From positions 4,766,501-4,830,500 of the forward strand of contig NZ_FNTF01000002.1 of assembly GCF_900105495.1 (NCBI RefSeq): 64,000 nt of DNA, read 5' to 3'. The notes under the pieces are model-generated. The model ran no database searches, was not told the origin of the DNA, and saw nothing but the letters and a program-made list of their open reading frames with translations. The stretch comes from Pseudomonas frederiksbergensis (GTDB lineage Bacteria; Pseudomonadota; Gammaproteobacteria; Pseudomonadales; Pseudomonadaceae). The stretch's first letter is position 1; each line of letters opens with the position of its first letter. A program made the position numbers and the translations under genes. Below are positions 1 to 64,000 of this stretch, piece by piece.

Positions 1-517
1 GGTCGGTGCGCCAGTTATCGGTACCGCCAAGATCGGTCGGGGATGGCGCTTTGGTCAGGGTCCAGGTCAAATGCCGGACCTCGCCGATCCGCCCTTCCTC
101 CAGCCATTGCCGCACTTGCTGGAAGCGGGGAAGTGAACGCCGATAGTAGGAAACAAACAGGTGCAGCCCGGCATCGGCAAAGGCCTTTTGCATCTCGCGG
201 CTTTGCCCGGCATTCAACGACATGGGTTTCTCGACGCAGCAATGTTTGCCGGCGGCGGCCACTCTCAAGGCGTAAGCGTGATGGCTGTCAGGTGGCGTTG
301 CGATGTACACCGCGTCGACTTCGGGATCATTGATCAGCGCGTCGACATCGGTGTAGACCCGAGCGATGCCGTGACGCGCGGCGTAATCCGACACCGCGTC
401 CAGACGCCGGCCCATCACCGCCACCAGCGCCGAGCCGGGCGCCTTGTAGAAGGCCGGTCCGCTCTTGCGTTCAGCGACGCTGCCACACCCGATCATGCCC
501 CAGCGCACCACGTTCAT
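1..517 (-). CDS. Gfo/Idh/MocA family oxidoreductase (3' end outside window)
   Basis: The first 172 codons of an NAD(P)-dependent oxidoreductase are visible; the C-terminal part runs off the left edge. The N-terminus (MNVVRWGMIGCGSVAE) carries a Rossmann dinucleotide-binding glycine motif. About 90 residues in there is the EKP motif (CCVEKPMSLN), whose lysine is the usual catalytic or cofactor-contacting residue of this family. The chosen ATG has a GGGAG ribosome site upstream and lies 16 bases after the stop of the Dyp peroxidase gene, so the two are probably co-transcribed. The substrate, usually a sugar or polyol, cannot be told from this half. Confidence 0.85.
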   Translation of the reverse strand, partial: MNVVRWGMIGCGSVAERKSGPAFYKAPGSALVAVMGRRLDAVSDYAARHGIARVYTDVDALINDPEVDAVYIATPPDSHHAYALRVAAAGKHCCVEKPMSLNAGQSREMQKAFADAGLHLFVSYYRRSLPRFQQVRQWLEEGRIGEVRHLTWTLTKAPSPTDLGGTDNWRTD

Positions 518-533
518 ACTCACTCCCAGATGT

Positions 534-1421
534 TTAGCCGACGCGCAGTGCGCGCAGGTCCAGATGCCCGTCCTTGAGCGGCGGGCACCAGTAGTAGCCG
601 CCGGTGATCGGCCGGCTGATGCGATACAAACCGTCGGTGATGCCGTCTTCCAGACCGCTCATGCGGCGCAGTTGGGCTTCGAAGGCGTCGAGGGAGAAAC
701 CGAAGGCCAGGAACATCAGGCCGGCGCGATCGCCTTCGATCCACGGCATGGAACGGCGCACCACGAAGGCCTCGGGGGCGAAGCTTTCCTGGGCGGTACG
801 TTTGACGTGAGCGGAGATCGGCGCGTCGTCGATTTCTTCGTTGTCGCTCAAACGACGGCCCATGATGTTGTCCTTCTCATCGGACGGCATCGCGTGGAAA
901 CCCTTCAGGTCGTGCTGCCATTGCTGGATCGCGGCGAAACTGCCGCCGACCGTTCCGTCAGCGCCGTTACTCACCAGCGCGGCGGCGACGGCGGCTTCGT
1001 CGTGAGGGTTTTCGGTGCCGTCTTCGTAACCGGTCAGATCATGGCCAGTAAGGTGGCGGAAGGTTTCGTTCATCTGCACCAGGCGCAGGGCCGGGGCCAG
1101 CGCGGCTTCGATGGCGTTGCTACGGTTGAGCAATTCGCCACGGTCGACACCGTGCAACCAGCACCAGAGCGCGTGCTGGGTGGACGGGTTGTCGAGGCCG
1201 ACACCGGTCAACGCTGGAAAAGCGCGCAGGCCTTCGATTTGGCCCTTGAGGGCCTTGACCAGGGACTCACCGAACCCGACCACGGCCGACTTCCCGTCCA
1301 CCAGGCCCTTGAGATTCTCCAGCGCGGCCGGCAAGGCAGCGGCGGATTCGAGTGCGAAGAACATATGACGAGCTTGAGGCGGAACTGGGGTGGCGAGAAT
1401 GCCCGGCTGGTAGTAACTCAT
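534..1421 (-). CDS. Dyp-type heme peroxidase
   Basis: 295 residues, normal for the compact YfeX-like Dyp peroxidases. The family's distal-pocket motif GxxDG is present as GYEDGTENP near residue 155, and a candidate proximal heme histidine lies in the segment ISAHVKR further on. There is no signal peptide or Tat motif, so the protein should be cytoplasmic. It should use hydrogen peroxide to oxidise dyes, phenols or porphyrin-like compounds; the natural substrate is unknown. The start ATG has a strong AAGGAGTT site five bases upstream. It is transcribed away from the GapN-like gene and toward the oxidoreductase gene 16 bases downstream. Confidence 0.9.
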   Translation of the reverse strand: MSYYQPGILATPVPPQARHMFFALESAAALPAALENLKGLVDGKSAVVGFGESLVKALKGQIEGLRAFPALTGVGLDNPSTQHALWCWLHGVDRGELLNRSNAIEAALAPALRLVQMNETFRHLTGHDLTGYEDGTENPHDEAAVAAALVSNGADGTVGGSFAAIQQWQHDLKGFHAMPSDEKDNIMGRRLSDNEEIDDAPISAHVKRTAQESFAPEAFVVRRSMPWIEGDRAGLMFLAFGFSLDAFEAQLRRMSGLEDGITDGLYRISRPITGGYYWCPPLKDGHLDLRALRVG

Positions 1422-1633
1422 ATGAACTCCTTCAGAAAGAGCGCGAAGTTTAACCGCAGGATCGTTACTTGTGTGTTTTCAGGGCAAAAGGTCGCAGCCC
1501 CGTAACCCTGTAGCCGCTACGACGATCCGCAACGTCGAGCTAAAAGAATCCTAAGATGAGTCATGACAAGCGAGTCCGAGGTCTGCTAAAACGATTCATC
1601 AATTGCATCACCCAATCCAGACGGGGTAGCGAC
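1422..1633. promoter_or_regulatory. Divergent promoter region
   Basis: This 212-base gap separates the divergent Dyp peroxidase and GapN-like genes and must hold both promoters. I see no clear operator or hairpin in it. Confidence 0.4.
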
Positions 1634-3259
1634 ATGACCACAGCACACATCCTTGGCAACCTGTTTCCCGACGCCAGCGACATCCCGGAAAAATACCGCC
1701 TCGACGGCCAGACCGAGCAGCGTGAATACCTGGTCGACGGTGAGCTGAAAACCTGGTCCGGGCCCCTCGCCCAAGTCCGCAGCCCGGTGTACCTGACCGG
1801 CGAAAATGGCGACGAACAAGTAATCCTCGGCAGCACGCCACTGCTCGATGCCGACACCGCATTGACCGCGCTCGACGCCGCCGTCCGCGCCTATGACCGG
1901 GGCCAGGGTCTGTGGCCGACGATGCGCGTAGCCGAACGCATCCAGCACGTCGAAGCCTTCCTCGCACGCATGCGTGAACAGCGCGAAGCCGTGGTCAAGT
2001 TGCTGATGTGGGAAATCGGCAAAAACCTCAAGGACTCGGAGAAAGAGTTCGACCGCACCTGCGATTACATCGTCGACACCATCAATGCGCTCAAGGAGCT
2101 CGACCGCCGCTCCAGCCGTTTCGAACTGGAACAGGACACCCTCGGCCAGATCCGCCGCGTACCGCTGGGCGTGGCGTTGTGCATGGGACCTTACAACTAC
2201 CCGTTGAACGAAACCTTTACCACGCTGATTCCGGCGCTGATCATGGGCAACACCGTGGTGTTCAAACCGGCCAAGCTCGGTGTACTGCTGATTCGTCCGC
2301 TGCTGGAAGCGTTCCGCGACAGCTTCCCGGCCGGGGTGATCAACGTGATCTACGGCAGCGGCCGCGAGACCGTCAGCGCGCTGATGGCCAGCGGCAAAAT
2401 CGACATCTTCGCGTTTATCGGCACCAACAAAGCCGCCAGTGACCTGAAAAAACTCCATCCAAAACCGCACCGCTTGCGTGCGGCATTGGGCCTGGACGCG
2501 AAAAACCCCGGCATCGTGCTGCCCGAAGTCGATCTGGACAACGCGGTCAGCGAAGCGCTCACCGGCGCCTTGTCTTTCAATGGCCAGCGCTGCACCGCGT
2601 TGAAAATCCTCTTCGTCCATGAAGACGTGGTCGAAGCGTTCATCGACAAATTCAACGCCAGACTCGCCAACCTCAAACCCGGCATGCCGTGGGACAACGG
2701 TGTGGCGCTGACGCCGTTGCCGGAAGCGAGCAAGGTCGATTATCTGCACTCGCTGGTGGCGGATGCCGTGAGCAAAGGCGCCGCCGTGGTCAACCCCAAT
2801 GGCGGTGAGGCCCGCGTTTCGTTCTTCTACCCCGCCGTGCTGTACCCGGTGACGCCGCAGATGCGCGTCTATCAGGAAGAACAGTTCGGCCCGGTCGTGC
2901 CAATCGTGCCTTACCGACATCTGGACACGGTGATCGATTACGTTCTGGAATCAGACTTCGGCCAGCAGCTGAGTATCTTCGGCACCAACCCGGTGGCGGT
3001 CGGCCGGCTGGTCGATACCTTTGCCAACCAGGTCGGCCGGATCAACCTCAACGCCCAGTGCCAGCGCGGCCCGGACACTTTCCCGTTCAACGGTCGCAAG
3101 AACTCCGCCGAAGGCACGCTATCGGTGCATGATGCGTTGCGGGTATTTTCGATTCGCACGCTTGTGGCGACCAAGTTCCAGGAAACCAACAAAGAACTCA
3201 TCAGCGAGATCATCAGCGGACGCAGTTCGAGCTTCCTGACCACCGATTACATTTTCTGA
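1634..3259 (+). CDS. NADP-dependent glyceraldehyde-3-phosphate dehydrogenase-like aldehyde dehydrogenase
   Basis: 541 residues of the aldehyde dehydrogenase superfamily, in the long form that Pseudomonas annotations call NADP-dependent (non-phosphorylating) GAPDH. The catalytic cysteine lies in SFNGQRCTALK. The cofactor-domain segment MGPYNYPLNE replaces the usual PWNFP, and FIGTNKAAS follows. The reading frame is open upstream to 1556, but the ATG at 1634 follows a GGGG-rich ribosome site and begins the family's usual N-terminus (MTTAHILGNLFPDAS). It should oxidise glyceraldehyde 3-phosphate straight to 3-phosphoglycerate with NADPH formation. The family assignment is secure; the exact substrate is inferred. 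Confidence 0.8.
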   Translation: MTTAHILGNLFPDASDIPEKYRLDGQTEQREYLVDGELKTWSGPLAQVRSPVYLTGENGDEQVILGSTPLLDADTALTALDAAVRAYDRGQGLWPTMRVAERIQHVEAFLARMREQREAVVKLLMWEIGKNLKDSEKEFDRTCDYIVDTINALKELDRRSSRFELEQDTLGQIRRVPLGVALCMGPYNYPLNETFTTLIPALIMGNTVVFKPAKLGVLLIRPLLEAFRDSFPAGVINVIYGSGRETVSALMASGKIDIFAFIGTNKAASDLKKLHPKPHRLRAALGLDAKNPGIVLPEVDLDNAVSEALTGALSFNGQRCTALKILFVHEDVVEAFIDKFNARLANLKPGMPWDNGVALTPLPEASKVDYLHSLVADAVSKGAAVVNPNGGEARVSFFYPAVLYPVTPQMRVYQEEQFGPVVPIVPYRHLDTVIDYVLESDFGQQLSIFGTNPVAVGRLVDTFANQVGRINLNAQCQRGPDTFPFNGRKNSAEGTLSVHDALRVFSIRTLVATKFQETNKELISEIISGRSSSFLTTDYIF

Positions 3260-3306
3260 GGAAACCGAGCCTGAGCACATTCAGAGACCATCGACTGCCA
3301 CCTCTG

Positions 3307-4347
3307 TTGCGCCGACTGCTGCGTCCGTTACTCGACCCGTATCGGCGCTATCGCCACGCCCGGGTGATCCACGCGGTGCGTGTGTCGCTGGGGTTGCTGG
3401 CAACGATCCTGCTGACCACCGGCATCAACCTGCCCCACGGTGAGTGGGCGTCGGTGACGATGCTGGTGGTGATCGGCGGCCTGCAGCATCACGGCAACAT
3501 CGGCAAAAAAGCCGCCGAACGCGCCATCGGCACCTTGATCGGAGCCGGCGTCGGCTTGCTGCTGGTGGCGCAACAGGCGTGGCTCGGGATGCCGTGGCTG
3601 ACCTATTTCGCGATGGCCGTGGTCTGCGGATTCTTCTCCTACCACGCCATCGGCAAGGGCGGTTACACCGCGCTGCTCTCGGCGATTACCGTGTTTATTG
3701 TCGCGGGGCATGGCGACAACCCGATCACCGACGGGCTGTGGCGTGGGGTGGACATCCTGATCGGCATCGCCCTGGCCCTGGCGTTTTCTTTCGCCTTGCC
3801 GCTCTACGCGGTTTATTCCTGGCGCTACAACCTGGCCGATGCCTTGCGCGACTGCGCGACGATCTACGGCCGCATCATCAATGGCCAATCGGTTACCGAT
3901 GACGAACACCATAAACTGGTGGGCCGCCTGAACACAGTGATGGTGCAACTGCGCTCGTTGATGCCGTCGGTGTCCAAGGAAGTGCGGATTTCCATGACCG
4001 AACTCGATGCCATTCAGCGCCACTTGCGCATGTGTGTCAGCACTCTGGAAATCCTCGGCAACACCCGACCTGACGCCAGTGACCCCGATGCGATGGCCCG
4101 TCTTCAATTGGCGTTGAAAGCCGAGCATCGGCTGATTCGGGTGCAACTGATCGGTATGGCCAGGGCGCTGAAATCCGGTGCCTCCCAGCGGTTGAACCGG
4201 CCCGTCGAACTGCCGTCGGATTCAAGCCTGACCGCAACGGTTTACAACCCGCTGGACGGATATCAGTTATTGGTCCGACAGCTAGCCGCCAACATCGGCG
4301 AGATGCGCCAGCGCTTGGCCAAGACGGCACCGCGCTGGAACATCTGA
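3307..4347 (+). CDS. FUSC-family inner-membrane protein (aromatic acid exporter-like)
   Basis: 346 residues or more. The N-terminal half has about six hydrophobic segments (for example LGLLATILLTTGI and ALAFSFALPLYAVY) followed by a soluble helical C-terminal half, the layout of fusaric acid resistance/YccS-type proteins. These usually export weak organic acids. The start is uncertain: TTG at 3307 has no clear ribosome site. A CTG at 3271, in the same frame, lies seven bases after GAGGAAA and would add 12 residues. The gene follows the GapN-like gene closely and may be co-transcribed with it. The substrate is unknown. Confidence 0.75.
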   Translation: MRRLLRPLLDPYRRYRHARVIHAVRVSLGLLATILLTTGINLPHGEWASVTMLVVIGGLQHHGNIGKKAAERAIGTLIGAGVGLLLVAQQAWLGMPWLTYFAMAVVCGFFSYHAIGKGGYTALLSAITVFIVAGHGDNPITDGLWRGVDILIGIALALAFSFALPLYAVYSWRYNLADALRDCATIYGRIINGQSVTDDEHHKLVGRLNTVMVQLRSLMPSVSKEVRISMTELDAIQRHLRMCVSTLEILGNTRPDASDPDAMARLQLALKAEHRLIRVQLIGMARALKSGASQRLNRPVELPSDSSLTATVYNPLDGYQLLVRQLAANIGEMRQRLAKTAPRWNI

Positions 4348-4361
4348 AGTTTGTTTACGGC

Positions 4362-5261
4362 TTACTGCGTTGTTACCGTCCGACGAAATTTCAGGGTCCA
4401 ACCCTGTTGCATGCCGGCAGCGGCCAACAGAATCGCGGCTACACCGATCCATTGCAGCGGCTCCAGGCGATGGCCGAAGGCAAACCAGTCAACGAAAATC
4501 GCCGCAATCGGGTAGATGAAGGACAACGCACCGGTCAGTGCCGTCGGCAGTTTTTGGATCGCGCCATAGAGCAGCACATACATCACGCCGGTATGGACAA
4601 TGCCCAGGGTTACCAGACTGGCCCAGGCACTCGGCGCTTGCGGCAGTGCCGAAAAGTGCGCGAACGGCGCGAGTAACAGCACGCCGGTGGTGACCTGAAT
4701 CAGCGCGATCAGATGCGGCGGTGTGCCAGTCAGGCGCTTGATGATCAACGCGGCAATCGCGTAAAGAAATGCCGCCCCCAACGCCAGAGCGATGCCCATC
4801 AGGTAATCATTACCGTTCTCGCCCTGCCCGCCATGTGCGCTGACAATCGCCAGCATCCCGAGAAACGAAATACCCAGCCAGAACAGTTTCTGCAGAGTGA
4901 TTTTCTCGTTGAGGAACAACGCGGCCAACCCCACCAACATGAACGGCTGAACGTTGTAAACCGCGGTGCCGATGGCAATCGAGGCGCGGGAGTAAGAAGC
5001 AAACAACAGCACCCAGTTGCCGACAATCGCCACGCCGCTGAGCACAGCCAGCAAGAACGTGGTGCGGGTAAGAATGCCGGGACGGAGGAAGCCGAATGCC
5101 GCGCAGATCAGCAACAACGTGCCGGCGCCGAACACGCAACGCCAGAACACTACGTCCAGCACCGGTTGCCCGGACACCAGCACGAACCAGCCGATGGTCC
5201 CGGAAATCAGCATGGCGGCGGTCATTTCAAATGACCCGTGACGTATGGTTTTGTCCATCAT
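4362..5261 (-). CDS. DMT superfamily transporter (EamA domains)
   Basis: 299 residues with about ten hydrophobic segments arranged as two EamA repeats, typical of drug/metabolite exporters such as amino acid or metabolite efflux pumps. The frame stays open to 5357, but the paired ATG codons at 5261 follow a CAGGAGTC ribosome site and open onto the first membrane segment, so the shorter form is preferred. It is divergent from an Lrp/AsnC regulator, an arrangement common for amino-acid-responsive exporters. Export of an amino acid under Lrp-type control is therefore a reasonable guess, not shown by the sequence. Confidence 0.85.
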   Translation of the reverse strand: MMDKTIRHGSFEMTAAMLISGTIGWFVLVSGQPVLDVVFWRCVFGAGTLLLICAAFGFLRPGILTRTTFLLAVLSGVAIVGNWVLLFASYSRASIAIGTAVYNVQPFMLVGLAALFLNEKITLQKLFWLGISFLGMLAIVSAHGGQGENGNDYLMGIALALGAAFLYAIAALIIKRLTGTPPHLIALIQVTTGVLLLAPFAHFSALPQAPSAWASLVTLGIVHTGVMYVLLYGAIQKLPTALTGALSFIYPIAAIFVDWFAFGHRLEPLQWIGVAAILLAAAGMQQGWTLKFRRTVTTQ

Positions 5262-5392
5262 CAGACTCCTGTGTTTGAGCCCAAAGTATGCCAATCCGCC
5301 GAGGGGCTTCTCCAGCGCAAAAAGCAGGCTAAACTCGAAATCTGCCTTTTTTATCAAGGCGGTTTTTATTAATTGCCTAATAGGGGTTCGTC

Positions 5393-5830
5393 ATGACCGA
5401 CGATATCGACCAAGTGCTGATCACGGCATTGATGGAAGACTCACGCCGCTCGCTCAAGGCTCTGGCGCAAATCAGCGGCCTGTCTTCGCCCAGCGTCGCC
5501 GAGCGTTTGCGTCGTCTCGAAGAGCGTGGCGTGCTCAAGGGTTACACCGTCGAGATCGACCCCAAATGCTTTGGCTATCAACTCCAGGCCATCGTCCGTA
5601 TTCGCCCGCTGCCAGGCCAGTTGCAGGAAGTGGAACGGCAGATCCAGGCCATTCCCGAATTTACCGAGTGCGATAAAGTCACCGGCGACGACTGTTTTAT
5701 CGCTCGCCTGCATGTGCGTTCGATGGAACAACTGGACACCCTGCTCGACCGCCTCAACACCCACGCCGAAACCAACACTGCAATCGTCAAGAAAACCCCG
5801 GTCAAGCGCCGCTTGCCACCGATGGCGTGA
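5393..5830 (+). CDS. Lrp/AsnC family transcriptional regulator
   Basis: 145 residues, the family length. The N-terminal helix-turn-helix (SLKALAQISGLSSPSVAERLRRL) is followed by the beta-alpha RAM sensing domain, with the typical CDKVTGDDCFIARL segment that binds amino acid effectors in relatives. It is divergent from the EamA transporter gene, with 131 bases between, and probably controls it. A strong hairpin terminator follows at 5855-5880. The ligand cannot be read from the sequence. Confidence 0.92.
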   Translation: MTDDIDQVLITALMEDSRRSLKALAQISGLSSPSVAERLRRLEERGVLKGYTVEIDPKCFGYQLQAIVRIRPLPGQLQEVERQIQAIPEFTECDKVTGDDCFIARLHVRSMEQLDTLLDRLNTHAETNTAIVKKTPVKRRLPPMA

Positions 5831-5854
5831 GTTCTCACTCAAATCGCAGGCAAG

Positions 5855-5880
5855 AAAAAACCCGCCGAAGCGGGTTTTTT
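5855..5880. terminator. Bidirectional intrinsic terminator
   Basis: A run of A, the stem CCCGC/GCGGG with a short GAA-containing loop, then a run of six T. It lies between the convergent Lrp-type regulator and yccA-like genes and can stop both. Confidence 0.9.
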
Positions 5881-5895
5881 CCTCAAGGCTGACGA

Positions 5896-6567
5896 TTAAT
5901 CATCGCGACTCATGATGCCGAACAGCTGCAACAAGCTGACGAACAGGTTGTAGATCGATACATACAGGCTGATGGTCGCCATGATGTAGTTGCGCTCGCC
6001 GCCGTGAATGATGGCGCTGGTCTGGAACAGAATGCAGACCGAGGAGAACAGCACGAAACCTGCGCTGATCGCCAGTTGCAGACCACTGATCTGGAAGAAG
6101 AAGCTGGCAACCACCGCACCCAGCAACACGAAGAAACCCGCAGTGATGAAGCCACTGAGGAAACTCATGTCCTTGCGGGAGATCAGCACATAGGCCGACA
6201 GACCGCCGAACACCAGCGCAGTCATCGCAAACGCGGAACTGACCACCTCGGCGCCGCCCTGCATACCCAGGTAACGGTTGAGGATCGGGCCGAGCAGGAA
6301 ACCCATGAAACCGGTCAGGGCAAATGCCGACACCAGGCCCCAAGCCGAATCACGGAGTTTGTTGGTGAGGAAGAAAAGGCCGTAGAAACCGATCAGCACC
6401 ACGAAAATGTTCGGGTAGCCGACGCGCATCTGCTGAGCGACATACGCCATCACGCCGCTGAATGCGAGGGTGAGAGCGAGTAAGCCGTAAGTGTTGCGCA
6501 GGACGCGGCTAACCTCTAGCTGCTCAGCCTGCACGCTGTTATTAACTGCGTAATCCTGTTCGCGCAT
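5896..6567 (-). CDS. Bax inhibitor-1/YccA family inner-membrane protein
   Basis: 223 residues with seven hydrophobic segments, the pattern of the BI-1/YccA family. In E. coli, YccA interacts with the FtsH protease and modulates its turnover of membrane proteins. The start ATG follows an AGGAG site. The C-terminal segments end in LLQLFGIMSRDD, giving the short charged tail normal for the family. It is encoded just before the tRNA-Ser gene on the opposite strand, so this is the last clear core gene before the island. Confidence 0.9.
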   Translation of the reverse strand: MREQDYAVNNSVQAEQLEVSRVLRNTYGLLALTLAFSGVMAYVAQQMRVGYPNIFVVLIGFYGLFFLTNKLRDSAWGLVSAFALTGFMGFLLGPILNRYLGMQGGAEVVSSAFAMTALVFGGLSAYVLISRKDMSFLSGFITAGFFVLLGAVVASFFFQISGLQLAISAGFVLFSSVCILFQTSAIIHGGERNYIMATISLYVSIYNLFVSLLQLFGIMSRDD

Positions 6568-6690
6568 GGCGACACTCCTGTTGGTTTGAAACGTTCAGTC
6601 GCAAAGATCATAACAGACGCTCTGTAACAAGCTATGCGGAGAGTTTGACAGTGTGTTTCATTCAGGTATTATGGCGCCCGCAACGCAAAC

Positions 6691-6778
6691 GGAGGTGTGG
6701 CCGAGTGGTTTAAGGCAACGGTCTTGAAAACCGTCGACTGTAACAGGTCCATGAGTTCGAATCCCATCGCCTCCGCCA
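6691..6778 (+). tRNA. tRNA-Ser (anticodon UGA)
   Basis: An 88-base gene with acceptor stem GGAGGTG pairing with CGCCTCC, discriminator G and an encoded CCA end. The anticodon loop CTTGAAA gives anticodon TGA. The long variable arm and the T-arm GTTCGAATCC fit a serine tRNA. An integrase fragment follows within about 90 bases, so this 3' end is a likely historic attachment site. Confidence 0.95.
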
Positions 6779-6787
6779 TATTTGTAC

Positions 6788-6819
6788 CGACAAAGCCCTG
6801 ATTAGTCAGGGCTTTGTCG
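6788..6819 (+). terminator. Terminator after tRNA-Ser
   Basis: A perfect 14-base inverted repeat (CGACAAAGCCCTGA and its complement) around the loop TTAG, followed by TTTCT. It starts nine bases after the tRNA. Confidence 0.85.
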
Positions 6820-6867
6820 TTTCTGGGGTTTGGTGAAAATCTCGGCGCTCGGGATGACTGCAACGAC

Positions 6868-6987
6868 GGCAGCGTTGCCACCGCGATGCGTCTGCTTGTC
6901 ATGTTGCCGGTCCGCCCTGGCGAACTGGTGCAGATGCGCTGGGAAGACGTCGACCTGGTCAGTGCCGATTGGCGTTACGTGGGGAAG
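6868..6987 (+). pseudogene. Tyrosine recombinase (phage/island integrase) fragment
   Basis: About 40 codons read as TAMRLLVMLPVRPGELVQMR followed by WEDVDL and WRYVGK. This matches the start of the catalytic domain of P4-type integrases, including the first catalytic arginine box (VRPGEL). Nothing recognisable as integrase lies on either side: the upstream part merges into the tRNA terminator and the downstream part runs into the 3' end of the minus-strand regulator gene. It is therefore a decayed remnant. Such integrases commonly insert at tRNA 3' ends, and the tRNA-Ser gene is 90 bases away. Confidence 0.6.
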
Positions 6988-7328
6988 GCATCAGCCTCTG
7001 CGAGCCCGGCCACACGGCCTTGCGGCTGCCGCCCCGTTCCCAGCATGAGCAGCGCCTTGGCCGCCAGGCTGTAAGTCCTGTCCGGGTTGACCACAATCAC
7101 CCCGACGGCAGACAACCGCTTGAGCGCCTCCCGGATACTGATGACCGTCAGCTCCAGGGCATGGAGCTTTTCATGCACATCCCGCACGCTTATGGATCTG
7201 CCTTGCGCAACCGCACTTTGCAGGATGGCGATGATCTTGAGCCTCAGCAAACTGCTGCGTAAGCCGTAGCGCTGAAGCAACTCGTGGATATGTTCATTAC
7301 TGCTCCTGCAGTCGAACGCTCTGTACAT
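6975..7328 (-). CDS. Small winged-helix regulator (Fur-like N-terminal fold?)
   Basis: 117 residues. The segment from about residue 10 to 90 (LLQRYGLRSSLLRLKIIAIL ... VHEKLHALE ... IREALKRLSAVGVI) has the helix spacing of a winged-helix DNA-binding domain. It resembles small proteins annotated in pseudomonads as Fe2+/Zn2+ uptake regulators, but I see no Fur metal-binding histidine cluster. The frame is open to 7460, but the ATG at 7328 follows a GGGAGG site. It lies 74 bases after pmsB on the same strand and may be the last gene of the pms operon, where it could tune siderophore expression. Its 3' end overlaps the integrase remnant. Function is uncertain. Confidence 0.55.
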   Translation of the reverse strand: MYRAFDCRSSNEHIHELLQRYGLRSSLLRLKIIAILQSAVAQGRSISVRDVHEKLHALELTVISIREALKRLSAVGVIVVNPDRTYSLAAKALLMLGTGRQPQGRVAGLAEADAFPT

Positions 7329-7402
7329 TGACGCCTCCCTGGCGTACCGCAAACCAATATTTCTCGAATCGGGCCGCCTGACGGCCCGAAGCTGCCGCGC
7401 AA

Positions 7403-7720
7403 TCAGGATTGCGCAGGATGAAGCGAACGCCAGTGGAGTATTTGCTGCTGGATGTTCCAATGGATGATGTGTTCGTACAGCGTTTTGATAAAGGCCGGGT
7501 CAAACCCGGCGTCAGCGGCCCACGCGAGGCGTTGCTCAAGCATCGCGGCAACCCGTTCCGGGGCCGGAATGGCCTGCTCATTGGTTTTGAATTGCGTGGC
7601 AGCCTTGACATAGCGCAGGCGTTTTTCGAGTGCCTCGAAGATTTGCCGGTCATGGTGGTCAATACCCGCCCGGATATCGTTAAGGCTGGTGCAGGCATCA
7701 GGGCTTTTCAGTGGCAACAT
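7403..7720 (-). CDS. pmsB: Isochorismate pyruvate lyase (salicylate-forming)
   Basis: 105 residues aligning along its whole length with PchB: DIRAGID near the N-terminus, FKTNEQAIPAPERVAAML in the middle and IIHWNIQQQI near the end. These segments include the arginines, lysine and glutamine that PchB uses in its active site. The enzyme splits isochorismate into salicylate and pyruvate. It is the last biosynthetic gene of the pmsC-pmsE-pmsA-pmsB unit, 45 bases after pmsA. No strong ribosome site precedes the ATG, so translation may depend on coupling. Confidence 0.93.
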   Translation of the reverse strand: MLPLKSPDACTSLNDIRAGIDHHDRQIFEALEKRLRYVKAATQFKTNEQAIPAPERVAAMLEQRLAWAADAGFDPAFIKTLYEHIIHWNIQQQILHWRSLHPAQS

Positions 7721-7765
7721 TGTGAGTGTCTCAAATCTGCAGAAGTGGAAATCGTCGGGGAATGT

Positions 7766-8998
7766 TCATATGACATCGAAGCGCGAATCAGGCAGGCGGA
7801 CGTGCGTCTGGAGCCGAATGCCGACGGTAGGATCATCGCTGTCGTCGCGTTTTGCACGCCAGGCTTGCGGCTGTGTTTCGGCAATGATCTCGTCGATCAG
7901 TGCGTCAACCATGCGGGTATCTCGATGATGGGGCGTGGTGATCAGGTGTGCGCTATCACCGGATGTCGCCAGGCTGTATTTCTTCGCAATACGCGCAGAG
8001 GGGCACGGGAACACCACGGTAATCGAGTTCTCATTGCGCCAGGCCGCAATGCCCGCGGCCTGCAGCCGGTCGACGGCATGCCGGGCGATCACCAGACTAT
8101 GCTGGACGCGCCGGCGCCATTGCGCCGGCGAGTAACTGCGTAGCGCCGCCCACATCATCATCGGCGTATGGCCATTGCGTGAACCGCTGATGGTCTTGTC
8201 GCTGGCGCTGATGTAATCGACGTCGACGGAGATGCGTTCGACGTTGTCGCGCTTGGCCACGACAATCCCACAGGGGATCGGCGAGCCGATCATCTTGTGG
8301 CCGGAGACACAGATCGAGTCGATGCCATCGGCAAAGGTAAACGGCTGTGGCTGATCGACAAAAGGCAGGATCATCCCACTCAGTGCCGCATCGGCGTGCA
8401 GGTAGTAATCCTTGCGGGCGATGCCCGCCAATTGCAGGCGGTGCTGGATGACTGCAATGTTGTCGACCGCACCACGCATGGTCGTGCCGATGTTGACGAA
8501 GATGATCGGGTGGCGCTCGTTGTCGGCAGCGATCTTCGCCAGGAGGTCGTCGTAGTCGATCTCGCCATTGGGCAGCGATTCGACCGCGCGGCATTTGATC
8601 CTCAGCAGCTTGACGATTTTTGCCACCGAATAATGGGTGTCCTTGGAGTAATAGAAGGTGCCGTCGGGAAACAGCTCCCGGCCCAGGTAACAACCGAACA
8701 TGTTGCCTTCGGTGCCGCCGTTGGTGACGTAGCCCCAGCTGTCCTCCAGGCGAATGTCGAACAGTTCGGAGAAGTACGCCATCACGTCTTTCTCGAAGTT
8801 GAAGGTGTTCAGCACATAGTTGCTGGGGGTCGCCCAATCCCCGCAGTTGTTGATGGAAAAGCGCATAAAGCGATGCAGCGCCGAGTAATCGAAGTCGGCG
8901 TTCTCCGGGTAGCCAATGTTGAAAAACTGATGTTCCAGGCAATGCTGCCAAAATTCATCCAGCCGGGTTTTATCGGCGAAAGACAAAGTCATATCCAA
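7766..8998 (-). CDS. pmsA: Pyridoxal-phosphate histidine decarboxylase
   Basis: 410 residues of the group II decarboxylase fold found in Gram-negative histidine decarboxylases. The PLP lysine lies in [16 protein letters not shown] and the cofactor-contacting aspartate in [24 protein letters not shown] forms part of the phosphate pocket. It supplies histamine, the amine arm of pseudomonine-type siderophores. The start ATG follows AAGGAG. It sits between pmsE and pmsB, the same order as in the published pmsCEAB operon of P. fluorescens WCS374. Confidence 0.93.
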
Positions 8999-9056
8999 CT
9001 CCTTTTAAACTGACCTTAAAGGCCGCGCCATAATCGGTGCGGCCCATTGCTGGTTG

Positions 9057-10892
9057 TCAGGCGGCCTTTTGGCGCGCCTCCACCAGCGACCACCAACCCG
9101 TCAGGGTGGGGGCGCTGGCCAGCTCTTCAAAGCTCACCGCAATGCCACGCTCCTTGAGCTCGGTCGCCAGCTTCATGACTTGCAGAGAGTCCAGGCCGTA
9201 GAAGATCAGGTTTTCCTCTGGATCAAGCTCATCGCCATCCTCGAGCAATTGCACCAGCCGCGACTGCAGCCACTGGCGAGTGGTGTCCACCGCCAACAGG
9301 TGACGCAGCTGTTTCTTGTCGATCTTGCCCACGGCAGTGAGCGGCATGACCTCGATCATGCGGATACGATCCGGCAACTTGTATTCGGCGATGCCCAGAT
9401 CCAGCAAGTGACGCCTGAGCGCCGGCGCCTTGAGGTTGGGGTTGCGCGTCACGACAAATGCGCAGCTCTTCTCACCCAGTTTTTCATCGGGCATTGCCAC
9501 CAGCCCGGCATGGGTGACCTCCGGATGCAGCACCAGCAGGTTCTCGATCTCTTCCGAGGCCACCTTCTCACCACCGCGGTTGATCTGGTCCTTGATCCGC
9601 CCGACGACTCGCAGGTCGCCGGTAGCAGTCATCTGCACCAGATCGCCGGAGTAATAGAAACCGTCCTGATCAAACGCCTTGGCGTTTTGCTCCGGGCTCT
9701 TGTAGTAACCGCAGAAGGTGTAAGGGCCGCGGGTGGCGAGCATGCCGGTTTCGCCCAGTGCGACGGGCATGCCCTCCTCGTCCACGATCTTGATTTCGTC
9801 TGCCGCGCTGATCGGGCGTCCCTGGGTGGTGAAGATTTGTTCATCACTATCGTCCAGGCGGGTGTAGTTGATCAGCCCCTCGGCCATGCCGAACACCTGC
9901 TGCAACTTACAACCGAGTACCTCGGGTACCTGGCGCGCCAGAGAGTCGGCGAACACTGCGCCGCCGACCTGCAAGTATTCCAGCGATTGCAGCTGCTCAC
10001 GGTGCTGCGGTGCAGCCTGCAGCCAGAGCGCGACAGCGCTGGGGACCAGGGCCACGGTATTGATTTCGTGCCGATGGATCAGCTCGAAACACGTCAAAGG
10101 CTCCGGGTTCGCGGCCATGACCACGCAGCCTCCGGCATGCATGACGCCCAGGGCGCCTGGGGAGCTGAGCAGGAAATTGTGCGCCGCGGGCACCGCGCAG
10201 AGGAAACGGCTACGGGTCGTCAGTGCACAGACGTCGGCGCAGGCGCGGGCGTTGTAATAGTAATCGTTGTGCGTGCGCGGGATGAGCTTTGGCGTACCGG
10301 TGCTGCCGCCCGACAACTGGAACAACGCCACTTCATCCGCGGCCGTGGGTGCGTAGTGCACCGGGCGGTCGCTGGGGCTGTCGAGCCACTGCGCAAGGCT
10401 TCGCTGCGCCTCGGGCTCGCCCAGGAATAAAGTGACCTGCGGCTGGGCGCCGGCTTGCTCAAAGAACGCAACGTAGCTGTCATCGCGAAACACTTCATGA
10501 TCGCGGGAGGCAATCAACAGTTTCGGCAGAATCTGGCTGGCGTACGAGGTCAGCTCCAGCTTGCGGTGGCTGTACAACGCCATGAGCGGCGCAATGCCGG
10601 CTTTGAGCAGGGCAAACAGCGTCACATAGAATTCGGCAACGTTTGGCAATTGCACCAGCGCCGTATCGCCTTGGCCAAGCCCTCGCGCCGCCAGGCGCGA
10701 AGCCAGGTTGGAGGACAGGCGATCGAGTTCGGCGTAAGTGAAACTCCGCTCTCCACAGATTACCGCCAGCGCATTCGGCTGGGCTTGGCAACGCTGCTGA
10801 AGAATCTGCGTAAGTGGCTGGTCGATCCAGTAGCCATGATTGCGATAGCGCTGCGCTCTGTCCTGGGGCCAGTGATTGAATTCAAGAGTCAT
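9057..10892 (-). CDS. pmsE: Salicylate-AMP ligase with fused aryl carrier domain
   Basis: 611 residues. Residues 1-535 or so form an aryl-acid adenylation domain of the EntE/DhbE/PchD type, with the ATP loop [20 protein letters not shown] and the later segment [10 protein letters not shown]. Residues 540-605 form a carrier domain with the phosphopantetheine site in [16 protein letters not shown] (serine of LDSL). The protein thus activates salicylate and holds it as a thioester for PmsD. The frame begins 28 bases after pmsC; the ribosome site is weak. The A-ArCP fusion differs from acinetobactin and anguibactin systems, where the aryl carrier is fused to the isochorismatase-type protein. Confidence 0.93.
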
Positions 10893-10919
10893 AAGGTTTC
10901 ACACTTCAGAAGTTTCGGT

Positions 10920-12092
10920 TCAGTGGGGCAATCCGCAAGCACGCAGCATGGTGCGTAGCTTGGTCTGGACTTCCGCCCATTCCATGTCAGGCTGCGAGGC
11001 TTCGACGATGCCTGCGCCGGCAAACAGCCGGACACGATTGCGTCTGATCGTGCCGCAGCGAATGGTCACGACCCATTCCCCGTTACCCTGTGCATCGCAC
11101 CATCCCACCATGCCGGTGAAAAGCCCGCGCTCGGCCGCTTCGACGAAGCGGATCAAACGCCGCGCGCGCTCGGTAGGGAAACCGCATACGGCCGGTGTAG
11201 GGTGCAGCCGGCAGGCGAGCTGCAAGGCTGTCACGCCCGGGTCGATCAGGTTGCCCTCTATGCGTGTAGACAGATGCCACAGCGCCGGCGTACTGATCAG
11301 GGAGGGACGCTCGGGCACCTCCAGGCGGGTGCACCATTCGCCCACCCGGGAGGCGATATCGCTGGTAACGAATTGATGCTCGTAGTGATCTTTTTCCGAG
11401 GCCGCCAACCACGCGGCATTACGGCGGTCAGCCTCGGCATCGGCCATGCGCTTGGCCGAACCGGCCAGCGGATTGGAAATGAAGCTCGGCCCTTCCTTGC
11501 GCACAAGCAGCTCCGGGCTGACGCCTAGCAGTACCCCGCCATCGTCCATCGGCACGCGGAAGTGGTAGCCGCTTGGGTTCTGCGCACGCAGGTTGCGCTC
11601 GACAACCTCAGCATCGACGTCCTGTGCAAACACCAGCTCACGTTGAGTGGAAAGCACCGCCTTGCGCACATCGCTGTGGCGGAAATTGACGATGGCATGC
11701 TCTACCGAGCACTTGAAGGCATGTTCGCCGGGTATGTCGTGTTGTTCGAGCAGCTCGGGCAATGCGGCGCTCGCGCCCTCTGCTTCCGCTACTGCATTGC
11801 GTGTACGCCATTCGGCGTGTTCGGGGATATAGAGGCAAGAAGCCTCGGCGGGATCGAACGGAACGGCGCCGACCATGATCGGGTTCGCCTGGCCTGCTTG
11901 GCGGGCACGTTCGAAAGCCCGCGCGACCGCCTTCTGAAACACACTTTCTGGGTCATCGCCACCAACGGCAGGGGTTTCAACCCGCTGCATCGCACCACTG
12001 ACCACCAACTCCCGATCACCTGAAGTGAAAGAGAAACTCGTTTCCTGTTGTGCCTTGTCGATGTCATCCGCCCTGAGGACGTTTGTTCTCAT
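10920..12092 (-). CDS. pmsC: Isochorismate synthase
   Basis: 390 residues of the chorismate-binding family (MenF/EntC/PchA type). The C-terminal core is complete, with NPLAGSAKRMADAE, EKDHYEHQFV, CRLHPTPAVCGFPTE and RLFAGAGIVEAS; these hold the magnesium and chorismate contacts. It turns chorismate into isochorismate for PmsB. It is the first gene of the minus-strand pms operon. The ATG has GGAGG ten bases upstream, and a Fur-box-like site lies in the 118-base gap shared with the divergent NRPS gene, consistent with iron repression. Confidence 0.93.
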   Translation of the reverse strand: MRTNVLRADDIDKAQQETSFSFTSGDRELVVSGAMQRVETPAVGGDDPESVFQKAVARAFERARQAGQANPIMVGAVPFDPAEASCLYIPEHAEWRTRNAVAEAEGASAALPELLEQHDIPGEHAFKCSVEHAIVNFRHSDVRKAVLSTQRELVFAQDVDAEVVERNLRAQNPSGYHFRVPMDDGGVLLGVSPELLVRKEGPSFISNPLAGSAKRMADAEADRRNAAWLAASEKDHYEHQFVTSDIASRVGEWCTRLEVPERPSLISTPALWHLSTRIEGNLIDPGVTALQLACRLHPTPAVCGFPTERARRLIRFVEAAERGLFTGMVGWCDAQGNGEWVVTIRCGTIRRNRVRLFAGAGIVEASQPDMEWAEVQTKLRTMLRACGLPH

Positions 12093-12131
12093 CTTGCATC
12101 AGCCTCCATGCTAGCTGGTTAAAATTTTTCT

Positions 12132-12150
12132 TGAATCTTAATCATTCTCG
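12132..12150. promoter_or_regulatory. Fur-box-like site between pmsC and pmsD
   Basis: Read on the minus strand, GAGAATGATTAAGATTC matches the Fur consensus GATAATGATAATCATTATC at about 12 of 17 positions. It sits in the divergent promoter gap of two siderophore biosynthesis units, where Fur control is expected. Confidence 0.6.
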
Positions 12151-12210
12151 TTCTTAATAATAGAGGACGCCATTTCTTGTGGCTTGTCAATGACGTGATA
12201 TGAGTGATCC

Positions 12211-15200
12211 ATGAGAGAGTTAACTTCGATGCAAGCCGCCTGTTGGATCGGGCGTACTGCTCATGCGGCACTAGGGAAAGTTTCAGCTCATCTGTACGCT
12301 GAGTTCGACGGCCATGCGATTGACCTGCAAAGGCTGCGCACAGCCTTGGCCCAAATCGCTTCGATGCACCCCATGCTGCGCTTGCGAATCAGCGAAGACG
12401 GCCGACAAAGCGTCGCCTCGGTCGACCAGGCACCCCAGCTCGAGGTCGACGACCTGCGCTCGATGACCGCGCAGGAGGCAACTCAGCACCTGCTGCGCAA
12501 ACGTGAACAGTGGAGCCATCAACAGCTGGACCTGCGGCACGCCAATCCTGCGCGTTTCAGTATCAGCCTGCTCGCCGACCAGCAGTTCCGTCTGCACGTA
12601 GATACCGACATGATCGGCGTCGATCCCTCGAGTTTCCGCACATTAATGGAAGACCTGGCCGACAGGTATGAAAACCACGAGCAGCCAGCGGGAGCCCGGC
12701 CGACCTTCTTCGACTGGTGGGACCGTGCGGGCACGGATGCCCTGTTCAAGGCCGCCCATGAGCGCGATCGCCACTGGTGGCGCGAGCGCCTGGGCAACAT
12801 CGCACCGGCGCCGAGCCTGCCGTTGCTCGACCAGCAACCAGCACATGCCCGCAGCGAACGCCTGAGCACCTGGCTTGACCCGCAGCAACGCCAGGCGCTG
12901 ACGCAGCTGGCACGGCAGCGCAGGATCACCCTGTCCAACCTGATGCTCGGGTTGTTTGCGGCCGTGCTCGGCGCGCACACCGACGACCCTCGGTTTCGCC
13001 TCAACGTACCGACGTTCTGGCGCCCCCCTCTGCTGGACGGCGTCGACCAGATCATTGGCGATTTCGCCAATGTGCTGATCCTCGACGTGGAGAACCAGAC
13101 CGACACCAGCCCGGCAGCGCTGAGCACTCAGCTGGCACAAAAGATGGTGAGCCTGCTCGAGCATTGCGCCTACTCCGGCGTGAACGTCATGCGCGACCTT
13201 TCTCGCCATCATGGCTCACCACAGTTGTCTCCCGTGGTCTTTACCGCCGCCCTCGATATGCCCGGTGGCGAGCTGCTTTCCGAACGCGTTCGACGTAGCT
13301 TTGGATCAATGAACTGGCTGATCTCGCAAGGTCCGCAGGTCGCGCTCGACGCACAATTTGCCTGCGCCGACGGCGGCATCCTGATCAATTGGGATATCCG
13401 CCTGGACGCCCTGCCGCAGACGTGGGTAACGCGACTGTTCGAGGCATTCCTGTCGTTGGTGACCGACATCGCCAGGAACCCCGCTACCTTCGACCAGCCA
13501 TTGCCCCGCAAGGTATCGAAGCAGCCACTGAATGCATTGCAACAAGCCTACCTCCTGGGGCGCAGCACACAGATGCCGCTCGGCGGCGTGGCCATGCAAG
13601 AGTTTCGCGAATACCGTGGCGAAATGGCGCTTGACCTGCTGCACAGCCGCCTGGCTGAAATGGTCCGGCGCCATCCCGGCCTGCGCACGCATATCGATCC
13701 GAACAAACGGGTGCAGTACGTCAGCGAAGACGTGCAGTTGAATCTGGATGAAGTCGACCTTCGCCACCTTTCGATCGAAGATGCGCTGGCCAATATCGAT
13801 GCCCGGCGGGACGACTTTGCGCATGCCCTCTTCGATCTGGACCGTGCGCCGTGGAACATCACCGTATTCAAGCTGGCCGAGGGGCAGTTGGTGGTATTCG
13901 CCCGCATGGATGCGTTGATTCTGGATGGGCGTTCGATCGCCACGTTGATGCTGGAATTGTTCGAAGGCTTAACACCGCAAGAGCCGTCGGGCGAGACAAC
14001 AGCCGCACAGGCGAATGTGGGCGAGCAGCGAAAAGTCGACGCCGCCTACTGGGCAACCAAACTGACGCCCGTCGCAGGCGCCCCACGCCTGCCCTGGCTC
14101 GTGGCCCTGGACCGGGTTGGCGCTTCGCGCTACGCACGAGAAAGCCTGCTTGTACCCAAGGAAAGCTTTGCAAAACTGTGCAAGGTCGGCGCCCGCCAAG
14201 GGCTGTTCAAGAACTCCGCACTGATGGCGGTCGTGCTCGAAGTGCTTTCGCACTGGGTCAATGAAGGTGACCTGTGCGTGGCAATTCCCGTTGCGCCACT
14301 GTCGGATGCTGCATTCGCCAACCGCTCAAGCTTTATTGCGATCAACTGGACAGCGGACGACGTGCGTTTCATCGAGCGTGCAACCCGCTTGCAGGTGGAC
14401 GTGATGAAAGGCTTGCAGCACCTGGCATTTTCCGGTGTGGACTTGGCGCGCCTGCTGTTCGACAGGTGCGGTCCGGGCCCGGTATTACCCGTGGTCATCA
14501 CCAATGGCCTGTCCTGGCCCTCGGCCCCCGCCAGCAGCGCCATGCGCCTGCACGACGGGCTGACCCAGACGCCTCAGGTAGCCATGGACATCCGCTTTTG
14601 CGCCAATGCCGAAGGGGCGTTGCTGCTCGACATCGACTATGCCCGCCAGATGCTCGCGCAACCGCTGGTCACCGACATCCTGCATACGCTGGGGCGCGCC
14701 ATCGAACGGATCGCTAGCAATAGCGATTTCGCGGTGGAAGCAGCGTCGATCATTGACACCAGCCATTACCGTTTGAACAGCCCGCCTGGCGAGGCTTTCG
14801 GTGACGGGTTCCTCGGTCAGATAGCGCGCAATCTGTTTACGCCAGGTAATCGCAAAATCGCCCTGATCTGCGCAGACCGACAACTGAGCTATAACGAACT
14901 CGGTGACGGCGTGGCCCGGATCATGGCCGCACTGCAAGCCCGCGGGCTGCGTCAGGGGCAGGTGGTCGCCATCTGCCTGCCGCGTAGCTTCGAACACACC
15001 CAACTGACGCTGGCCTGCGCACTGGCGGGGCTGATGTGGGTACCGATCGATGCCGCAGCGCCGGAAGAAAGAAGGCGCTACCTGCTCGACAATTGCCAGC
15101 CCGATCTGGTGGTGCTGAACGATGCCGAAGCCGTCGGGCACCCAACAGCCACCAGCAGCGAGCTGCTTGCAACGCCTGCGGCACTACCCGATACGCTGGC

Positions 15201-16547
15201 CGACCTGTCCATGAACGATGCCCCGGGGTACTACCTGTATACCTCCGGCACGACAGGCCAACCGAAGTGCGTCGTGCTGAACAATCGCGCCACCAGCAAC
15301 GTGATCGGCAGCACCCTGGCCAACTGGGCCGTGACCGCCAGTGACGTATTCATGTCGGTCACGCCGTTGCACCATGACATGTCGGTTTTCGATGTGTTCG
15401 GCTGCCTCACCGCTGGCGCCACACTGGTGCTGCCTGGCCCGGGCGAGGACAAGGACGCAGTGCGCTGGAACCAGCTGATCGCCCAGCATCGGGTCAGCTT
15501 GTGGTGCTCCGTGCCGGCCATGCTGGAAATGCTCCTCGCCTGCCGCGCGGGCAACGCATTGCAGAGCTTGCGCTTGATTGCCCAAGGGGGGACTACCTCA
15601 AACCGACGGTGATTGCCCAATTGCGCGACCTGCTGCCTGGCGCGCGGTTGATCTCGTTGGGTGGCCCGACCGAAACCACTATCTGGAGCATCTGGCACGA
15701 AATCGGCGAGGAGGATCGTGGGCAGATCCCTTATGGCCGACCGCTGCCTGGCAACAGCTATTACGTCCTGGATAACCAGGGCCGTCATTGCCCAGCGGGC
15801 GTGGTCGGGCGCATTCACACCGCCGGCGTCAATCTGGCCCTGGGCTACTTGCAAGGTAGCGAGCGAGTCCAAACCGACTTCATCACCGTCAACGACCTAC
15901 AAGGTTTGCCGGTCCGCGCTTTCCGAACCGGTGACTGCGGGCGTTATCGCACCGATGGCACCTTGCTCTTCGACAGCCGGGTCAATGGCTACGTGAAAGT
16001 ACGTGGGGTCCGGGTTTCGCTGCCGGATATCGAGATGACATTGAGCACGCATCGCTCGCTCCGACAGGTGCTGGTGGTTGATTTCGGTGACCCGCGCCAA
16101 GGCGAGGTAAGCCTTGGTGCGCTCTACGTCAGCGACCCCGCTGGCGCAGCACCGAGCGCAGCCGAGCTGCGCAACTACGCTCGCTTGCACCTTGCGCAAT
16201 CGCATGTACCCACGCGCTTCATCAGCGTTGCCGAGCTGCCGCTTTCGCAAAATGGCAAGGTCGACCGACAGCGGGCACGGGCGCTGCTCTGCACTCAGCC
16301 CGCGGGCGACGCCCCTGCCCTGCCAACGGCGCACGACAAGGTGCTGGACATTTACCTGACGGTGCTGGGGCGGACCGATAACGCTGCCCCAGCGGACTTC
16401 ATTAGCCTGGGTCTGCGCCCACAGCATTTGAAGGCCATATCGGCGCGGATGCAGGAGCAGTTCGCCGTGACGCTATCGCCTGGACAGCTGTTGCGTTGCC
16501 GCAACTCCGAAGAGGTGGCGCAACTGCTTACGGCAGCAGGCGCTTGA
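12211..16547 (+). CDS. pmsD: NRPS Cy-Cy-A with degenerate carrier domain, broken by a frameshift (PmsD-like)
   Basis: About 1,445 residues when a -1 shift is made in the G run at 15586-15591; otherwise translation stops at 15612. The order is two heterocyclisation domains and an adenylation domain. The first Cy has the DxxxxD motif as DMIGVD (about residue 133), the second as DALILD (about residue 568). The adenylation core ([33 protein letters not shown]) starts near residue 880. The final 70 residues resemble a carrier domain, but the site reads [10 protein letters not shown], so the serine of LGGHS is missing. It should join salicylate to a cyclised Thr or Cys, using the carrier of the PmsG-like protein. 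The ATG at 12211 lacks a strong ribosome site. Confidence 0.8.
15586..15591 (+). other. G6 run at the NRPS frameshift
   Basis: Frame 0 reads LIAQGG then TTSNRR and stop. The frame one base back reads [12 protein letters not shown], which restores the adenylation-domain consensus. One more G in this run would make the gene whole. Confidence 0.85.
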
Positions 16548-16629
16548 GCCGATTGTTTTTTGCCATGAACCGAGCGGGCGCCGACGTGACGCCCGCTTTC
16601 TGACAGCAGGATGTAAGGAGAAGTACTGG

Positions 16630-17949
16630 ATGAAGGATGCACCCATTGTAGATATCGCCGGTGTCGGCGTTGGCCCGTTCAACCTGGGCCTCGCCGCACT
16701 GCTCGCCACCCATTCCGAGGTGAGCGGCATCTTTCTTGAACGCAAGACCGAGTTTCGCTGGCACGAAGGGCTGCTATTGCCAGGCACTACCTTGCAGGTG
16801 CCGTTCCTGGCCGACCTGGTGACCATGGCCGACCCCACTCACCCACTGAGCTACCTGAATTACCTGCACCAGCACGATCGCCTTTACCAGTTTTATTACT
16901 ACGACAACTTCCAGGTGCCGCGCCGGGAATACGACCACTATTGCCGATGGGCGTCTCAGCAATTGGCTGCCTGCCACTTCGGCGAGGAAGTCTGCGATGT
17001 GCACTATGACGCCGATGCCGGCCGTTTCCTGATCGAAAGCCAGTCTGTGTCCGGCTTCAAACGGCATTACTACAGCCGGCATCTGTCGGTGGGCATCGGT
17101 ACCTCGCCGGTCCTGCCACATTGGGCACAAGTGAAGAGCTCGGCCCCAATCATGCATTCGGCGGAGTTTGGCAAGCGCCAGGCGCAGCTGGCGCAGTGCC
17201 AACAAGTGACGGTCATCGGTTCCGGGCAAAGCGCTGCCGAATGTGTGCTGGCGCTGTTCAACGAGTTGACCCCGGAACGGGTCGCGGCTGGCGCTTCCAT
17301 CCGCTGGATCACCCGTGCTCCCGGGTTCCATCCGATGGAGTATTCCAAGCTCGGCCAGGAGTGCTTTACCCCGTCCTACATGGAGTACTTCCACAGTATC
17401 CCCCGCGAGCGCCGCCGCGATATCGTCGCTGGGCAAGGGTTGCTGTACAAGGGCATCAGCTTCTCGACCATCGGCGACCTCTACGACCTGATCTACGAGC
17501 GCTCGATCGGCGGCGCAAACCCCGGGCTGACGCTCCTGTCCAATTGCGAGGTCGAGCGTGTCGAGGCTAACGCCGGCAAGCTGAAAGTGATGTATCGCCA
17601 TCGCGAACTGGGCCAGGCCAGCAGCTTCGAGGCGGATGCGCTTGTTGCAGCGACCGGGTATGCACATGCCTGGCCACAATGGTTCGAGCGCCTCAAGGGC
17701 AGCGTGCTGGCGACCGACGAGCACGGCGACTGCATCGTCGAGGAAGACTTCACCGCACGGCGCTGCGACAACGGTCAAGGGCGCATCTTCGTGCAGAACG
17801 CGGAGATCTTCCAGCATGGGGTCGGCTCGCCCGACCTGGGCATCGCCGCCATTCGCAATGCGACGATAATCAACCAACTGCTGGGCCGATCGCACTACCG
17901 CCTGCCCAAGCGCTCGGCATTCCAGCGTTACGGAATGCACGAGGAATAA
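16630..17949 (+). CDS. Flavin-dependent amine N-monooxygenase (histamine N-hydroxylase-like)
   Basis: 439 residues of the lysine/ornithine N-hydroxylase family. The FAD motif is GVGVGPFNLGLA at the N-terminus, the NADPH motif TVIGSGQSAAEC near residue 195 and the family's ATGYAHA segment near residue 340. In acinetobactin and anguibactin pathways a relative (BasC, AngU) hydroxylates histamine, and the pmsA gene here supplies histamine. N-hydroxyhistamine is therefore the likely product, which PmsG would capture. An AAGGAGAAG site precedes the ATG, and the gene follows the NRPS by 82 bases on the same strand. Confidence 0.88.
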   Translation: MKDAPIVDIAGVGVGPFNLGLAALLATHSEVSGIFLERKTEFRWHEGLLLPGTTLQVPFLADLVTMADPTHPLSYLNYLHQHDRLYQFYYYDNFQVPRREYDHYCRWASQQLAACHFGEEVCDVHYDADAGRFLIESQSVSGFKRHYYSRHLSVGIGTSPVLPHWAQVKSSAPIMHSAEFGKRQAQLAQCQQVTVIGSGQSAAECVLALFNELTPERVAAGASIRWITRAPGFHPMEYSKLGQECFTPSYMEYFHSIPRERRRDIVAGQGLLYKGISFSTIGDLYDLIYERSIGGANPGLTLLSNCEVERVEANAGKLKVMYRHRELGQASSFEADALVAATGYAHAWPQWFERLKGSVLATDEHGDCIVEEDFTARRCDNGQGRIFVQNAEIFQHGVGSPDLGIAAIRNATIINQLLGRSHYRLPKRSAFQRYGMHEE

Positions 17950-17972
17950 GCTCTTCTCCCACGCAAAAAAAA

Positions 17973-17995
17973 TCCGGGGCGCCTGGCGCCCCGGA
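17973..17995 (-). terminator. Terminator between convergent siderophore genes
   Basis: GC-rich inverted repeat TCCGGGGCGCC/GGCGCCCCGGA. On the minus strand it is followed by a run of eight T, so it mainly ends the PmsG transcript. Confidence 0.85.
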
Positions 17996-18026
17996 AACTA
18001 TCGTGCAGCGGCTACCCGATCACGCT

Positions 18027-20192
18027 TCAGGCCCGCACATGCTCAACCTTCACCGCAGCACCTTCCGGGCTCACGAACAGTGCGAACACCTGCTCGATGG
18101 CAGCGCTGACGCGTGCCATCTGCTCGGCGCTGTAACGGTCCGAGCGGTAAGTCACCACCAGCCGCAACGAGCGCTGGCCATCGAGCATGTTTTCCATGAT
18201 TTCGAACTGGATACCGAACATTGACTGGTTCTTGTCCGGGTCAATGTGCCGATAACGGATCGACCTCGCGTCAGGTGTCGGCAACGCACCGTTGAGCGCG
18301 TTGTTGGCGTGGATCTGGACGTAGACATCGAACAACAGGCCGTCCGCGGGCGTCATGCCCAAGGCTTGCTGGATGTGCTCCATGGGCACATCGGCATAGG
18401 CCATCGACTCATTGATCAGGCGGCTGGTGTTTTCGATCAGTGCGCCAACGGTCTGCCGGGAATCGAACTGCACACGGTGCGCCACCATCGTGGTGAAGTA
18501 GCCGACCGTTTCATAATACGCAGGGTCGGTACGCCCGGAAGCAGACGTGCCGATGACCAGGTCCTGCAATCCCCCGACTTTGTGCAAGGCCAACGCAATC
18601 GCGCTGTACACCACACCGAACAGCGACGAATTGTTTTGTCGGGCGAAACTGTACAGGTGGTCGATCAGGGCTTGGTCCGGCTTGATCTCGAACCACTCGG
18701 CCCTGGTTGAAATCTCGCCCACCGCTGCGCGGGAGGCGCCATCGACAGCCGGCAGGGCCAGCCCGAGCGTGGCAGGGCGAAGCATGTCGGTCCAGTAGGC
18801 CAGATGCTGCTGATTCATCCCCTTGGCCTGCTCATGCACCGAATATTCGTGGAACGAAGGTGCTGGAGCTTCCCATACAGGCGCCTTGCCGACAGCACGG
18901 GCCAGGTAGGCCTTGCCCAGCTCTTCCATCATCACGTTGAGCGACCATTCATCGATCGCCATGTGGTGCACCAGCAGCGACAAGGTCTGCCGCTGACTCT
19001 GCGGATCGCGCAAGAACCGCACGCGCATAGGCAGTTCACGGGACAGGTCGAATTGGTAGCTTGCTTCGCTGGCCAGTGAGGCCCCTTCACTCTCACCGCT
19101 GGACCAGAACCACTTGAAGCGGCCCAACTGACCAGGCGCAATCCTTTGCTGATAAGCCTCGCCCGCCTCGAAATGGAAGGTGGTACGCAGGCTGGCATGA
19201 CGCTCGATCAAGTCGGTAAAAGCCTGCTCGAACAAACGCTCATCGACCTCGTCGAGGAAATCCAGGGCAAACGGCAAGTTGAAAATGGTACCGAATTCAA
19301 AGGCGGCATAAGCGCGGCCGAGCGAAGCCTGGGCCAGGGCGAACGGCGCTTTCTGCACCTCGTGAGCCTGCTCGGACAAGGCACATGCACCCGCCGTCCC
19401 AATGACCTGAGCCCGCGAAGCCAGGGCCGCAGCCGAGGGTGTGCTGAAAAAGTCGTTGAACTGGACTTCAATGCCGTGACTGCTCAACAGCTTGCCAATG
19501 ATGCGGGTGGCCAACAGCGAGTGGCCGCCAAAATCGAAGAAGTCGTCATCCTGCGCCATGGTCGGCTCGCCCAGGGCACTGCGAAACTCTTCGAGGATGA
19601 CCGTGACCACCTTACCGGCATCAGCGGGCGGGGCCACAGCGACCGTGTCCGCTGCGTCGGCGCCGGCTGTGCCGTGACGCTGCAACCAAGGCAAATGCGG
19701 AGCCCCCACGGAGCGCCCGGCGTAAGCATCCAGGGTCATTCGGTACAGGTCATCTTCGCGGCAGGTCTGGTCGAGTACTTGATGCAGTACAAAGGCCAGG
19801 ATTACATCGGTTTTTATCTGCACGATCAGTGCAGCCAAAGGCGGCTGGTTTTCAGCGTCCCACGGCTGGGACTGGTGCGCCAACAACAGTTCTTGTGCCT
19901 GACTATCGTCATCGGCCTGCAACATCGCAACGCAAGCCCGCCAATCATCTTCACGCACTTTGAGCAGCTCGCCCTCGTCGTTGAATCGATAGCGGACGTT
20001 GAGCTCCGGTATGTGGGTAATGACTGCCTTGAGCGCCGCCTCGAGCCTGGCCGGATCCACCTCATCGGTGAATCGCCATGCGCTAAAGTGCTTGAGGGCT
20101 TGTTCAGGGTATTGCTGCTGCAAGAGCCACGCATGCTCTTCAAAATCGCTGACAGATAGCTGAGTCGCTGTATCTGGATTGCGTTCCATCAT
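18027..20192 (-). CDS. pmsG: NRPS with carrier and condensation domains (PmsG/AngM-like)
   Basis: 721 residues. An N-terminal stretch of about 200 residues resembles half a condensation domain, with a worn motif LHQVLDQ in place of HHxxxDG. A complete carrier domain follows (DDDFFDFGGHSLLATRI, serine intact, near residue 235), then a condensation domain with LVHHMAIDEWS. The layout matches AngM and BasB. The carrier should hold the amino acid activated by PmsD, and the condensation domain should release the chain onto N-hydroxyhistamine. The frame is open to 20321, but the ATGATG at 20192 with GGGAA upstream is preferred. It is divergent from the sigma factor gene. Confidence 0.85.
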   Translation of the reverse strand: MMERNPDTATQLSVSDFEEHAWLLQQQYPEQALKHFSAWRFTDEVDPARLEAALKAVITHIPELNVRYRFNDEGELLKVREDDWRACVAMLQADDDSQAQELLLAHQSQPWDAENQPPLAALIVQIKTDVILAFVLHQVLDQTCREDDLYRMTLDAYAGRSVGAPHLPWLQRHGTAGADAADTVAVAPPADAGKVVTVILEEFRSALGEPTMAQDDDFFDFGGHSLLATRIIGKLLSSHGIEVQFNDFFSTPSAAALASRAQVIGTAGACALSEQAHEVQKAPFALAQASLGRAYAAFEFGTIFNLPFALDFLDEVDERLFEQAFTDLIERHASLRTTFHFEAGEAYQQRIAPGQLGRFKWFWSSGESEGASLASEASYQFDLSRELPMRVRFLRDPQSQRQTLSLLVHHMAIDEWSLNVMMEELGKAYLARAVGKAPVWEAPAPSFHEYSVHEQAKGMNQQHLAYWTDMLRPATLGLALPAVDGASRAAVGEISTRAEWFEIKPDQALIDHLYSFARQNNSSLFGVVYSAIALALHKVGGLQDLVIGTSASGRTDPAYYETVGYFTTMVAHRVQFDSRQTVGALIENTSRLINESMAYADVPMEHIQQALGMTPADGLLFDVYVQIHANNALNGALPTPDARSIRYRHIDPDKNQSMFGIQFEIMENMLDGQRSLRLVVTYRSDRYSAEQMARVSAAIEQVFALFVSPEGAAVKVEHVRA

Positions 20193-20354
20193 GGAATTTC
20201 CCGCCTTAACGAACAAAACAGTAGGTGGTAGACACGGCCGCGAGTGCCGACAGACCCATCCTCGGTCTGGTGGTAACGCCCAGGTGTTCTGAGCGTCGGA
20301 GTGAGGTGCGAGCAGGTGCATTGCACGGGGTGCAGAAACGCCTGTATGCTGCCA

Positions 20355-20380
20355 ATACTAATCATAACTATTCGCATTAG
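20355..20380. promoter_or_regulatory. Fur-box-like site between pmsG and the sigma factor gene
   Basis: On the minus strand, TAATGCGAATAGTTATGATTAG is an imperfect palindrome of the Fur-site type. It lies in the 222-base divergent gap, well placed to repress the sigma factor when iron is plentiful. Confidence 0.6.
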
Positions 20381-20414
20381 TCAAAATTGCACTGATGCCG
20401 ATATCGGAGAAGTC

Positions 20415-20933
20415 GTGGACAACGGAACGTTCGCGCTCAAGCAGCAACTTGGGCGACTGTATCTTGAGCATCACCATTGGCTGCATAACCTGCTGCGGCG
20501 CATGCTGGGCAACTCCTTCGACGCCGCCGACCTCGCTCAAGACGTCTACCTCAGGCTTTTGAAGCGCGGCAGTGTTCCCGCTGCAGAAGTGTCCCGCTGC
20601 TACCTGACTCAGATTGCCAAGGGTCTGGTGATCGACCTCTATCGCCGGCGCCAGCTTGAAGCTGGGCATCTCGAAGGCCTCAAGCAGCTGTGCGAACCGC
20701 TGGCCCCCTCCGAAGAAGCGCGTTCCTTGATGCTCGAAGCACTGGCGCAGATCGATGCCGCCCTGCACGCCCAGCCCGCCAAGGCCCGCCAGGCACTGCT
20801 GCTGTACAAATTGAACGGCATGGGCCATCGCGCTATCGCGACTGAACTGAAGGTATCGGTGTCGTCCGTCGAGAAGTACATCTCTTCAGGCGTGCGCGCC
20901 TGCACCCCATTCGCTTCCGTGCACGGTGCGTGA
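20415..20933 (+). CDS. ECF sigma factor (FecI/PvdS-type)
   Basis: 172 residues with sigma region 2 (HHWLHNLLRRML, DAADLAQDVYLRLLK) and region 4 (ALLLYKLNGMGHRAIATEL then VSSVEKYISSGV), as in iron-starvation sigma factors. The frame extends to 20301, but the GTG at 20415 follows GGAGAA at proper spacing and gives the normal family length. No FecR-type anti-sigma gene is adjacent, and the receptor at the end of the cluster has no signalling domain. It therefore looks like a PvdS-type factor controlled mainly by Fur. It probably drives the siderophore and transport genes. Confidence 0.85.
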   Translation: MDNGTFALKQQLGRLYLEHHHWLHNLLRRMLGNSFDAADLAQDVYLRLLKRGSVPAAEVSRCYLTQIAKGLVIDLYRRRQLEAGHLEGLKQLCEPLAPSEEARSLMLEALAQIDAALHAQPAKARQALLLYKLNGMGHRAIATELKVSVSSVEKYISSGVRACTPFASVHGA

Positions 20934-21060
20934 CACCACACGGGATTGAGGATTTTGCCGGGACGTTCGGAATACACAGTACGCACAGCGTAGAACGCCC
21001 GGACGCTAAGGACATCAGGCACACCCCCAGGTTGCCTGTCGTGGTAATTCAGGAGATTCA

Positions 21061-22863
21061 ATGAGCGTTGAAGATGTAAGCACGTCCCCCCCCACATCAG
21101 CCGGCACCGTGGCTGAGGTATTGCAACCGATTCGCGGTCGCCTGCTGATCGCCGGCACCCTCGCCGCCTTCGGCACGATGCTGAGCTTGGTGCCCCTGGC
21201 GGGAATCGCCCATGTCGCACAACTGCTGCTGACACCGGAGGCCAGCGGCACCGACGCGCAGATCCAGGCACAGATCTGGCAGGTGGCGGGCATCAGCCTG
21301 GCCTGCCTGTTCGTCGGCATGAGCCTGGTCTCGCTGGGCGAAATGCTTGCCCACCTGGCAGACAACAGCATCACCCGCCATTTGCGCCTGGCGATCACCC
21401 GGCGCCTGGCCAAGGTACCGCTGGGCTGGTTTACCAGCAGAGCCTCGGGCGAGGTCAAGCAGGCCATGCAAGATGACATCAACACCTTGCACAGCCTGAC
21501 TGCGCACTTCTACACCACCCTTGGCCGAACCCTGGGCGCGGTCGTTGTCTCGGTGCTGTACATGCTTGTCATGGACTGGCGCATGGCGCTGGTTTCGCTG
21601 CTGCCCTTCCCCTTGTTCTTGCTGTTCTTCTTCAGGGCCACCAAGGCCAGCGGCGAAAACATGCAAGCGTTTGGTGCGGGGATGACGCGCATCAACAATG
21701 CCGTGGTCGAATTCATCAATGGCATTCCTGTGGTCAAGGCCTTTGGCATCGAGGGCAAGGCGCACGGCAGCTACCGCGAGGCGGTGGACACATTTGCCGC
21801 GGCGTTCACCGATTTCACCCGGCCACTGGTCAGTGCCATCGCCAATGCCCATGCCATGCTCACGCCGGTGGCGGTGCTGGGGGTGGTCCTGGCGTTCGGC
21901 ACCCTGTTCACCAGCCTGGGCTGGATCCACCCCACCGACATACTGCCCTTTGCCCTGGTGGCGCCGGGCATGTGCGCCCCGCTGCTGCTGCTCAGCTACG
22001 TCATGCATGACTTGCACAACGCCACCGGCGCCGCGCAGCGCGTGCACGCTCTATTGCACACGCCAGTCCTTGAGACCCTGATGGGCGGCCCGATGGAGCT
22101 GGACGCAAAGGCCGAGATTCGCGTCGAGCACCTGAGCTACAGCTACGACGGCGACACCCCGGTACTCGATGACATTAACTTCAGCCTCAAGCCTGGGACG
22201 GTCACCGCCATTGTCGGCGCCTCGGGGGCAGGCAAATCGACGCTGGCGCGGTTGCTGCTGCGCTTCTTCGACCCGAGCGCCGGCCGCATCAGTATTGGCG
22301 GAGCAGACCTGCGCCAGATCGACAGCAGCCGCCTGTATCGCCACATCGGCTTTGTACTCCAGGACGTCCGGCTGATCCACGCCAGCCTGCGCGACAATAT
22401 CGCCCTGGGCCGCCCGTCTGCCAGCCAGCAGGAAATCGAGCACGCCGCGCGCACCGCCAATATCCATGAGCGCATCCTGGCCTTGCCGCGAGGCTACGCC
22501 TCGGTCATCGGCGAAGATGCGCAGCTTTCCGGTGGCGAGCTGCAGCGCGTGAGCATTGCCCGTGCGGTGCTGCTCGACCCACCCGTGCTAGTGCTCGACG
22601 AAGCCACCGCGTCTGCCGATGCCGAAAACGAGGTACAGATCCAGCACGCACTGTCGCGCTTCGCCCGGGGCAGGACCGTGCTGGTCATCGCCCACCGTCT
22701 GGATACGGTGATGCACGCCGATCAGATCATCGTGCTGGACAACGCACGCATCCGCGAACAAGGCAACCACCAGCAATTGCTCGCGCGCAATGGCCACTAT
22801 GCCCGCCTGTGGGCGCTGGGTGGCTACCAACAGCCCACGGAAGAGGCGCAGTCGCCATGCTGA
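21061..22863 (+). CDS. ABC half-transporter, membrane and ATPase fused (siderophore-linked, BarA/YbtP-like)
   Basis: 600 residues: five to six membrane segments in the first 310, then an ATPase with Walker A GASGAGKSTLARLL, signature LSGGELQRVSIA and Walker B PVLVLDEATA. It resembles the paired half-transporters of siderophore loci, BarA/BarB (acinetobactin export) and YbtP/YbtQ (iron-siderophore import). A CAGGAG site precedes the ATG. It overlaps the next half-transporter gene by seven bases, so the two are coupled and probably form a heterodimer. Direction of transport cannot be settled from sequence. Confidence 0.88.
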   Translation: MSVEDVSTSPPTSAGTVAEVLQPIRGRLLIAGTLAAFGTMLSLVPLAGIAHVAQLLLTPEASGTDAQIQAQIWQVAGISLACLFVGMSLVSLGEMLAHLADNSITRHLRLAITRRLAKVPLGWFTSRASGEVKQAMQDDINTLHSLTAHFYTTLGRTLGAVVVSVLYMLVMDWRMALVSLLPFPLFLLFFFRATKASGENMQAFGAGMTRINNAVVEFINGIPVVKAFGIEGKAHGSYREAVDTFAAAFTDFTRPLVSAIANAHAMLTPVAVLGVVLAFGTLFTSLGWIHPTDILPFALVAPGMCAPLLLLSYVMHDLHNATGAAQRVHALLHTPVLETLMGGPMELDAKAEIRVEHLSYSYDGDTPVLDDINFSLKPGTVTAIVGASGAGKSTLARLLLRFFDPSAGRISIGGADLRQIDSSRLYRHIGFVLQDVRLIHASLRDNIALGRPSASQQEIEHAARTANIHERILALPRGYASVIGEDAQLSGGELQRVSIARAVLLDPPVLVLDEATASADAENEVQIQHALSRFARGRTVLVIAHRLDTVMHADQIIVLDNARIREQGNHQQLLARNGHYARLWALGGYQQPTEEAQSPC

Positions 22864-24626
22864 AAACCTTTACTCAACTGCTAGGTGACGACACATCGAT
22901 CCTGTTGCGTTACCTCTGCCTGACCGTGCTGTACGGCCTGGTCTGCGGGCTGAGCATCGTCAGCGTGCTGCCGGTGCTCGGCAGCTTGCTGAACAACGAA
23001 CTTCACACCAGCAAACAGTGGTTGCTGGTGTTGCTGGTCGGTGTAGTGCTGTGCTGGGCGCTTCGACGCACGGTGGAGAAAGCCGGCATTCGGGTTGGCG
23101 TCGCTGTGCTCCAGCGTGGCCGCCACCGGCTTGGCGACCACATCGCGCAACTGCCCGTCGGCTGGTTCAACGCACACAATACCGCGCGCCTGAGCCATGT
23201 GACCTCGCAAGGCATGATGGCCCTGGCGCAGTTGCCGGCTCACGTCTTTACTCCATTGATCAGCGGCGTCATCACCCCGCTTGTGGTCATCGCGGCACTG
23301 TTCACGCTGAACCTGCAGATGGGCTTGATCGCCCTGCTGGCCCTGCCGTTCCTGTTCGGCGTATTCGTCCTGACAGCACGCCTGGGCCAGAACGCCGATG
23401 ATCGCTACCACACGCACACTGCGCAAGCCAGCCAGCGCATGGTCGAGTTCGCCCAGGCGCAATCGGTGCTACGCGCGTTCAACGGTGAAGACGGCGGCAT
23501 CCACTTTCTCGAACAGGCCATTGCCCGCCAGCAACAGTCGACCCGGCACCTGATTCATGTCTCCGCCATGTCGGTGGTGGTCAACAGCTGGGCTGTCCAG
23601 GTGGTTTTCGCCGTACTGCTGGTCGCCGCCGCGCTGTGGCTCGGCGACCTGTCGGGCAGCGCCCTGCCCCCGGCTTCGCTGGTATCGGTGGTGTTGGCGC
23701 TGCTGCTGATCAGCCGCTTTATCGACCCGCTGTTGGAGGTGGCCAGCTACAGCGAGGTATTACGCAGCGCACGAAGCCAGTTGGCGGTAGTGCGCGAGTT
23801 GCTCGCAGTCGAGCCATTGCCGCAGGCGCCAGGCAAACGGGCGCCGGGCGATGGCAGTGTGGACTTGCAGGCAGTGAGCTTTCGCTATGCCGAACAGCAA
23901 CCGGATGTACTGCAAAACATCAATCTGCGGATCTTGCCCGGCAGCATGGTTGCCCTCGTGGGAGCTTCCGGCTCGGGCAAGACCACCCTCGTAAGGCTGA
24001 TTGCCCGGTTCTTCGACGTCACCCAAGGCGCTGTACTGATTGGCGGCGTGGACGTGCGGCAACTGTCCAATGCGCAGTTGTCGGCGCAGATCAGCCAGAT
24101 CTTCCAGGATGCATACCTGTTCCAGGGCACCATTGCCGACAACATCCGTATCGGCAAAGCCGACGCCACAGAGGCCGAAGTCATGGAGGCGGCACGGGCC
24201 GCCGGTGTCATGGAAATCATCGAGCGCCTGCCAAAAGGGCTGGATACGTCCGTTGGCGAGGGTGGCGCACGCCTGTCGGGAGGCGAACGCCAGCGCATCT
24301 CCATCGCCCGGGCGCTGATCAAGGATGCACCGATCCTCCTGGTCGACGAAGCCACTGCCGCACTCGACGCCGAAAACCAGGCAGCGATCACCGACACCCT
24401 GGCGCGCTTGCACGGTAAGCGCACGGTGATTGTGATCGCCCATCAGCTGTCGACGGTGGCGATGGCCGACCAGGTCGTGGTACTGGACAACGGCAGCATC
24501 TGCCAGCAAGGCTCACCCGCTCAGCTGAGCGAAACGCCCGGCCTGTACGCCCACTTCCTCGCTCAACGCCGCGCCGCGAAGGGCTGGCGGATTGCAGCCG
24601 AGCCCGTGAGTGAGGCCAGTATTTGA
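22857..24626 (+). CDS. ABC half-transporter, partner subunit (BarB/YbtQ-like)
   Basis: 589 residues with the same membrane-then-ATPase layout as the preceding gene: Walker A GASGSGKTTLVRLI, signature LSGGERQRISIA and Walker B PILLVDEATAALD. The frame is open from 22809, but the ATG at 22857 follows GGAAGAGG and begins a normal cytoplasmic N-terminus (MLKTFTQLLGDD). It overlaps the gene before by seven bases and the FecCD permease gene after it by four. It should form a heterodimer with the previous protein. Confidence 0.88.
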   Translation: MLKTFTQLLGDDTSILLRYLCLTVLYGLVCGLSIVSVLPVLGSLLNNELHTSKQWLLVLLVGVVLCWALRRTVEKAGIRVGVAVLQRGRHRLGDHIAQLPVGWFNAHNTARLSHVTSQGMMALAQLPAHVFTPLISGVITPLVVIAALFTLNLQMGLIALLALPFLFGVFVLTARLGQNADDRYHTHTAQASQRMVEFAQAQSVLRAFNGEDGGIHFLEQAIARQQQSTRHLIHVSAMSVVVNSWAVQVVFAVLLVAAALWLGDLSGSALPPASLVSVVLALLLISRFIDPLLEVASYSEVLRSARSQLAVVRELLAVEPLPQAPGKRAPGDGSVDLQAVSFRYAEQQPDVLQNINLRILPGSMVALVGASGSGKTTLVRLIARFFDVTQGAVLIGGVDVRQLSNAQLSAQISQIFQDAYLFQGTIADNIRIGKADATEAEVMEAARAAGVMEIIERLPKGLDTSVGEGGARLSGGERQRISIARALIKDAPILLVDEATAALDAENQAAITDTLARLHGKRTVIVIAHQLSTVAMADQVVVLDNGSICQQGSPAQLSETPGLYAHFLAQRRAAKGWRIAAEPVSEASI

Positions 24627-25567
24627 ACCGTGCAGCTTTGTTGGGCCTGTTCGCCGTGCTCTGTTGCCTGTCGCTGGTGATAGGGGTCAAGCAAGTATCC
24701 TGGCTTTCCTTGTTCAGTTTCTCCGGCGACGCTTGGCTGACCCTCACCGCCAGCCGCTTGCCACGCTTGGCCGCGCTGGTGCTCACGGGTGTCGGCTTGG
24801 CGGTGTGCGGGGTGATCCTGCAGCAGATCGTGCGCAATCGCTTTGTCGAGCCGGCCACTTCCGGAGGGCTGGATGCCGCGAAACTGGGCATCCTGATCGC
24901 CCTCACCACGCTGCCGTCAGTGGGCACCACTGGCAAGATGCTGTTCGCGCTGGCCTTCTGTTTCGTCGCCAGCCTGCTGTATGTGACGATCATCCGCCGC
25001 ATCCGCTTCAAGAACACCGTGCTGGTGCCGGTGGTGGGGCTGATGTATGGCAGCGTGCTCAGCGCGGTTGCCGAGTTCTACGCCTACCGCCACAACTTTC
25101 TGCAAAGCATGCAAGGCTGGCTATTGGGAGACTTCTCCAAGATCGTTCAGGGCAACTACGAGATCATCTACCTGATCCTGCCGATCGTCCTGCTTACCTA
25201 CCTCTTTGCCCAGCGTTTCACCGTGCTCGGCATGGGTGAAGGCATGGCCAGCAGTCTGGGCTTGAACTACACGGCCAACGCCACCTTGGGTCTGATGCTG
25301 GTGGCTGTCACCGTGTCGGCCACGGTGATTACCGTGGGGGCCATTCCGTTTGTTGGCCTGGTCATCCCTAACCTGGTGGCATTGCACTACGGCGAGAACC
25401 TGGCGCGCACCCTGCCCATCGTGGCCTTGTGCGGCGCTTCGCTACTGCTCGCCTGCGACATCCTCGGGCGCCTGCTGATCTACCCCTTCGAGGTCCCCAT
25501 CGGCCTGACCGCAGGCAGTGTGGGCGGCGTTCTTTTCCTCATCCTTTTGATCAGGCAATACCGATGA
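24623..25567 (+). CDS. FecCD-family iron-siderophore permease (FatD/BauD-like)
   Basis: 314 residues, about eight to ten hydrophobic segments, with the family segments SRLPRLAALVLTGVGLAVCG near the N-terminus and GAIPFVGLVIPNL in the loop that docks with the ATPase. The start is TTG at 24623, overlapping the previous stop (TTGA). It forms the inner-membrane channel with the next gene product. The set of permease, permease, ATPase and lipoprotein matches the ferric-anguibactin and ferric-acinetobactin importers. Confidence 0.9.
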   Translation: MNRAALLGLFAVLCCLSLVIGVKQVSWLSLFSFSGDAWLTLTASRLPRLAALVLTGVGLAVCGVILQQIVRNRFVEPATSGGLDAAKLGILIALTTLPSVGTTGKMLFALAFCFVASLLYVTIIRRIRFKNTVLVPVVGLMYGSVLSAVAEFYAYRHNFLQSMQGWLLGDFSKIVQGNYEIIYLILPIVLLTYLFAQRFTVLGMGEGMASSLGLNYTANATLGLMLVAVTVSATVITVGAIPFVGLVIPNLVALHYGENLARTLPIVALCGASLLLACDILGRLLIYPFEVPIGLTAGSVGGVLFLILLIRQYR

Positions 25568-26511
25568 GCACTTTCATCCGTTACGGCGTCTGGCTGCTGG
25601 TCCTGCTCCTGGCGTCAGGATTCCTGCTGTTGGGCTCGGGCCTGGACTTCGAGTACATCATCCCCAAGCGCCTCACCCGGCTCGCAGCGATGGTCATCGC
25701 CGGCCTGTGCATCGCCTATTCCTCGGTAATTTTCCAGACCATCGCCGGTAACCGCATCCTGACGCCGGCCATCATGGGGTATGAGGCCATCTATCTGCTG
25801 TTCCAGGCGTTGTTGATCCTCCTGCTGGGCTCGCAAAGCCTGGTGCTGCTGGGGCGCGATGCCAATGTCGCGATGTCGATAGCGTTGATGCTCGGCTATT
25901 CCTGGCTGATTCACCATTGGCTGCTGCGCGACGGACGCAACAATGTCTACCTGTTGCTCTTGCTCGGGTTGGTGCTGAGCATGGTGATGTCCACCTTCAC
26001 GCAATTCATACAACTGAAAATCAGCCCTGGCGAATTCTCGATCCTGCAGGGCTTCAACTACACCTCGTTCAACAAGGCACAACCCGCCCAGGTGTTGTAT
26101 TCAGGCCTGCTGGCGATTGCCGTGTGCCTGGCCATCCAGCGCTTGCTGCCGACCCTCGATGTGCTGGCGCTGGGGCGTGACCAGGCGCTTTCGCTCGGGA
26201 TCGACTACCTGACCAGCGTGCGCCTGCTTCTGGCGCTGATTGCCATCCTGGTAGCCCTGTCCACCAGCCTGGTCGGGCCGACCGCGTTCATGGGCGTTTT
26301 TGTCGCCAACATCAGCTATGGCCTCGCCCGCACCAACCGCCACCGGGTGACGCTGCCGATCGCCAGCGCGATTGCGATCGGCCTCTTCATCATTGCCCAG
26401 CACCTGGTCGAGCAACTGTTCAACTACAACACCTCCGTCAGCATCCTCATCAACCTGGTCTGCGGCGTGTATTTCCTCACGCTGATGGCTCGCACACGGG
26501 GCACCGCATGA
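25564..26511 (+). CDS. FecCD-family iron-siderophore permease (FatC/BauC-like)
   Basis: 315 residues with the same fold as its neighbour, including PKRLTRLAAMVIAGLCIAYS and SLVGPTAFMGVFVANISY. A longer reading from 25429 exists, but the ATG at 25564 overlaps the preceding stop by four bases (ATGA), and the product then begins at the first membrane helix. It pairs with the preceding permease to form the channel. Confidence 0.9.
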   Translation: MSTFIRYGVWLLVLLLASGFLLLGSGLDFEYIIPKRLTRLAAMVIAGLCIAYSSVIFQTIAGNRILTPAIMGYEAIYLLFQALLILLLGSQSLVLLGRDANVAMSIALMLGYSWLIHHWLLRDGRNNVYLLLLLGLVLSMVMSTFTQFIQLKISPGEFSILQGFNYTSFNKAQPAQVLYSGLLAIAVCLAIQRLLPTLDVLALGRDQALSLGIDYLTSVRLLLALIAILVALSTSLVGPTAFMGVFVANISYGLARTNRHRVTLPIASAIAIGLFIIAQHLVEQLFNYNTSVSILINLVCGVYFLTLMARTRGTA

Positions 26512-27290
26512 TCTCCCTCAGCCACGTTTACAAGGCTTACGGCAACAAACCGGTGCTGACCGATGTCAGCGTCCGCTTTCCGTCCGGGCAGATAACCTCG
26601 CTGATCGGCCCCAACGGCGCCGGCAAGACGACCCTGCTGATGCTGATAGCCCGCCTGCAGGCTGCATCAGGTGGCGAACTGAGTATCGACGGGCGCGACA
26701 TTGGCACGATCCCGGTGCGCGACTACGCCAAACGCGTGGCCACGCTGCGCCAGGCCCCCGAGTTCAATCTGCGCCTCACCGTAGATGAACTGGTGGCATT
26801 CGGTCGCTTCCCTTACAGCCGGGGCAACATGACCAGCGCGGACCACAAGGCCGTTGATGACGCCATCTGCTTTCTGTCGCTGCAGAAGCTGCGCCACGCC
26901 TATATCGATGAACTCAGTGGCGGGCAGCGGCAAATGGCGTTTCTGGCCATGACGATCGCCCAGCAGACCGACTACCTGCTCCTGGACGAACCACTGAACA
27001 ATCTCGACATGAAACATGCCGTGATGATCATGCGTGCCTTGCGTCGCCTGTGCGATGAACAAGGCCGCACCGTGATCCTGGTGGTCCACGACATCAACTT
27101 CGCCGCCAACTACTCGGATCACATCGTCGCGATGAAACGCGGCACCGTGCACCGCAGTGGCCCCGTTGCAGAGGTGGTCAACGAAGACTGCCTGCGCGAA
27201 CTGTTCGACCTCGACTTCGAGATCCTGCGCGGCGGGCCGGGGTTCGTCTGCAACTACTTCAACCCATCGACCTCAAGGGAACTGATATGA
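26508..27290 (+). CDS. Iron-siderophore ABC transporter ATPase (FatE/BauE-like)
   Basis: 260 residues, a complete FepC-type ATPase: Walker A GPNGAGKTTLL, signature LSGGQRQMAFLAM and Walker B YLLLDEPLNNLD, then the switch histidine in VVHDINFA. It overlaps the permease gene by four bases (ATGA) and the binding-protein gene by four. It powers uptake of the ferric siderophore across the inner membrane with the two FecCD permeases. Confidence 0.93.
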   Translation: MISLSHVYKAYGNKPVLTDVSVRFPSGQITSLIGPNGAGKTTLLMLIARLQAASGGELSIDGRDIGTIPVRDYAKRVATLRQAPEFNLRLTVDELVAFGRFPYSRGNMTSADHKAVDDAICFLSLQKLRHAYIDELSGGQRQMAFLAMTIAQQTDYLLLDEPLNNLDMKHAVMIMRALRRLCDEQGRTVILVVHDINFAANYSDHIVAMKRGTVHRSGPVAEVVNEDCLRELFDLDFEILRGGPGFVCNYFNPSTSRELI

Positions 27291-28279
27291 ATGCTGGTTA
27301 CCGCAACAAGCTCACTCGCGCGCTGCTGGCCATGGCCGTGACCGCTGCCCTGCAAGGCTGCGACAAACCCCAGCCCGAAGCCAACGTGACGCCACCTGAA
27401 GCAGCGTCCGCAACCGCCTACCAACCGATTACGCTGAAGCACCCGTTAGGCATCACCGAAATCAACAGACTGCCGCAGCGTGTGGTGGCGTTCGACATGA
27501 GCGAACTCGATAGCCTCGACCAGCTCGGCGCGCCGGTGGTGGGAATGGCCAAGGATTATGTGGCCGATTTCCTCACAAAATACCGCGACGACCCCGCTGT
27601 CGCCGATGTCGGCACGACTATCCAGCCCAACCTCGAACGGCTGCACGCACTGAAACCCGACCTGATCCTCATTTCGCCCTTGCAGGCGCAGAGCTATGCG
27701 GAACTGAGCCAGATCGCGCCAACCGTTTACGACGATGTGGACCTGAGCAACAAGAACGGCAACTACATCGAGACCGCCAAGAATCACCTGACGCAGCTTG
27801 GGCGCATCTTCGGCAAGGAAGAGCTGGCCAGCCAGAAAGTCGCCGAAATGCAAAGCAAGGTCGAGCAGACGCGCAAGGTCACTGAAGGTCGTCCGGAGAA
27901 GGCCTTGATCGTGCTGCACAACAACGGCGCGTTCACCTCCTATGGCGTCCAGTCGCGCTATGGTTTCATTTTCGACACCCTCGGCGTGAAGTCAGCCAGC
28001 AGCGACACCGCCGCCGGGTTGCACGGCCAGCCGATCTCCAACGAGTTCATCCAGCAGGCCGACCCGGACATTCTCTACGTCATCGACCGCACCGCCGTCA
28101 TGGAACGACGCCCGGCGCTCACACTCGACAGCCTGGACAACCCGTTGTTGCGCAAGACCAAAGCCTGGAACAACGGCCGGGTGATCTTCGTCGATGCGCA
28201 AACCTGGTACCTATGCACTGCGAGTGTCACCTGCCTGAACCGCATGGCTGATGAGGTGATGCAAGCCTACAAGGGCTGA
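27287..28279 (+). CDS. Siderophore-binding lipoprotein (FatB/BauB-like)
   Basis: 330 residues. The N-terminus has a signal peptide ending in a lipobox (ALQGC, cysteine about residue 25), so it is a membrane-anchored periplasmic protein. The rest is a class III iron-siderophore binding protein (RVVAFDMSELDSLDQLG, LHALKPDLILIS). It should bind the ferric siderophore delivered by the TonB-dependent receptor and pass it to the permease. It overlaps the ATPase gene by four bases and ends the transport operon, with a terminator at 28308-28338. Confidence 0.92.
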   Translation: MNAGYRNKLTRALLAMAVTAALQGCDKPQPEANVTPPEAASATAYQPITLKHPLGITEINRLPQRVVAFDMSELDSLDQLGAPVVGMAKDYVADFLTKYRDDPAVADVGTTIQPNLERLHALKPDLILISPLQAQSYAELSQIAPTVYDDVDLSNKNGNYIETAKNHLTQLGRIFGKEELASQKVAEMQSKVEQTRKVTEGRPEKALIVLHNNGAFTSYGVQSRYGFIFDTLGVKSASSDTAAGLHGQPISNEFIQQADPDILYVIDRTAVMERRPALTLDSLDNPLLRKTKAWNNGRVIFVDAQTWYLCTASVTCLNRMADEVMQAYKG

Positions 28280-28307
28280 GCTCGCCTCGCTCCACAGCTA
28301 CCCCCCG

Positions 28308-28338
28308 GGCCAGTGCCATCAAAGCACTGGCCTTTTTT
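28308..28338 (+). terminator. Intrinsic terminator of the uptake operon
   Basis: Perfect nine-base stem GGCCAGTGC/GCACTGGCC, seven-base loop and six T. It separates the importer operon from the receptor gene. Confidence 0.92.
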
Positions 28339-28341
28339 GTA

Positions 28342-28362
28342 AATGCTAATGATTTTTATTGA
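28342..28362. promoter_or_regulatory. Fur-box-like site before the receptor gene
   Basis: AATGCTAATGATTTTTATTG resembles half to two-thirds of a Fur box and lies 72 bases before the receptor start, right after a terminator. The receptor thus has its own iron-regulated promoter. Confidence 0.55.
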
Positions 28363-28433
28363 GGGTTTTTCTTTCTGAGCCGGAGACCTTTATGAACACT
28401 CTTCACTTTTCTGTGCATTGAAAGGAATCCAGC

Positions 28434-30704
28434 ATGTCGCAACGCTGTAAAACACAGCACGTCAGCCCCCCGCCAACACACGCTGCGTCGCCATTTGAAT
28501 TCAACCGCACCTTCATCGCTGTACACATGGCCCTGCTGCTCAGCTTGGGCAGTGCAAGCATGACGGTGGCCGCTGCTCAATCCAACGAACAGGCCGACGC
28601 GACTGAACCGGCTGAAAAGGTGCAGCAACAGGGTTCAGGCGGCGGAACACTGGAGCTGTCCGAAACCATGATCGAAGGCAAGCTGGATGCCCCCGGCGCA
28701 TTGCCTCCCGTCTATGCCGGCGGCCAGGTTGCCTCGGGCGGCCGCGTCGGCTTGCTGGGCAACAAGGACTTCATGGAGACCCCGTTCAGCACCATCAGCT
28801 ACACCGAAAAGTACATCGAGGACGTCCAGGCCCAGAACATCACCGATGTGATCGCCGCCACCGACCCTGCGGTGTTCAGCAACGGATTGACCGGGACCCA
28901 CAGCGAGAACTACTCCATTCGCGGTTTCACCTCCAATATCAGCGACGTGAGCTTCGGCGGGCTGTATGGCATGGCGCCCTACTATCGAATCTCCCCCGAA
29001 ATGTACGAGCGCATCGAAGTGCTCAAGGGCCCCTCCGCCCTGCTCAATGGCATGCCGCCGGGAGGTTCGGTCGCCGGCACCATCAACCTGGTACCCAAAC
29101 GCGCAGGCGCCGAGCCGCTGACACGGTTGACCACGACCTACATGTCGGATGCACAGATTGGCGGGCATTTGGATGTCGGCCGCCGCTTCGGTGAGGCGCA
29201 GCAGTTCGGCGTGCGCTTCAATAGCGTCTACCGCGACGGCGATACCGCGACCGAGCACCAGCAAATGAAAGTCCAGCTCAACTCCCTGGGCCTGGATTGG
29301 AATGGTGAGCGGACGCGCCTGTCGGTCGACCTCTATCAGAGTGAAGATCGCGTCAACGGCCAGAACCGGGGTGTAGGCCTTGCCGCGGGTGTACCGGTCC
29401 CCAAGCCGCCTAAATCCGACACCCTGCTCAACCCTGACTGGGGCTACGTCGAGACCAAGGACAAAGGCGTGATCGTACGGGGCGAATACGATCTCAACGA
29501 CAACATCACGGCCTATGCGGCGGCAGGCACCAGCAAGACCGACTACACCTACAACGGCACCATCTCTTCCCAGGTGATCAATACTGCCGGTGACTTCACC
29601 ACCACCATGGGCCAGCTGAAGATCGACCTGAAGAAGACTTCTGGCGAGACCGGGCTTAGAGGGAAAATGGACACCTTCGGCATCGGTCACCAGTGGTCGA
29701 TCAACGCCACGCACTATTCCGACGAGGAAAAAGACTATGGCCGTCGCTCGGTGCCAGGTGCGAACTGGATTACCAACATCTATAACCCGGTTTGGGGGCC
29801 GGAGGCGCCGGAGAGCTGGCCTGCCCTGCTGCACACCGAGTCGAGCCTGACCAGCTACGGTTTTGCAGATACCTTATCGTTCCTCGATGAGCGGCTGCAG
29901 ATCACCCTCGGTGTTCGTCGCCAGCAAGTATTGACCGACACGTTCAGCGTCACTACCGGCGCGCACACCTCGCGTTATGACGAGGGCGCCACGACACCCG
30001 CCGCGGCGGTGCTGCTCAAGGTGACCGATGAAGTGTCGCTTTATGCCAACTACATCGAAGGCCTGAGTAAAGGTGCCACTGCGCCGCTGACCGCAGCGAA
30101 CGCCGGCGAAGTGTTCGCGCCTTACAAGTCCAAGCAGAAAGAGGTCGGGGTAAAACTTGACCTGGGTGATTTCGCCCACACCCTCAGCCTGTACCAGATC
30201 GAGCGTCCCAACAGCTATACCGACCCCGCCACCAACGTCTTTTCCTTTGGCGGCGAGCAACGTAACCGTGGGGTCGAGTGGAGCTTCTTCGGCACGCCGG
30301 TAACCGATGTACGCCTCATGGGCGGTGTTGCCCGTGTCGACCCCAAGGTCACCAAGACTGCCGGCGGCGTCAACGAAGGCAAGCTCGCCACCGGTCAGCC
30401 GAAGCTGCAAGGCAAGCTGGGAGTCGAGTGGGACACCCCGATCCTGGATGGTTTGACCCTTACTGCCAACGCGACCTCCGTGTCGAAGCAGTACATCAAT
30501 GCCGACAACTCCAAATCCATTCCGGGCTACACCATCTATGACGTCGGCGCCCGTTACGCGATGCGGGTCGCCAGCCATCCCGTGACATTGCGCGGCACAG
30601 TGAACAACGTGACGAACAAGGATTACTGGGGCATGCCGCTATTGACCACGCTGGGGCTTGGCGCCCCTCGCACCGTGCAGCTTTCTGCATCCGTGGACTT
30701 CTAG
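28434..30704 (+). CDS. TonB-dependent ferric-siderophore receptor
   Basis: 756 residues. An N-terminal export signal with its hydrophobic core at about residues 23-38 is followed by a TonB-box-like stretch (ELSETMIEG). The plug domain includes YSIRGF and IEVLKGPSALLNGMPPGGSVAGTIN. A 22-strand-type barrel follows and ends in SASVDF with the usual terminal phenylalanine. There is no extra N-terminal signalling domain, so it is a plain transducer-free receptor like FatA and BauA. Its position at the end of the locus indicates that it takes up the product of the cluster. Confidence 0.92.
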   Translation: MSQRCKTQHVSPPPTHAASPFEFNRTFIAVHMALLLSLGSASMTVAAAQSNEQADATEPAEKVQQQGSGGGTLELSETMIEGKLDAPGALPPVYAGGQVASGGRVGLLGNKDFMETPFSTISYTEKYIEDVQAQNITDVIAATDPAVFSNGLTGTHSENYSIRGFTSNISDVSFGGLYGMAPYYRISPEMYERIEVLKGPSALLNGMPPGGSVAGTINLVPKRAGAEPLTRLTTTYMSDAQIGGHLDVGRRFGEAQQFGVRFNSVYRDGDTATEHQQMKVQLNSLGLDWNGERTRLSVDLYQSEDRVNGQNRGVGLAAGVPVPKPPKSDTLLNPDWGYVETKDKGVIVRGEYDLNDNITAYAAAGTSKTDYTYNGTISSQVINTAGDFTTTMGQLKIDLKKTSGETGLRGKMDTFGIGHQWSINATHYSDEEKDYGRRSVPGANWITNIYNPVWGPEAPESWPALLHTESSLTSYGFADTLSFLDERLQITLGVRRQQVLTDTFSVTTGAHTSRYDEGATTPAAAVLLKVTDEVSLYANYIEGLSKGATAPLTAANAGEVFAPYKSKQKEVGVKLDLGDFAHTLSLYQIERPNSYTDPATNVFSFGGEQRNRGVEWSFFGTPVTDVRLMGGVARVDPKVTKTAGGVNEGKLATGQPKLQGKLGVEWDTPILDGLTLTANATSVSKQYINADNSKSIPGYTIYDVGARYAMRVASHPVTLRGTVNNVTNKDYWGMPLLTTLGLGAPRTVQLSASVDF

Positions 30705-30712
30705 GTGACGGG

Positions 30713-30740
30713 GGAACAGCACGCCTTGCCGTGCTGTTCC
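30713..30740 (+). terminator. Possible terminator after the receptor gene
   Basis: Ten-base stem GGAACAGCAC/GTGCTGTTCC with an eight-base loop, starting nine bases after the receptor stop. It lacks a T run, so its strength is doubtful. The rest of the gap to 30954 shows no recognisable gene. Confidence 0.5.
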
Positions 30741-30954
30741 GCGTCAGCCGGAGCACCTGGTGGCGACGGCTCAGGTCTGCGCGTTTAGCGACCCTTGAAT
30801 TAACCCACACGACGCCCACAGGCCAGCCAATTAACCTACCTGATGATGCCAGCCGCTCGAAAGAAGTCGCCATTCAATCCCCAGCAATCTTGTCATTTGC
30901 CAAGGCTTAGGGCAGGGTCGATACCACTGAGATCTCTGTCAAAGGAGTCACCCC

Positions 30955-32088
30955 ATGTCAAAGCTATATCCCAGTGTCGATCCCGAGGGGCTGGTCGAGT
31001 ATTCAGTGGTCTACACCGACCGCTCGCTCAACCACATGTCACAGTCATTTCAAGACGTGATGAAGAACATTTCCAAAACCCTGAAACAGGTCTACAACGC
31101 CCAGGCTGTTGCGGTGGTGCCGGGCAGCGGCACATTCGGCATGGAAGCGGTGGCGCGACAGTTTGCCACCGACCAGCAATGCCTGGTGATACGCAACGGC
31201 TGGTTCAGTTATCGCTGGAGCCAGATCCTTGAGATGGGCAACATCCCGGCGGCCACCACGGTGCTGAAAGCCCGACCGGTCGACACGGGTCGTCAGGCTG
31301 CCTACGCCCCACCCCCTCTGGACGAAGTGCTGGCAGCCATTCAGGCGCAGAAGCCGCAGATTGTCTTCGCCCCCCACGTTGAAACCTCGTCAGGGATTCT
31401 CCTGCCCGACGAGTACCTGCGAGCCGTCGGCGACGCCGTGCATGCGGTGGGTGGTCTGTTCGTCCTGGACTGCATCGCCTCAGGCACGCTTTGGGTCGAT
31501 ATGCAGAAATGCGCAGTCGACCTGCTGATCAGCGCACCGCAGAAAGGCTGGAGCGCCTCCCCTTGCTGCGCCCTGGTGATGCTCAGTTCTCTGGCTCTCG
31601 AGCGCATCGAACAGACGCAAAGCAGCAGTTTCGCCTGCGACCTGAAAAAATGGTTACAGATCATGCAGGCCTACGAACAGGGCGGACATGCCTACCATGC
31701 GACCATGCCCAGCGATTCCCTCGCGCGATTTAATGACGTGATGAAAGAGACGCAAGCCTACGGTTTCGACAAGGTCCGCGGCGACCAACAGGCTCTGGGC
31801 GATCGGGTGCGCGCAATGTTGGCCGGCAAAGGCATCAAAAGCGTGGCCGCAGCCGGCTTTCAGGCTCCTGGCGTAGTGGTGAGCTACACCGATGATGCCG
31901 ACATCAAGAACGGTAAGAAATTTGCCAACCACGGCCTACAGATCGCCGCCGGAGTGCCGTTGCAATGCGACGAGCCGGCCGACTTCCAGACCTTCCGCAT
32001 CGGTCTGTTCGGACTCGAAAAGCTGCACAACATCGAGCGCACGGTCAGCACCCTTGAGCAGGCACTGGACGAGGTGATGGTTAACTAA
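30955..32088 (+). CDS. Class V aminotransferase (serine/alanine-glyoxylate type)
   Basis: 377 residues of the fold-type I PLP aminotransferase class V. The PLP lysine lies in ISAPQKGWSASPC near residue 195, the pyridine-nitrogen aspartate in VLDCIASG near residue 173 and the phosphate site in PGSGTFGMEA near residue 60. The best-known relatives are alanine- or serine-glyoxylate and 2-aminoethylphosphonate aminotransferases. The ATG follows AAAGGAG. It stands alone between the siderophore receptor and the PHA synthase, with no partner gene to fix the substrate. Confidence 0.85.
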   Translation: MSKLYPSVDPEGLVEYSVVYTDRSLNHMSQSFQDVMKNISKTLKQVYNAQAVAVVPGSGTFGMEAVARQFATDQQCLVIRNGWFSYRWSQILEMGNIPAATTVLKARPVDTGRQAAYAPPPLDEVLAAIQAQKPQIVFAPHVETSSGILLPDEYLRAVGDAVHAVGGLFVLDCIASGTLWVDMQKCAVDLLISAPQKGWSASPCCALVMLSSLALERIEQTQSSSFACDLKKWLQIMQAYEQGGHAYHATMPSDSLARFNDVMKETQAYGFDKVRGDQQALGDRVRAMLAGKGIKSVAAAGFQAPGVVVSYTDDADIKNGKKFANHGLQIAAGVPLQCDEPADFQTFRIGLFGLEKLHNIERTVSTLEQALDEVMVN

Positions 32089-32092
32089 GCCC

Positions 32093-32305
32093 TCATCTTG
32101 CCCGCATCGAACTTGTGAATTCCGGGAGGGCTGGTTGTAACATCACGTCCGGGCGATAAGCGTCATATTCGCCGCACAATCGCGGATCAAAGGTCACGGG
32201 ATTGTCATGAAGTGAAAAGGCGTTGTCGCCAAATGTAATGTCCACCGCTCCCCCGTCTATAAGCTGCTCCTCAAGATCTGCGTGGCAAGCCCTGCATTTT
32301 CCCAA
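32093..32305 (-). CDS. Possible small hypothetical protein
   Basis: A 70-codon reading frame opposite to its neighbours, fitting the 284-base gap. Its composition (FGDNAFSLHDN, FDPRLCGEYDAYR, and a CRACH pair of cysteines) looks protein-like. However, no ribosome site precedes the ATG and I recognise no family. Base composition here is less GC-rich than in the flanking genes. It may be a remnant. Confidence 0.25.
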   Translation of the reverse strand: MGKCRACHADLEEQLIDGGAVDITFGDNAFSLHDNPVTFDPRLCGEYDAYRPDVMLQPALPEFTSSMRAR

Positions 32306-32372
32306 TGCACGACTTGCTCGTAGCCCTATAACCGCAAAGTGCCCGTCTTTTGGGCCTTACCGGAGTGGCGCA

Positions 32373-34049
32373 ATGAACAAGAAAAATAAAGATTTGTCCC
32401 AGCTAGCTGCAACGCACACGTTGAACCTGAATCCGGCGGTCAGTCCTCGCGCGCGCGACCTGCTCGGCACCGCCCGCATGGTCCTTCGACAGGTGTTGAA
32501 GCAGCCGGTGCATAGCGCGCGGCACATGGCTGCATTCGGTATCGAGCTGAAAAATGTCTTGCTCAACCGCTCGCCGCTCAAGCCGGCGGCGGGCGACAAG
32601 CGCTTCGACGAATTGGCCTGGCAGCGCAACCCGCTCTACCGTCGCTACCTGAAGACTTATCTGGCCTGGTGCCAGGAGATGAACGACTGGATCAGCACCA
32701 GCAACCTCAGCGAACAGGACGCTCAGCGTGGTCAGTTTGTCATCGGCCTGCTGACCGATGCCATGGCGCCGACCAACACCCTGGCCAACCCGGTAGCGCT
32801 CAAACGTTTCTTTGAAACCGGTGGAAAGAGCATCCTCGATGGTTTCTCGCAGCTGACCCGGGATCTGATCAAAAACGGCGGCATGCCCAGCCAGGTGGAC
32901 AAGACGGCGTTCGAGGTGGGCCACAATCTGGGCATCACTGAAGGTGCAGTGGTGTTTCGCAATGACGTGCTGGAGTTGATCCAGTACAAGCCCCGTACCG
33001 CGCAGGTGCAAGTGCGTCCGTTGTTGGTGGTACCGCCGCAAATCAACAAGTTCTACCTGTTTGACCTGACGCCGGAGAAGAGCCTGATCCGTTTTCTCCT
33101 CGACAGCGGTATCCAGACCTTCGCGATCAGTTGGCGCAATCCGGGCAAGGCACAGCGTGAATGGGGTTTGTCCAGCTACGTGGAAGCCTTGAAGGAAGCA
33201 ATCGACGCGGTGCTTGCGATAACCGGCAGCGCCGACCTGAACACCTTCGGTGCCTGTTCCGGGGGCTGCACCCTGTCCTCGCTGCTGGGTCACTACGCCG
33301 CCCTGGACGAGAACAAGATCAATGCCTTTACCCTGGGTGTCAGTATGCTGGACATACAACCCGACACCCAGCTCGGGCTGTTCGCCGACGAAAAGACCCT
33401 CAAGGCAGCCAAGCGTCGTTCCTGGAAAGCGGGCGTGCTGGAGGGCCGCGAGCTGGCCAAGGTCTTCGCCTGGATGCGCCCTAATGACCTCATCTGGAGT
33501 TACTGGATCAACAACTACCTGCTCGGCAACGAGCCGCCGGCCTTCGATGTCCTCTACTGGAACAACGACACCACCAACCTGCCCGCCACGCTGCACGGCG
33601 AATTCATCGATATGTACCAGAGCAATCCGTTCGCCCGCGCCGGTGCGCTGGAAGTTTGCGGCACATCGATAGACCTCGGCCAGGTCACCAGTGACTTCTA
33701 CTGCATCGCCGGCCTGAGCGACCACATCACCCCGTGGGACGCCTGCTACCGCTCCATGCATCTGTTTGGCGGCCAGGGCGAGTTCGTGGTGTCCAACAGC
33801 GGGCATATCCAGAGCATCCTCAACCCGCCGGGCAACCCCAAGGCACGCTTCATGACCGGCAGTCATCTGCCGGACGAGGCTCAGGAATGGATGGACGCCG
33901 CCAGTCAACAGGCCGGCTCCTGGTGGCCCCACTGGCTGGAATGGCTGCAGACACGCTCGGGTGATCACAAAAAAGCTCCGCGTAGACTGGGCAACCGAGC
34001 CTATGCAGCTGCCGAGGCTGCGCCGGGAACCTACGTGCACATGCGCTGA
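32373..34049 (+). CDS. Class II polyhydroxyalkanoate synthase (orphan PhaC)
   Basis: 558 residues, the size of medium-chain-length PHA synthases. The lipase-like box GACSGGCTLSSL near residue 296 carries the catalytic cysteine. The partner histidine is in VVSNSGHIQSIL and an aspartate in IAGLSDHITPW. It should polymerise 3-hydroxyacyl-CoA into storage polyester. None of the usual phaZ, phaC2, phaD, phaF or phaI neighbours is present, so this is a separate copy. The ATG at 32373 follows GGAG; the frame is open to 32223 but that part is not PhaC-like. Confidence 0.9.
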   Translation: MNKKNKDLSQLAATHTLNLNPAVSPRARDLLGTARMVLRQVLKQPVHSARHMAAFGIELKNVLLNRSPLKPAAGDKRFDELAWQRNPLYRRYLKTYLAWCQEMNDWISTSNLSEQDAQRGQFVIGLLTDAMAPTNTLANPVALKRFFETGGKSILDGFSQLTRDLIKNGGMPSQVDKTAFEVGHNLGITEGAVVFRNDVLELIQYKPRTAQVQVRPLLVVPPQINKFYLFDLTPEKSLIRFLLDSGIQTFAISWRNPGKAQREWGLSSYVEALKEAIDAVLAITGSADLNTFGACSGGCTLSSLLGHYAALDENKINAFTLGVSMLDIQPDTQLGLFADEKTLKAAKRRSWKAGVLEGRELAKVFAWMRPNDLIWSYWINNYLLGNEPPAFDVLYWNNDTTNLPATLHGEFIDMYQSNPFARAGALEVCGTSIDLGQVTSDFYCIAGLSDHITPWDACYRSMHLFGGQGEFVVSNSGHIQSILNPPGNPKARFMTGSHLPDEAQEWMDAASQQAGSWWPHWLEWLQTRSGDHKKAPRRLGNRAYAAAEAAPGTYVHMR

Positions 34050-34217
34050 GCCTGTTGGCACCCAATGGATGCCCGTTACAGACAGGCTGTTATGACTTGT
34101 TTTCATCCGATCGACACAGGCAGAAAACGGGCCAAAAGCAGCCTGTTGGACTATTTACACCCGTGCAGTTCGCCCAATGTGGTGTCCGCTTGCAACCGAT
34201 AGTTGCAGTGAAGGCCA

Positions 34218-35117
34218 TTAGGATAACTGTGGCCCCCAAGGCGCCGTATTCGCCTTCAAAAACTTCATCAGCGCTCCCGCCGCTGGCGACAGGCTTCGCC
34301 CTTTACGGGTGAGCATGCCAATCTGGCGTTCGACCTTTGGCTCAGTCAAGGGCAGAAACGCAAGCTTGTTGTTCTCCTGTGGAAACGCCAGATACGGCAA
34401 GGTGCTGATCCCGACGCCCTCCTCCAGCATGGCGATAAGGGAAATCATGTTGGAGATAAATAACCGACTGTGCTCCAACAAGCATTCGGCATCGGTGCCT
34501 TCCAAAAGTCGTGAGGTGCCGTTACGGATCATGGGCACGCCTTGCAGCTGGGACCAATGCAACGCGCCTTCCACGTGCACTAACGGGTGGTCGGCGCGGC
34601 ACACCACACCCACCTGATCGTTGAGGATCGGTGAAAACTCGATCTGCTCGTCGGCCAGCCATACGCTGCTGATGGCGAAGTCCACCTGCCCTTGGGCCAA
34701 CAGTTGCTGGACGCTGTCAGCGGTGCCGTCCTGGATGCTGATCTGCACGTTCGGGTGCTCGACCACGAAGCGCGCCAAGGGACCGGGCAACAAACGGCTG
34801 GCCACCGAAGGCACGGTGGCGATGCTGACCTGGCCGATCTCATGCTGAACCAACAGAGTGACCTCGCGGGCGATGCGGTCGTGCTGATCGATCAGGCCGC
34901 GGAACAGCGGCAGGCAATGTTCGCCGAAAGGTGTCAGTTCTACCCGACCGCCGCCCTTTTCGATCAGTGCCTGGCCCAGCTTCTGCTCCAACTCGCGCAC
35001 AGCCAGGGACATTGCCGGCTGTGTGCGGTAGGCCTGACGGGCGGCAGCATGGAAACTCTTGAGCTCGGCCACCAAGAGAAAGTAGCGCAACTGGGCGATT
35101 TTCAGTTCGGGCAGCAT
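34218..35117 (-). CDS. LysR-family transcriptional regulator
   Basis: 299 residues. The helix-turn-helix is at residues 5-65 (LRYFLLVAELKSFHAAARQAY, QPAMSLAVRELEQKLG) and the two-lobed effector domain follows (GQVSIATVPSVASRLLPGPL, with later segments YLAFPQENN). It is divergent from the aldehyde dehydrogenase gene, 92 bases away, the classic layout in which a LysR protein activates the neighbouring operon in response to a pathway compound. It most likely controls the six genes from 35210 to 42084. Confidence 0.93.
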   Translation of the reverse strand: MLPELKIAQLRYFLLVAELKSFHAAARQAYRTQPAMSLAVRELEQKLGQALIEKGGGRVELTPFGEHCLPLFRGLIDQHDRIAREVTLLVQHEIGQVSIATVPSVASRLLPGPLARFVVEHPNVQISIQDGTADSVQQLLAQGQVDFAISSVWLADEQIEFSPILNDQVGVVCRADHPLVHVEGALHWSQLQGVPMIRNGTSRLLEGTDAECLLEHSRLFISNMISLIAMLEEGVGISTLPYLAFPQENNKLAFLPLTEPKVERQIGMLTRKGRSLSPAAGALMKFLKANTAPWGPQLS

Positions 35118-35209
35118 GGTTAGTAATCCTTATCAAATCATATTTATTATTAATTTTTATTTGCCCCATATTGCTCGCAAGATGAGAGCCACGCAAATGG
35201 AGGCTCCTC
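35118..35209. promoter_or_regulatory. LysR-aldehyde dehydrogenase divergent promoter
   Basis: A 92-base AT-rich gap (for example CATATTTATTATTAATTTTT) in otherwise GC-rich DNA. It must hold both promoters and the LysR operator. I cannot assign the exact operator. Confidence 0.5.
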
Positions 35210-36652
35210 ATGTCACTCACGCCCTACAAAAACTACATCGATGGACAGTGGTGCAAAGGTCACACCACGCTGAGCAACCACAATCCATCAGACAGCCACG
35301 ACTTGATCGGTGAATACCACCAGGCCAGCGTCGAACAGACCCACCTGGCCATCCAGGCCGCCCGCAGCGCGCAGCCGCAGTGGGCGGCCACTGGCCTGGA
35401 AGCTCGACAGCTGATACTGATGGCCATCGGCGACGAACTGATCGCCCGCAAGGAAGAACTCGGCCAACTGCTCTCCCGTGAAGAAGGCAAGCCACTGGCC
35501 GAGGGTATCGGCGAAGTTAATCGCAGCGGCCAGTTCTTCCACTACTACGCCGCCGAGGTGTTGCGCCAGATGGGCGAGACCGCCGCGTCCGTACGCCCCG
35601 GTATCGATATCGAAGTACACCGCGAGCCGGTAGGTGTGGTGGGCATCATCACCCCTTGGAATTTCCCCATGGCCACCGCTGCCTGGAAGATCGCCCCGGC
35701 TTTGGCTTTCGGTAATGCGGTGGTGTTCAAACCAGCCAACCTGGTGCCAGCGAGTGCCTGGGCATTGACCGAGATTATCAGTCGCCAGGCCCTGCCCCAT
35801 GGCACGTTCAACCTGGTCATGGGCAGCGGCGCAAGCGTCGGCGAGACGCTGGTGCAGTCAGCTGACATCGACGCCTTGACCTTTACCGGTTCGCTGGCTA
35901 CCGGTCGTCGTGTCGCGGTCGCCACAGCCGGCAATCTGGTGCGTTGCCAACTGGAGATGGGCAGCAAGAATGCCCTGGTGGTCATGGACGATGCCGACCT
36001 CGATGTGGCCGTGGAATGCGCCCTGAACGGTGCGTTCTTTGGCACCGGACAAAAATGCACGGCGTCCTCGCGGCTGATTGTTTGCGAGGGTATCCACGAC
36101 CGCTTTGTCGAAGCGCTGCGCGGGCGCATGCGCCAGCTCAAGGTCGGCCATGCCCTGGAAGCCGGCGTGCAGATCGGACCGGTCGCCGAGGCACGGCAAC
36201 TGGAACAGAACCTGGAATACCTGCGCCTGGCCCAGGCCGAAGGCGCCACACTGGTCGAAGGCGGCGAGCGCCTGCATCTGGACACCGACGGCTTCTTCAT
36301 GCGTCCGGCGTTGTTCATCCACAGTCGCAATGACATGCGCATCAACCGCGAAGAAGTGTTCGGGCCGATCGCCTGCGTCATCCGTGTACGCGATTTCGAG
36401 GAAGCCCTGGCGACCCTCAATGACACCGAGTACGGCCTCACTGCCGGGATCATCACCCAATCGCTGCGCCATGCCAGCGAATTCAAGCGCCGCGCCCAAA
36501 CGGGCTGCGTGATGGTCAATCTGCCCACCGCCGGCACCGATTACCACGTTCCGTTCGGCGGCCGTAAAGCCTCAAGCTTCGGGCCACGTGAACAAGGGCA
36601 ATACGCCCGCGACTTTTACACCGTGGTCAAGACCACTTACGTCCGGCCTTGA
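35210..36652 (+). CDS. NAD(P)-dependent aldehyde dehydrogenase
   Basis: 480 residues, a full-length family member: IITPWNFPMATAAWK, FTGSLATGRRVA, catalytic glutamate in LEMGSKNALVV and catalytic cysteine in GTGQKCTASS. It is closest in style to succinate- or ketoglutarate-semialdehyde dehydrogenases. The ATG follows GGAGG. As first gene of the LysR-linked operon it should oxidise an aldehyde made during breakdown of the compound brought in by the BCCT transporter. The aldehyde itself cannot be identified here. Confidence 0.9.
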   Translation: MSLTPYKNYIDGQWCKGHTTLSNHNPSDSHDLIGEYHQASVEQTHLAIQAARSAQPQWAATGLEARQLILMAIGDELIARKEELGQLLSREEGKPLAEGIGEVNRSGQFFHYYAAEVLRQMGETAASVRPGIDIEVHREPVGVVGIITPWNFPMATAAWKIAPALAFGNAVVFKPANLVPASAWALTEIISRQALPHGTFNLVMGSGASVGETLVQSADIDALTFTGSLATGRRVAVATAGNLVRCQLEMGSKNALVVMDDADLDVAVECALNGAFFGTGQKCTASSRLIVCEGIHDRFVEALRGRMRQLKVGHALEAGVQIGPVAEARQLEQNLEYLRLAQAEGATLVEGGERLHLDTDGFFMRPALFIHSRNDMRINREEVFGPIACVIRVRDFEEALATLNDTEYGLTAGIITQSLRHASEFKRRAQTGCVMVNLPTAGTDYHVPFGGRKASSFGPREQGQYARDFYTVVKTTYVRP

Positions 36653-36665
36653 TGGAGAACCCGCC

Positions 36666-37652
36666 ATGCACAACCTTCTAATGATCGACGGCCTGCAATA
36701 CTCCAACTGGAGCCCGGAAATATTCCAGCAGATGCAGGCCGGCGGCTTGAGCGCAGTACATGCCACCATCGCCTACCACGAGAACGCGCGTGAAACCCTC
36801 TCCCGCCTGGGCGAATGGAACCGTCGCTTCGAAACCTGGCCCGAGCTGATCCGCCCGGTGCGCTCGGCCAGCGATATCCGCCTGGCCCACGAGGAAGGTC
36901 GAGTGGGTGTGTTCTTCGGTTTCCAGAACTGCTCGCCGATCGAGGACGACATTGACCTGGTGGAAATCTTTCGCCAACTGGGCGTATTCGTCATGCAGCT
37001 CACCTACAACAACCAAAGCCTGCTCGCCAGTGGTTGCTATGAACATGCAGACAACGGCATCAGCCGCTTCGGCCGCCAGGTCATCGCCGAGATGAACCGG
37101 GTCGGCATGCTGATCGACATGTCACACAGTGCTGAGCGCAGCACCCTGGAGGCCATCGAATTGTCGACCCGGCCGGTGATCATCTCCCACGCCAACCCAT
37201 CGAGCTTCCATGCGGCCAAGCGCAACAAGTCCGATGCCGTATTGCGCGGCATCGCCGAATCCGGCGGGTTGCTGGGCTTCAGCACCTATCCCTTTCACCT
37301 CAAGGGTGCTTCGGCCTGCCGCCTGGAGAGCTTCTGCGACATGGTTGCCCGTACCGCCGACCTGATGGGCGTCGATCATATCGGCATCGGCACCGACCTG
37401 TGCCAGTCGCAACCGTTGTCAGTACTCGAATGGATGCGCAACGGGCGCTGGAGCAAAGAGAAGGACTATGGCGAAGGTTCCAAGGACAACGCCAACTGGC
37501 CGACTCCGCTGCAATGGTTCCGCGATAGCCGCGACTTCCCCAACATCGCCAAGGGCCTGCGTGCCCGCGGATTTGCCGAAGACGATGTAAGCAAGATTAT
37601 GGGAATGAATTGGTTGCGCCTGCTGGAAACCGCCACCACGGCGCAGACCTGA
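36666..37652 (+). CDS. M19 (renal dipeptidase) family protein with altered metal site
   Basis: 328 residues of the membrane-dipeptidase fold. Two metal histidines are present (LIDMSHSAERS and IISHANPSS), as is the late aspartate (IGIGTDLCQ). The first metal pair HxD is replaced: the segment reads IDGLQYSNW instead of the usual DGHxD form. The bridging glutamate of GxEG is glutamine-asparagine (FGFQNCS). The related dipeptidase-like proteins I know of in Pseudomonas betaine-breakdown loci may show similar changes. It may hydrolyse something other than a dipeptide. The ATG lies 13 bases after the aldehyde dehydrogenase stop. Confidence 0.85.
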   Translation: MHNLLMIDGLQYSNWSPEIFQQMQAGGLSAVHATIAYHENARETLSRLGEWNRRFETWPELIRPVRSASDIRLAHEEGRVGVFFGFQNCSPIEDDIDLVEIFRQLGVFVMQLTYNNQSLLASGCYEHADNGISRFGRQVIAEMNRVGMLIDMSHSAERSTLEAIELSTRPVIISHANPSSFHAAKRNKSDAVLRGIAESGGLLGFSTYPFHLKGASACRLESFCDMVARTADLMGVDHIGIGTDLCQSQPLSVLEWMRNGRWSKEKDYGEGSKDNANWPTPLQWFRDSRDFPNIAKGLRARGFAEDDVSKIMGMNWLRLLETATTAQT

Positions 37653-37710
37653 ACCATCCCTGCACGGACAGCATGAACAATAAAAACAATCGCAGGTTCC
37701 GGAGGCTTTC

Positions 37711-39261
37711 ATGAAAAATCCAAGCACCCTACAGGCTGACGGCGAGGCCGTGAGCCTGCCAATCGCCCGAGACATCGACTGGCCCCTGTTCCTGATCAGT
37801 GGCGGGTTCTTAGGGGCATTCCTAATCGCGGCACTGGTCGATATCGACGCGGTGTCGGCACTGGTCAACACCCTATTCGCCTGGTCGACCAAGGCCTTCG
37901 GCCTGTATTGGCAGGTGCTGATGTTCTCGACCTTCGTGGTCAGCCTGGGCATCGGTTTTTCGAAATGCGGGCGCGTACGCCTTGGAGGTATCGAGCAGCG
38001 TCCGGACATCAGCACCTTCAACTGGATTGCCGTGATTATGTGCGCATTGCTCGCCGGCGGCGGCGCTTTCTGGGCGGCCGCTGAACCGCTGATGCACTTT
38101 GCCAGCCCACCACCGTTCTTTGCCGGCGTGCAGCCGCACACTGAAGCGGCGGCTACTGCCGCATTGGCGCAGGCCTTCATACACTGGGGTTTCCTGGCTT
38201 GGGCGGTGCTCGGCAGTTTGCTGGCGATCGTGCTGATGCACTTGCACTACGACAAGGGCTTGCCACTGGCACCGCGAACCCTGCTTTACCCGCTGTTTGG
38301 TGAACGCGCCTTGAAGGGTCCGATTGGCATCTTCGCTGACGCCACCTCAATCATCGCCGTGGTCGCCGGCACCATCGGTCCGATCGGATTCCTCGGCCTG
38401 CAGATCAGCAGCGCGATGCACGCGGCGTGGGGCGTGCCCAATGGGATCGTAACCCAGTCGATCACCATCGTCCTGGTCACCCTGATGTACACCACGTCAT
38501 GCCTGGTCGGGCTCAAGGGCATCCGCTTCGTCAGCGAGATCAATGTCTGGCTGATGCTGGGGCTGGCCGTGTTCATGGTGGTGTTCGGGCCGACGCTGTT
38601 TATCCTCGGCGGCTTCCCGTCGGCCTTTGCCTTGCACGTGGAACAGTTCATCCCGCTGACGATGTTCCGTGCCGATCCCAAGTGGCTGGATTGGTGGACA
38701 GTGTTCTACTGGGGCTGGTTCATCGGTTATGCACCCATGGTCGCGCTATACGTCGCACGGATCTCACGGGGTCGCACTATTCGCGAGATCATCATGACGT
38801 TATCGATCATCGCCCCGCTGGTGACCATGTTCTGGTTCACGGTAGTCGGCGGCACCGGCATCGGCCTGGAGCTGCAGTCACCCGCAATTGTGACGGCCCA
38901 TGGCACCCAGCCTGAAGATTTGCTGTTGGGCGTGACTCAGAACCTGCCGCTCGGTGGCCTGATCAGCGCACTGTTCCTGTTTCTGAGCTTCATATCGGTG
39001 GCGACCAACGGCGATGCCATGGCCTTTACCGTGGCGCTGGCGATGTCCAGCACCGACAAGCCGAAGAAGTGGCTATGTGGTTTCTGGGCCATCGGCATGG
39101 GTCTCGCGGCGGTGGTGCTGATCACCATCGGTGCCGGCGGCGTGACAGCCCTACAGTCCTTCATTGTCATCACCGCGGTGCCAGTGTCACTGGTGATCCT
39201 GCCGGCTCTGTGGGATTCAGTACGCATTGCCCGGCACATGGCCCGCGAGCAAGGTCTTTGA
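37711..39261 (+). CDS. BCCT-family betaine/carnitine/choline-type transporter
   Basis: 516 residues with about twelve membrane segments. The family's tryptophan-rich signature is present in the central part (WWTVFYWGWFIGYAPMV, near residue 330), and GGAFWAAAEPLMHFA lies earlier. BCCT proteins take up quaternary ammonium or sulfonium compounds such as glycine betaine, carnitine, choline or DMSP. It has no long C-terminal osmosensing tail, which suits a catabolic uptake role over osmoprotection. The ATG follows GGAGG. It defines the likely substrate class of the operon. Confidence 0.92.
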   Translation: MKNPSTLQADGEAVSLPIARDIDWPLFLISGGFLGAFLIAALVDIDAVSALVNTLFAWSTKAFGLYWQVLMFSTFVVSLGIGFSKCGRVRLGGIEQRPDISTFNWIAVIMCALLAGGGAFWAAAEPLMHFASPPPFFAGVQPHTEAAATAALAQAFIHWGFLAWAVLGSLLAIVLMHLHYDKGLPLAPRTLLYPLFGERALKGPIGIFADATSIIAVVAGTIGPIGFLGLQISSAMHAAWGVPNGIVTQSITIVLVTLMYTTSCLVGLKGIRFVSEINVWLMLGLAVFMVVFGPTLFILGGFPSAFALHVEQFIPLTMFRADPKWLDWWTVFYWGWFIGYAPMVALYVARISRGRTIREIIMTLSIIAPLVTMFWFTVVGGTGIGLELQSPAIVTAHGTQPEDLLLGVTQNLPLGGLISALFLFLSFISVATNGDAMAFTVALAMSSTDKPKKWLCGFWAIGMGLAAVVLITIGAGGVTALQSFIVITAVPVSLVILPALWDSVRIARHMAREQGL

Positions 39262-39287
39262 ACATGATGCATCCAGGAACAATAACA

Positions 39288-40982
39288 ATGTCCGACTCCC
39301 CGTTTGCAGCGCCGACGCTGCGCCCCGCCAGCCAGGTCATGGACCTGGCTCGGCTGGGCAGCCACTTCCAGAGCCCATTGAGCTTCGTGCGCAGCAGCAT
39401 GCGCCGGATGATGAACCAGCAGTGGCGGATTCAGCGTAGCCGGTTCGATCTGGACGACGAAGGCTTCGGCACCGTCATCTACCGTATAGACACGCCGACC
39501 GCGCACTACCATTGCGTGATCTTATCGGCCTACCTGCCGCCGGAGAAACGCAGCGACCGGGTGATCGCCGATCAATGGGACGTCTGTTTCGTACTGGTAG
39601 CCGGAGACGTCGACGAGGCGCAACTGCGCGATCTGCAACACAACGTCCCGTTACAGGAAGCCGGCCGCTTCGATGCGCGGGTGCTGGTACTGTCCCGCGC
39701 CAACCGCAGCCTGCGCAATTTCGAACGCTTCCTCGTGGCACTGGCTGAAGGCAATCAGCCGGACCCACGCCAGTTGGCCGACGTCGGCTACCTTTACCGC
39801 ACCACCGCCGTCTACGGCAATGGCAAGTTCGGCATCGCCGACTTCGGTTGCCTGCAGGACAACGCTGACTTCAATCAGCCGTTCAGCGCGCAGATGTTCA
39901 CGGTGTACCTGTTGCGCCATTTCAGCATCGAACAGATCGAGCACATGGCAAAGGTGCGCAATCCACAGCGCGCAACGAAACTCGACGTGAATCTGCAGCG
40001 TTATCTGGGCGTCGGCAACGCTACCGGGCTAGGCATGGCACCCTTCCTGCTCAATCATCCGCAACTGATCGACCAGTGGATCCTGGCGCGGGAAACCGCT
40101 TTGGCCCGGGTCCTGACACAACCGGCGGACCCGGTCCGCTTGCAGCGTTTGCATGAACTCCTGCATCGCGCACACCTGCACGTGCAGCAAACCCAGACGG
40201 AAGACTTTCGCCAGCACGAGCAAGACCGACAGACCCTGGCTGACCTCACCACATTGGCCACATGGCTCAACTGCCAGCCCTGCAGCGACGATCTCTGGTC
40301 ACGCTTGCTGGCTTGGAGCGAAGCGCACGCGAGCATCGGCTGCCAAGAGCTGTTGGTCAGCCTTTTGCTGGAACTGTATCCCGAGCACGTGACGCCGCTG
40401 GCTGAGCAGATGGGCGTCGTCGAAGGCTGGCGCCTGGATGCGCAAATGCCCTTGGCGCAGCTATGCGAGCTTATTGAACACCACTATGCCTGGGCCCTGG
40501 CCTACGACTTCAGCAACGCCGATGCCGAACATTTCTTCTGGTATCGCTCTGCCGAAAAGGAAGAGCCCCGCCTGGGCATGCGTACTGAAGAACCGGGCGC
40601 CGACAAGGAGATGCAACTGGGCATCGCACGCAACATCCAGCGCTGCCATTGCGCACTGCTCGACCACCTGGGCGCACATCCCGATGAGTTGACCGCGCAC
40701 TTTCTGATTGCCCATCCGGCGTTCAAGGGCACGATCCGGCGCTTGCAGGGCATGGCTGAGTGCGCCTATGGCGAGATCCGCGCCAACCTGCTGGCCCGCG
40801 ACATGCTGCCCATCCATTTGTTGCGCTGCAAACTGGCTTTCTTCGGCGCGGGCAAATTCGACCCCAAGTCCAGCCGATGGGTGCGCATTACCCTGTTCCA
40901 GGGCGCACCGCTGGTGGGCGAAATTGGTCAGCCGTTCGCCGACGACTGGAACTTTGCGGTCATGCCCAACGGAGATCAGTGA
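39288..40982 (+). CDS. Uncharacterised 564-residue protein of the BCCT/DUF3726 operon
   Basis: I do not recognise this family. It has no signal peptide or membrane segment, so it is probably cytoplasmic. The N-terminal 350 residues mix strands and helices, with conserved-looking stretches such as IADFGCLQDNADFN and YHCVILSAYLPPEKR. The C-terminal part is helical and contains HFFWYRSAEKEEPRLGMR, rich in charged and aromatic residues. The ATG at 39288 follows CAGGAAC; an earlier ATG at 39264 would add eight residues. It lies two bases before the DUF3726 gene, so the two products probably work together. An enzymatic role is a guess. Confidence 0.8.
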   Translation: MSDSPFAAPTLRPASQVMDLARLGSHFQSPLSFVRSSMRRMMNQQWRIQRSRFDLDDEGFGTVIYRIDTPTAHYHCVILSAYLPPEKRSDRVIADQWDVCFVLVAGDVDEAQLRDLQHNVPLQEAGRFDARVLVLSRANRSLRNFERFLVALAEGNQPDPRQLADVGYLYRTTAVYGNGKFGIADFGCLQDNADFNQPFSAQMFTVYLLRHFSIEQIEHMAKVRNPQRATKLDVNLQRYLGVGNATGLGMAPFLLNHPQLIDQWILARETALARVLTQPADPVRLQRLHELLHRAHLHVQQTQTEDFRQHEQDRQTLADLTTLATWLNCQPCSDDLWSRLLAWSEAHASIGCQELLVSLLLELYPEHVTPLAEQMGVVEGWRLDAQMPLAQLCELIEHHYAWALAYDFSNADAEHFFWYRSAEKEEPRLGMRTEEPGADKEMQLGIARNIQRCHCALLDHLGAHPDELTAHFLIAHPAFKGTIRRLQGMAECAYGEIRANLLARDMLPIHLLRCKLAFFGAGKFDPKSSRWVRITLFQGAPLVGEIGQPFADDWNFAVMPNGDQ

Positions 40983-40984
40983 CA

Positions 40985-41677
40985 ATGCGCGTATCCCTCA
41001 ACGAACTTCAGGTGATGTGCCGCAAGGCCTTCGAAGGCATGGGCTTCGCCGCCGGCGACTGCGAGGATGCCGCCGACATGGTTGGCTGGCTGCAACTGCA
41101 AGGGCTGGACGGCGTCGGTGAGCTGGAAAAAGCCTTGGACTATCTGCAGAGCGAAGCGGATCAACCCTTTGCCTTGCGCTACGAAGACAGCGCCCTGCTG
41201 GTCATCGATGCCAAGGGCCAGAGCGTGCTGCGCTGCGCGGCGACCGCGGTGGAGCTGGCGCTGAGCAAAGCGCTGAGCAGCGGCCAGGCCGTGTTGCGGA
41301 TTCATCATTGCCACAACCGACTGCTACTGCTCGGTTACCTGGGCCAGGCCGCAGAGCAAGGAATGGACATCCAGGCGCGCTGGGGCGATGCCCGCCAGGT
41401 TCGCATCGCCTCCTTCCGCGCCGGCAACAGCCGCCCTGAATTGCACGTCGACGAGCGACCTTGCGCCAGGGATGTGGAGCAAAGCATCACCGTAACCTTC
41501 AGTCGCCCGGCAGTGCCTGCGCGTCATCAGGTCTGCGCGCAAGCTGCACTTACCCAGGGCCTTACCGTCGGCGAGGCCACCTGGCAACGGCTTAAGCAGT
41601 TGGCCGAACAGATACTGGTCGAAAGTACCGAAGCCTCGCGCCGCCATGGCGCAGGTGGCGGCAGCGATGCCGATTGA
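40985..41677 (+). CDS. DUF3726 domain protein
   Basis: 230 residues. The sequence pattern (VSLNELQVMCRKAFEGMGFA ... DAADMVGWLQLQGLDG) fits the DUF3726 family, whose function is unknown. The first 60 residues are helical and the rest is mixed alpha/beta, without signal peptide or membrane segment. The ATG follows the preceding stop by two bases with GGAG in the overlap region, which means translational coupling to the 564-residue protein. The pairing suggests a two-subunit enzyme or an enzyme and its helper. Confidence 0.75.
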   Translation: MRVSLNELQVMCRKAFEGMGFAAGDCEDAADMVGWLQLQGLDGVGELEKALDYLQSEADQPFALRYEDSALLVIDAKGQSVLRCAATAVELALSKALSSGQAVLRIHHCHNRLLLLGYLGQAAEQGMDIQARWGDARQVRIASFRAGNSRPELHVDERPCARDVEQSITVTFSRPAVPARHQVCAQAALTQGLTVGEATWQRLKQLAEQILVESTEASRRHGAGGGSDAD

Positions 41678-41709
41678 AAACCCGTCCCTTCATATTCAGG
41701 AACATCCCA

Positions 41710-42084
41710 ATGAAATATGCGATCAAGACCGACCTATTCGCGTCTAAAGCCCCGCTTGAATGGGCAGTCGTCGGCAACGGCACCCTCTACACCGCCCAGA
41801 TCCCCATCGACGCCAGAGGCCAAGTGGTTGCCGGCGGCATTGAGGCCCAGGCGCATCAGACCCTTGCCAACCTGCGCCATACCCTGGAGGCGGCGGGCAC
41901 CTCGCTGGATGCGGTGACTCAGGTGTTGATCTACGTCACCGACCGCAGCTACCTGGCCACCGTCAACGCAGCCTATGCGCAGTATTTCCAGGCGCCCTAC
42001 CCCAATCGCGCGGCCATTGTGGTGGCGGGGCTGGCACGCGAGGAGATGCTGGTTGAGATGGTGGTGTACGCCTGTTTGCAGTGA
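41710..42084 (+). CDS. RidA-family enamine/imine deaminase
   Basis: 124 residues, the family length. It contains the typical LYTAQIPIDARGQVVAGG N-terminal strands, QVLIYVTDRSYLATVN and the active-site arginine in APYPNRAAIVVAGL. RidA proteins hydrolyse reactive 2-aminoacrylate-like enamines to keto acids and ammonia. It closes the BCCT operon, so an enamine or imine intermediate is expected in the pathway. The ATG at 41710 is preferred over an in-frame ATG at 41674 because it begins the family's N-terminus. Confidence 0.9.
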   Translation: MKYAIKTDLFASKAPLEWAVVGNGTLYTAQIPIDARGQVVAGGIEAQAHQTLANLRHTLEAAGTSLDAVTQVLIYVTDRSYLATVNAAYAQYFQAPYPNRAAIVVAGLAREEMLVEMVVYACLQ

Positions 42085-42332
42085 GCTAACGGTGGCATGG
42101 ATCTTTTCAGCCTTTACACTTGGATTGCGCCAAGGCGGCCATCTATGCCACGCCGCTCAGTCTCGACCTATGCTCACAGAGAATCGGGTAGTGATATTGA
42201 AAAAACTGCTAAAGCAGTGCTGACGCCTGTCAACTACCAACTCAGGAAGTGAGTCAGTTTGGCGCCCTGCCTATCGTTAAACATCCTTCAGGTAACGCGA
42301 TGCTACGCTGTCCTTAAAACCGAGGAATCGCG

Positions 42333-42542
42333 ATGCCACATTCAGACCTGCTCCCCTCCTTGTTGTACAAGATCAACGAAAACCAACTCGCCCTGGAGGC
42401 CGCCATCCTGGAAATTTCCAACTGGGTCGAGGCGCGCGGCTCGGCTGACATTGCAGACAACGTGCGCGCCGAATTGGACACCATCGACAAGAACGAGGAG
42501 TTCATCAAGCTGACACTGGCAGTGCTGATGACCCCGGAGTGA
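42333..42542 (+). CDS. Small conserved-type hypothetical protein
   Basis: 69 residues, acidic and helical (KINENQLALEAAILEISNWV ... VRAELDTIDKNEEFIKLTLA). No membrane segment or cysteine pair. It looks like the small uncharacterised proteins common in Pseudomonas genomes. It stands alone after a 248-base gap in which I see no gene. Confidence 0.65.
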   Translation: MPHSDLLPSLLYKINENQLALEAAILEISNWVEARGSADIADNVRAELDTIDKNEEFIKLTLAVLMTPE

Positions 42543-42715
42543 CCTGGAGCGACAGCTCGTCGCCTCGTCCGCGCCGCGATAGCCGCGTCTCGATTTGGCC
42601 AGGTTCTACGCCTGCCCCGCCGCCATGAAGATTGCCAGACATGCGCTGGAAGAGGTTTTGTAACGACGCCTTCACCCGCTGGTCTACCCTGAATGAACAG
42701 CAGGAGGGTTCAATC

Positions 42716-43408
42716 ATGTGCGGACGCCTTTCACAGTACCGGGGAATTCACGACTTCGTCGCGGCGCTCAGTATCCCCCATGCACTGATCAACTATGCCG
42801 GCGACCAGCCTTTCGAGCGCTACAACGCCGCTCCGACCACTCAGCTTGCCCTCATTCACCAAGAAGGTCAGTTTCTGCGCGCTGACATGGTTCGCTGGGG
42901 CTGGCGCCCGCACTGGGCCAAAGACCGCGTCGCGCCGATCAATGCCCGGGTTGAGAAAGTTGCCCACGGACCGTTCTTCAAAGCGATCTGGCCTCATCGG
43001 GCGATCATTGCGATCGACAACTGGTTTGAGTGGGTTTATGAAGGCGGGCCAAAGAAACAGCCTTACCTCATTCGCCACCGTGACCGGACGCCGATCCTCT
43101 GTGCCGCGATCGGTCAGTACCCCATCGCTGAGCGTGAACCGGGCGAGCACGATGGCTTCGTGATCATCACCGCCGACAGCGCCGGAGGCATGGTCGATAT
43201 CCACGACCGACGCCCGGTGACATTGAGCCCGGAGCTGGCCCGAGAATGGCTGGACCCGGCCCTGCCGAAAGAGCGCGCCGAGCAAATGGTCCTTCTTGAG
43301 GGAGAACCTGCCGAGGCCTTCGAGTGGTTCAAGGTTGACAATGCTGTCGGCAACGTACGGAATCAGGGGCGGGAGCTCATCACCCCCCTTGACCGAGACG
43401 AAGGCTGA
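42716..43408 (+). CDS. SRAP (YedK/HMCES) family protein
   Basis: 230 residues. The catalytic cysteine is at position 2 (MCGRLSQY), exposed when methionine is removed, and the family's histidine-containing segment EHDGFVIITADSAGG is present, as are asparagine and glutamate residues in YNAAPTTQ and DNWFEWV. These proteins crosslink to abasic sites in single-stranded DNA and shield them during replication. The frame is open to 42632, but only the ATG at 42716 gives Cys2, and it follows AGGAGGG. It is part of a run of small accessory genes. Confidence 0.93.
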   Translation: MCGRLSQYRGIHDFVAALSIPHALINYAGDQPFERYNAAPTTQLALIHQEGQFLRADMVRWGWRPHWAKDRVAPINARVEKVAHGPFFKAIWPHRAIIAIDNWFEWVYEGGPKKQPYLIRHRDRTPILCAAIGQYPIAEREPGEHDGFVIITADSAGGMVDIHDRRPVTLSPELAREWLDPALPKERAEQMVLLEGEPAEAFEWFKVDNAVGNVRNQGRELITPLDRDEG

Positions 43409-43554
43409 TCGAGCAATCGGTCAAGCGATTCGGACTCAGGATCGATTTCGCACCACTCATCGATAAAACTAAATAATCGAAAGTGCCTGCCGATAGTCAA
43501 AACAATGCCCCAGCATCATGGGATTTTAGAACGTGTAGTAGCGAGTTCAGGCTT

Positions 43555-43818
43555 ATGAAAGATATCTATCTACTGATCGAGCATGGTATGGATCAGGGCG
43601 AAGTTTACGTACTGGGTTGGTTCGATGACGAGAAAAGGGCCAAGGAAGTGGCCGAGGAGAAAGAGTGGGAGGTTTACCGAGCCAGCTTGAAAGCTGAGCA
43701 TCCCTGGTCAAATCACAAACCGTTGTCACCAGACCAAACCAAATACCGTCGCTTCTGGATCAAAGAAATTTCCAGATTTGATCACGTCCCGGTTCCCAGG
43801 TCTTCGGCAGTTCATTGA
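43555..43818 (+). CDS. Hypothetical protein, 87 residues
   Basis: No family recognised. The start MKDIYLLIEHGMDQGEVYVL and FDDEKRAKEVAEEKEWEVY suggest a small alpha/beta cytoplasmic protein. GC content here is lower than in the flanking core genes, hinting at acquired DNA. The frame opens at 43483, but the ATG at 43555 begins the protein-like part. It is followed closely by another small gene. Confidence 0.55.
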   Translation: MKDIYLLIEHGMDQGEVYVLGWFDDEKRAKEVAEEKEWEVYRASLKAEHPWSNHKPLSPDQTKYRRFWIKEISRFDHVPVPRSSAVH

Positions 43819-43911
43819 CCCGGCAGGGCAGCGACGGCGTTCACGGTGCGAACTGAATCAGCTCCGTCCCTACTGGGTCTGGACTTCTCGCTAAAAGGAC
43901 CCTCACTGACA

Positions 43912-44118
43912 ATGCCAAAGAAGCGCCCAGTCGACACTGCAGCCAGTGCTGCAGATATCGAAAGATCGATCCAAGCCCTGAACAAAATGGCTGAACGCCT
44001 TTGGGGAGATGGTCGAGAGAGCGAGGCGAAAGCCCTCCTCGATGCCTTGGATGCGTTAAACCGGGCGCTGGACCGGATCAGGATTGGTGAAAGCCGCAAG
44101 GTTGTGACTCTTCATTGA
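43912..44118 (+). CDS. Hypothetical protein, 68 residues
   Basis: No family recognised. It is almost entirely helical (SAADIERSIQALNKMAERLW ... LDALDALNRALDRIRIG), with a spacing of leucines that fits a short coiled coil. The in-frame ATG at 43846 is possible but gives an unlikely N-terminus. It belongs to a run of small genes between the SRAP gene and the CBS gene. Confidence 0.5.
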   Translation: MPKKRPVDTAASAADIERSIQALNKMAERLWGDGRESEAKALLDALDALNRALDRIRIGESRKVVTLH

Positions 44119-44205
44119 AGTCCCCCATGGACTCATTGAAAGCCCCATACACATTACCCTTTGACTCTATGTGTGCATGCACACCTTTTTGGATATGGAA
44201 ATTCA

Positions 44206-44751
44206 ATGAAAAGCACCCAGTTTTTTATCTCCCTTTCGTGCGCCGTTGCAGTTTCACTGCTGAGCGGCTGTGCGGCCTCCGTAAAAAGCGGCGGCACTGA
44301 AGCACTGATGATTGAAGAGTCCACTAAGAACAACTTAGTGGTAAATATTCAGGGGAACGGCAAGGTCCGGCAGAACACTGACTGGATTCGCCTGAGGCAA
44401 GAATGGAATGAAGCCCTGAAAAATGAAGCTGACCGCGCTGGATACCGCCTCACTGAGTCTCATGTAGCGAACCCCGCAGAGAAAGATGGTGTGGCCATCA
44501 AGATCAACGTTACGAATTTCCGATATCTGACATCAGGTGCGCGCTATGCCGCTGGCGTGATGGTCGGCAACGCTTGGATTAACTCTAGTGCCGATTACTC
44601 CGACCTGAAGTCTGGACGCTTGATCGGGACCCGGACGTATGACACCTCTTCATCTGCTTGGGAGGGGGTTATGTCAGCGATGACTCAAGAGCAAGTAGAG
44701 GCTATTGCGCAGCAAATAATAAGCGACATCAAGAACGCAAAGGCTAAGTAA
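44206..44751 (+). CDS. DUF4410-like outer-membrane lipoprotein
   Basis: 181 residues. A signal peptide ends in the lipobox LLSGC, with the cysteine at about residue 22. The mature part is mixed (NVTNFRYLTSGARYAAGVMV, IGTRTYDTSSSAWEGVMSAM) and resembles DUF4410-type envelope lipoproteins. The frame is open to 44161, but the ATG at 44206 gives the proper signal peptide. The low GC content and isolated position suggest an accessory gene. Function unknown. Confidence 0.7.
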   Translation: MKSTQFFISLSCAVAVSLLSGCAASVKSGGTEALMIEESTKNNLVVNIQGNGKVRQNTDWIRLRQEWNEALKNEADRAGYRLTESHVANPAEKDGVAIKINVTNFRYLTSGARYAAGVMVGNAWINSSADYSDLKSGRLIGTRTYDTSSSAWEGVMSAMTQEQVEAIAQQIISDIKNAKAK

Positions 44752-44794
44752 GCGCGGCGGAGATCTGTAGGCGATCTTATCGAGGGTTGATGGC

Positions 44795-44983
44795 ATGGCG
44801 CACTCACTTCAATACCAGATAACCGAATCCGTTCGGGTGGTTGAGATTGAGATTGGAAAACTGCTCGATTTGGCGGCAATGCTGAAAGACGATGGAAACG
44901 ATGCCTTAGCGACGGCGGTCTCGAGTCAGGCGAATAAGCTGCTTGAGGCTGCGGTGGCGCTGAGAATTGCGATGGCTGGCTGA
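44795..44983 (+). CDS. Small helical hypothetical protein, 62 residues
   Basis: No family recognised. Helical throughout (VVEIEIGKLLDLAAML ... ANKLLEAAVALRIAMAG), without signal or membrane segment. It lies 43 bases after the lipoprotein gene on the same strand and may be co-transcribed. Confidence 0.45.
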   Translation: MAHSLQYQITESVRVVEIEIGKLLDLAAMLKDDGNDALATAVSSQANKLLEAAVALRIAMAG

Positions 44984-45005
44984 CCGCCCCACGCCGGGCT
45001 TTGCA

Positions 45006-45026
45006 CCTGTCATGCCTTCGTCACAC
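45006..45026 (+). repeat. 21-base direct repeat, copy 1
   Basis: CCTGTCATGCCTTCGTCACAC, preceded by CGCCGGGCTTT. The identical 21 bases recur at 45607, also after a CGCCGGGCTTT element, on the other side of the CBS gene. Confidence 0.7.
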
Positions 45027-45139
45027 GGCCCAGGTGTCGACCAGTGGGTGGGAAACAGTCTGAACCCCTTTCGTCCTCTTTCAGTCGAAATTAATGGCAG
45101 CCCTTACCCACTGAATCATCACTTGAGAGGAGTCTTTTC

Positions 45140-45553
45140 ATGAAGATTTCGGAAGTAATGACGAGGGACGTTAAAACAGCCAAGCCCGGCCACACAATCC
45201 AGGAAGCCGCCAGCCTCATGGCCAGGATCGACAGCGGCGCGATCATGATCGAGGAGCAAGAACGCCTGGTTGGTATGATCACGGACCGAGACATCGCAGT
45301 CAGAGGCGTAGCCAAAGGACTCGCAGCGGACACCCCGATCAGCGAAATAATGAGTGATGGCATCCGCTATTGCTTTGAGGATGAGGACGTTGAACATGTG
45401 GCCAAAAACATGGCCGATATTCAACTGCGCCGCTTGCCTGTACTCAACCGGGACAAGCGCCTGGTTGGCGTGGTGTCGTTAGGGAACATTGCCAGCGCCA
45501 GGTCGCAAACCGCTTCTGCTACTGTTCTGCGGGGGGTAGCACAGGCCCATTAA
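45140..45553 (+). CDS. Paired CBS-domain protein
   Basis: 137 residues made of two CBS domains (KISEVMTRDVKTAKPGHTIQ ... VGMITDRDIAVRGVAKG, then ISEIMSDGIRYCFEDEDVE ... RLVGVVSLGNIA). Stand-alone CBS pairs bind adenine nucleotides and act as energy or stress sensors, often through partner enzymes. The ATG is preceded by a GAGAGGAG ribosome site. It is flanked by two copies of a 21-base repeat and followed by two hairpin terminators. Confidence 0.92.
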   Translation: MKISEVMTRDVKTAKPGHTIQEAASLMARIDSGAIMIEEQERLVGMITDRDIAVRGVAKGLAADTPISEIMSDGIRYCFEDEDVEHVAKNMADIQLRRLPVLNRDKRLVGVVSLGNIASARSQTASATVLRGVAQAH

Positions 45554-45574
45554 TCATTTATCTGACAGGGTTCA

Positions 45575-45598
45575 AGCCCGGTCCAGCGCCGGGCTTTT
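45575..45598 (+). terminator. Terminator after the CBS gene
   Basis: Stem AGCCCGG/CCGGGCT with a GC-rich loop, then TTTT. Confidence 0.8.
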
Positions 45599-45606
45599 CG
45601 TATCTG

Positions 45607-45627
45607 CCTGTCATGCCTTCGTCACAC
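45607..45627 (+). repeat. 21-base direct repeat, copy 2
   Basis: Identical to 45006-45026; see there. Confidence 0.7.
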
Positions 45628-45677
45628 CGACCAAGCACACTGCAGGCAGCCAAAGGGATTTGGCCACGTGTATAAAG

Positions 45678-45702
45678 AGCCCGGCCTGGCGCCGGGCTTT
45701 TT
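45678..45702 (+). terminator. Second terminator in the CBS-arcD gap
   Basis: Stem AGCCCGGC/GCCGGGCT followed by TTTTT on the plus strand. It lies 13 bases before the stop of the convergent arcD-like gene. Confidence 0.8.
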
Positions 45703-45715
45703 CGCTCCAGACATC

Positions 45716-47143
45716 TCACAACGACAGCAATCCACTGTACAACCCATACGCTGCCAACCCGGCCCCGACGAAAACGCAGGCAAAAATCCCTTTCTCGACA
45801 GGCGAAAACAAAGGCTCGCCCTGCTCATGTTTTGCCTTGGCAAATAAAATCACTCCGGGCGCATACAACAATGCCGAGAGCAGCAAATACTTCACCCCGC
45901 CGGCATACAACAACCACACCGCGTAACACAGTGCGATCCCGCCAATCATCAAGTCTTTGGTGCGCTCGGCCGATGCGTGTTCGTAGGTTTCGCCGCGCCC
46001 GCTCAACAATACTGCATAGGCCGCCGACCACAGGTAGGGCACCAGAATCATCGATGACGCGAGGTAGATCAGACTGGTGTAGGTGCCGGCAGAGAACAGT
46101 GTTATCAGCAGGAAAATCTGGATCATCACATTGGTCAGCCACAAGGCGTTGACCGGTACATGGTTGGCGTTTTCCTTTTTCAGGAAGGCCGGCATGGTCT
46201 TGTCCTTGGCCGTGGCAAAGAGGATTTCAGCACAGAGCAGCGCCCATGACAGCAACGCCCCCAACAGCGAAATCGCCAAACCAATGCTGATCAACAGCGC
46301 CCCCCAATGACCGACGATATGCTCCATCACCGTCGCCAGTGACGGATTCTGCAGTTTGGCCAATTCGGGCTGGCTCATGACGCCGAGGGACAGCACGTTA
46401 ACCAATACCAGCAGCGCCAACACCCCGAGGAAACCGATGACCGTCGCTCGACCTACATCCGAACGCTTTTCCGCCCGGGCCGAATACACACTGGCGCCTT
46501 CGATGCCGATAAAGACGAAGACCGTTACCAGCATCATGTTGCGCACCTGATCCATCACACCGCCAAAATCCGGATTGCTGCGGCCCCAGATATCCCGGGT
46601 AAAGATGTCAGCCTTGAAGGCCACGGCAGCGATCACGATAAACATGATCAACGGCACGATCTTGGCGATGGTGGTCAGTTGATTGATGAAGGCGGCCTCT
46701 TTGATTCCGCGCATCACCAAAAAATGCACCGACCACAGAAGGATCGAGGCGCAGCCGATGGCGATCGGCGTGTTGCCTTGGCCAAAAACCGGAAAAAAAT
46801 AACCCAGGGTGCTGAACAGCAGCACGAAGTAACCGACGTTGCCTAGCCAGGCGCTGATCCAGTAACCCCAGGCGGAAGAAAAACCCATGTAATCGCCAAA
46901 CCCGGCCTTGGCATAGGCGTACACCCCGGAATCCAGCTCAGGTTTGCGATTGGCCAGCGTCTGAAAGACGAAGGCCAGGGTCAGCATGCCAACGGCAGTG
47001 ATTGCCCATCCGATCAATATCGCGCCTACGTCGGCTTTCTCGGCCATATTTTGCGGCAGGGAAAAGATCCCGCCACCGATCATCGATCCCACTACTAAGG
47101 CAATCAGCGCATTCAAGCGGAGCTTTTGTGTCGTCTGTGACAT
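45716..47143 (-). CDS. Arginine/ornithine antiporter, second ArcD copy
   Basis: 475 residues with about twelve membrane segments and the APC-family N-terminal signature ([19 protein letters not shown]). It exchanges arginine for ornithine so that the deiminase pathway can run. It is almost identical over long stretches to the ArcD at 47523 (for example the shared segment [20 protein letters not shown]). The frame opens at 47179, but the ATG at 47143 follows GGAGG and matches the ArcD N-terminus. It faces away from the arc operon and has its own promoter. Confidence 0.92.
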   Translation of the reverse strand: MSQTTQKLRLNALIALVVGSMIGGGIFSLPQNMAEKADVGAILIGWAITAVGMLTLAFVFQTLANRKPELDSGVYAYAKAGFGDYMGFSSAWGYWISAWLGNVGYFVLLFSTLGYFFPVFGQGNTPIAIGCASILLWSVHFLVMRGIKEAAFINQLTTIAKIVPLIMFIVIAAVAFKADIFTRDIWGRSNPDFGGVMDQVRNMMLVTVFVFIGIEGASVYSARAEKRSDVGRATVIGFLGVLALLVLVNVLSLGVMSQPELAKLQNPSLATVMEHIVGHWGALLISIGLAISLLGALLSWALLCAEILFATAKDKTMPAFLKKENANHVPVNALWLTNVMIQIFLLITLFSAGTYTSLIYLASSMILVPYLWSAAYAVLLSGRGETYEHASAERTKDLMIGGIALCYAVWLLYAGGVKYLLLSALLYAPGVILFAKAKHEQGEPLFSPVEKGIFACVFVGAGLAAYGLYSGLLSL

Positions 47144-47522
47144 TTTTTTGCGCCTCCGTTTACCCGCGGGGACTTTCATAGTCGGTATTAACCAATTGGC
47201 AAAGCGTAATAGGGGTTACCGATTAACGCCAGGCAAAGGATTTTTTATAACTTTTCGCAATAAAAACAGCAGTGTAATTATCAGCACCTCATTGGGCACC
47301 CATGAAACAGCAATTAAAATTTGCCAAACACTGGAAACCAACTAGCGTGAAGTCAGCAATTATTTTCTCCCTGGCCGCTTAAAAACAGTCACGACAACAA
47401 GATTATTACGAACAGCCTTATTTTCGTAAGTCTTTAAATAACAATGAAATATAGATATGCATTAATCGAAAGAACATAACGAAACCAATGTTGTTTCTCC
47501 TCCCCTGCAATGGAGTCATGCA
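47144..47522. promoter_or_regulatory. Divergent arcD-arcD control region
   Basis: A 379-base AT-rich gap between the two arcD copies, with no gene in it. Anr and ArgR sites are expected here because arginine deiminase operons are induced by oxygen limitation and arginine. I could not pick out a clear TTGAT-N4-ATCAA Anr box by eye. Confidence 0.5.
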
Positions 47523-48950
47523 ATGTCTGAATCCCCGGGAAAACTGAAACTCGGCGCGCTGGTTGCATTGGTCGTCGGTTCCATGATCGGGGGTGGGATC
47601 TTTTCCCTGCCGCAGAACATGGCCGCCAGTGCTGACGTCGGTGCCGTTCTAATCGGTTGGGCAATTACGGCCGTTGGCATGCTGACCCTGGCCTTTGTTT
47701 TCCAGACGCTGGCCAACCGCAAGCCCGATCTGGACGGCGGTGTCTACGCCTATGCCAAGGCGGGTTTCGGCGACTACATGGGTTTCTCGTCTGCCTGGGG
47801 ATACTGGATCAGTGCCTGGCTGGGTAACGTTGGTTACTTCGTTCTGTTGTTCAGCACCCTCGGTTACTTCTTTCCGATCTTCGGTGAAGGCAACACGGTG
47901 GCCGCGATAATCGGTGCGTCGGTGCTGCTCTGGGCGGTGCACTTTCTCGTGCTGCGCGGGATCAAGGAAGCCGCGTTCATTAACCTGGTGACCACGGTCG
48001 CCAAGGTCGTGCCGCTGTTACTGTTCGTCCTGATCGCGATCTTCGCCTTCAAACTGGATATCTTCACCGCTGATATCTGGGGGCTCAAAAACCCGGATCT
48101 GGGCAGTGTAATGAACCAGGTGCGCAACATGATGCTGGTTACCGTCTGGGTGTTCATCGGCATCGAAGGCGCGAGCATCTTCTCGGCCCGTGCGGAAAAA
48201 CGCAGCGATGTGGGTAAAGCCACCGTCATCGGGTTCATCACCGTGCTGCTGTTCCTGGTGCTGGTCAATGTACTGTCGCTGGGGATCATGACCCAACCGG
48301 AATTGGCCAAACTGCAGAACCCGTCCATGGCCGCGGTGCTGGAACACGTGGTCGGTGAGTGGGGCGCGGTACTGATCAGCGTCGGCCTGATCATTTCGTT
48401 GCTCGGTGCGCTGCTGTCGTGGGTGTTGTTGTGTGCGGAAATCATGTTTGCCGCCGCCAAGGACCACACCATGCCGGCCTTCCTGCGCAAGGAAAATGCC
48501 AACCAGGTGCCGGTCAACGCCTTGTGGCTGACCAATGCGATGGTGCAACTGTTCCTGATCATCACGCTGTTCTCGGCCAGTACCTACCTGTCGCTGATCT
48601 ACCTCGCCACCTCGATGATTCTGGTGCCGTACTTGTGGTCTGCGGCTTATGCGCTGCTGCTGGCGATGCGCGGTGAGAGCTATGAAAACGCTCTGGCCGA
48701 ACGCAGGAAAGACTTGTTCATCGGCGCCATTGCGGTGATTTATGCGATCTGGCTGATTTATGCCGGCGGCGTCAAATACCTGCTGCTCTCCGCCCTGCTC
48801 TACGCCCCCGGCGTCATTCTGTTCGCCAAGGCTAAACTTGAAGTCAATAAACCGGTTTTCACCAACGTCGAGAAGTTGATTTTCGCAGCAGTCGTCGTCG
48901 GCGCCCTGGTCGCAGCCTACGGGCTGTATGACGGCTTCCTGACCCTGTAA
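47523..48950 (+). CDS. arcD: Arginine/ornithine antiporter ArcD
   Basis: 475 residues, about twelve membrane segments, with the same signature [15 protein letters not shown] as its neighbour. It is the first gene of the arcDABC operon and imports arginine in exchange for ornithine. A GGAG site precedes the ATG. It is 35 bases upstream of arcA, so co-transcription is expected. Its close identity with the divergent copy points to recent tandem inversion-duplication or gene conversion. Confidence 0.95.
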
Positions 48951-48985
48951 CGCCTAAGTGTTTTGTCATCTGGAGGATCACTGCA

Positions 48986-50242
48986 ATGACCACCGAAAAA
49001 GTTAAGTACGGCGTCCATTCCGAAGCCGGCAAACTGCGTAAAGTCATGGTTTGCTCCCCAGGCCTGGCTCACCAGCGGCTAACCCCGAATAACTGTGACG
49101 AACTGCTGTTCGACGATGTGCTGTGGGTCGCCCAGGCCAAGCGTGACCATTTCGACTTTGTCACCAAAATGCGCGAGCGCAACGTCGATGTGCTGGAAAT
49201 GCACAACCTGCTGACCGATATCGTCGCCATCCCCGAAGCGTTGGACTGGATCCTGGAACGCAAGATCACCGCCGACTCGGTTGGGTTGGGTTTGATCAAC
49301 GAAACCGGTTCCTGGCTGCGCAGCCTCGAGCCACGCAAGATCGCCGAGTTTCTGATTGGCGGGGTGTTTGCCGATGACCTGCCGACCAGTTTCGGTGGCA
49401 AGACCATCGAAATGTTCCGCGATTTCCTTGGCCACTCCAGTTTTATTCTGCCGCCACTGCCCAATACCCAGTTCACCCGCGACACCACTTGCTGGATCTA
49501 CGGCGGTGTGACGCTGAACCCGATGTACTGGCCGGCGCGCCGTCAGGAAACCTTGCTGGCGACGGCCATCTACAAGTTCCATCCGCAGTTCACCAACGCC
49601 GACTTCCAGATCTGGTATGGCGATCCGGACAAGGACCACGGCAATTCCACCCTGGAAGGAGGTGACGTCATGCCGATCGGTAACGGCGTGGTCTTGATCG
49701 GTATGGGCGAACGCTCGTCTCGTCAGGCTATCGGCCAACTGGCAGTCAATTTGTTCAAGAACAAAGCTGTTGAGAAAGTGATTGTCGCCGGCCTGCCGAA
49801 ATCCCGTGCAGCGATGCACCTGGACACGGTGTTCAGTTTCTGCGACCGCGATGTAGTGACCATCTTCCCGGAAGTGGTGAACCAGATCGTGGCCTTCACC
49901 CTTCGCCCTGACGAAAGCAAACCCGGTGGCATCGACATCCGTCGCGAAGAGACCAACTTCCTCGACACCGTGGCCAAAGCCCTCAACCTCAAAGCGCTGC
50001 GCGTCGTCGAAACCGGCGGCAACAGCTTCGCCGCCGAACGCGAGCAGTGGGATGACGGCAACAACGTGGTCGCTGTGGAGCCGGGTGTGGTGATCGGTTA
50101 CGACCGCAACACCTACACCAATACGCTGCTGCGCAAGGCTGGCGTGGAAGTCATCACCATCAGCGCCGGCGAACTGGGTCGCGGCAGAGGCGGCGGCCAC
50201 TGCATGACGTGCCCGATCATTCGCGACCCTATCGACTATTAA
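48986..50242 (+). CDS. arcA: Arginine deiminase
   Basis: 418 residues, the normal length. It turns arginine into citrulline and ammonia. The catalytic cysteine is in the C-terminal [14 protein letters not shown], and the substrate-binding segments [12 protein letters not shown] and [12 protein letters not shown] are present. A TGGAGGA site precedes the ATG. Position two of arcDABC. Confidence 0.97.
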
Positions 50243-50310
50243 TTTGCCCACCTGCGCCTGCGCTTATAAAGCACAGGCGTTGGGATAACCGACATCCAAG
50301 GAGATCCAAA

Positions 50311-51321
50311 ATGGCCTTTAATATTCACAACCGTAATTTGCTGAGCCTGGAGCACCACACGCCTCGCGAATTACGCTATCTGCTGGACTTGTCTCGCGAC
50401 CTCAAGCGCGCCAAGTACACCGGCACCGAGCAGCAACACCTCAAAGGCAACAACATCGCGTTGATCTTCGAAAAAACCTCGACCCGGACCCGTTGCGCCT
50501 TCGAAGTGGCAGCCTATGACCAAGGCGCCAATGTCACCTACATCGACCCGAACTCTTCGCAAATCGGCCACAAGGAAAGCATGAAGGACACCGCCCGCGT
50601 ATTGGGTCGCATGTATGACGCCATCGAATACCGTGGCTTCAAGCAGGAAATCGTCGAAGAACTGGCCAAGTTCGCCGGTGTGCCAGTGTTCAACGGTCTG
50701 ACCGATGAGTACCACCCGACGCAAATGATTGCCGACGTGCTGACCATGCGTGAAAACGCCGACAAGCCGATTCATGAGATCAGTTACGCCTATTTGGGCG
50801 ACGCCCGTAACAACATGGGCAACTCGCTGCTGCTGATCGGCGCCAAGCTCGGCATGGACGTGCGCATTTGCGCGCCGAAAGCCCTGTGGCCGGCGGACGA
50901 TCTGGTCGCTCGCTGCAAAAAATACGCAGAGGAAAGCGGCGCTCGCATCACCCTGACCGAAGACCCTAAAGCCGCCGTCAAAGGCGTGGACTTCATTCAC
51001 ACCGATGTCTGGGTATCGATGGGTGAACCGGTTGAAGCCTGGGCCGAACGCATCAAACAACTGCTGCCATACCAGGTCAATGCGGAATTGATGAAAGCCA
51101 CCGGCAATCCGCGCACCAAGTTCATGCACTGTCTGCCGGCGTTCCACAACTGCGACACCAAGATCGGCAAACAGATCGCCGAACAATACCCGCACCTTAG
51201 CAACGGTATTGAAGTCACCGACGATGTGTTCGAGTCGCCAGCCTGCATTGCCTTCGAGCAAGCGGAAAACCGCATGCACACCATCAAGGCGATTCTGGTG
51301 TCGACCCTGGCTGACCTGTAA
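50311..51321 (+). CDS. arcB: Catabolic ornithine carbamoyltransferase
   Basis: 336 residues. The carbamoyl phosphate motif STRTRC and the ornithine-binding motif HCLPAFH are intact. It splits citrulline with phosphate into ornithine and carbamoyl phosphate. The frame opens at 50209, but the ATG at 50311 follows AAGGAGAT and starts the family's N-terminus ([11 protein letters not shown]). Position three of the operon. Confidence 0.97.
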
Positions 51322-51342
51322 CGGCTGATGCGGTTTGCCTTT

Positions 51343-51391
51343 CTGTGGGAGCGTGGCTTGCCTGTATCGCGGGCAAGCCACGCTCCCACAG
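51343..51391. repeat. REP-like inverted repeat between arcB and arcC
   Basis: Perfect 20-base arms (CTGTGGGAGCGTGGCTTGCC and its complement) around a nine-base loop. This is the common GTGGGAGCG-type repeat family of P. fluorescens genomes. Within the operon it can form a strong RNA hairpin that may lower expression of arcC or protect upstream mRNA. Confidence 0.9.
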
Positions 51392-51435
51392 GAGACCGAG
51401 CCGTCCGTTGCCTCACTGTTTAGAAGGACTGCATT

Positions 51436-52365
51436 ATGCGTATCGTCGTTGCTCTGGGTGGTAACGCCCTGCTCCGCCGTGGTGAACCCATGACCTCGGA
51501 CAATCAGCGCGCCAACATCCGGATCGCCACCGAACAGATCGCCAAGATTCATCCTGGCAATCAACTGGTCATCGCCCATGGCAATGGTCCGCAGGTCGGC
51601 CTGTTGTCGCTGCAAGCCGCGGCCTACACCTCGGTTTCGCCGTATCCGCTGGACGTGCTGGGTGCCGAAACCGAAGGGATGATCGGCTACATCATCGAAC
51701 AGGAACTGGGCAACCTGCTGGACTTCGAAGTGCCCTTCGCCACCCTGCTCACTCAAGTCGAAGTCGATGCCAATGACCCGGCGTTCCAGAACCCTACCAA
51801 ACCCATTGGCCCGGTCTACACCAAGGCTGAGGCGGAACAACTCGCGGCCGAAAAAGGCTGGGCGATTGCCCCGGACGGTGACAAGTTCCGTCGCGTAGTC
51901 GCCAGCCCAAGACCCAAGCGTATTTTTGAAATTCGCCCGATCAAGTGGCTGCTGGAAAAAGACAGTATTGTGATTTGCGCGGGGGGGGGCGGCATCCCGA
52001 CGATGTACGGCGCCAGCGGCAAACTGCAGGGCGTGGAAGCGGTGATCGACAAAGACCTGTGCTCGGCGCTGCTGGCTGAACAGCTGGAAAGCGATCTGCT
52101 GGTGATCGCCACCGACGTCAATGCCGCCTACATCGATTTCGGCAAACCCACCCAGAAAGCCATCGCTCAGGCTCACCCCGACGAAATGGAAAAACTCGGC
52201 TTTGCGGCTGGGTCCATGGGGCCGAAAGTCCAGGCCGCCTGCGAGTTCGCCCGCCATACCGGCAAAGTCGCGGTAATCGGTTCACTCGCGGACATCGAGG
52301 CTATCGTTCAGGGCACAGCGGGCACCCGTATCAGCACCAAGGCATCTGGCATTACCTATTTGTGA
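51436..52365 (+). CDS. arcC: Carbamate kinase
   Basis: 309 residues. It transfers phosphate from carbamoyl phosphate to ADP, the ATP-yielding step of the pathway. Motifs include [12 protein letters not shown] at the N-terminus, [10 protein letters not shown] and CAGGGGIP, which is written with a run of nine G (51982-51990 region) and stays in frame. An AGAAGGA site precedes the ATG. Confidence 0.97.
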
Positions 52366-52377
52366 GGAGAGACGACA

Positions 52378-52740
52378 ATGGCAACGTTCGACCCCGGACA
52401 TCTGCACATCGAGCGCCACGCGCTGACCAAGGACGATGTCAACTACAACCTGCACCTGGACTATGAAGTGTTCAAGGATCCCAAGGAAGGCAAAGGGATG
52501 CAGTTCACATTGCACGGTTCGATCCAGGGCAAGGAGATGACGGAAACGTTCTTCCTCCCCAAGGATCAAGCCTACAACTTCGCCAGGAATGTCACGAAAA
52601 TTCTTGAAAAGCACGGTATCCCCAAAGTGCACAGCAGCCTTGGGTCAAATCACAAATTCTACGACTTGATGTTCGAAGACATGAGGGAGCAGCTGGATAT
52701 GAAATCAGGCGACCCGGTCAAACCAGAACATCTGGAGTGA
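52378..52740 (+). CDS. DUF5064 protein in the arc operon
   Basis: 120 residues of the Pseudomonas DUF5064 type (DPGHLHIERHALTKDDVNYN ... FFLPKDQAYNFARNVTKIL). No signal or membrane segment. It lies 12 bases after arcC with a GAGGAGAG site, so it is the last gene of arcDABC. It has no known function; its place suggests a role in or response to arginine fermentation. Confidence 0.85.
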   Translation: MATFDPGHLHIERHALTKDDVNYNLHLDYEVFKDPKEGKGMQFTLHGSIQGKEMTETFFLPKDQAYNFARNVTKILEKHGIPKVHSSLGSNHKFYDLMFEDMREQLDMKSGDPVKPEHLE

Positions 52741-52840
52741 TCCGGGCGCGCTTTTCTATCGTTATCAGTGAAGCGGCCAGAACCACGCGTGTTGCTGTGG
52801 GCACTGGCCGCGCAAATCCCTGAGGGATATCGGCAAGGCT

Positions 52841-54484
52841 TCAGCCCAATTCACTTTCCCGGATGAGCTTCTTGTTAATCTTCCCGACGCTGGTTTTAGG
52901 GATCTCGGCAACGAACTTGAACTGCTTGGGAATCGCCCACTTGTTGATGCGACCACGCTCGACAAACCCTTGAAGGTGCGCCTCCAGGATCTTGCGGTCC
53001 AGGTACTGCCCGGGCTCGCACACCACCAGCGCCATCGGCCGTTCGCCCCATTGCTCATCGGCGATGCCTACCACCGCGACCGACATGACGGCCACGTGTT
53101 CGCTGATCAGGCTCTCCAGCTCAAGAGAACTGATCCACTCCCCGCCCGTCTTGATCACATCCTTGATGCGATCCTTGATTTCCACTCCTCCCAGCGGGTC
53201 GATAGAGGCCAGGTCACCGGTGTGCAGCCAGCCGTTGTGCCACAACTCGGCGCCCTTTTCCGGCTCCTTGAAATAGCCTTGGGTCAGCCAGGGTGCGCGC
53301 ACCACGATCTCGCCCAAAGACTCGCCGTCATGGGCAACCTCATTGCCACTGGCGTCGATGATTTTCAGGTCGACCATCGGCACAGGTGTGCCCGTCTTGA
53401 TGCGGATAGCCAGTTGGGCTTGTGTGGATTGAGCGAGGTCTTCGTCACGCAGGTAAGTCAGGCACAGCAACGGACAGGTTTCCGACATGCCGTAGCCGCT
53501 GTGCACCTGAATGCCTTTGGCACTCGCTTCGCTGGCAATACCTAATGTCAGCGCGCTGCCGCCCAGGAGCATTTTCCAGCCATCGAATCGAGTTCGTTCA
53601 GCTTCTTCGCAGTTCAGGATCATTTGCAAAATGGTCGGTACACAGTGGGAGAACGTGACTTTCTCCTCTCGATACAGCCTGACCAGACTGTTGGGCTCGT
53701 AGCGACCGGGGTAGACCTGCTTGATCCCCATCAGGGTAGCGACATACGGCACACCCCAGGCATGCACGTGAAACATCGGCGTGATCGGCATGTAGACATC
53801 ATCGGAGCGCAGCAGCGGCAACCCCTGATAGACGCCCAACGTGCCGACGGCATTCAAGGTGTGCAACACCAGTTGGCGGTGGGTGAAATACACGCCTTTG
53901 GGGTCGCCAGTGGTGCCCGTGGTGTAGAACAGGGTCGCCACGGAGTTTTCATCGAAATCGGGAAAGTCGTACTGGTCAGCCGCCCCGGCCAACAGGTTTT
54001 CATATTCCCCCAGCACCGGTAGCGACGTCTGGATGGCGGTGTCGTCCGTCAACTGCAGGTAGCCTTTGACGGTTTTGAGCTGCCCGTGAATCTGTTCTAC
54101 CAGAGGCAGGAAGTCGTCATGCACCAGCACCAGGTCATCCTCGGCATGGTTCATGGTGAACAGCACCTGATCCGGCGAAAGACGGATGTTCACGGTATGC
54201 AGCACCGCACCGATCATCGGTACCGCAAAGAAGCATTCCAGGTAGCGGTGGCTGTCCCAGTCGAGCAGGGCCACCGTGTCCCCGGCCTTGACGCCGGCAG
54301 CGGTCAAGGCGTTGGCCAGCCGACGGATCCGCTGGTTGAGGGTCTGGTAGCTGTAGCGCAGTTTGTCGGCATACACGATTTCCCGACCCGGCTCGTAGCG
54401 CACGCCGGACAGCAGCAATTGCTTGATCAGCAAGGGGTAGGCATAGGCGCCGTCGGCGGGCGGAATTATTTTTGTCGCCATCAT
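52841..54484 (-). CDS. AMP-dependent acyl-CoA synthetase
   Basis: 547 residues of the adenylate-forming family: ATP loop FYTTGTTGDPKGVYFTHRQ near residue 190, GYGMSETCPL near residue 320, TGDLASIDPLG and the C-terminal lysine in KTSVGKINKK. It should activate a medium or long fatty or related acid to its CoA ester. It is the last gene of the minus-strand cluster, just after the acyl-CoA dehydrogenase gene, so the pair would start breakdown of a side chain or fatty acid. The exact acid is unknown. Confidence 0.9.
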   Translation of the reverse strand: MMATKIIPPADGAYAYPLLIKQLLLSGVRYEPGREIVYADKLRYSYQTLNQRIRRLANALTAAGVKAGDTVALLDWDSHRYLECFFAVPMIGAVLHTVNIRLSPDQVLFTMNHAEDDLVLVHDDFLPLVEQIHGQLKTVKGYLQLTDDTAIQTSLPVLGEYENLLAGAADQYDFPDFDENSVATLFYTTGTTGDPKGVYFTHRQLVLHTLNAVGTLGVYQGLPLLRSDDVYMPITPMFHVHAWGVPYVATLMGIKQVYPGRYEPNSLVRLYREEKVTFSHCVPTILQMILNCEEAERTRFDGWKMLLGGSALTLGIASEASAKGIQVHSGYGMSETCPLLCLTYLRDEDLAQSTQAQLAIRIKTGTPVPMVDLKIIDASGNEVAHDGESLGEIVVRAPWLTQGYFKEPEKGAELWHNGWLHTGDLASIDPLGGVEIKDRIKDVIKTGGEWISSLELESLISEHVAVMSVAVVGIADEQWGERPMALVVCEPGQYLDRKILEAHLQGFVERGRINKWAIPKQFKFVAEIPKTSVGKINKKLIRESELG

Positions 54485-54515
54485 GGTTGTGGTTCCCGGT
54501 CCTTTTTACGTGGGC

Positions 54516-56294
54516 TCAGAACTGCGCTGCGTCCAATTGATAGAGGCATTCGCTGCCCGCCTTGGCCGATGCACTCAACGAGTGGATGCGTGGCAGCAGA
54601 CGGGCGAAGTAGAAGCGCGCGGTGGCCAGTTTGCTGGCGTAGAAATCGTCTTTTGAATGCGTGCTCATGGCCGCCTTGGCCATTCGCGCCCACATGTAGG
54701 CGTACGCGGTGTAGCCGAACACGTGCAGGTACTCGACCGAGGCCGCGCCGATTTCATTCGGGTTGCCCTGGGCCCGGTCCAGCAGCCATGTGGTCAGTTC
54801 GTCGAGGGTGTCGACGGCGGCGTTCAACGGTTGGGTGAACTCTCTGAGGTCAGCGCAGGCATTGGCGGTATAGGTGCGGATTTCCGAAGCGAACAGCCGG
54901 TACAGCGCCCCGCCACTGCCGACGATTTTGCGCCCGGCCAGGTCCAGTGACTGGATACCGTTGGTGCCTTCGTAGATCTGGGTGATGCGCACATCGCGAA
55001 CCAGTTGTTCCTGGCCCCATTCGCGGATGTAACCATGGCCGCCGAAGACCTGCTGGCCGTGCACCGTGGTTTCCAGCCCCATGTCGGTGAGGAACGCCTT
55101 GGCCACCGGGGTCAGCAGCGACACCAAATCTTCCGCGCGCTTGCGGGTGGTGGCGTCATCGCTGTACTTGGCAGTGTCCAGTTGCAGCGCCACGTAGCTG
55201 GAGAACGCCCGCCCGCCTTCGTTCAACGCTTTCATGGTCAACAACATGCGCCGTACGTCCGGGTGCACGATGATCGGATCGGCGGCCTTGTCCTTGTTCT
55301 GCGCACCGGTCGGCGAACGGCTTTGCAGGCGGTCACGGGCGTATTCGACGGCGTTCTGGTACGAACGCTCACCCAACGCCAGACCCTGGATACCCACGCC
55401 CAGACGCTCGTAATTCATCATGGTGAACATGGCCGCCAGGCCCTTGTTCGGCGCATCGATAATCCAGCCGGTCGCCCCGTCAAAGTTCATCACGCAGGTG
55501 GCCGAAGCCTTGATGCCCATCTTGTGCTCGATGGAACCGCAGGACAGCGAGTTGCGCTCGCCCAGCGAGCCATCGTCATTGACCAGCACCTTGGGCACCA
55601 GAAACAGGGAAATGCCTTTGGGGCCGGCGGGTGCATCAGGCAACCGCGCCAGTACCAGATGAATGATGTTTTCAGTCAGGTCGTGCTCGCCGCCAGTGAT
55701 GAAAATCTTGCTGCCACTGATCTTGAAACTGCCGTCGGCCTGAGGTTCGGCACGGGTGCGAATCAGGCCAAGGTCCGTGCCGGCATGCGCCTCGGTCAGG
55801 CACATGGAACCGGTCCAGGTGCCGGCGTACATGTTTGGCAGATAGCGTTCCTTGAGCGCTTCACTGGCATGGGCATTGATCGACAGGCACGCACCGGCGG
55901 TCAGCATCGGGTAGAGGCCGAACGACAGGCTTGCCGAGTTGACCATCTCTTCGACCTGAGCCGAAATCGCCTTGGGCATGCCCATGCCACCGAACTGTGG
56001 ATCGCCGCCCACACCCACCCAACCGCCTTCGGCGAATGCCTGGTAGGCCGCAACAAAACCATCTGGCGCCGTGACTGCGCCATTGCTCCAGGTGCAGCCC
56101 TGCTCGTCGCTGCTGCGGTTCAGTGGCGCGATGACTTCGCCACTGATTTTGCCGGCCTCTTCAAGGATTGCAGCGGCTGTTTCTTCATCGATCACCTCGG
56201 CCAGGCCAGGCAACCGGGCCCATAAGCTGGACACCTTGAAGACTTCGTTGAGTACGAAGCGCATATCGCGCAAAGGAGCTTTGTAATCAGACAT
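54516..56294 (-). CDS. Acyl-CoA dehydrogenase, long form with C-terminal domain
   Basis: 592 residues, the long AidB/VLCAD-like type with an extra C-terminal helical domain. Seen are the FAD-binding MCLTEAHAGTDLG and KISGSKIFITGGEHDL, and the late VFGGHGYIREWGQEQLVRD with the family glutamate. It introduces a 2,3 double bond into acyl-CoA. The stop lies 31 bases before the acyl-CoA synthetase gene; the two work in series. Confidence 0.92.
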   Translation of the reverse strand: MSDYKAPLRDMRFVLNEVFKVSSLWARLPGLAEVIDEETAAAILEEAGKISGEVIAPLNRSSDEQGCTWSNGAVTAPDGFVAAYQAFAEGGWVGVGGDPQFGGMGMPKAISAQVEEMVNSASLSFGLYPMLTAGACLSINAHASEALKERYLPNMYAGTWTGSMCLTEAHAGTDLGLIRTRAEPQADGSFKISGSKIFITGGEHDLTENIIHLVLARLPDAPAGPKGISLFLVPKVLVNDDGSLGERNSLSCGSIEHKMGIKASATCVMNFDGATGWIIDAPNKGLAAMFTMMNYERLGVGIQGLALGERSYQNAVEYARDRLQSRSPTGAQNKDKAADPIIVHPDVRRMLLTMKALNEGGRAFSSYVALQLDTAKYSDDATTRKRAEDLVSLLTPVAKAFLTDMGLETTVHGQQVFGGHGYIREWGQEQLVRDVRITQIYEGTNGIQSLDLAGRKIVGSGGALYRLFASEIRTYTANACADLREFTQPLNAAVDTLDELTTWLLDRAQGNPNEIGAASVEYLHVFGYTAYAYMWARMAKAAMSTHSKDDFYASKLATARFYFARLLPRIHSLSASAKAGSECLYQLDAAQF

Positions 56295-56301
56295 GGTTGG
56301 C

Positions 56302-58818
56302 TTACTCGGAAGTGGTCAGGGCATGGGGCATACCCTGGCGTTGAGAGGTGTCGGTTTCAGCGGCTTGCGCCACGTGAGCTTGCAAAACGGGGTGACGCAG
56401 CAGGAAGTACGACAGGGCAGGAATCAACACCAGCGCGCCAAGCATGTTCCACAGGAACATGAAGGTCAGCAGGATGCCCATGTCGGCCTGGAACTTGATC
56501 GGCGACCAGACCCAGCACACCACGCCCGCCGCCAAAGTGATGCCCACCAGGCCCACGACCCGGCCGGTAAACGACACGGCGTTGCGGTACGCCTGAGACA
56601 GCGGCAGGCCCTGACGCTGGTAATGCAACTGCACGCTGAGCAGGTACAACGCGTAATCCACGCCAATGCCCACGCCCAATGCGATCACCGGCAGGGTCGC
56701 GACTTTCACGCCAATGCCCATGGCCACCATCAACGCCTCGCAAAGGATCGAGGTCAGGACCAGTGGCAACAGGGCGACCAGGGTCGCGCGCCAGCTGCGG
56801 AAGGTGATCAGGCAGAACAGCGTCACCGCCGCATAGACGTAAAGCAGCATGGTGCGATTGGCCTCGCGCACCACGATGTTGGTCGCCGCCTCAATCCCGG
56901 CCGACCCGGCCGCCAGCAGGAACTGCCGATCTTCGCTGTTGTTCTCGCGAGCGAATTTTTCGGCAATGCCCACCACGGCATCCAGGGTCTCGGCCTTGTG
57001 GTCCTTGAGGAAGGTGATCACCGGCATCAGCGAACAGTCGGTGTTGAACAACTCCGGGGAGTTGACCGAGGCTTGCTGTGCGGCGTAGTTCAGCACGTCC
57101 TGATTGCGCTGGATGCTGTTGAGCTTGGGGTTGCCTTCGTAGGTGCCGGCGGTGATTTGGCGCACCGCGTTGACCAACGACGCCGTGGCCTGTACGCCCG
57201 GATACTGCTGCAGTTCCCAGGCCAGGCGGTCAGCGAGGACCAGCGTCTTGTAGTTCAAGCAGCCTTCTGGCGCAGTCTTGATCATCACCGCGAACAGGTC
57301 GCTGGACAGCGCGTAGTGGCTGGTGATGTAGGCGTTGTCACGGTTATAGCGCGAGTCGGCACGCAACTCCGGCGCGCCACTTTCCAGGTCGCCGATCTTC
57401 AGCTGCAAACTGACCATGAAGCCGCCGATGCCCATCAGCATCGCGACCAATACCGCCCCCGTGGCCCACTTGCGCGTGGTGAAACGGTCGAGCAAGTCCC
57501 ACAGTTTGCCGAAGCCTTTGTGCCCCTCTGCGCGGGTGTCGATTTTCAGCGCACGCTCGGCAGCCTTGGCGCCGACGCCGACATAAGACAGCGCCACCGG
57601 CATCAGCAACAGCGAGGTGAAAATCAGCACCGCCACACCGATACTGGCGGTGATCGCCAGGTCGCGGATCACTGGAATATCGATCAGCATCAGCACCGCG
57701 AACCCGACGGCGTCGGCCAGCAGCGCGGTGACGCCGGCAATGAACAGGCGGCGAAAGGTGTAGCGTGCGGCGATCAGCCTGTGGGTGCCGCGGGCGATGT
57801 CTTGCATGATCCCGTTCATCTTCTGCGCCGCGTGGGACACACCGATGGCGAAGATCAGGAACGGCACCAGCACCGAGTACGGATCGATGGCATAGCCCAA
57901 CCAGGCGACGATGCCCAGTTGCCAGACCACCGCGATCAACGAGCAGCCGACCACCAGCAAGGTGCTGCGCACGCAACGGGTATAGGCGTAGATGATGATC
58001 AGCGACGTGACCACGGCCAGGCCGAAGAACATCATTACCTGGATCAAGCCGTCGATCAGGTCGCCCATCAGTTTGGCGAAACCGATCACCCGGACTTTGT
58101 ACTGGCCCTTGCCCTCCTCCCCGGCCTTGCGTGCAGCGCTGTCGCCGGCGAACTCGATCTTGTCGCGCAACTGCTCTTCGAGCATCTGCGAAAAGGCGTG
58201 GTAGTCGATGCGCTGACCGCTGGCCGTGGCCTTGTCCAGCAGTGGCACGATCAGCATGCTCGATTTGTAGTCGCTGGCCACCAGGCTGCCGACGATACCG
58301 GCGCGGGAAATGTTCTGGCGCAGCTGTTCTATTTGCTCAGGCTTGCCCTCATAGGTATCGGGCATCACCGGGCCACCCTGGAACCCTTCCTCGGTGACTT
58401 CGGTCCAGCGCACCGCCGGGCTCCACAACGACTTCATCCAGGCGCGGTCGACGCCTTCGGTGAGGAACAACTTGTCATTGACCTGCTTGAGCACGTCCAG
58501 GTAACCGGGGTCGAAAATATCGCCCTGGGTGTTCTCCACCACCACCCGGACCGAGTTGCCCAAACCGCGCAGCGACTGGCGGTTTTCCAGGAAGTTCTGG
58601 ATGTACGGCTGACTCTGCGGAATCATTTTTTCGAAGCTGGGGCGAAGCTCCAGACGCGTTGCGGCCATGTAGCCCAACACCACGGTGGCCAGCGCCATCA
58701 GCAGCATGAACAACGGGCGGTAGTTGAACACCAACCGCTCCAGCAGGTTGCCGGAATGGCGGTCGAAATCCCGCAGATCGCGGATTACCGGCATGGTTTC
58801 TTGTTTGATATTGCCCAT
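56302..58818 (-). CDS. RND/MMPL-family transporter
   Basis: 838 residues with about eleven or twelve membrane segments in two halves, each preceded by a large periplasmic domain, as in MMPL and hopanoid-type RND proteins. Later segments such as ALGVGIGVDYALYLLSVQL and IFAIGVSHAAQKMNG are the conserved membrane helices. These proteins move lipids or other hydrophobic compounds across the envelope. It lies between the YCF48-like gene and the acyl-CoA dehydrogenase gene and probably transports the cluster's substrate. Confidence 0.88.
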   Translation of the reverse strand: MGNIKQETMPVIRDLRDFDRHSGNLLERLVFNYRPLFMLLMALATVVLGYMAATRLELRPSFEKMIPQSQPYIQNFLENRQSLRGLGNSVRVVVENTQGDIFDPGYLDVLKQVNDKLFLTEGVDRAWMKSLWSPAVRWTEVTEEGFQGGPVMPDTYEGKPEQIEQLRQNISRAGIVGSLVASDYKSSMLIVPLLDKATASGQRIDYHAFSQMLEEQLRDKIEFAGDSAARKAGEEGKGQYKVRVIGFAKLMGDLIDGLIQVMMFFGLAVVTSLIIIYAYTRCVRSTLLVVGCSLIAVVWQLGIVAWLGYAIDPYSVLVPFLIFAIGVSHAAQKMNGIMQDIARGTHRLIAARYTFRRLFIAGVTALLADAVGFAVLMLIDIPVIRDLAITASIGVAVLIFTSLLLMPVALSYVGVGAKAAERALKIDTRAEGHKGFGKLWDLLDRFTTRKWATGAVLVAMLMGIGGFMVSLQLKIGDLESGAPELRADSRYNRDNAYITSHYALSSDLFAVMIKTAPEGCLNYKTLVLADRLAWELQQYPGVQATASLVNAVRQITAGTYEGNPKLNSIQRNQDVLNYAAQQASVNSPELFNTDCSLMPVITFLKDHKAETLDAVVGIAEKFARENNSEDRQFLLAAGSAGIEAATNIVVREANRTMLLYVYAAVTLFCLITFRSWRATLVALLPLVLTSILCEALMVAMGIGVKVATLPVIALGVGIGVDYALYLLSVQLHYQRQGLPLSQAYRNAVSFTGRVVGLVGITLAAGVVCWVWSPIKFQADMGILLTFMFLWNMLGALVLIPALSYFLLRHPVLQAHVAQAAETDTSQRQGMPHALTTSE

Positions 58819-58833
58819 GTCTGGGTACTCGCT

Positions 58834-59922
58834 CTAAGGGTTCGAGGGCTTGTCAACGGACAGCGTCCGTGCACCACGGCTGCCAACCACTACCAGCGCA
58901 CCGTTGGCGGCACGCGTGACGCCCGTCACCGGGACTGGTTCGGCTTGCTGCAACCAGTGCATTTGCGCACCGCCCCCCTGGCTCACCAGCATCTGCCCGC
59001 CCTGAGTGAACAGGCGGTAATCACCCTGGGCATCGACGATTCCGGCAGTGATGCTGACGCGCAGGCCACTGTCCTGCGGGGTCCAGCTGAGGCCGCCATC
59101 GGTGCTGCGCAGCACATTGCCGCGCAAGCCGTAGACGAGGACTTCCCCGGGTTTGCCGAGCACCCCGAAAAAACTGCCCTGATAAGGTGTCTGCACGGCG
59201 GCGAAACGCTGTTGGGCGTCATCCCATTTCAGCAACAAGCCCTGCTCGCCGGCGATGTACAGCGCATCCCCGGTGGAGGCGATGGCGTTGAGGTGAAAAC
59301 CCTGCGGGTTGTTGGTGCGGTCCTGAAACGGTGTCCAGCTCTGGCCGCCATCCTCGGTGCGCAGGATCAGGTTGAACACCCCGACCACATAGCCGAGGCG
59401 CTCGTTGGCGAACCAGACATCGAGCAACGGTTTGTCGGCGCCTTGCGCCACCAGGCGCTCACCTTCGGCGACCAGCAGCGGCCATTGTTCGTTGCCCGGT
59501 TCTGCACTGGCCAACGCACCGTAATGCTTGACCAGCAAGGCCCCGATCTCGCGACCGTCCAGTTGCTTGCGCCAGGTCGCGCCCGCATCGTTGCTGTGCA
59601 ACACCACACCGTCGCCGCCCACCGCCCAGCCTTGGGTCGCGGAAGGAAAACTCACGGCATTGAGGTCAGCACTGACCGGCACCACGGCCTGCTGCCAGTG
59701 CTTACCGGAATCATCGGAAAACAGAATATGGCCACGCTGACCGACGGCGATCACCCGCTCACCGGCGCGGGCCATGCCGGACAACGGACTGTTGATGGCC
59801 AAGGCACTGACTCTGGCGGGCAGGTCCAGCACATCGACGTAATCGGCCGCGTGGGTGACGCCCTGCAACAGGCCGAGCACCACACCAAACGCCACCTGCA
59901 AATAATTCTTATACGAACACAT
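58834..59922 (-). CDS. YCF48-like beta-propeller protein, exported
   Basis: 362 residues. A signal peptide (MCSYKNYLQVAFGVVLGLLQ) is followed by repeats of about 45 residues of the BNR/YCF48 type (for example LFSDDSGKHWQQ, LRTEDGGQSWTPF, LRSTDGGLSWTPQ). Such propellers often act with transporters as assembly factors. It lies 15 bases before the RND gene. The frame extends to 60027, but the ATG at 59922 gives the signal peptide. Confidence 0.88.
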   Translation of the reverse strand: MCSYKNYLQVAFGVVLGLLQGVTHAADYVDVLDLPARVSALAINSPLSGMARAGERVIAVGQRGHILFSDDSGKHWQQAVVPVSADLNAVSFPSATQGWAVGGDGVVLHSNDAGATWRKQLDGREIGALLVKHYGALASAEPGNEQWPLLVAEGERLVAQGADKPLLDVWFANERLGYVVGVFNLILRTEDGGQSWTPFQDRTNNPQGFHLNAIASTGDALYIAGEQGLLLKWDDAQQRFAAVQTPYQGSFFGVLGKPGEVLVYGLRGNVLRSTDGGLSWTPQDSGLRVSITAGIVDAQGDYRLFTQGGQMLVSQGGGAQMHWLQQAEPVPVTGVTRAANGALVVVGSRGARTLSVDKPSNP

Positions 59923-60070
59923 ACCGCGTCCTCTTCGGAAAACCGCGCCGGGACACACATCCGTGTGTCTGACGTTCACACCTGGCGCCCGCGACGATCG
60001 GCGTGCACCGACCGCCACACGATCCACGCTTGGTGAGCCGTGGACCTTGCGGGCGCTTTTTGCGGTTGGC

Positions 60071-61429
60071 TTAGCGAATGCCGCTGCCGGCCAGGGATTC
60101 CGACGACCATTGCGCCTTGGAGAGCGGATCGATGTACTTGATGCCGCCGTAAGGCCCGACCACGCCGTTGATGTTGTACGAGCCTCCTACCAAGTCGTAG
60201 ATCATGAAGGGCGTGGAATCCGGGATCTGCTTGTCGTAGCTCTGGCTGAGGAATGCGAAAGAGCCACGGTACAGCTGACCACGGGCGTCGTATTGATCAG
60301 AAGCCAGAGCGGTCCAGCTGTCTTCATCGAGGTAGAAGCGGCGCTTCTGATAGATGTGTCGGGCGCCGGCCTTGAGGTTGCCTTCCACGACCCACACGCG
60401 ATGTTTCTCCCAACGCACGTAATCGGGAGCCAGGTGATTGGCGGTGGTCAGCGACTTGGGATCCTGGGCGTAGGTCAGCTTGTAGGTGTTGTAGGGCACG
60501 ATCATTTCCTGCTTGCCCACCAGCTTCCAGTCGTAGCGATCCAGTGCACCGTTGAACACGAAAACATCGTCGTAGGTGCCCGCGCCGGCGGTGCCGGGGT
60601 TAGGCGTGTCGTAAGCCAGGTTCGGCGCCAGCTTGACCCGACGCTGGCCAGGCAGGTATTGCCAGGCGCGACGCGGCTGTTGCAGCGGGTTGGCGGCGTC
60701 CTTGAGCATCACCGCTTCACCGGCCCGGCGCGCAGGGCCGGTGTAGGACAGCTTCATCTGGTAGTACACGTCAGCGCTGCTGATCGGCTGCGCGAGGTTT
60801 TCGTAGATCGGGTAGGAAATGAACGCCTGGCCGGTGGTCGCCAGGCTCGGCACGCCGGCGGAGTCGACGTTCCAGGAGTCGTACTTGGAGTTGATGCTCA
60901 CGCCTTGATAGCGCAGCAGGAAGTTCCACATTGCTTCGTTGCCCGACTGCGGGATCGGGAACGGCACGCCCGGCAGCACGTTATCGATGGCCAGACCGCC
61001 TTCGAGGGACTTGGCGCCGCTGGCATTCTTCACGCCGTTATCGAGGATGGCTTTGGGCAGCGAAACGGTGCGGTGGGTCGGGTAGACATTGACGTGGAAA
61101 CTCGGGAAACGTTTGGCCAGTTCCGCCGTGGTTGCACTGAGCAAGCCCTTGTACTGATCGACGTTTTTGCCGTCGATCACCAGCAATGGTTTTTCGTTGG
61201 CGAAGGGATCCGGGCGCATGCTGTCACCGGATTTGAAACTGGCCGGCGGCGTAGTCAAGCCACCCTCATAGGCGGGGATGGAACCATCAGCGTTCCCGGC
61301 CTTCTCGGCGCCCACCAGGGTCAGGCTGCTGCCCAATTTGGCAGCCTCCTGAGGTGAAACAGCGGCCTGTGCCTGGGCGGCAAGGACCATGGCCAGCGAA
61401 GCGGCCAACACGGTTTTTGCGAATTTCAT
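60071..61429 (-). CDS. DUF1329 outer-membrane lipoprotein-like protein
   Basis: 452 residues with a signal peptide (SLAMVLAAQAQA) and the DUF1329 body (AKLGSSLTLVGAEKAG ... YEGGLTTPP). DUF1329 proteins resemble LolB-like lipid binders and almost always sit next to DUF1302 genes. The gene lies 41 bases after the DUF1302 gene and 148 bases before the YCF48-like gene start. The conserved trio with an RND protein suggests transport of a hydrophobic compound. Confidence 0.92.
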   Translation of the reverse strand: MKFAKTVLAASLAMVLAAQAQAAVSPQEAAKLGSSLTLVGAEKAGNADGSIPAYEGGLTTPPASFKSGDSMRPDPFANEKPLLVIDGKNVDQYKGLLSATTAELAKRFPSFHVNVYPTHRTVSLPKAILDNGVKNASGAKSLEGGLAIDNVLPGVPFPIPQSGNEAMWNFLLRYQGVSINSKYDSWNVDSAGVPSLATTGQAFISYPIYENLAQPISSADVYYQMKLSYTGPARRAGEAVMLKDAANPLQQPRRAWQYLPGQRRVKLAPNLAYDTPNPGTAGAGTYDDVFVFNGALDRYDWKLVGKQEMIVPYNTYKLTYAQDPKSLTTANHLAPDYVRWEKHRVWVVEGNLKAGARHIYQKRRFYLDEDSWTALASDQYDARGQLYRGSFAFLSQSYDKQIPDSTPFMIYDLVGGSYNINGVVGPYGGIKYIDPLSKAQWSSESLAGSGIR

Positions 61430-61470
61430 CTTGTTATTCTCCTGCTTGCATTGAGCAAATCAGTGGTGCA

Positions 61471-63483
61471 TCAAAAAGTGGTTTTCATCGTCAGGTAAAC
61501 GGCGCCACGGTCCTCAGTCGTGGCCCCTCCACCGGAGAAGGCTGAGTAGCCACCGCCGTAACAGGCGTAGTTTTCATTGCCGCTAAAGGCATTGGGTGTG
61601 GAACCGTCGCCGCTGCCGGCATTGGCCGCGCCGGTGCTCAGACCGCTGGTGTCGCACTTGTCGGTCTTGCCGAAGGAGTCCACGTACTTCAGGTCAACGA
61701 AGTATTTGTTGTACACAACGGCCCCGAGGCCGATGGCGTAGTTTCCGGTGTCCTTGGCACCGCCACCGGAGACCGGTGAGACGCCGTCGAGACCGACGTT
61801 GATGGACATCGGTGCGTTGAGGTCGACGCCGGGAAACACCTGGTACCAAGTCGGCGTGAAGTTGACCGCGATGCCCCAGTTGTCCCGGGTCGGCTGGTCG
61901 ATGCCGCGATAGGTGTCCTTGCCTTTGTAGAGCGCCTCGTTCTTGCTATCGAGCTTGAGCAGGTTGCTGTAATACAGCTCGCCCAGCAGGGTTGCCGAGT
62001 CGAATACCGGCGTTTTGGCAATGGTCATCAGACCGTTGAGCGTCCAGTGCAAGGTGTCGCCGGTGGCGGCCATGCTGTCGCCCCCCTGCGGGGTGTCATA
62101 CACCACACCGGTGGCCGCCGTACGCGCCGGCAACAGGCCAAGACCCGCGCCCAGGCCCAGCGGACTGTTCGTGCTGACAACCGCCGGAATACTGGCCAGC
62201 GGCATGTTGTGACGGATGTTCAGGTCAGAACCGACGCTCACCCCGCCCACATCCTTGGACAGGCTCAAGCCAACGATCTTGATGTTGTCGGCATAGGCCA
62301 TTTGATAGGTGGCGGTGCTCAGCGAGTTGAGCGTGTTGATCACCGCAGGCACTTGCCCGGCCGGCCGGGTGCCGTTGGGGTTGGCCGAACTCAGGCCTCT
62401 GGCATCCAGCCAGGCTTGCGGCAGGATTTCCGAGGTTTCGCGGTAGTAAACGCCGAGGGTGCCATCCAGCCAGGCCGGCGACCACTTGGCCATAACGCCC
62501 CAGTCACCGCGCTTGTCCGGTGTCAGGTCATGACCGCGACGCACATTGGTCAAGCCATTGCAGGGCGCCAGGCCACAACCCAGGGGGCTGCCCGGCACCA
62601 CGCCATTGGTGTTGCCCAGCAGGAACGACTGCGCACCGAAACCGACCAGATCGGAACCACCATAGTAAGTACCGGCTTCAGGCAGGCGCGCAGCATCCCA
62701 ATCGAGGAAATACTGGGCACCCACGGTCAACTCGGGATTGGCGGTGAACGACATCGACAACTGGTTACGCGGAACGAACAGTTCCTTGGCTTCGGTACCG
62801 GGCGAGGCAGCCAGTTTGGCCAGGTCCAGGCCCGATTGGCCGTAACTGTTCGAGTGCACCGGGTTGAGAATGGTCTCGCCCCAGAACACGTTGTGCTGAC
62901 CGGCCTTGACGCTCAGCAGTGACTCCTCGCCCACTTCGGTGCTGTAGAACACGAAGGCATCGAGGATTTCGCCGGACGGCCCGGTGTAGTAACGCTGGGC
63001 ATAGTTGCTCAAGTGCGGGCTGCCGTTGCCAACGTTGTCACCGGTGACGCCGGCCAGACGTGGATCGTTGGCGACCAGCCCCGACCTTGCGTCGTTGCCG
63101 TTGACGAACGGGTTGGAATTGGAACCGGTGTTTTCATAGGCCTTGTCATACCAACTGGCCGCACTGACACGAAAACCCATGTGGTTCTGGTAGACCACAT
63201 CCAGCTCGGTCAACAGGTCGACACGGTTGGTGATGTTGGTCCCGGCCTTGCGGAAGTTGTAGTCGCCGTCGTTGTTGTTCGGCGTTGCCAGCATGCGTTT
63301 GTCAGCGCTTTCGGTGCGTACGCCGTAGTTGTACTTCACGGTGTTATCAAGACGTACGGTCCAGTCCGGGTTACCTGTGTCGAGCTCGATCGCCTGCGCG
63401 ACCGGCACGGCTGCGGCCAGGATGGCCGAGGCCAACAAGGTGTAACGCGAGGGTGCGAACCCGTGACTCTTATTGTTGTGCAT
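61471..63483 (-). CDS. DUF1302 outer-membrane barrel-like protein
   Basis: 670 residues with a signal peptide (LLASAILAAAVPVAQA) and many alternating beta strands ending in YLTMKTTF. DUF1302 proteins are thought to be outer-membrane channels. It is the second gene of the minus-strand cluster, with a GGCGGAG site before the ATG. Together with DUF1329, YCF48-like and RND it forms the envelope part of the cluster. Confidence 0.92.
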   Translation of the reverse strand: MHNNKSHGFAPSRYTLLASAILAAAVPVAQAIELDTGNPDWTVRLDNTVKYNYGVRTESADKRMLATPNNNDGDYNFRKAGTNITNRVDLLTELDVVYQNHMGFRVSAASWYDKAYENTGSNSNPFVNGNDARSGLVANDPRLAGVTGDNVGNGSPHLSNYAQRYYTGPSGEILDAFVFYSTEVGEESLLSVKAGQHNVFWGETILNPVHSNSYGQSGLDLAKLAASPGTEAKELFVPRNQLSMSFTANPELTVGAQYFLDWDAARLPEAGTYYGGSDLVGFGAQSFLLGNTNGVVPGSPLGCGLAPCNGLTNVRRGHDLTPDKRGDWGVMAKWSPAWLDGTLGVYYRETSEILPQAWLDARGLSSANPNGTRPAGQVPAVINTLNSLSTATYQMAYADNIKIVGLSLSKDVGGVSVGSDLNIRHNMPLASIPAVVSTNSPLGLGAGLGLLPARTAATGVVYDTPQGGDSMAATGDTLHWTLNGLMTIAKTPVFDSATLLGELYYSNLLKLDSKNEALYKGKDTYRGIDQPTRDNWGIAVNFTPTWYQVFPGVDLNAPMSINVGLDGVSPVSGGGAKDTGNYAIGLGAVVYNKYFVDLKYVDSFGKTDKCDTSGLSTGAANAGSGDGSTPNAFSGNENYACYGGGYSAFSGGGATTEDRGAVYLTMKTTF

Positions 63484-63534
63484 TGCGTTGTCTCCGCCTT
63501 TTTGTATTTGTTTTAAGCGCAGCCGCCCTCGCGC

Positions 63535-63554
63535 AACCCCTTGTTCCAGGGGTT
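63535..63554 (-). terminator. Weak hairpin before DUF1302
   Basis: Seven-base stem AACCCCT/AGGGGTT between the hydrolase and DUF1302 genes, without a T run. It may attenuate transcript from the hydrolase gene. The rest of the 127-base gap shows nothing else. Confidence 0.35.
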
Positions 63555-63610
63555 TACGGTTTCAGGAATGAGGGCAAATGCCGGATGGCGCGGGCCAAAC
63601 GGCGCCTGAA

Positions 63611-64000
63611 CTAGCGATCCAGCTCGAGGATGAGGGCTTCGGCGTGTGGCCAGTGCCCATACCCGGCAGCAGGATTGAGGTGACCGACTTCGCCGAGGTT
63701 GAGCAGTTCGCTGCCCCAGCCGTCGGCCATGCGCGTGGCGGCATCCAGGCTGGCAAGGTGGTCGTTGGTACTGGCGGCCACCAGGCTGCGGAACGGCAAC
63801 CGGCCTTTGGGCAGAGGGTCCCAACCCTGGCTACGCAGGGTTTCAGCGGATGGGTAGCCCTGCGGCCACTGGGCATCGAGGTCCGGCGGAGCGGCCAGCA
63901 GCGCACCCTTGATCGGCCGACTGTGCTGCGCCGCCCAGTGCGCGACCATCAGCACACCCGCGCTGTGAGCGACCAGAATCACCGGCCCGTCGATCTGCTC
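63611..64000 (-). CDS. Serine hydrolase of the RBBP9/YdeN family (5' end outside window)
   Basis: The last 129 codons are visible; the N-terminus is beyond the right edge. The nucleophile is in VILVAHSAGVLM, the aspartate in VAASTNDHLAS and the histidine in GEVGHLNPAAG, a complete catalytic triad of a small alpha/beta hydrolase. It lies upstream of the DUF1302-DUF1329 cluster on the same strand and could cleave an ester of the cluster's substrate. Confidence 0.88.
   Translation of the reverse strand, partial: EQIDGPVILVAHSAGVLMVAHWAAQHSRPIKGALLAAPPDLDAQWPQGYPSAETLRSQGWDPLPKGRLPFRSLVAASTNDHLASLDAATRMADGWGSELLNLGEVGHLNPAAGYGHWPHAEALILELDR

Follow-up and report, generated by a model that had tools for sequence, protein, structure and literature searches.

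Two described routes come closest to the operon presented here. Trigonelline degradation in Acinetobacter baylyi is encoded by tgnABCDE; the cleavage relies on the flavin monooxygenase pair TgnAB and yields succinate semialdehyde. A pathway for the catabolism of homarine (N-methylpicolinate), a common marine osmolyte, was reportedly published by Ferrer-Gonzalez et al. in 2026 (Nat Microbiol 11:1531), with an operon said to be named homABCDER. According to an excerpt of the source, homarine is a phytoplankton osmolyte that is drawn down quickly by Ruegeria pomeroyi (PMC12817926). Excerpted text of a second paper gives N-methylglutamate dehydrogenase (Mgd) a part in homarine catabolism (PMC13390433, citing its ref. 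55) and places mgdABCD next to a regulator of the AraC type (PF00165), and DpkA is described in part of a third as an imine reductase/N-methyl-amino-acid dehydrogenase (PMC6110843).

The operon lies in the analysed window, a stretch of 64,000 nucleotides from Pseudomonas frederiksbergensis (contig NZ_FNTF01000002.1, positions 4,766,501 to 4,830,500). Six tightly packed genes on the forward strand stand next to the divergent gene of a LysR-type regulator (34218..35117, reverse strand; PF00126 and PF03466), an arrangement noticed in the first-pass annotation and borne out by the open reading frames and Pfam. They code for an aldehyde dehydrogenase (ALDH; 35210..36652, PF00171), a member of an M19 amidohydrolase subfamily (36666..37652; Peptidase_M19, PF01244), a BCCT transporter (37711..39261, PF02028), a 564-residue protein called C here (39288..40982), a DUF3726 protein called D (40985..41677; PF12525 and the N-terminal part of Ldh_2) and a RidA-family imine/enamine deaminase (41707..42084, PF01042). 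The annotation had the six forward genes right, with the M19 gene left out of its title, and its two-base gap between C and D agrees with the coordinates, since the last base of the C stop codon is 40982 and D starts with an ATG at 40985. For RidA, the ATG at 41707 was taken as the start, an alternative in-frame TTG at 41674 being less likely.

The LysR gene and the six-gene unit are conserved, the flanking genes are not, and the gene linkage is beyond chance. In the 31 Pseudomonas loci, which come from a search that reaches close relatives only, D and RidA always adjoin C, and LysR, ALDH, M19 and BCCT each score over thresholds in 30; the exception is a locus whose sequence starts 1.8 kb upstream of C. 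None of the 31 loci, five of which are shorter than 16 kb, contains the genes that flank the unit in the window (aminotransferase, PhaC, SRAP and a 111-aa ORF). A LysR gene lies within 9 kb of C in 30/31 Pseudomonas loci and 16/17 ALDH-bearing sampled loci. The region between the LysR and ALDH genes (35118..35209) is likely an operator/promoter: it contains the core TTATTAATTTTTATTTGC, each column of which is at least 85% conserved in the alignment of the window with 30 Pseudomonas loci. No sigma-70-like site was found in this region.

The best model for ALDH was NF052305, a 2,5-dioxovalerate (alpha-ketoglutarate semialdehyde) dehydrogenase acting on the matching C5 2-oxo-acid semialdehyde, with 493.6 bits and thus below the cut-off of 750; with 472.8 bits against NF042993 (cut-off 770), the enzyme falls outside the alpha-ketoglutarate semialdehyde dehydrogenase equivalog. 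The M19 protein contains the Peptidase_M19 domain (292 bits, cut-off 26), and its closest PDB entry is the amidohydrolase 2i5g (4.8e-69). In M19 dipeptidases, two metals are held by a bridging Glu and an N-terminal HxD. This ligand set is incomplete here, which sets the protein apart from the dipeptidases: in 68/68 rows Q87 occupies the position of the Glu in gliJ, and the N-terminal motif is D-x-L-Q, with L and Q in 68/68 rows. H154 occurs in 67/68 rows, and H175 and D244 in 68/68. The M19 protein, with its altered metal ligands, is proposed to be a deformylase, but since the bridging Glu is missing, hydrolysis by it is not assured. The BCCT transporter (468 bits to PF02028) scores below the cut-offs of all five matched NCBIfam BCCT models. 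Likewise, RidA is below the TIGR00004 cut-off (77 vs 106 bits); it retains the Arg of the PNR motif, which is catalytic in RidA imine deaminases, and the Glu of LVE, both in 43/43 rows. Pfam detected no Rieske oxygenase or flavin demethylase of the known betaine routes among the operon's seven genes, as had been stated before.

Overall, the operon is probably the gamma/betaproteobacterial version of a widespread bacterial system for the catabolism of homarine or a very close N-methyl-pyridinium carboxylate, an assignment that draws on the Mgd linkage and the DpkA-like reductase of alphaproteobacterial loci (see below), the nearest model of ALDH and the betaine-type transporters (BCCT or ABC), which accompany the operon in 13/17 ALDH-bearing sampled loci. 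The zwitterion would be imported by BCCT, and C with its partner D would open the ring next to the nitrogen (C5-C6), yielding N-formyl-N-methyl-2,3-dehydroglutamate 5-semialdehyde, whose aldehyde would be oxidised by ALDH and whose formyl group would be taken off as formate by the M19 hydrolase. In the fifth step, RidA might hydrolyse the N-methyl enamine/imine of 2-oxoglutarate to 2-oxoglutarate and methylamine, a reaction that is put forward only tentatively. In the alphaproteobacterial version, a DpkA-like Ldh_2 reductase would instead form N-methylglutamate, from which Mgd would then make glutamate.

As in the tgnABCDE route, an N-methyl-pyridinium carboxylate would be opened beside the nitrogen, with an N-formyl intermediate, an ALDH and an amide hydrolysis, but the TgnAB-type flavin monooxygenase pair is absent here and the products differ. 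The alpha-type core without transporter consists of ALDH, M19, C, D and Ldh_2 plus a LysR gene, the gene number of the reported name homABCDER. Moreover, the operon with C and D occurs in Phaeobacter and relatives and in low-GC alphaproteobacterial genomes of 1.2-1.4 Mb, with Mgd linkage in two of the Phaeobacter-type loci. The window differs in that RidA takes the place of the Ldh_2 reductase and in the absence of an Mgd-clade gene from its genome. The betaine-like substrate proposed in the first-pass annotation is supported to the extent of a LysR-linked, betaine-type catabolic operon, and it can be narrowed to an aromatic N-methyl betaine, probably homarine. Describing the whole operon as a candidate new pathway probably goes too far, since a homarine pathway reportedly appeared in 2026; what may be new is the RidA version, with its proposed release of 2-oxoglutarate and methylamine.

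RidA marks one lineage of the operon, and the alphaproteobacterial operons carry the DpkA-like Ldh_2 reductase or neither. Among 75 loci, RidA, counted as close homologues of the window's protein (62-93%), was present in 42, the reductase (36-100%) in 15 and neither in 18, whereby the two never occurred together; a 100/97 branch separates the RidA group from the reductase group. Neither was found in 5/17 ALDH-bearing sampled loci, and a Sulfitobacter locus has a distant Rid protein only. The alpha reductase has DpkA as its best PDB match (4.2e-56, the next being 4e-36).

The soxA-like gene beside the Phaeobacter inhibens operon belongs to a 100/100 clade of seven, in which four copies have a gmaS-type synthetase scoring over the cut-off at a distance of 2.6-12.2 kb; therefore, this clade was taken as Mgd. 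The AraC-type (PF00165) regulator beside mgd in P. inhibens matches the arrangement in the excerpt of PMC13390433. An Mgd-clade gene stands beside the operon in two Phaeobacter-type loci only (L096 and G115). In G115, it is located about 7 kb from C in a genome with no gmaS-type synthetase over the cut-off, so that the N-methylglutamate should come from elsewhere. A further genome has the Mgd-clade gene on another contig than the operon, and two genomes with the operon have no member of the seven-row clade; in one of these, 15 kb separate gmaS from a copy that belongs to a different clade. The soxA-like neighbour of C in a 1.6-Mb genome forms a long branch and falls outside the Mgd clade. Ten gammaproteobacterial genomes with the operon were compared (RidA was seen in nine, and in the tenth the contig ends before it). 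A soxA/mgdC-like gene at E<=1e-60 is absent in eight of them, the copies in the remaining two are outside the Mgd clade, and neither the window's genome nor the nine others have an Mgd-clade gene. In the window's genome, the soxA/mgdC-like copy is accompanied by soxB and glyA, and no gmaS-type synthetase exceeds the cut-off, so the methylamine would have to leave the cell or be used in another way.

RidA proteins are also damage-control proteins, and the one encoded here might rather shield PLP enzymes from leaked enamine, with a DpkA-like reductase encoded elsewhere in the genome making N-methylglutamate, as in the alphaproteobacterial version. This explanation concerns the fifth step only, is compatible with the homarine assignment and could draw on three other Ldh_2 proteins in the window's genome, the best of which is 36% identical to the alpha reductase. 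It is nevertheless rather doubtful, given that RidA sits inside the operon in 42/75 loci, to which none of the 15 reductase-bearing loci belongs, and that 0/9 RidA-bearing gammaproteobacterial genomes tested have an Mgd-clade gene to use the N-methylglutamate.

An unlikely alternative to homarine is that the same chemistry serves another N-methyl heterocyclic betaine (trigonelline, stachydrine, hydroxyproline betaine or pipecolate betaine), whose ring C and D would open, the Phaeobacter Mgd linkage then reflecting general methylamine metabolism. Indeed, the hosts include Pseudomonas, rhizobia and Caballeronia, several of them from soil or plants and less likely to encounter homarine. The rhizobial loci have betaine/proline ABC transporters beside the operon genes, and the alpha-ketoglutarate semialdehyde dehydrogenase that ALDH resembles also serves hydroxyproline routes. 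However, none of the enzymes by which those betaines are otherwise degraded (demethylase, hydroxyproline dehydrogenase or deaminase) is encoded in the operon, and the trigonelline cleavage to succinate semialdehyde needs neither a DpkA-like reductase nor Mgd.

For the homarine reading, the central pair would have to start the pathway. C matches no family in Pfam or NCBIfam, and a confident structure model of it (pLDDT 86.9, pTM 0.88) gave no fold match in the PDB at E<=0.001; among 8000 sequences scored, 7999 are homologues at E<=0.001. Over 85 rows, a single His (H257), no Cys and 29 charged residues are conserved at >=97%, with no recognisable cofactor or metal site, so any oxidative opening of the ring by C is hypothetical. 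D has the Ldh_2 fold, which it shares with DpkA (itself without counterpart in the window's operon), and its 230 residues, compared to about 340 for Ldh_2, align over the whole chain. In 16/16 D rows, a five-residue gap lies over the SHG motif, which is catalytic in Ldh_2 dehydrogenases; lacking this motif and the nucleotide-binding part, D is, judged by its sequence, a degenerate Ldh_2-fold protein. The earlier view that the two middle genes have no known function holds in that the libraries searched describe none for either, but DUF3726 has Ldh_2 relatives. All 29 DUF3726 places found among 398 genomes adjoin C, and one C-D fusion of 814 aa occurs in Mesorhizobium. C is proposed, by elimination, as the ring-opening subunit and D as its partner.

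M19 is the constant partner of the pair (30/32 sampled loci; BCCT 14/32, RidA 8/32), so the occurrence of the pair without BCCT or RidA neighbours, named beforehand as evidence against the idea, is in part the case. A chaperone or scaffold role of C and D, in an operon that takes up and turns over an acyclic quaternary or N-methylated amino acid, is very unlikely. It might be read from the lack of an obvious active site in C, the lost motif of D and the M19-C-D sets that stand next to unrelated YcjX-type genes and have neither ALDH nor RidA, but no operon member would then start the pathway before ALDH, and the charged residues of C are strictly kept. A distant set on a 1.65-Mb replicon of S. 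meliloti has M19, C-like and D-like genes in a row, with RidA and a semialdehyde dehydrogenase downstream. Its C is about 28% identical to that of Phaeobacter, and it differs in its IclR regulator, another type of ABC transporter and a class III aminotransferase. This set probably acts on another substrate, and the M19-C-D module may have been reused for other substrates.

Taken jointly, these points allow a broader picture that is possible but hardly probable as a whole: C and D as a new kind of ring-opening enzyme, made of a protein with no solved-fold match and a dehydrogenase-fold partner stripped of its active site; a gamma/betaproteobacterial branch in which RidA would perform a committed step to 2-oxoglutarate and methylamine, bypassing N-methylglutamate and Mgd; and reuse of M19-C-D. 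If true, the pair, whose range extends from Pseudomonas to alphaproteobacteria with small low-GC genomes, would be the enzyme that starts homarine breakdown. The mutually exclusive exchange between RidA and an imine reductase would offer a direct genetic test of RidA's part in a catabolic pathway, telling whether the nitrogen is released as methylamine or retained in N-methylglutamate.

In the Pseudomonas frederiksbergensis genome (6.39 Mb, two contigs), ORF and Pfam analyses place at 34218–42084 of the window the arrangement described by the first-pass annotation: a reverse-strand LysR gene faces six forward-strand genes for an aldehyde dehydrogenase (ALDH), a Peptidase_M19 hydrolase (M19), a BCCT transporter, a 564-aa protein (C; 39288–40982), a DUF3726 protein (D; 40985–41677) and RidA, and the coordinates confirm its two-base gap between C and D. 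Aligning the window with 30 Pseudomonas loci shows a conserved A/T-rich core within the 92 bases that separate LysR from ALDH. None of 31 Pseudomonas loci has the window's operon-flanking genes. Just upstream (32223–34049) lie a class V aminotransferase gene and then a PhaC-type polyhydroxyalkanoate synthase gene, neither adjoining the operon in the 31 other Pseudomonas loci. On a plasmid of Pseudomonas sp. MPC6, typed as conjugative (PLSDB), the operon is found in two divergent halves among other betaine-type genes.

Homologues of C made up 7999 of 8000 scored candidates at E ≤ 0.001. In the phylum sample, 30 of 398 genomes matched; after dropping one with three 72-residue fragments only, 33 full-length places in 29 genomes remained. 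C is patchy even within Pseudomonas, since it is absent from all 10 further genomes of the genus that were listed. The first-pass annotation had proposed a search for conservation of the C–D pair: all 29 DUF3726 places (27 genomes, same sample) have a C place no more than about 100 bases away. Four C places lack a DUF3726 match; in three (L123, L128, L130) an ORF of 172–179 aa overlaps the end of C, and the fourth (L134) has a D-like ORF with 37% identity to that of S. meliloti. In Mesorhizobium (L098, 11971–14415), C and D are fused into a single 814-aa protein. Among Alphaproteobacteria, 40 of 289 genomes matched, including at least one fragment (78 residues, G421) and one match full of stop codons (G461). 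Three of the matching genomes, of 1.2–1.4 Mb and with locus GC of 0.31–0.36, look by size and GC like SAR11-type streamlined marine bacteria. In one of them M19-C-D stands by itself; in the other two it is accompanied by ALDH, an Ldh_2 gene and a betaine-type ABC transporter.

Content was counted in 32 sampled loci using identity thresholds and a 9-kb limit, weaker relatives being uncounted: M19 was present in 30, ALDH and LysR in 17 each, BCCT in 14, a betaine ABC transporter in 1, RidA in 8 and the DpkA-like Ldh_2 reductase in 6, with D in 29 by similarity and in the other three by position. All 17 ALDH-bearing loci had M19 and D, 16 LysR and 13 a transporter; RidA was found in 8, the reductase in 4 and neither in 5. 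These counts therefore define M19-C-D as the core module, the ALDH-LysR-transporter set being one use of it. Alphaproteobacterial genomes of family f55 have sets of M19-C-D, or of C and D only, that include neither ALDH nor RidA; a Pfam-confirmed YcjX-type (DUF463) gene adjoins the set in L122 and L127, and a same-sized ORF does so in L126 and L130. An MTTB-type methyltransferase gene (12036–13583) adjoins the M19-C-D set of L133, and an annotated one lies a few genes off in L098. A distant paralogous operon on S. meliloti RCAM1750 plasmid p_2 (8947–19665) combines IclR, C-like, D-like, M19, ABC transporter, class III aminotransferase, semialdehyde dehydrogenase and RidA genes.

Annotated alphaproteobacterial plasmid loci show the order LysR, ALDH, M19, (BCCT), C, D, Ldh_2; their transporter genes are of the BCCT or the betaine ABC type. 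The P. inhibens locus shares this order, its Ldh_2 gene being present though unannotated; the exceptions are Sulfitobacter W027, with no Ldh_2 gene at the locus, and Shinella, with the Ldh gene on the opposite strand. In gamma- and betaproteobacterial loci RidA stands at either operon end. Across 75 loci, RidA (62–93% identity to the window's copy) occurred in 42, a count in which 31 near-identical Pseudomonas loci weigh heavily, the reductase (36–100% identity to that of L097) in 15 and neither in 18; no locus had both. When 52 C proteins were placed in a tree, with 7 of the 31 Pseudomonas loci retained, the RidA and reductase groups were each confined to one side of a 100/97 branch. The closest solved structure to the alphaproteobacterial reductase is DpkA, which is described as an imine reductase producing N-methyl amino acids (PMC6110843).

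A four-subunit sarcosine-oxidase-like set and an AraC-type regulator adjoin the P. inhibens operon. The alpha subunit of the set belongs to a seven-row 100/100 clade; since four copies of this clade lie 2.6–12.2 kb from a gmaS-type synthetase, the set is assigned by sequence as a putative N-methylglutamate dehydrogenase (Mgd). One published report describes a tmaR-mgdABCD arrangement with an AraC regulator in R. pomeroyi and, citing a 2026 paper, the participation of Mgd in homarine catabolism (PMC13390433). An Mgd-type set lies about 7 kb from C in genome G115, and an Mgd-clade gene on a contig other than C's in G135; neither genome has a gmaS-type synthetase over the cut-off. Against the link, the seven-row clade is not represented in two operon-bearing genomes, G083 and G319; the gmaS of G319 has a copy from a different clade 15 kb away. 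The set adjoining C in a 1.6-Mb genome also falls outside the seven-row clade, on a long branch. Ten operon-bearing gammaproteobacterial genomes were also compared, nine with RidA and one (G098) with a contig ending before it: eight lack a soxA/mgdC-like alpha subunit (E ≤ 1e-60), and the other two have a copy outside the Mgd clade. The window genome's copy lies alongside soxB and glyA.

The published homarine operon is reportedly named homABCDER, and the alphaproteobacterial operon (ALDH, M19, C, D, Ldh_2 and LysR) equals it in gene count; the pathway is thus probably already known. Neither the RidA version nor any mechanism for C plus D was found in the literature, in a search not reaching the text of the 2026 homarine paper.

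The predicted model of C is confident (pLDDT 86.9) and matched no solved fold in a fold search. The residues of C conserved at ≥97% over 85 rows include many Arg and a single His; Cys is absent from them, and they do not allow a metal site to be named. D has the Ldh_2 fold but lacks both SHG and the nucleotide-binding part. In M19, Gln replaces the bridging Glu (68/68 rows), two later His (67/68 and 68/68) and the Asp (68/68) are kept, and the DGL and GFQN motifs are common to 2i5g, the nearest solved relative. The Arg and the Glu of RidA are each conserved in 43/43 rows. The best-scoring ALDH model, below its cut-off, has a C5 2-oxo-acid semialdehyde as substrate.

Homarine (N-methylpicolinate) has six carbons besides the N-methyl, of which N-methylglutamate keeps five. 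Opening of the ring at C5–C6 would produce a C5 aldehyde, calling for ALDH, and an N-formyl group, calling for an N-acyl-dehydroamino-acid hydrolase; the renal members of M19 are dehydropeptidases. The product would be an N-methyl enamine/imine, the type of substrate handled by both RidA and DpkA. Ring opening would fall by elimination to C and D, since no other gene of the operon appears able to perform it, and homarine catabolism by this scheme would give every gene in the operon a role.
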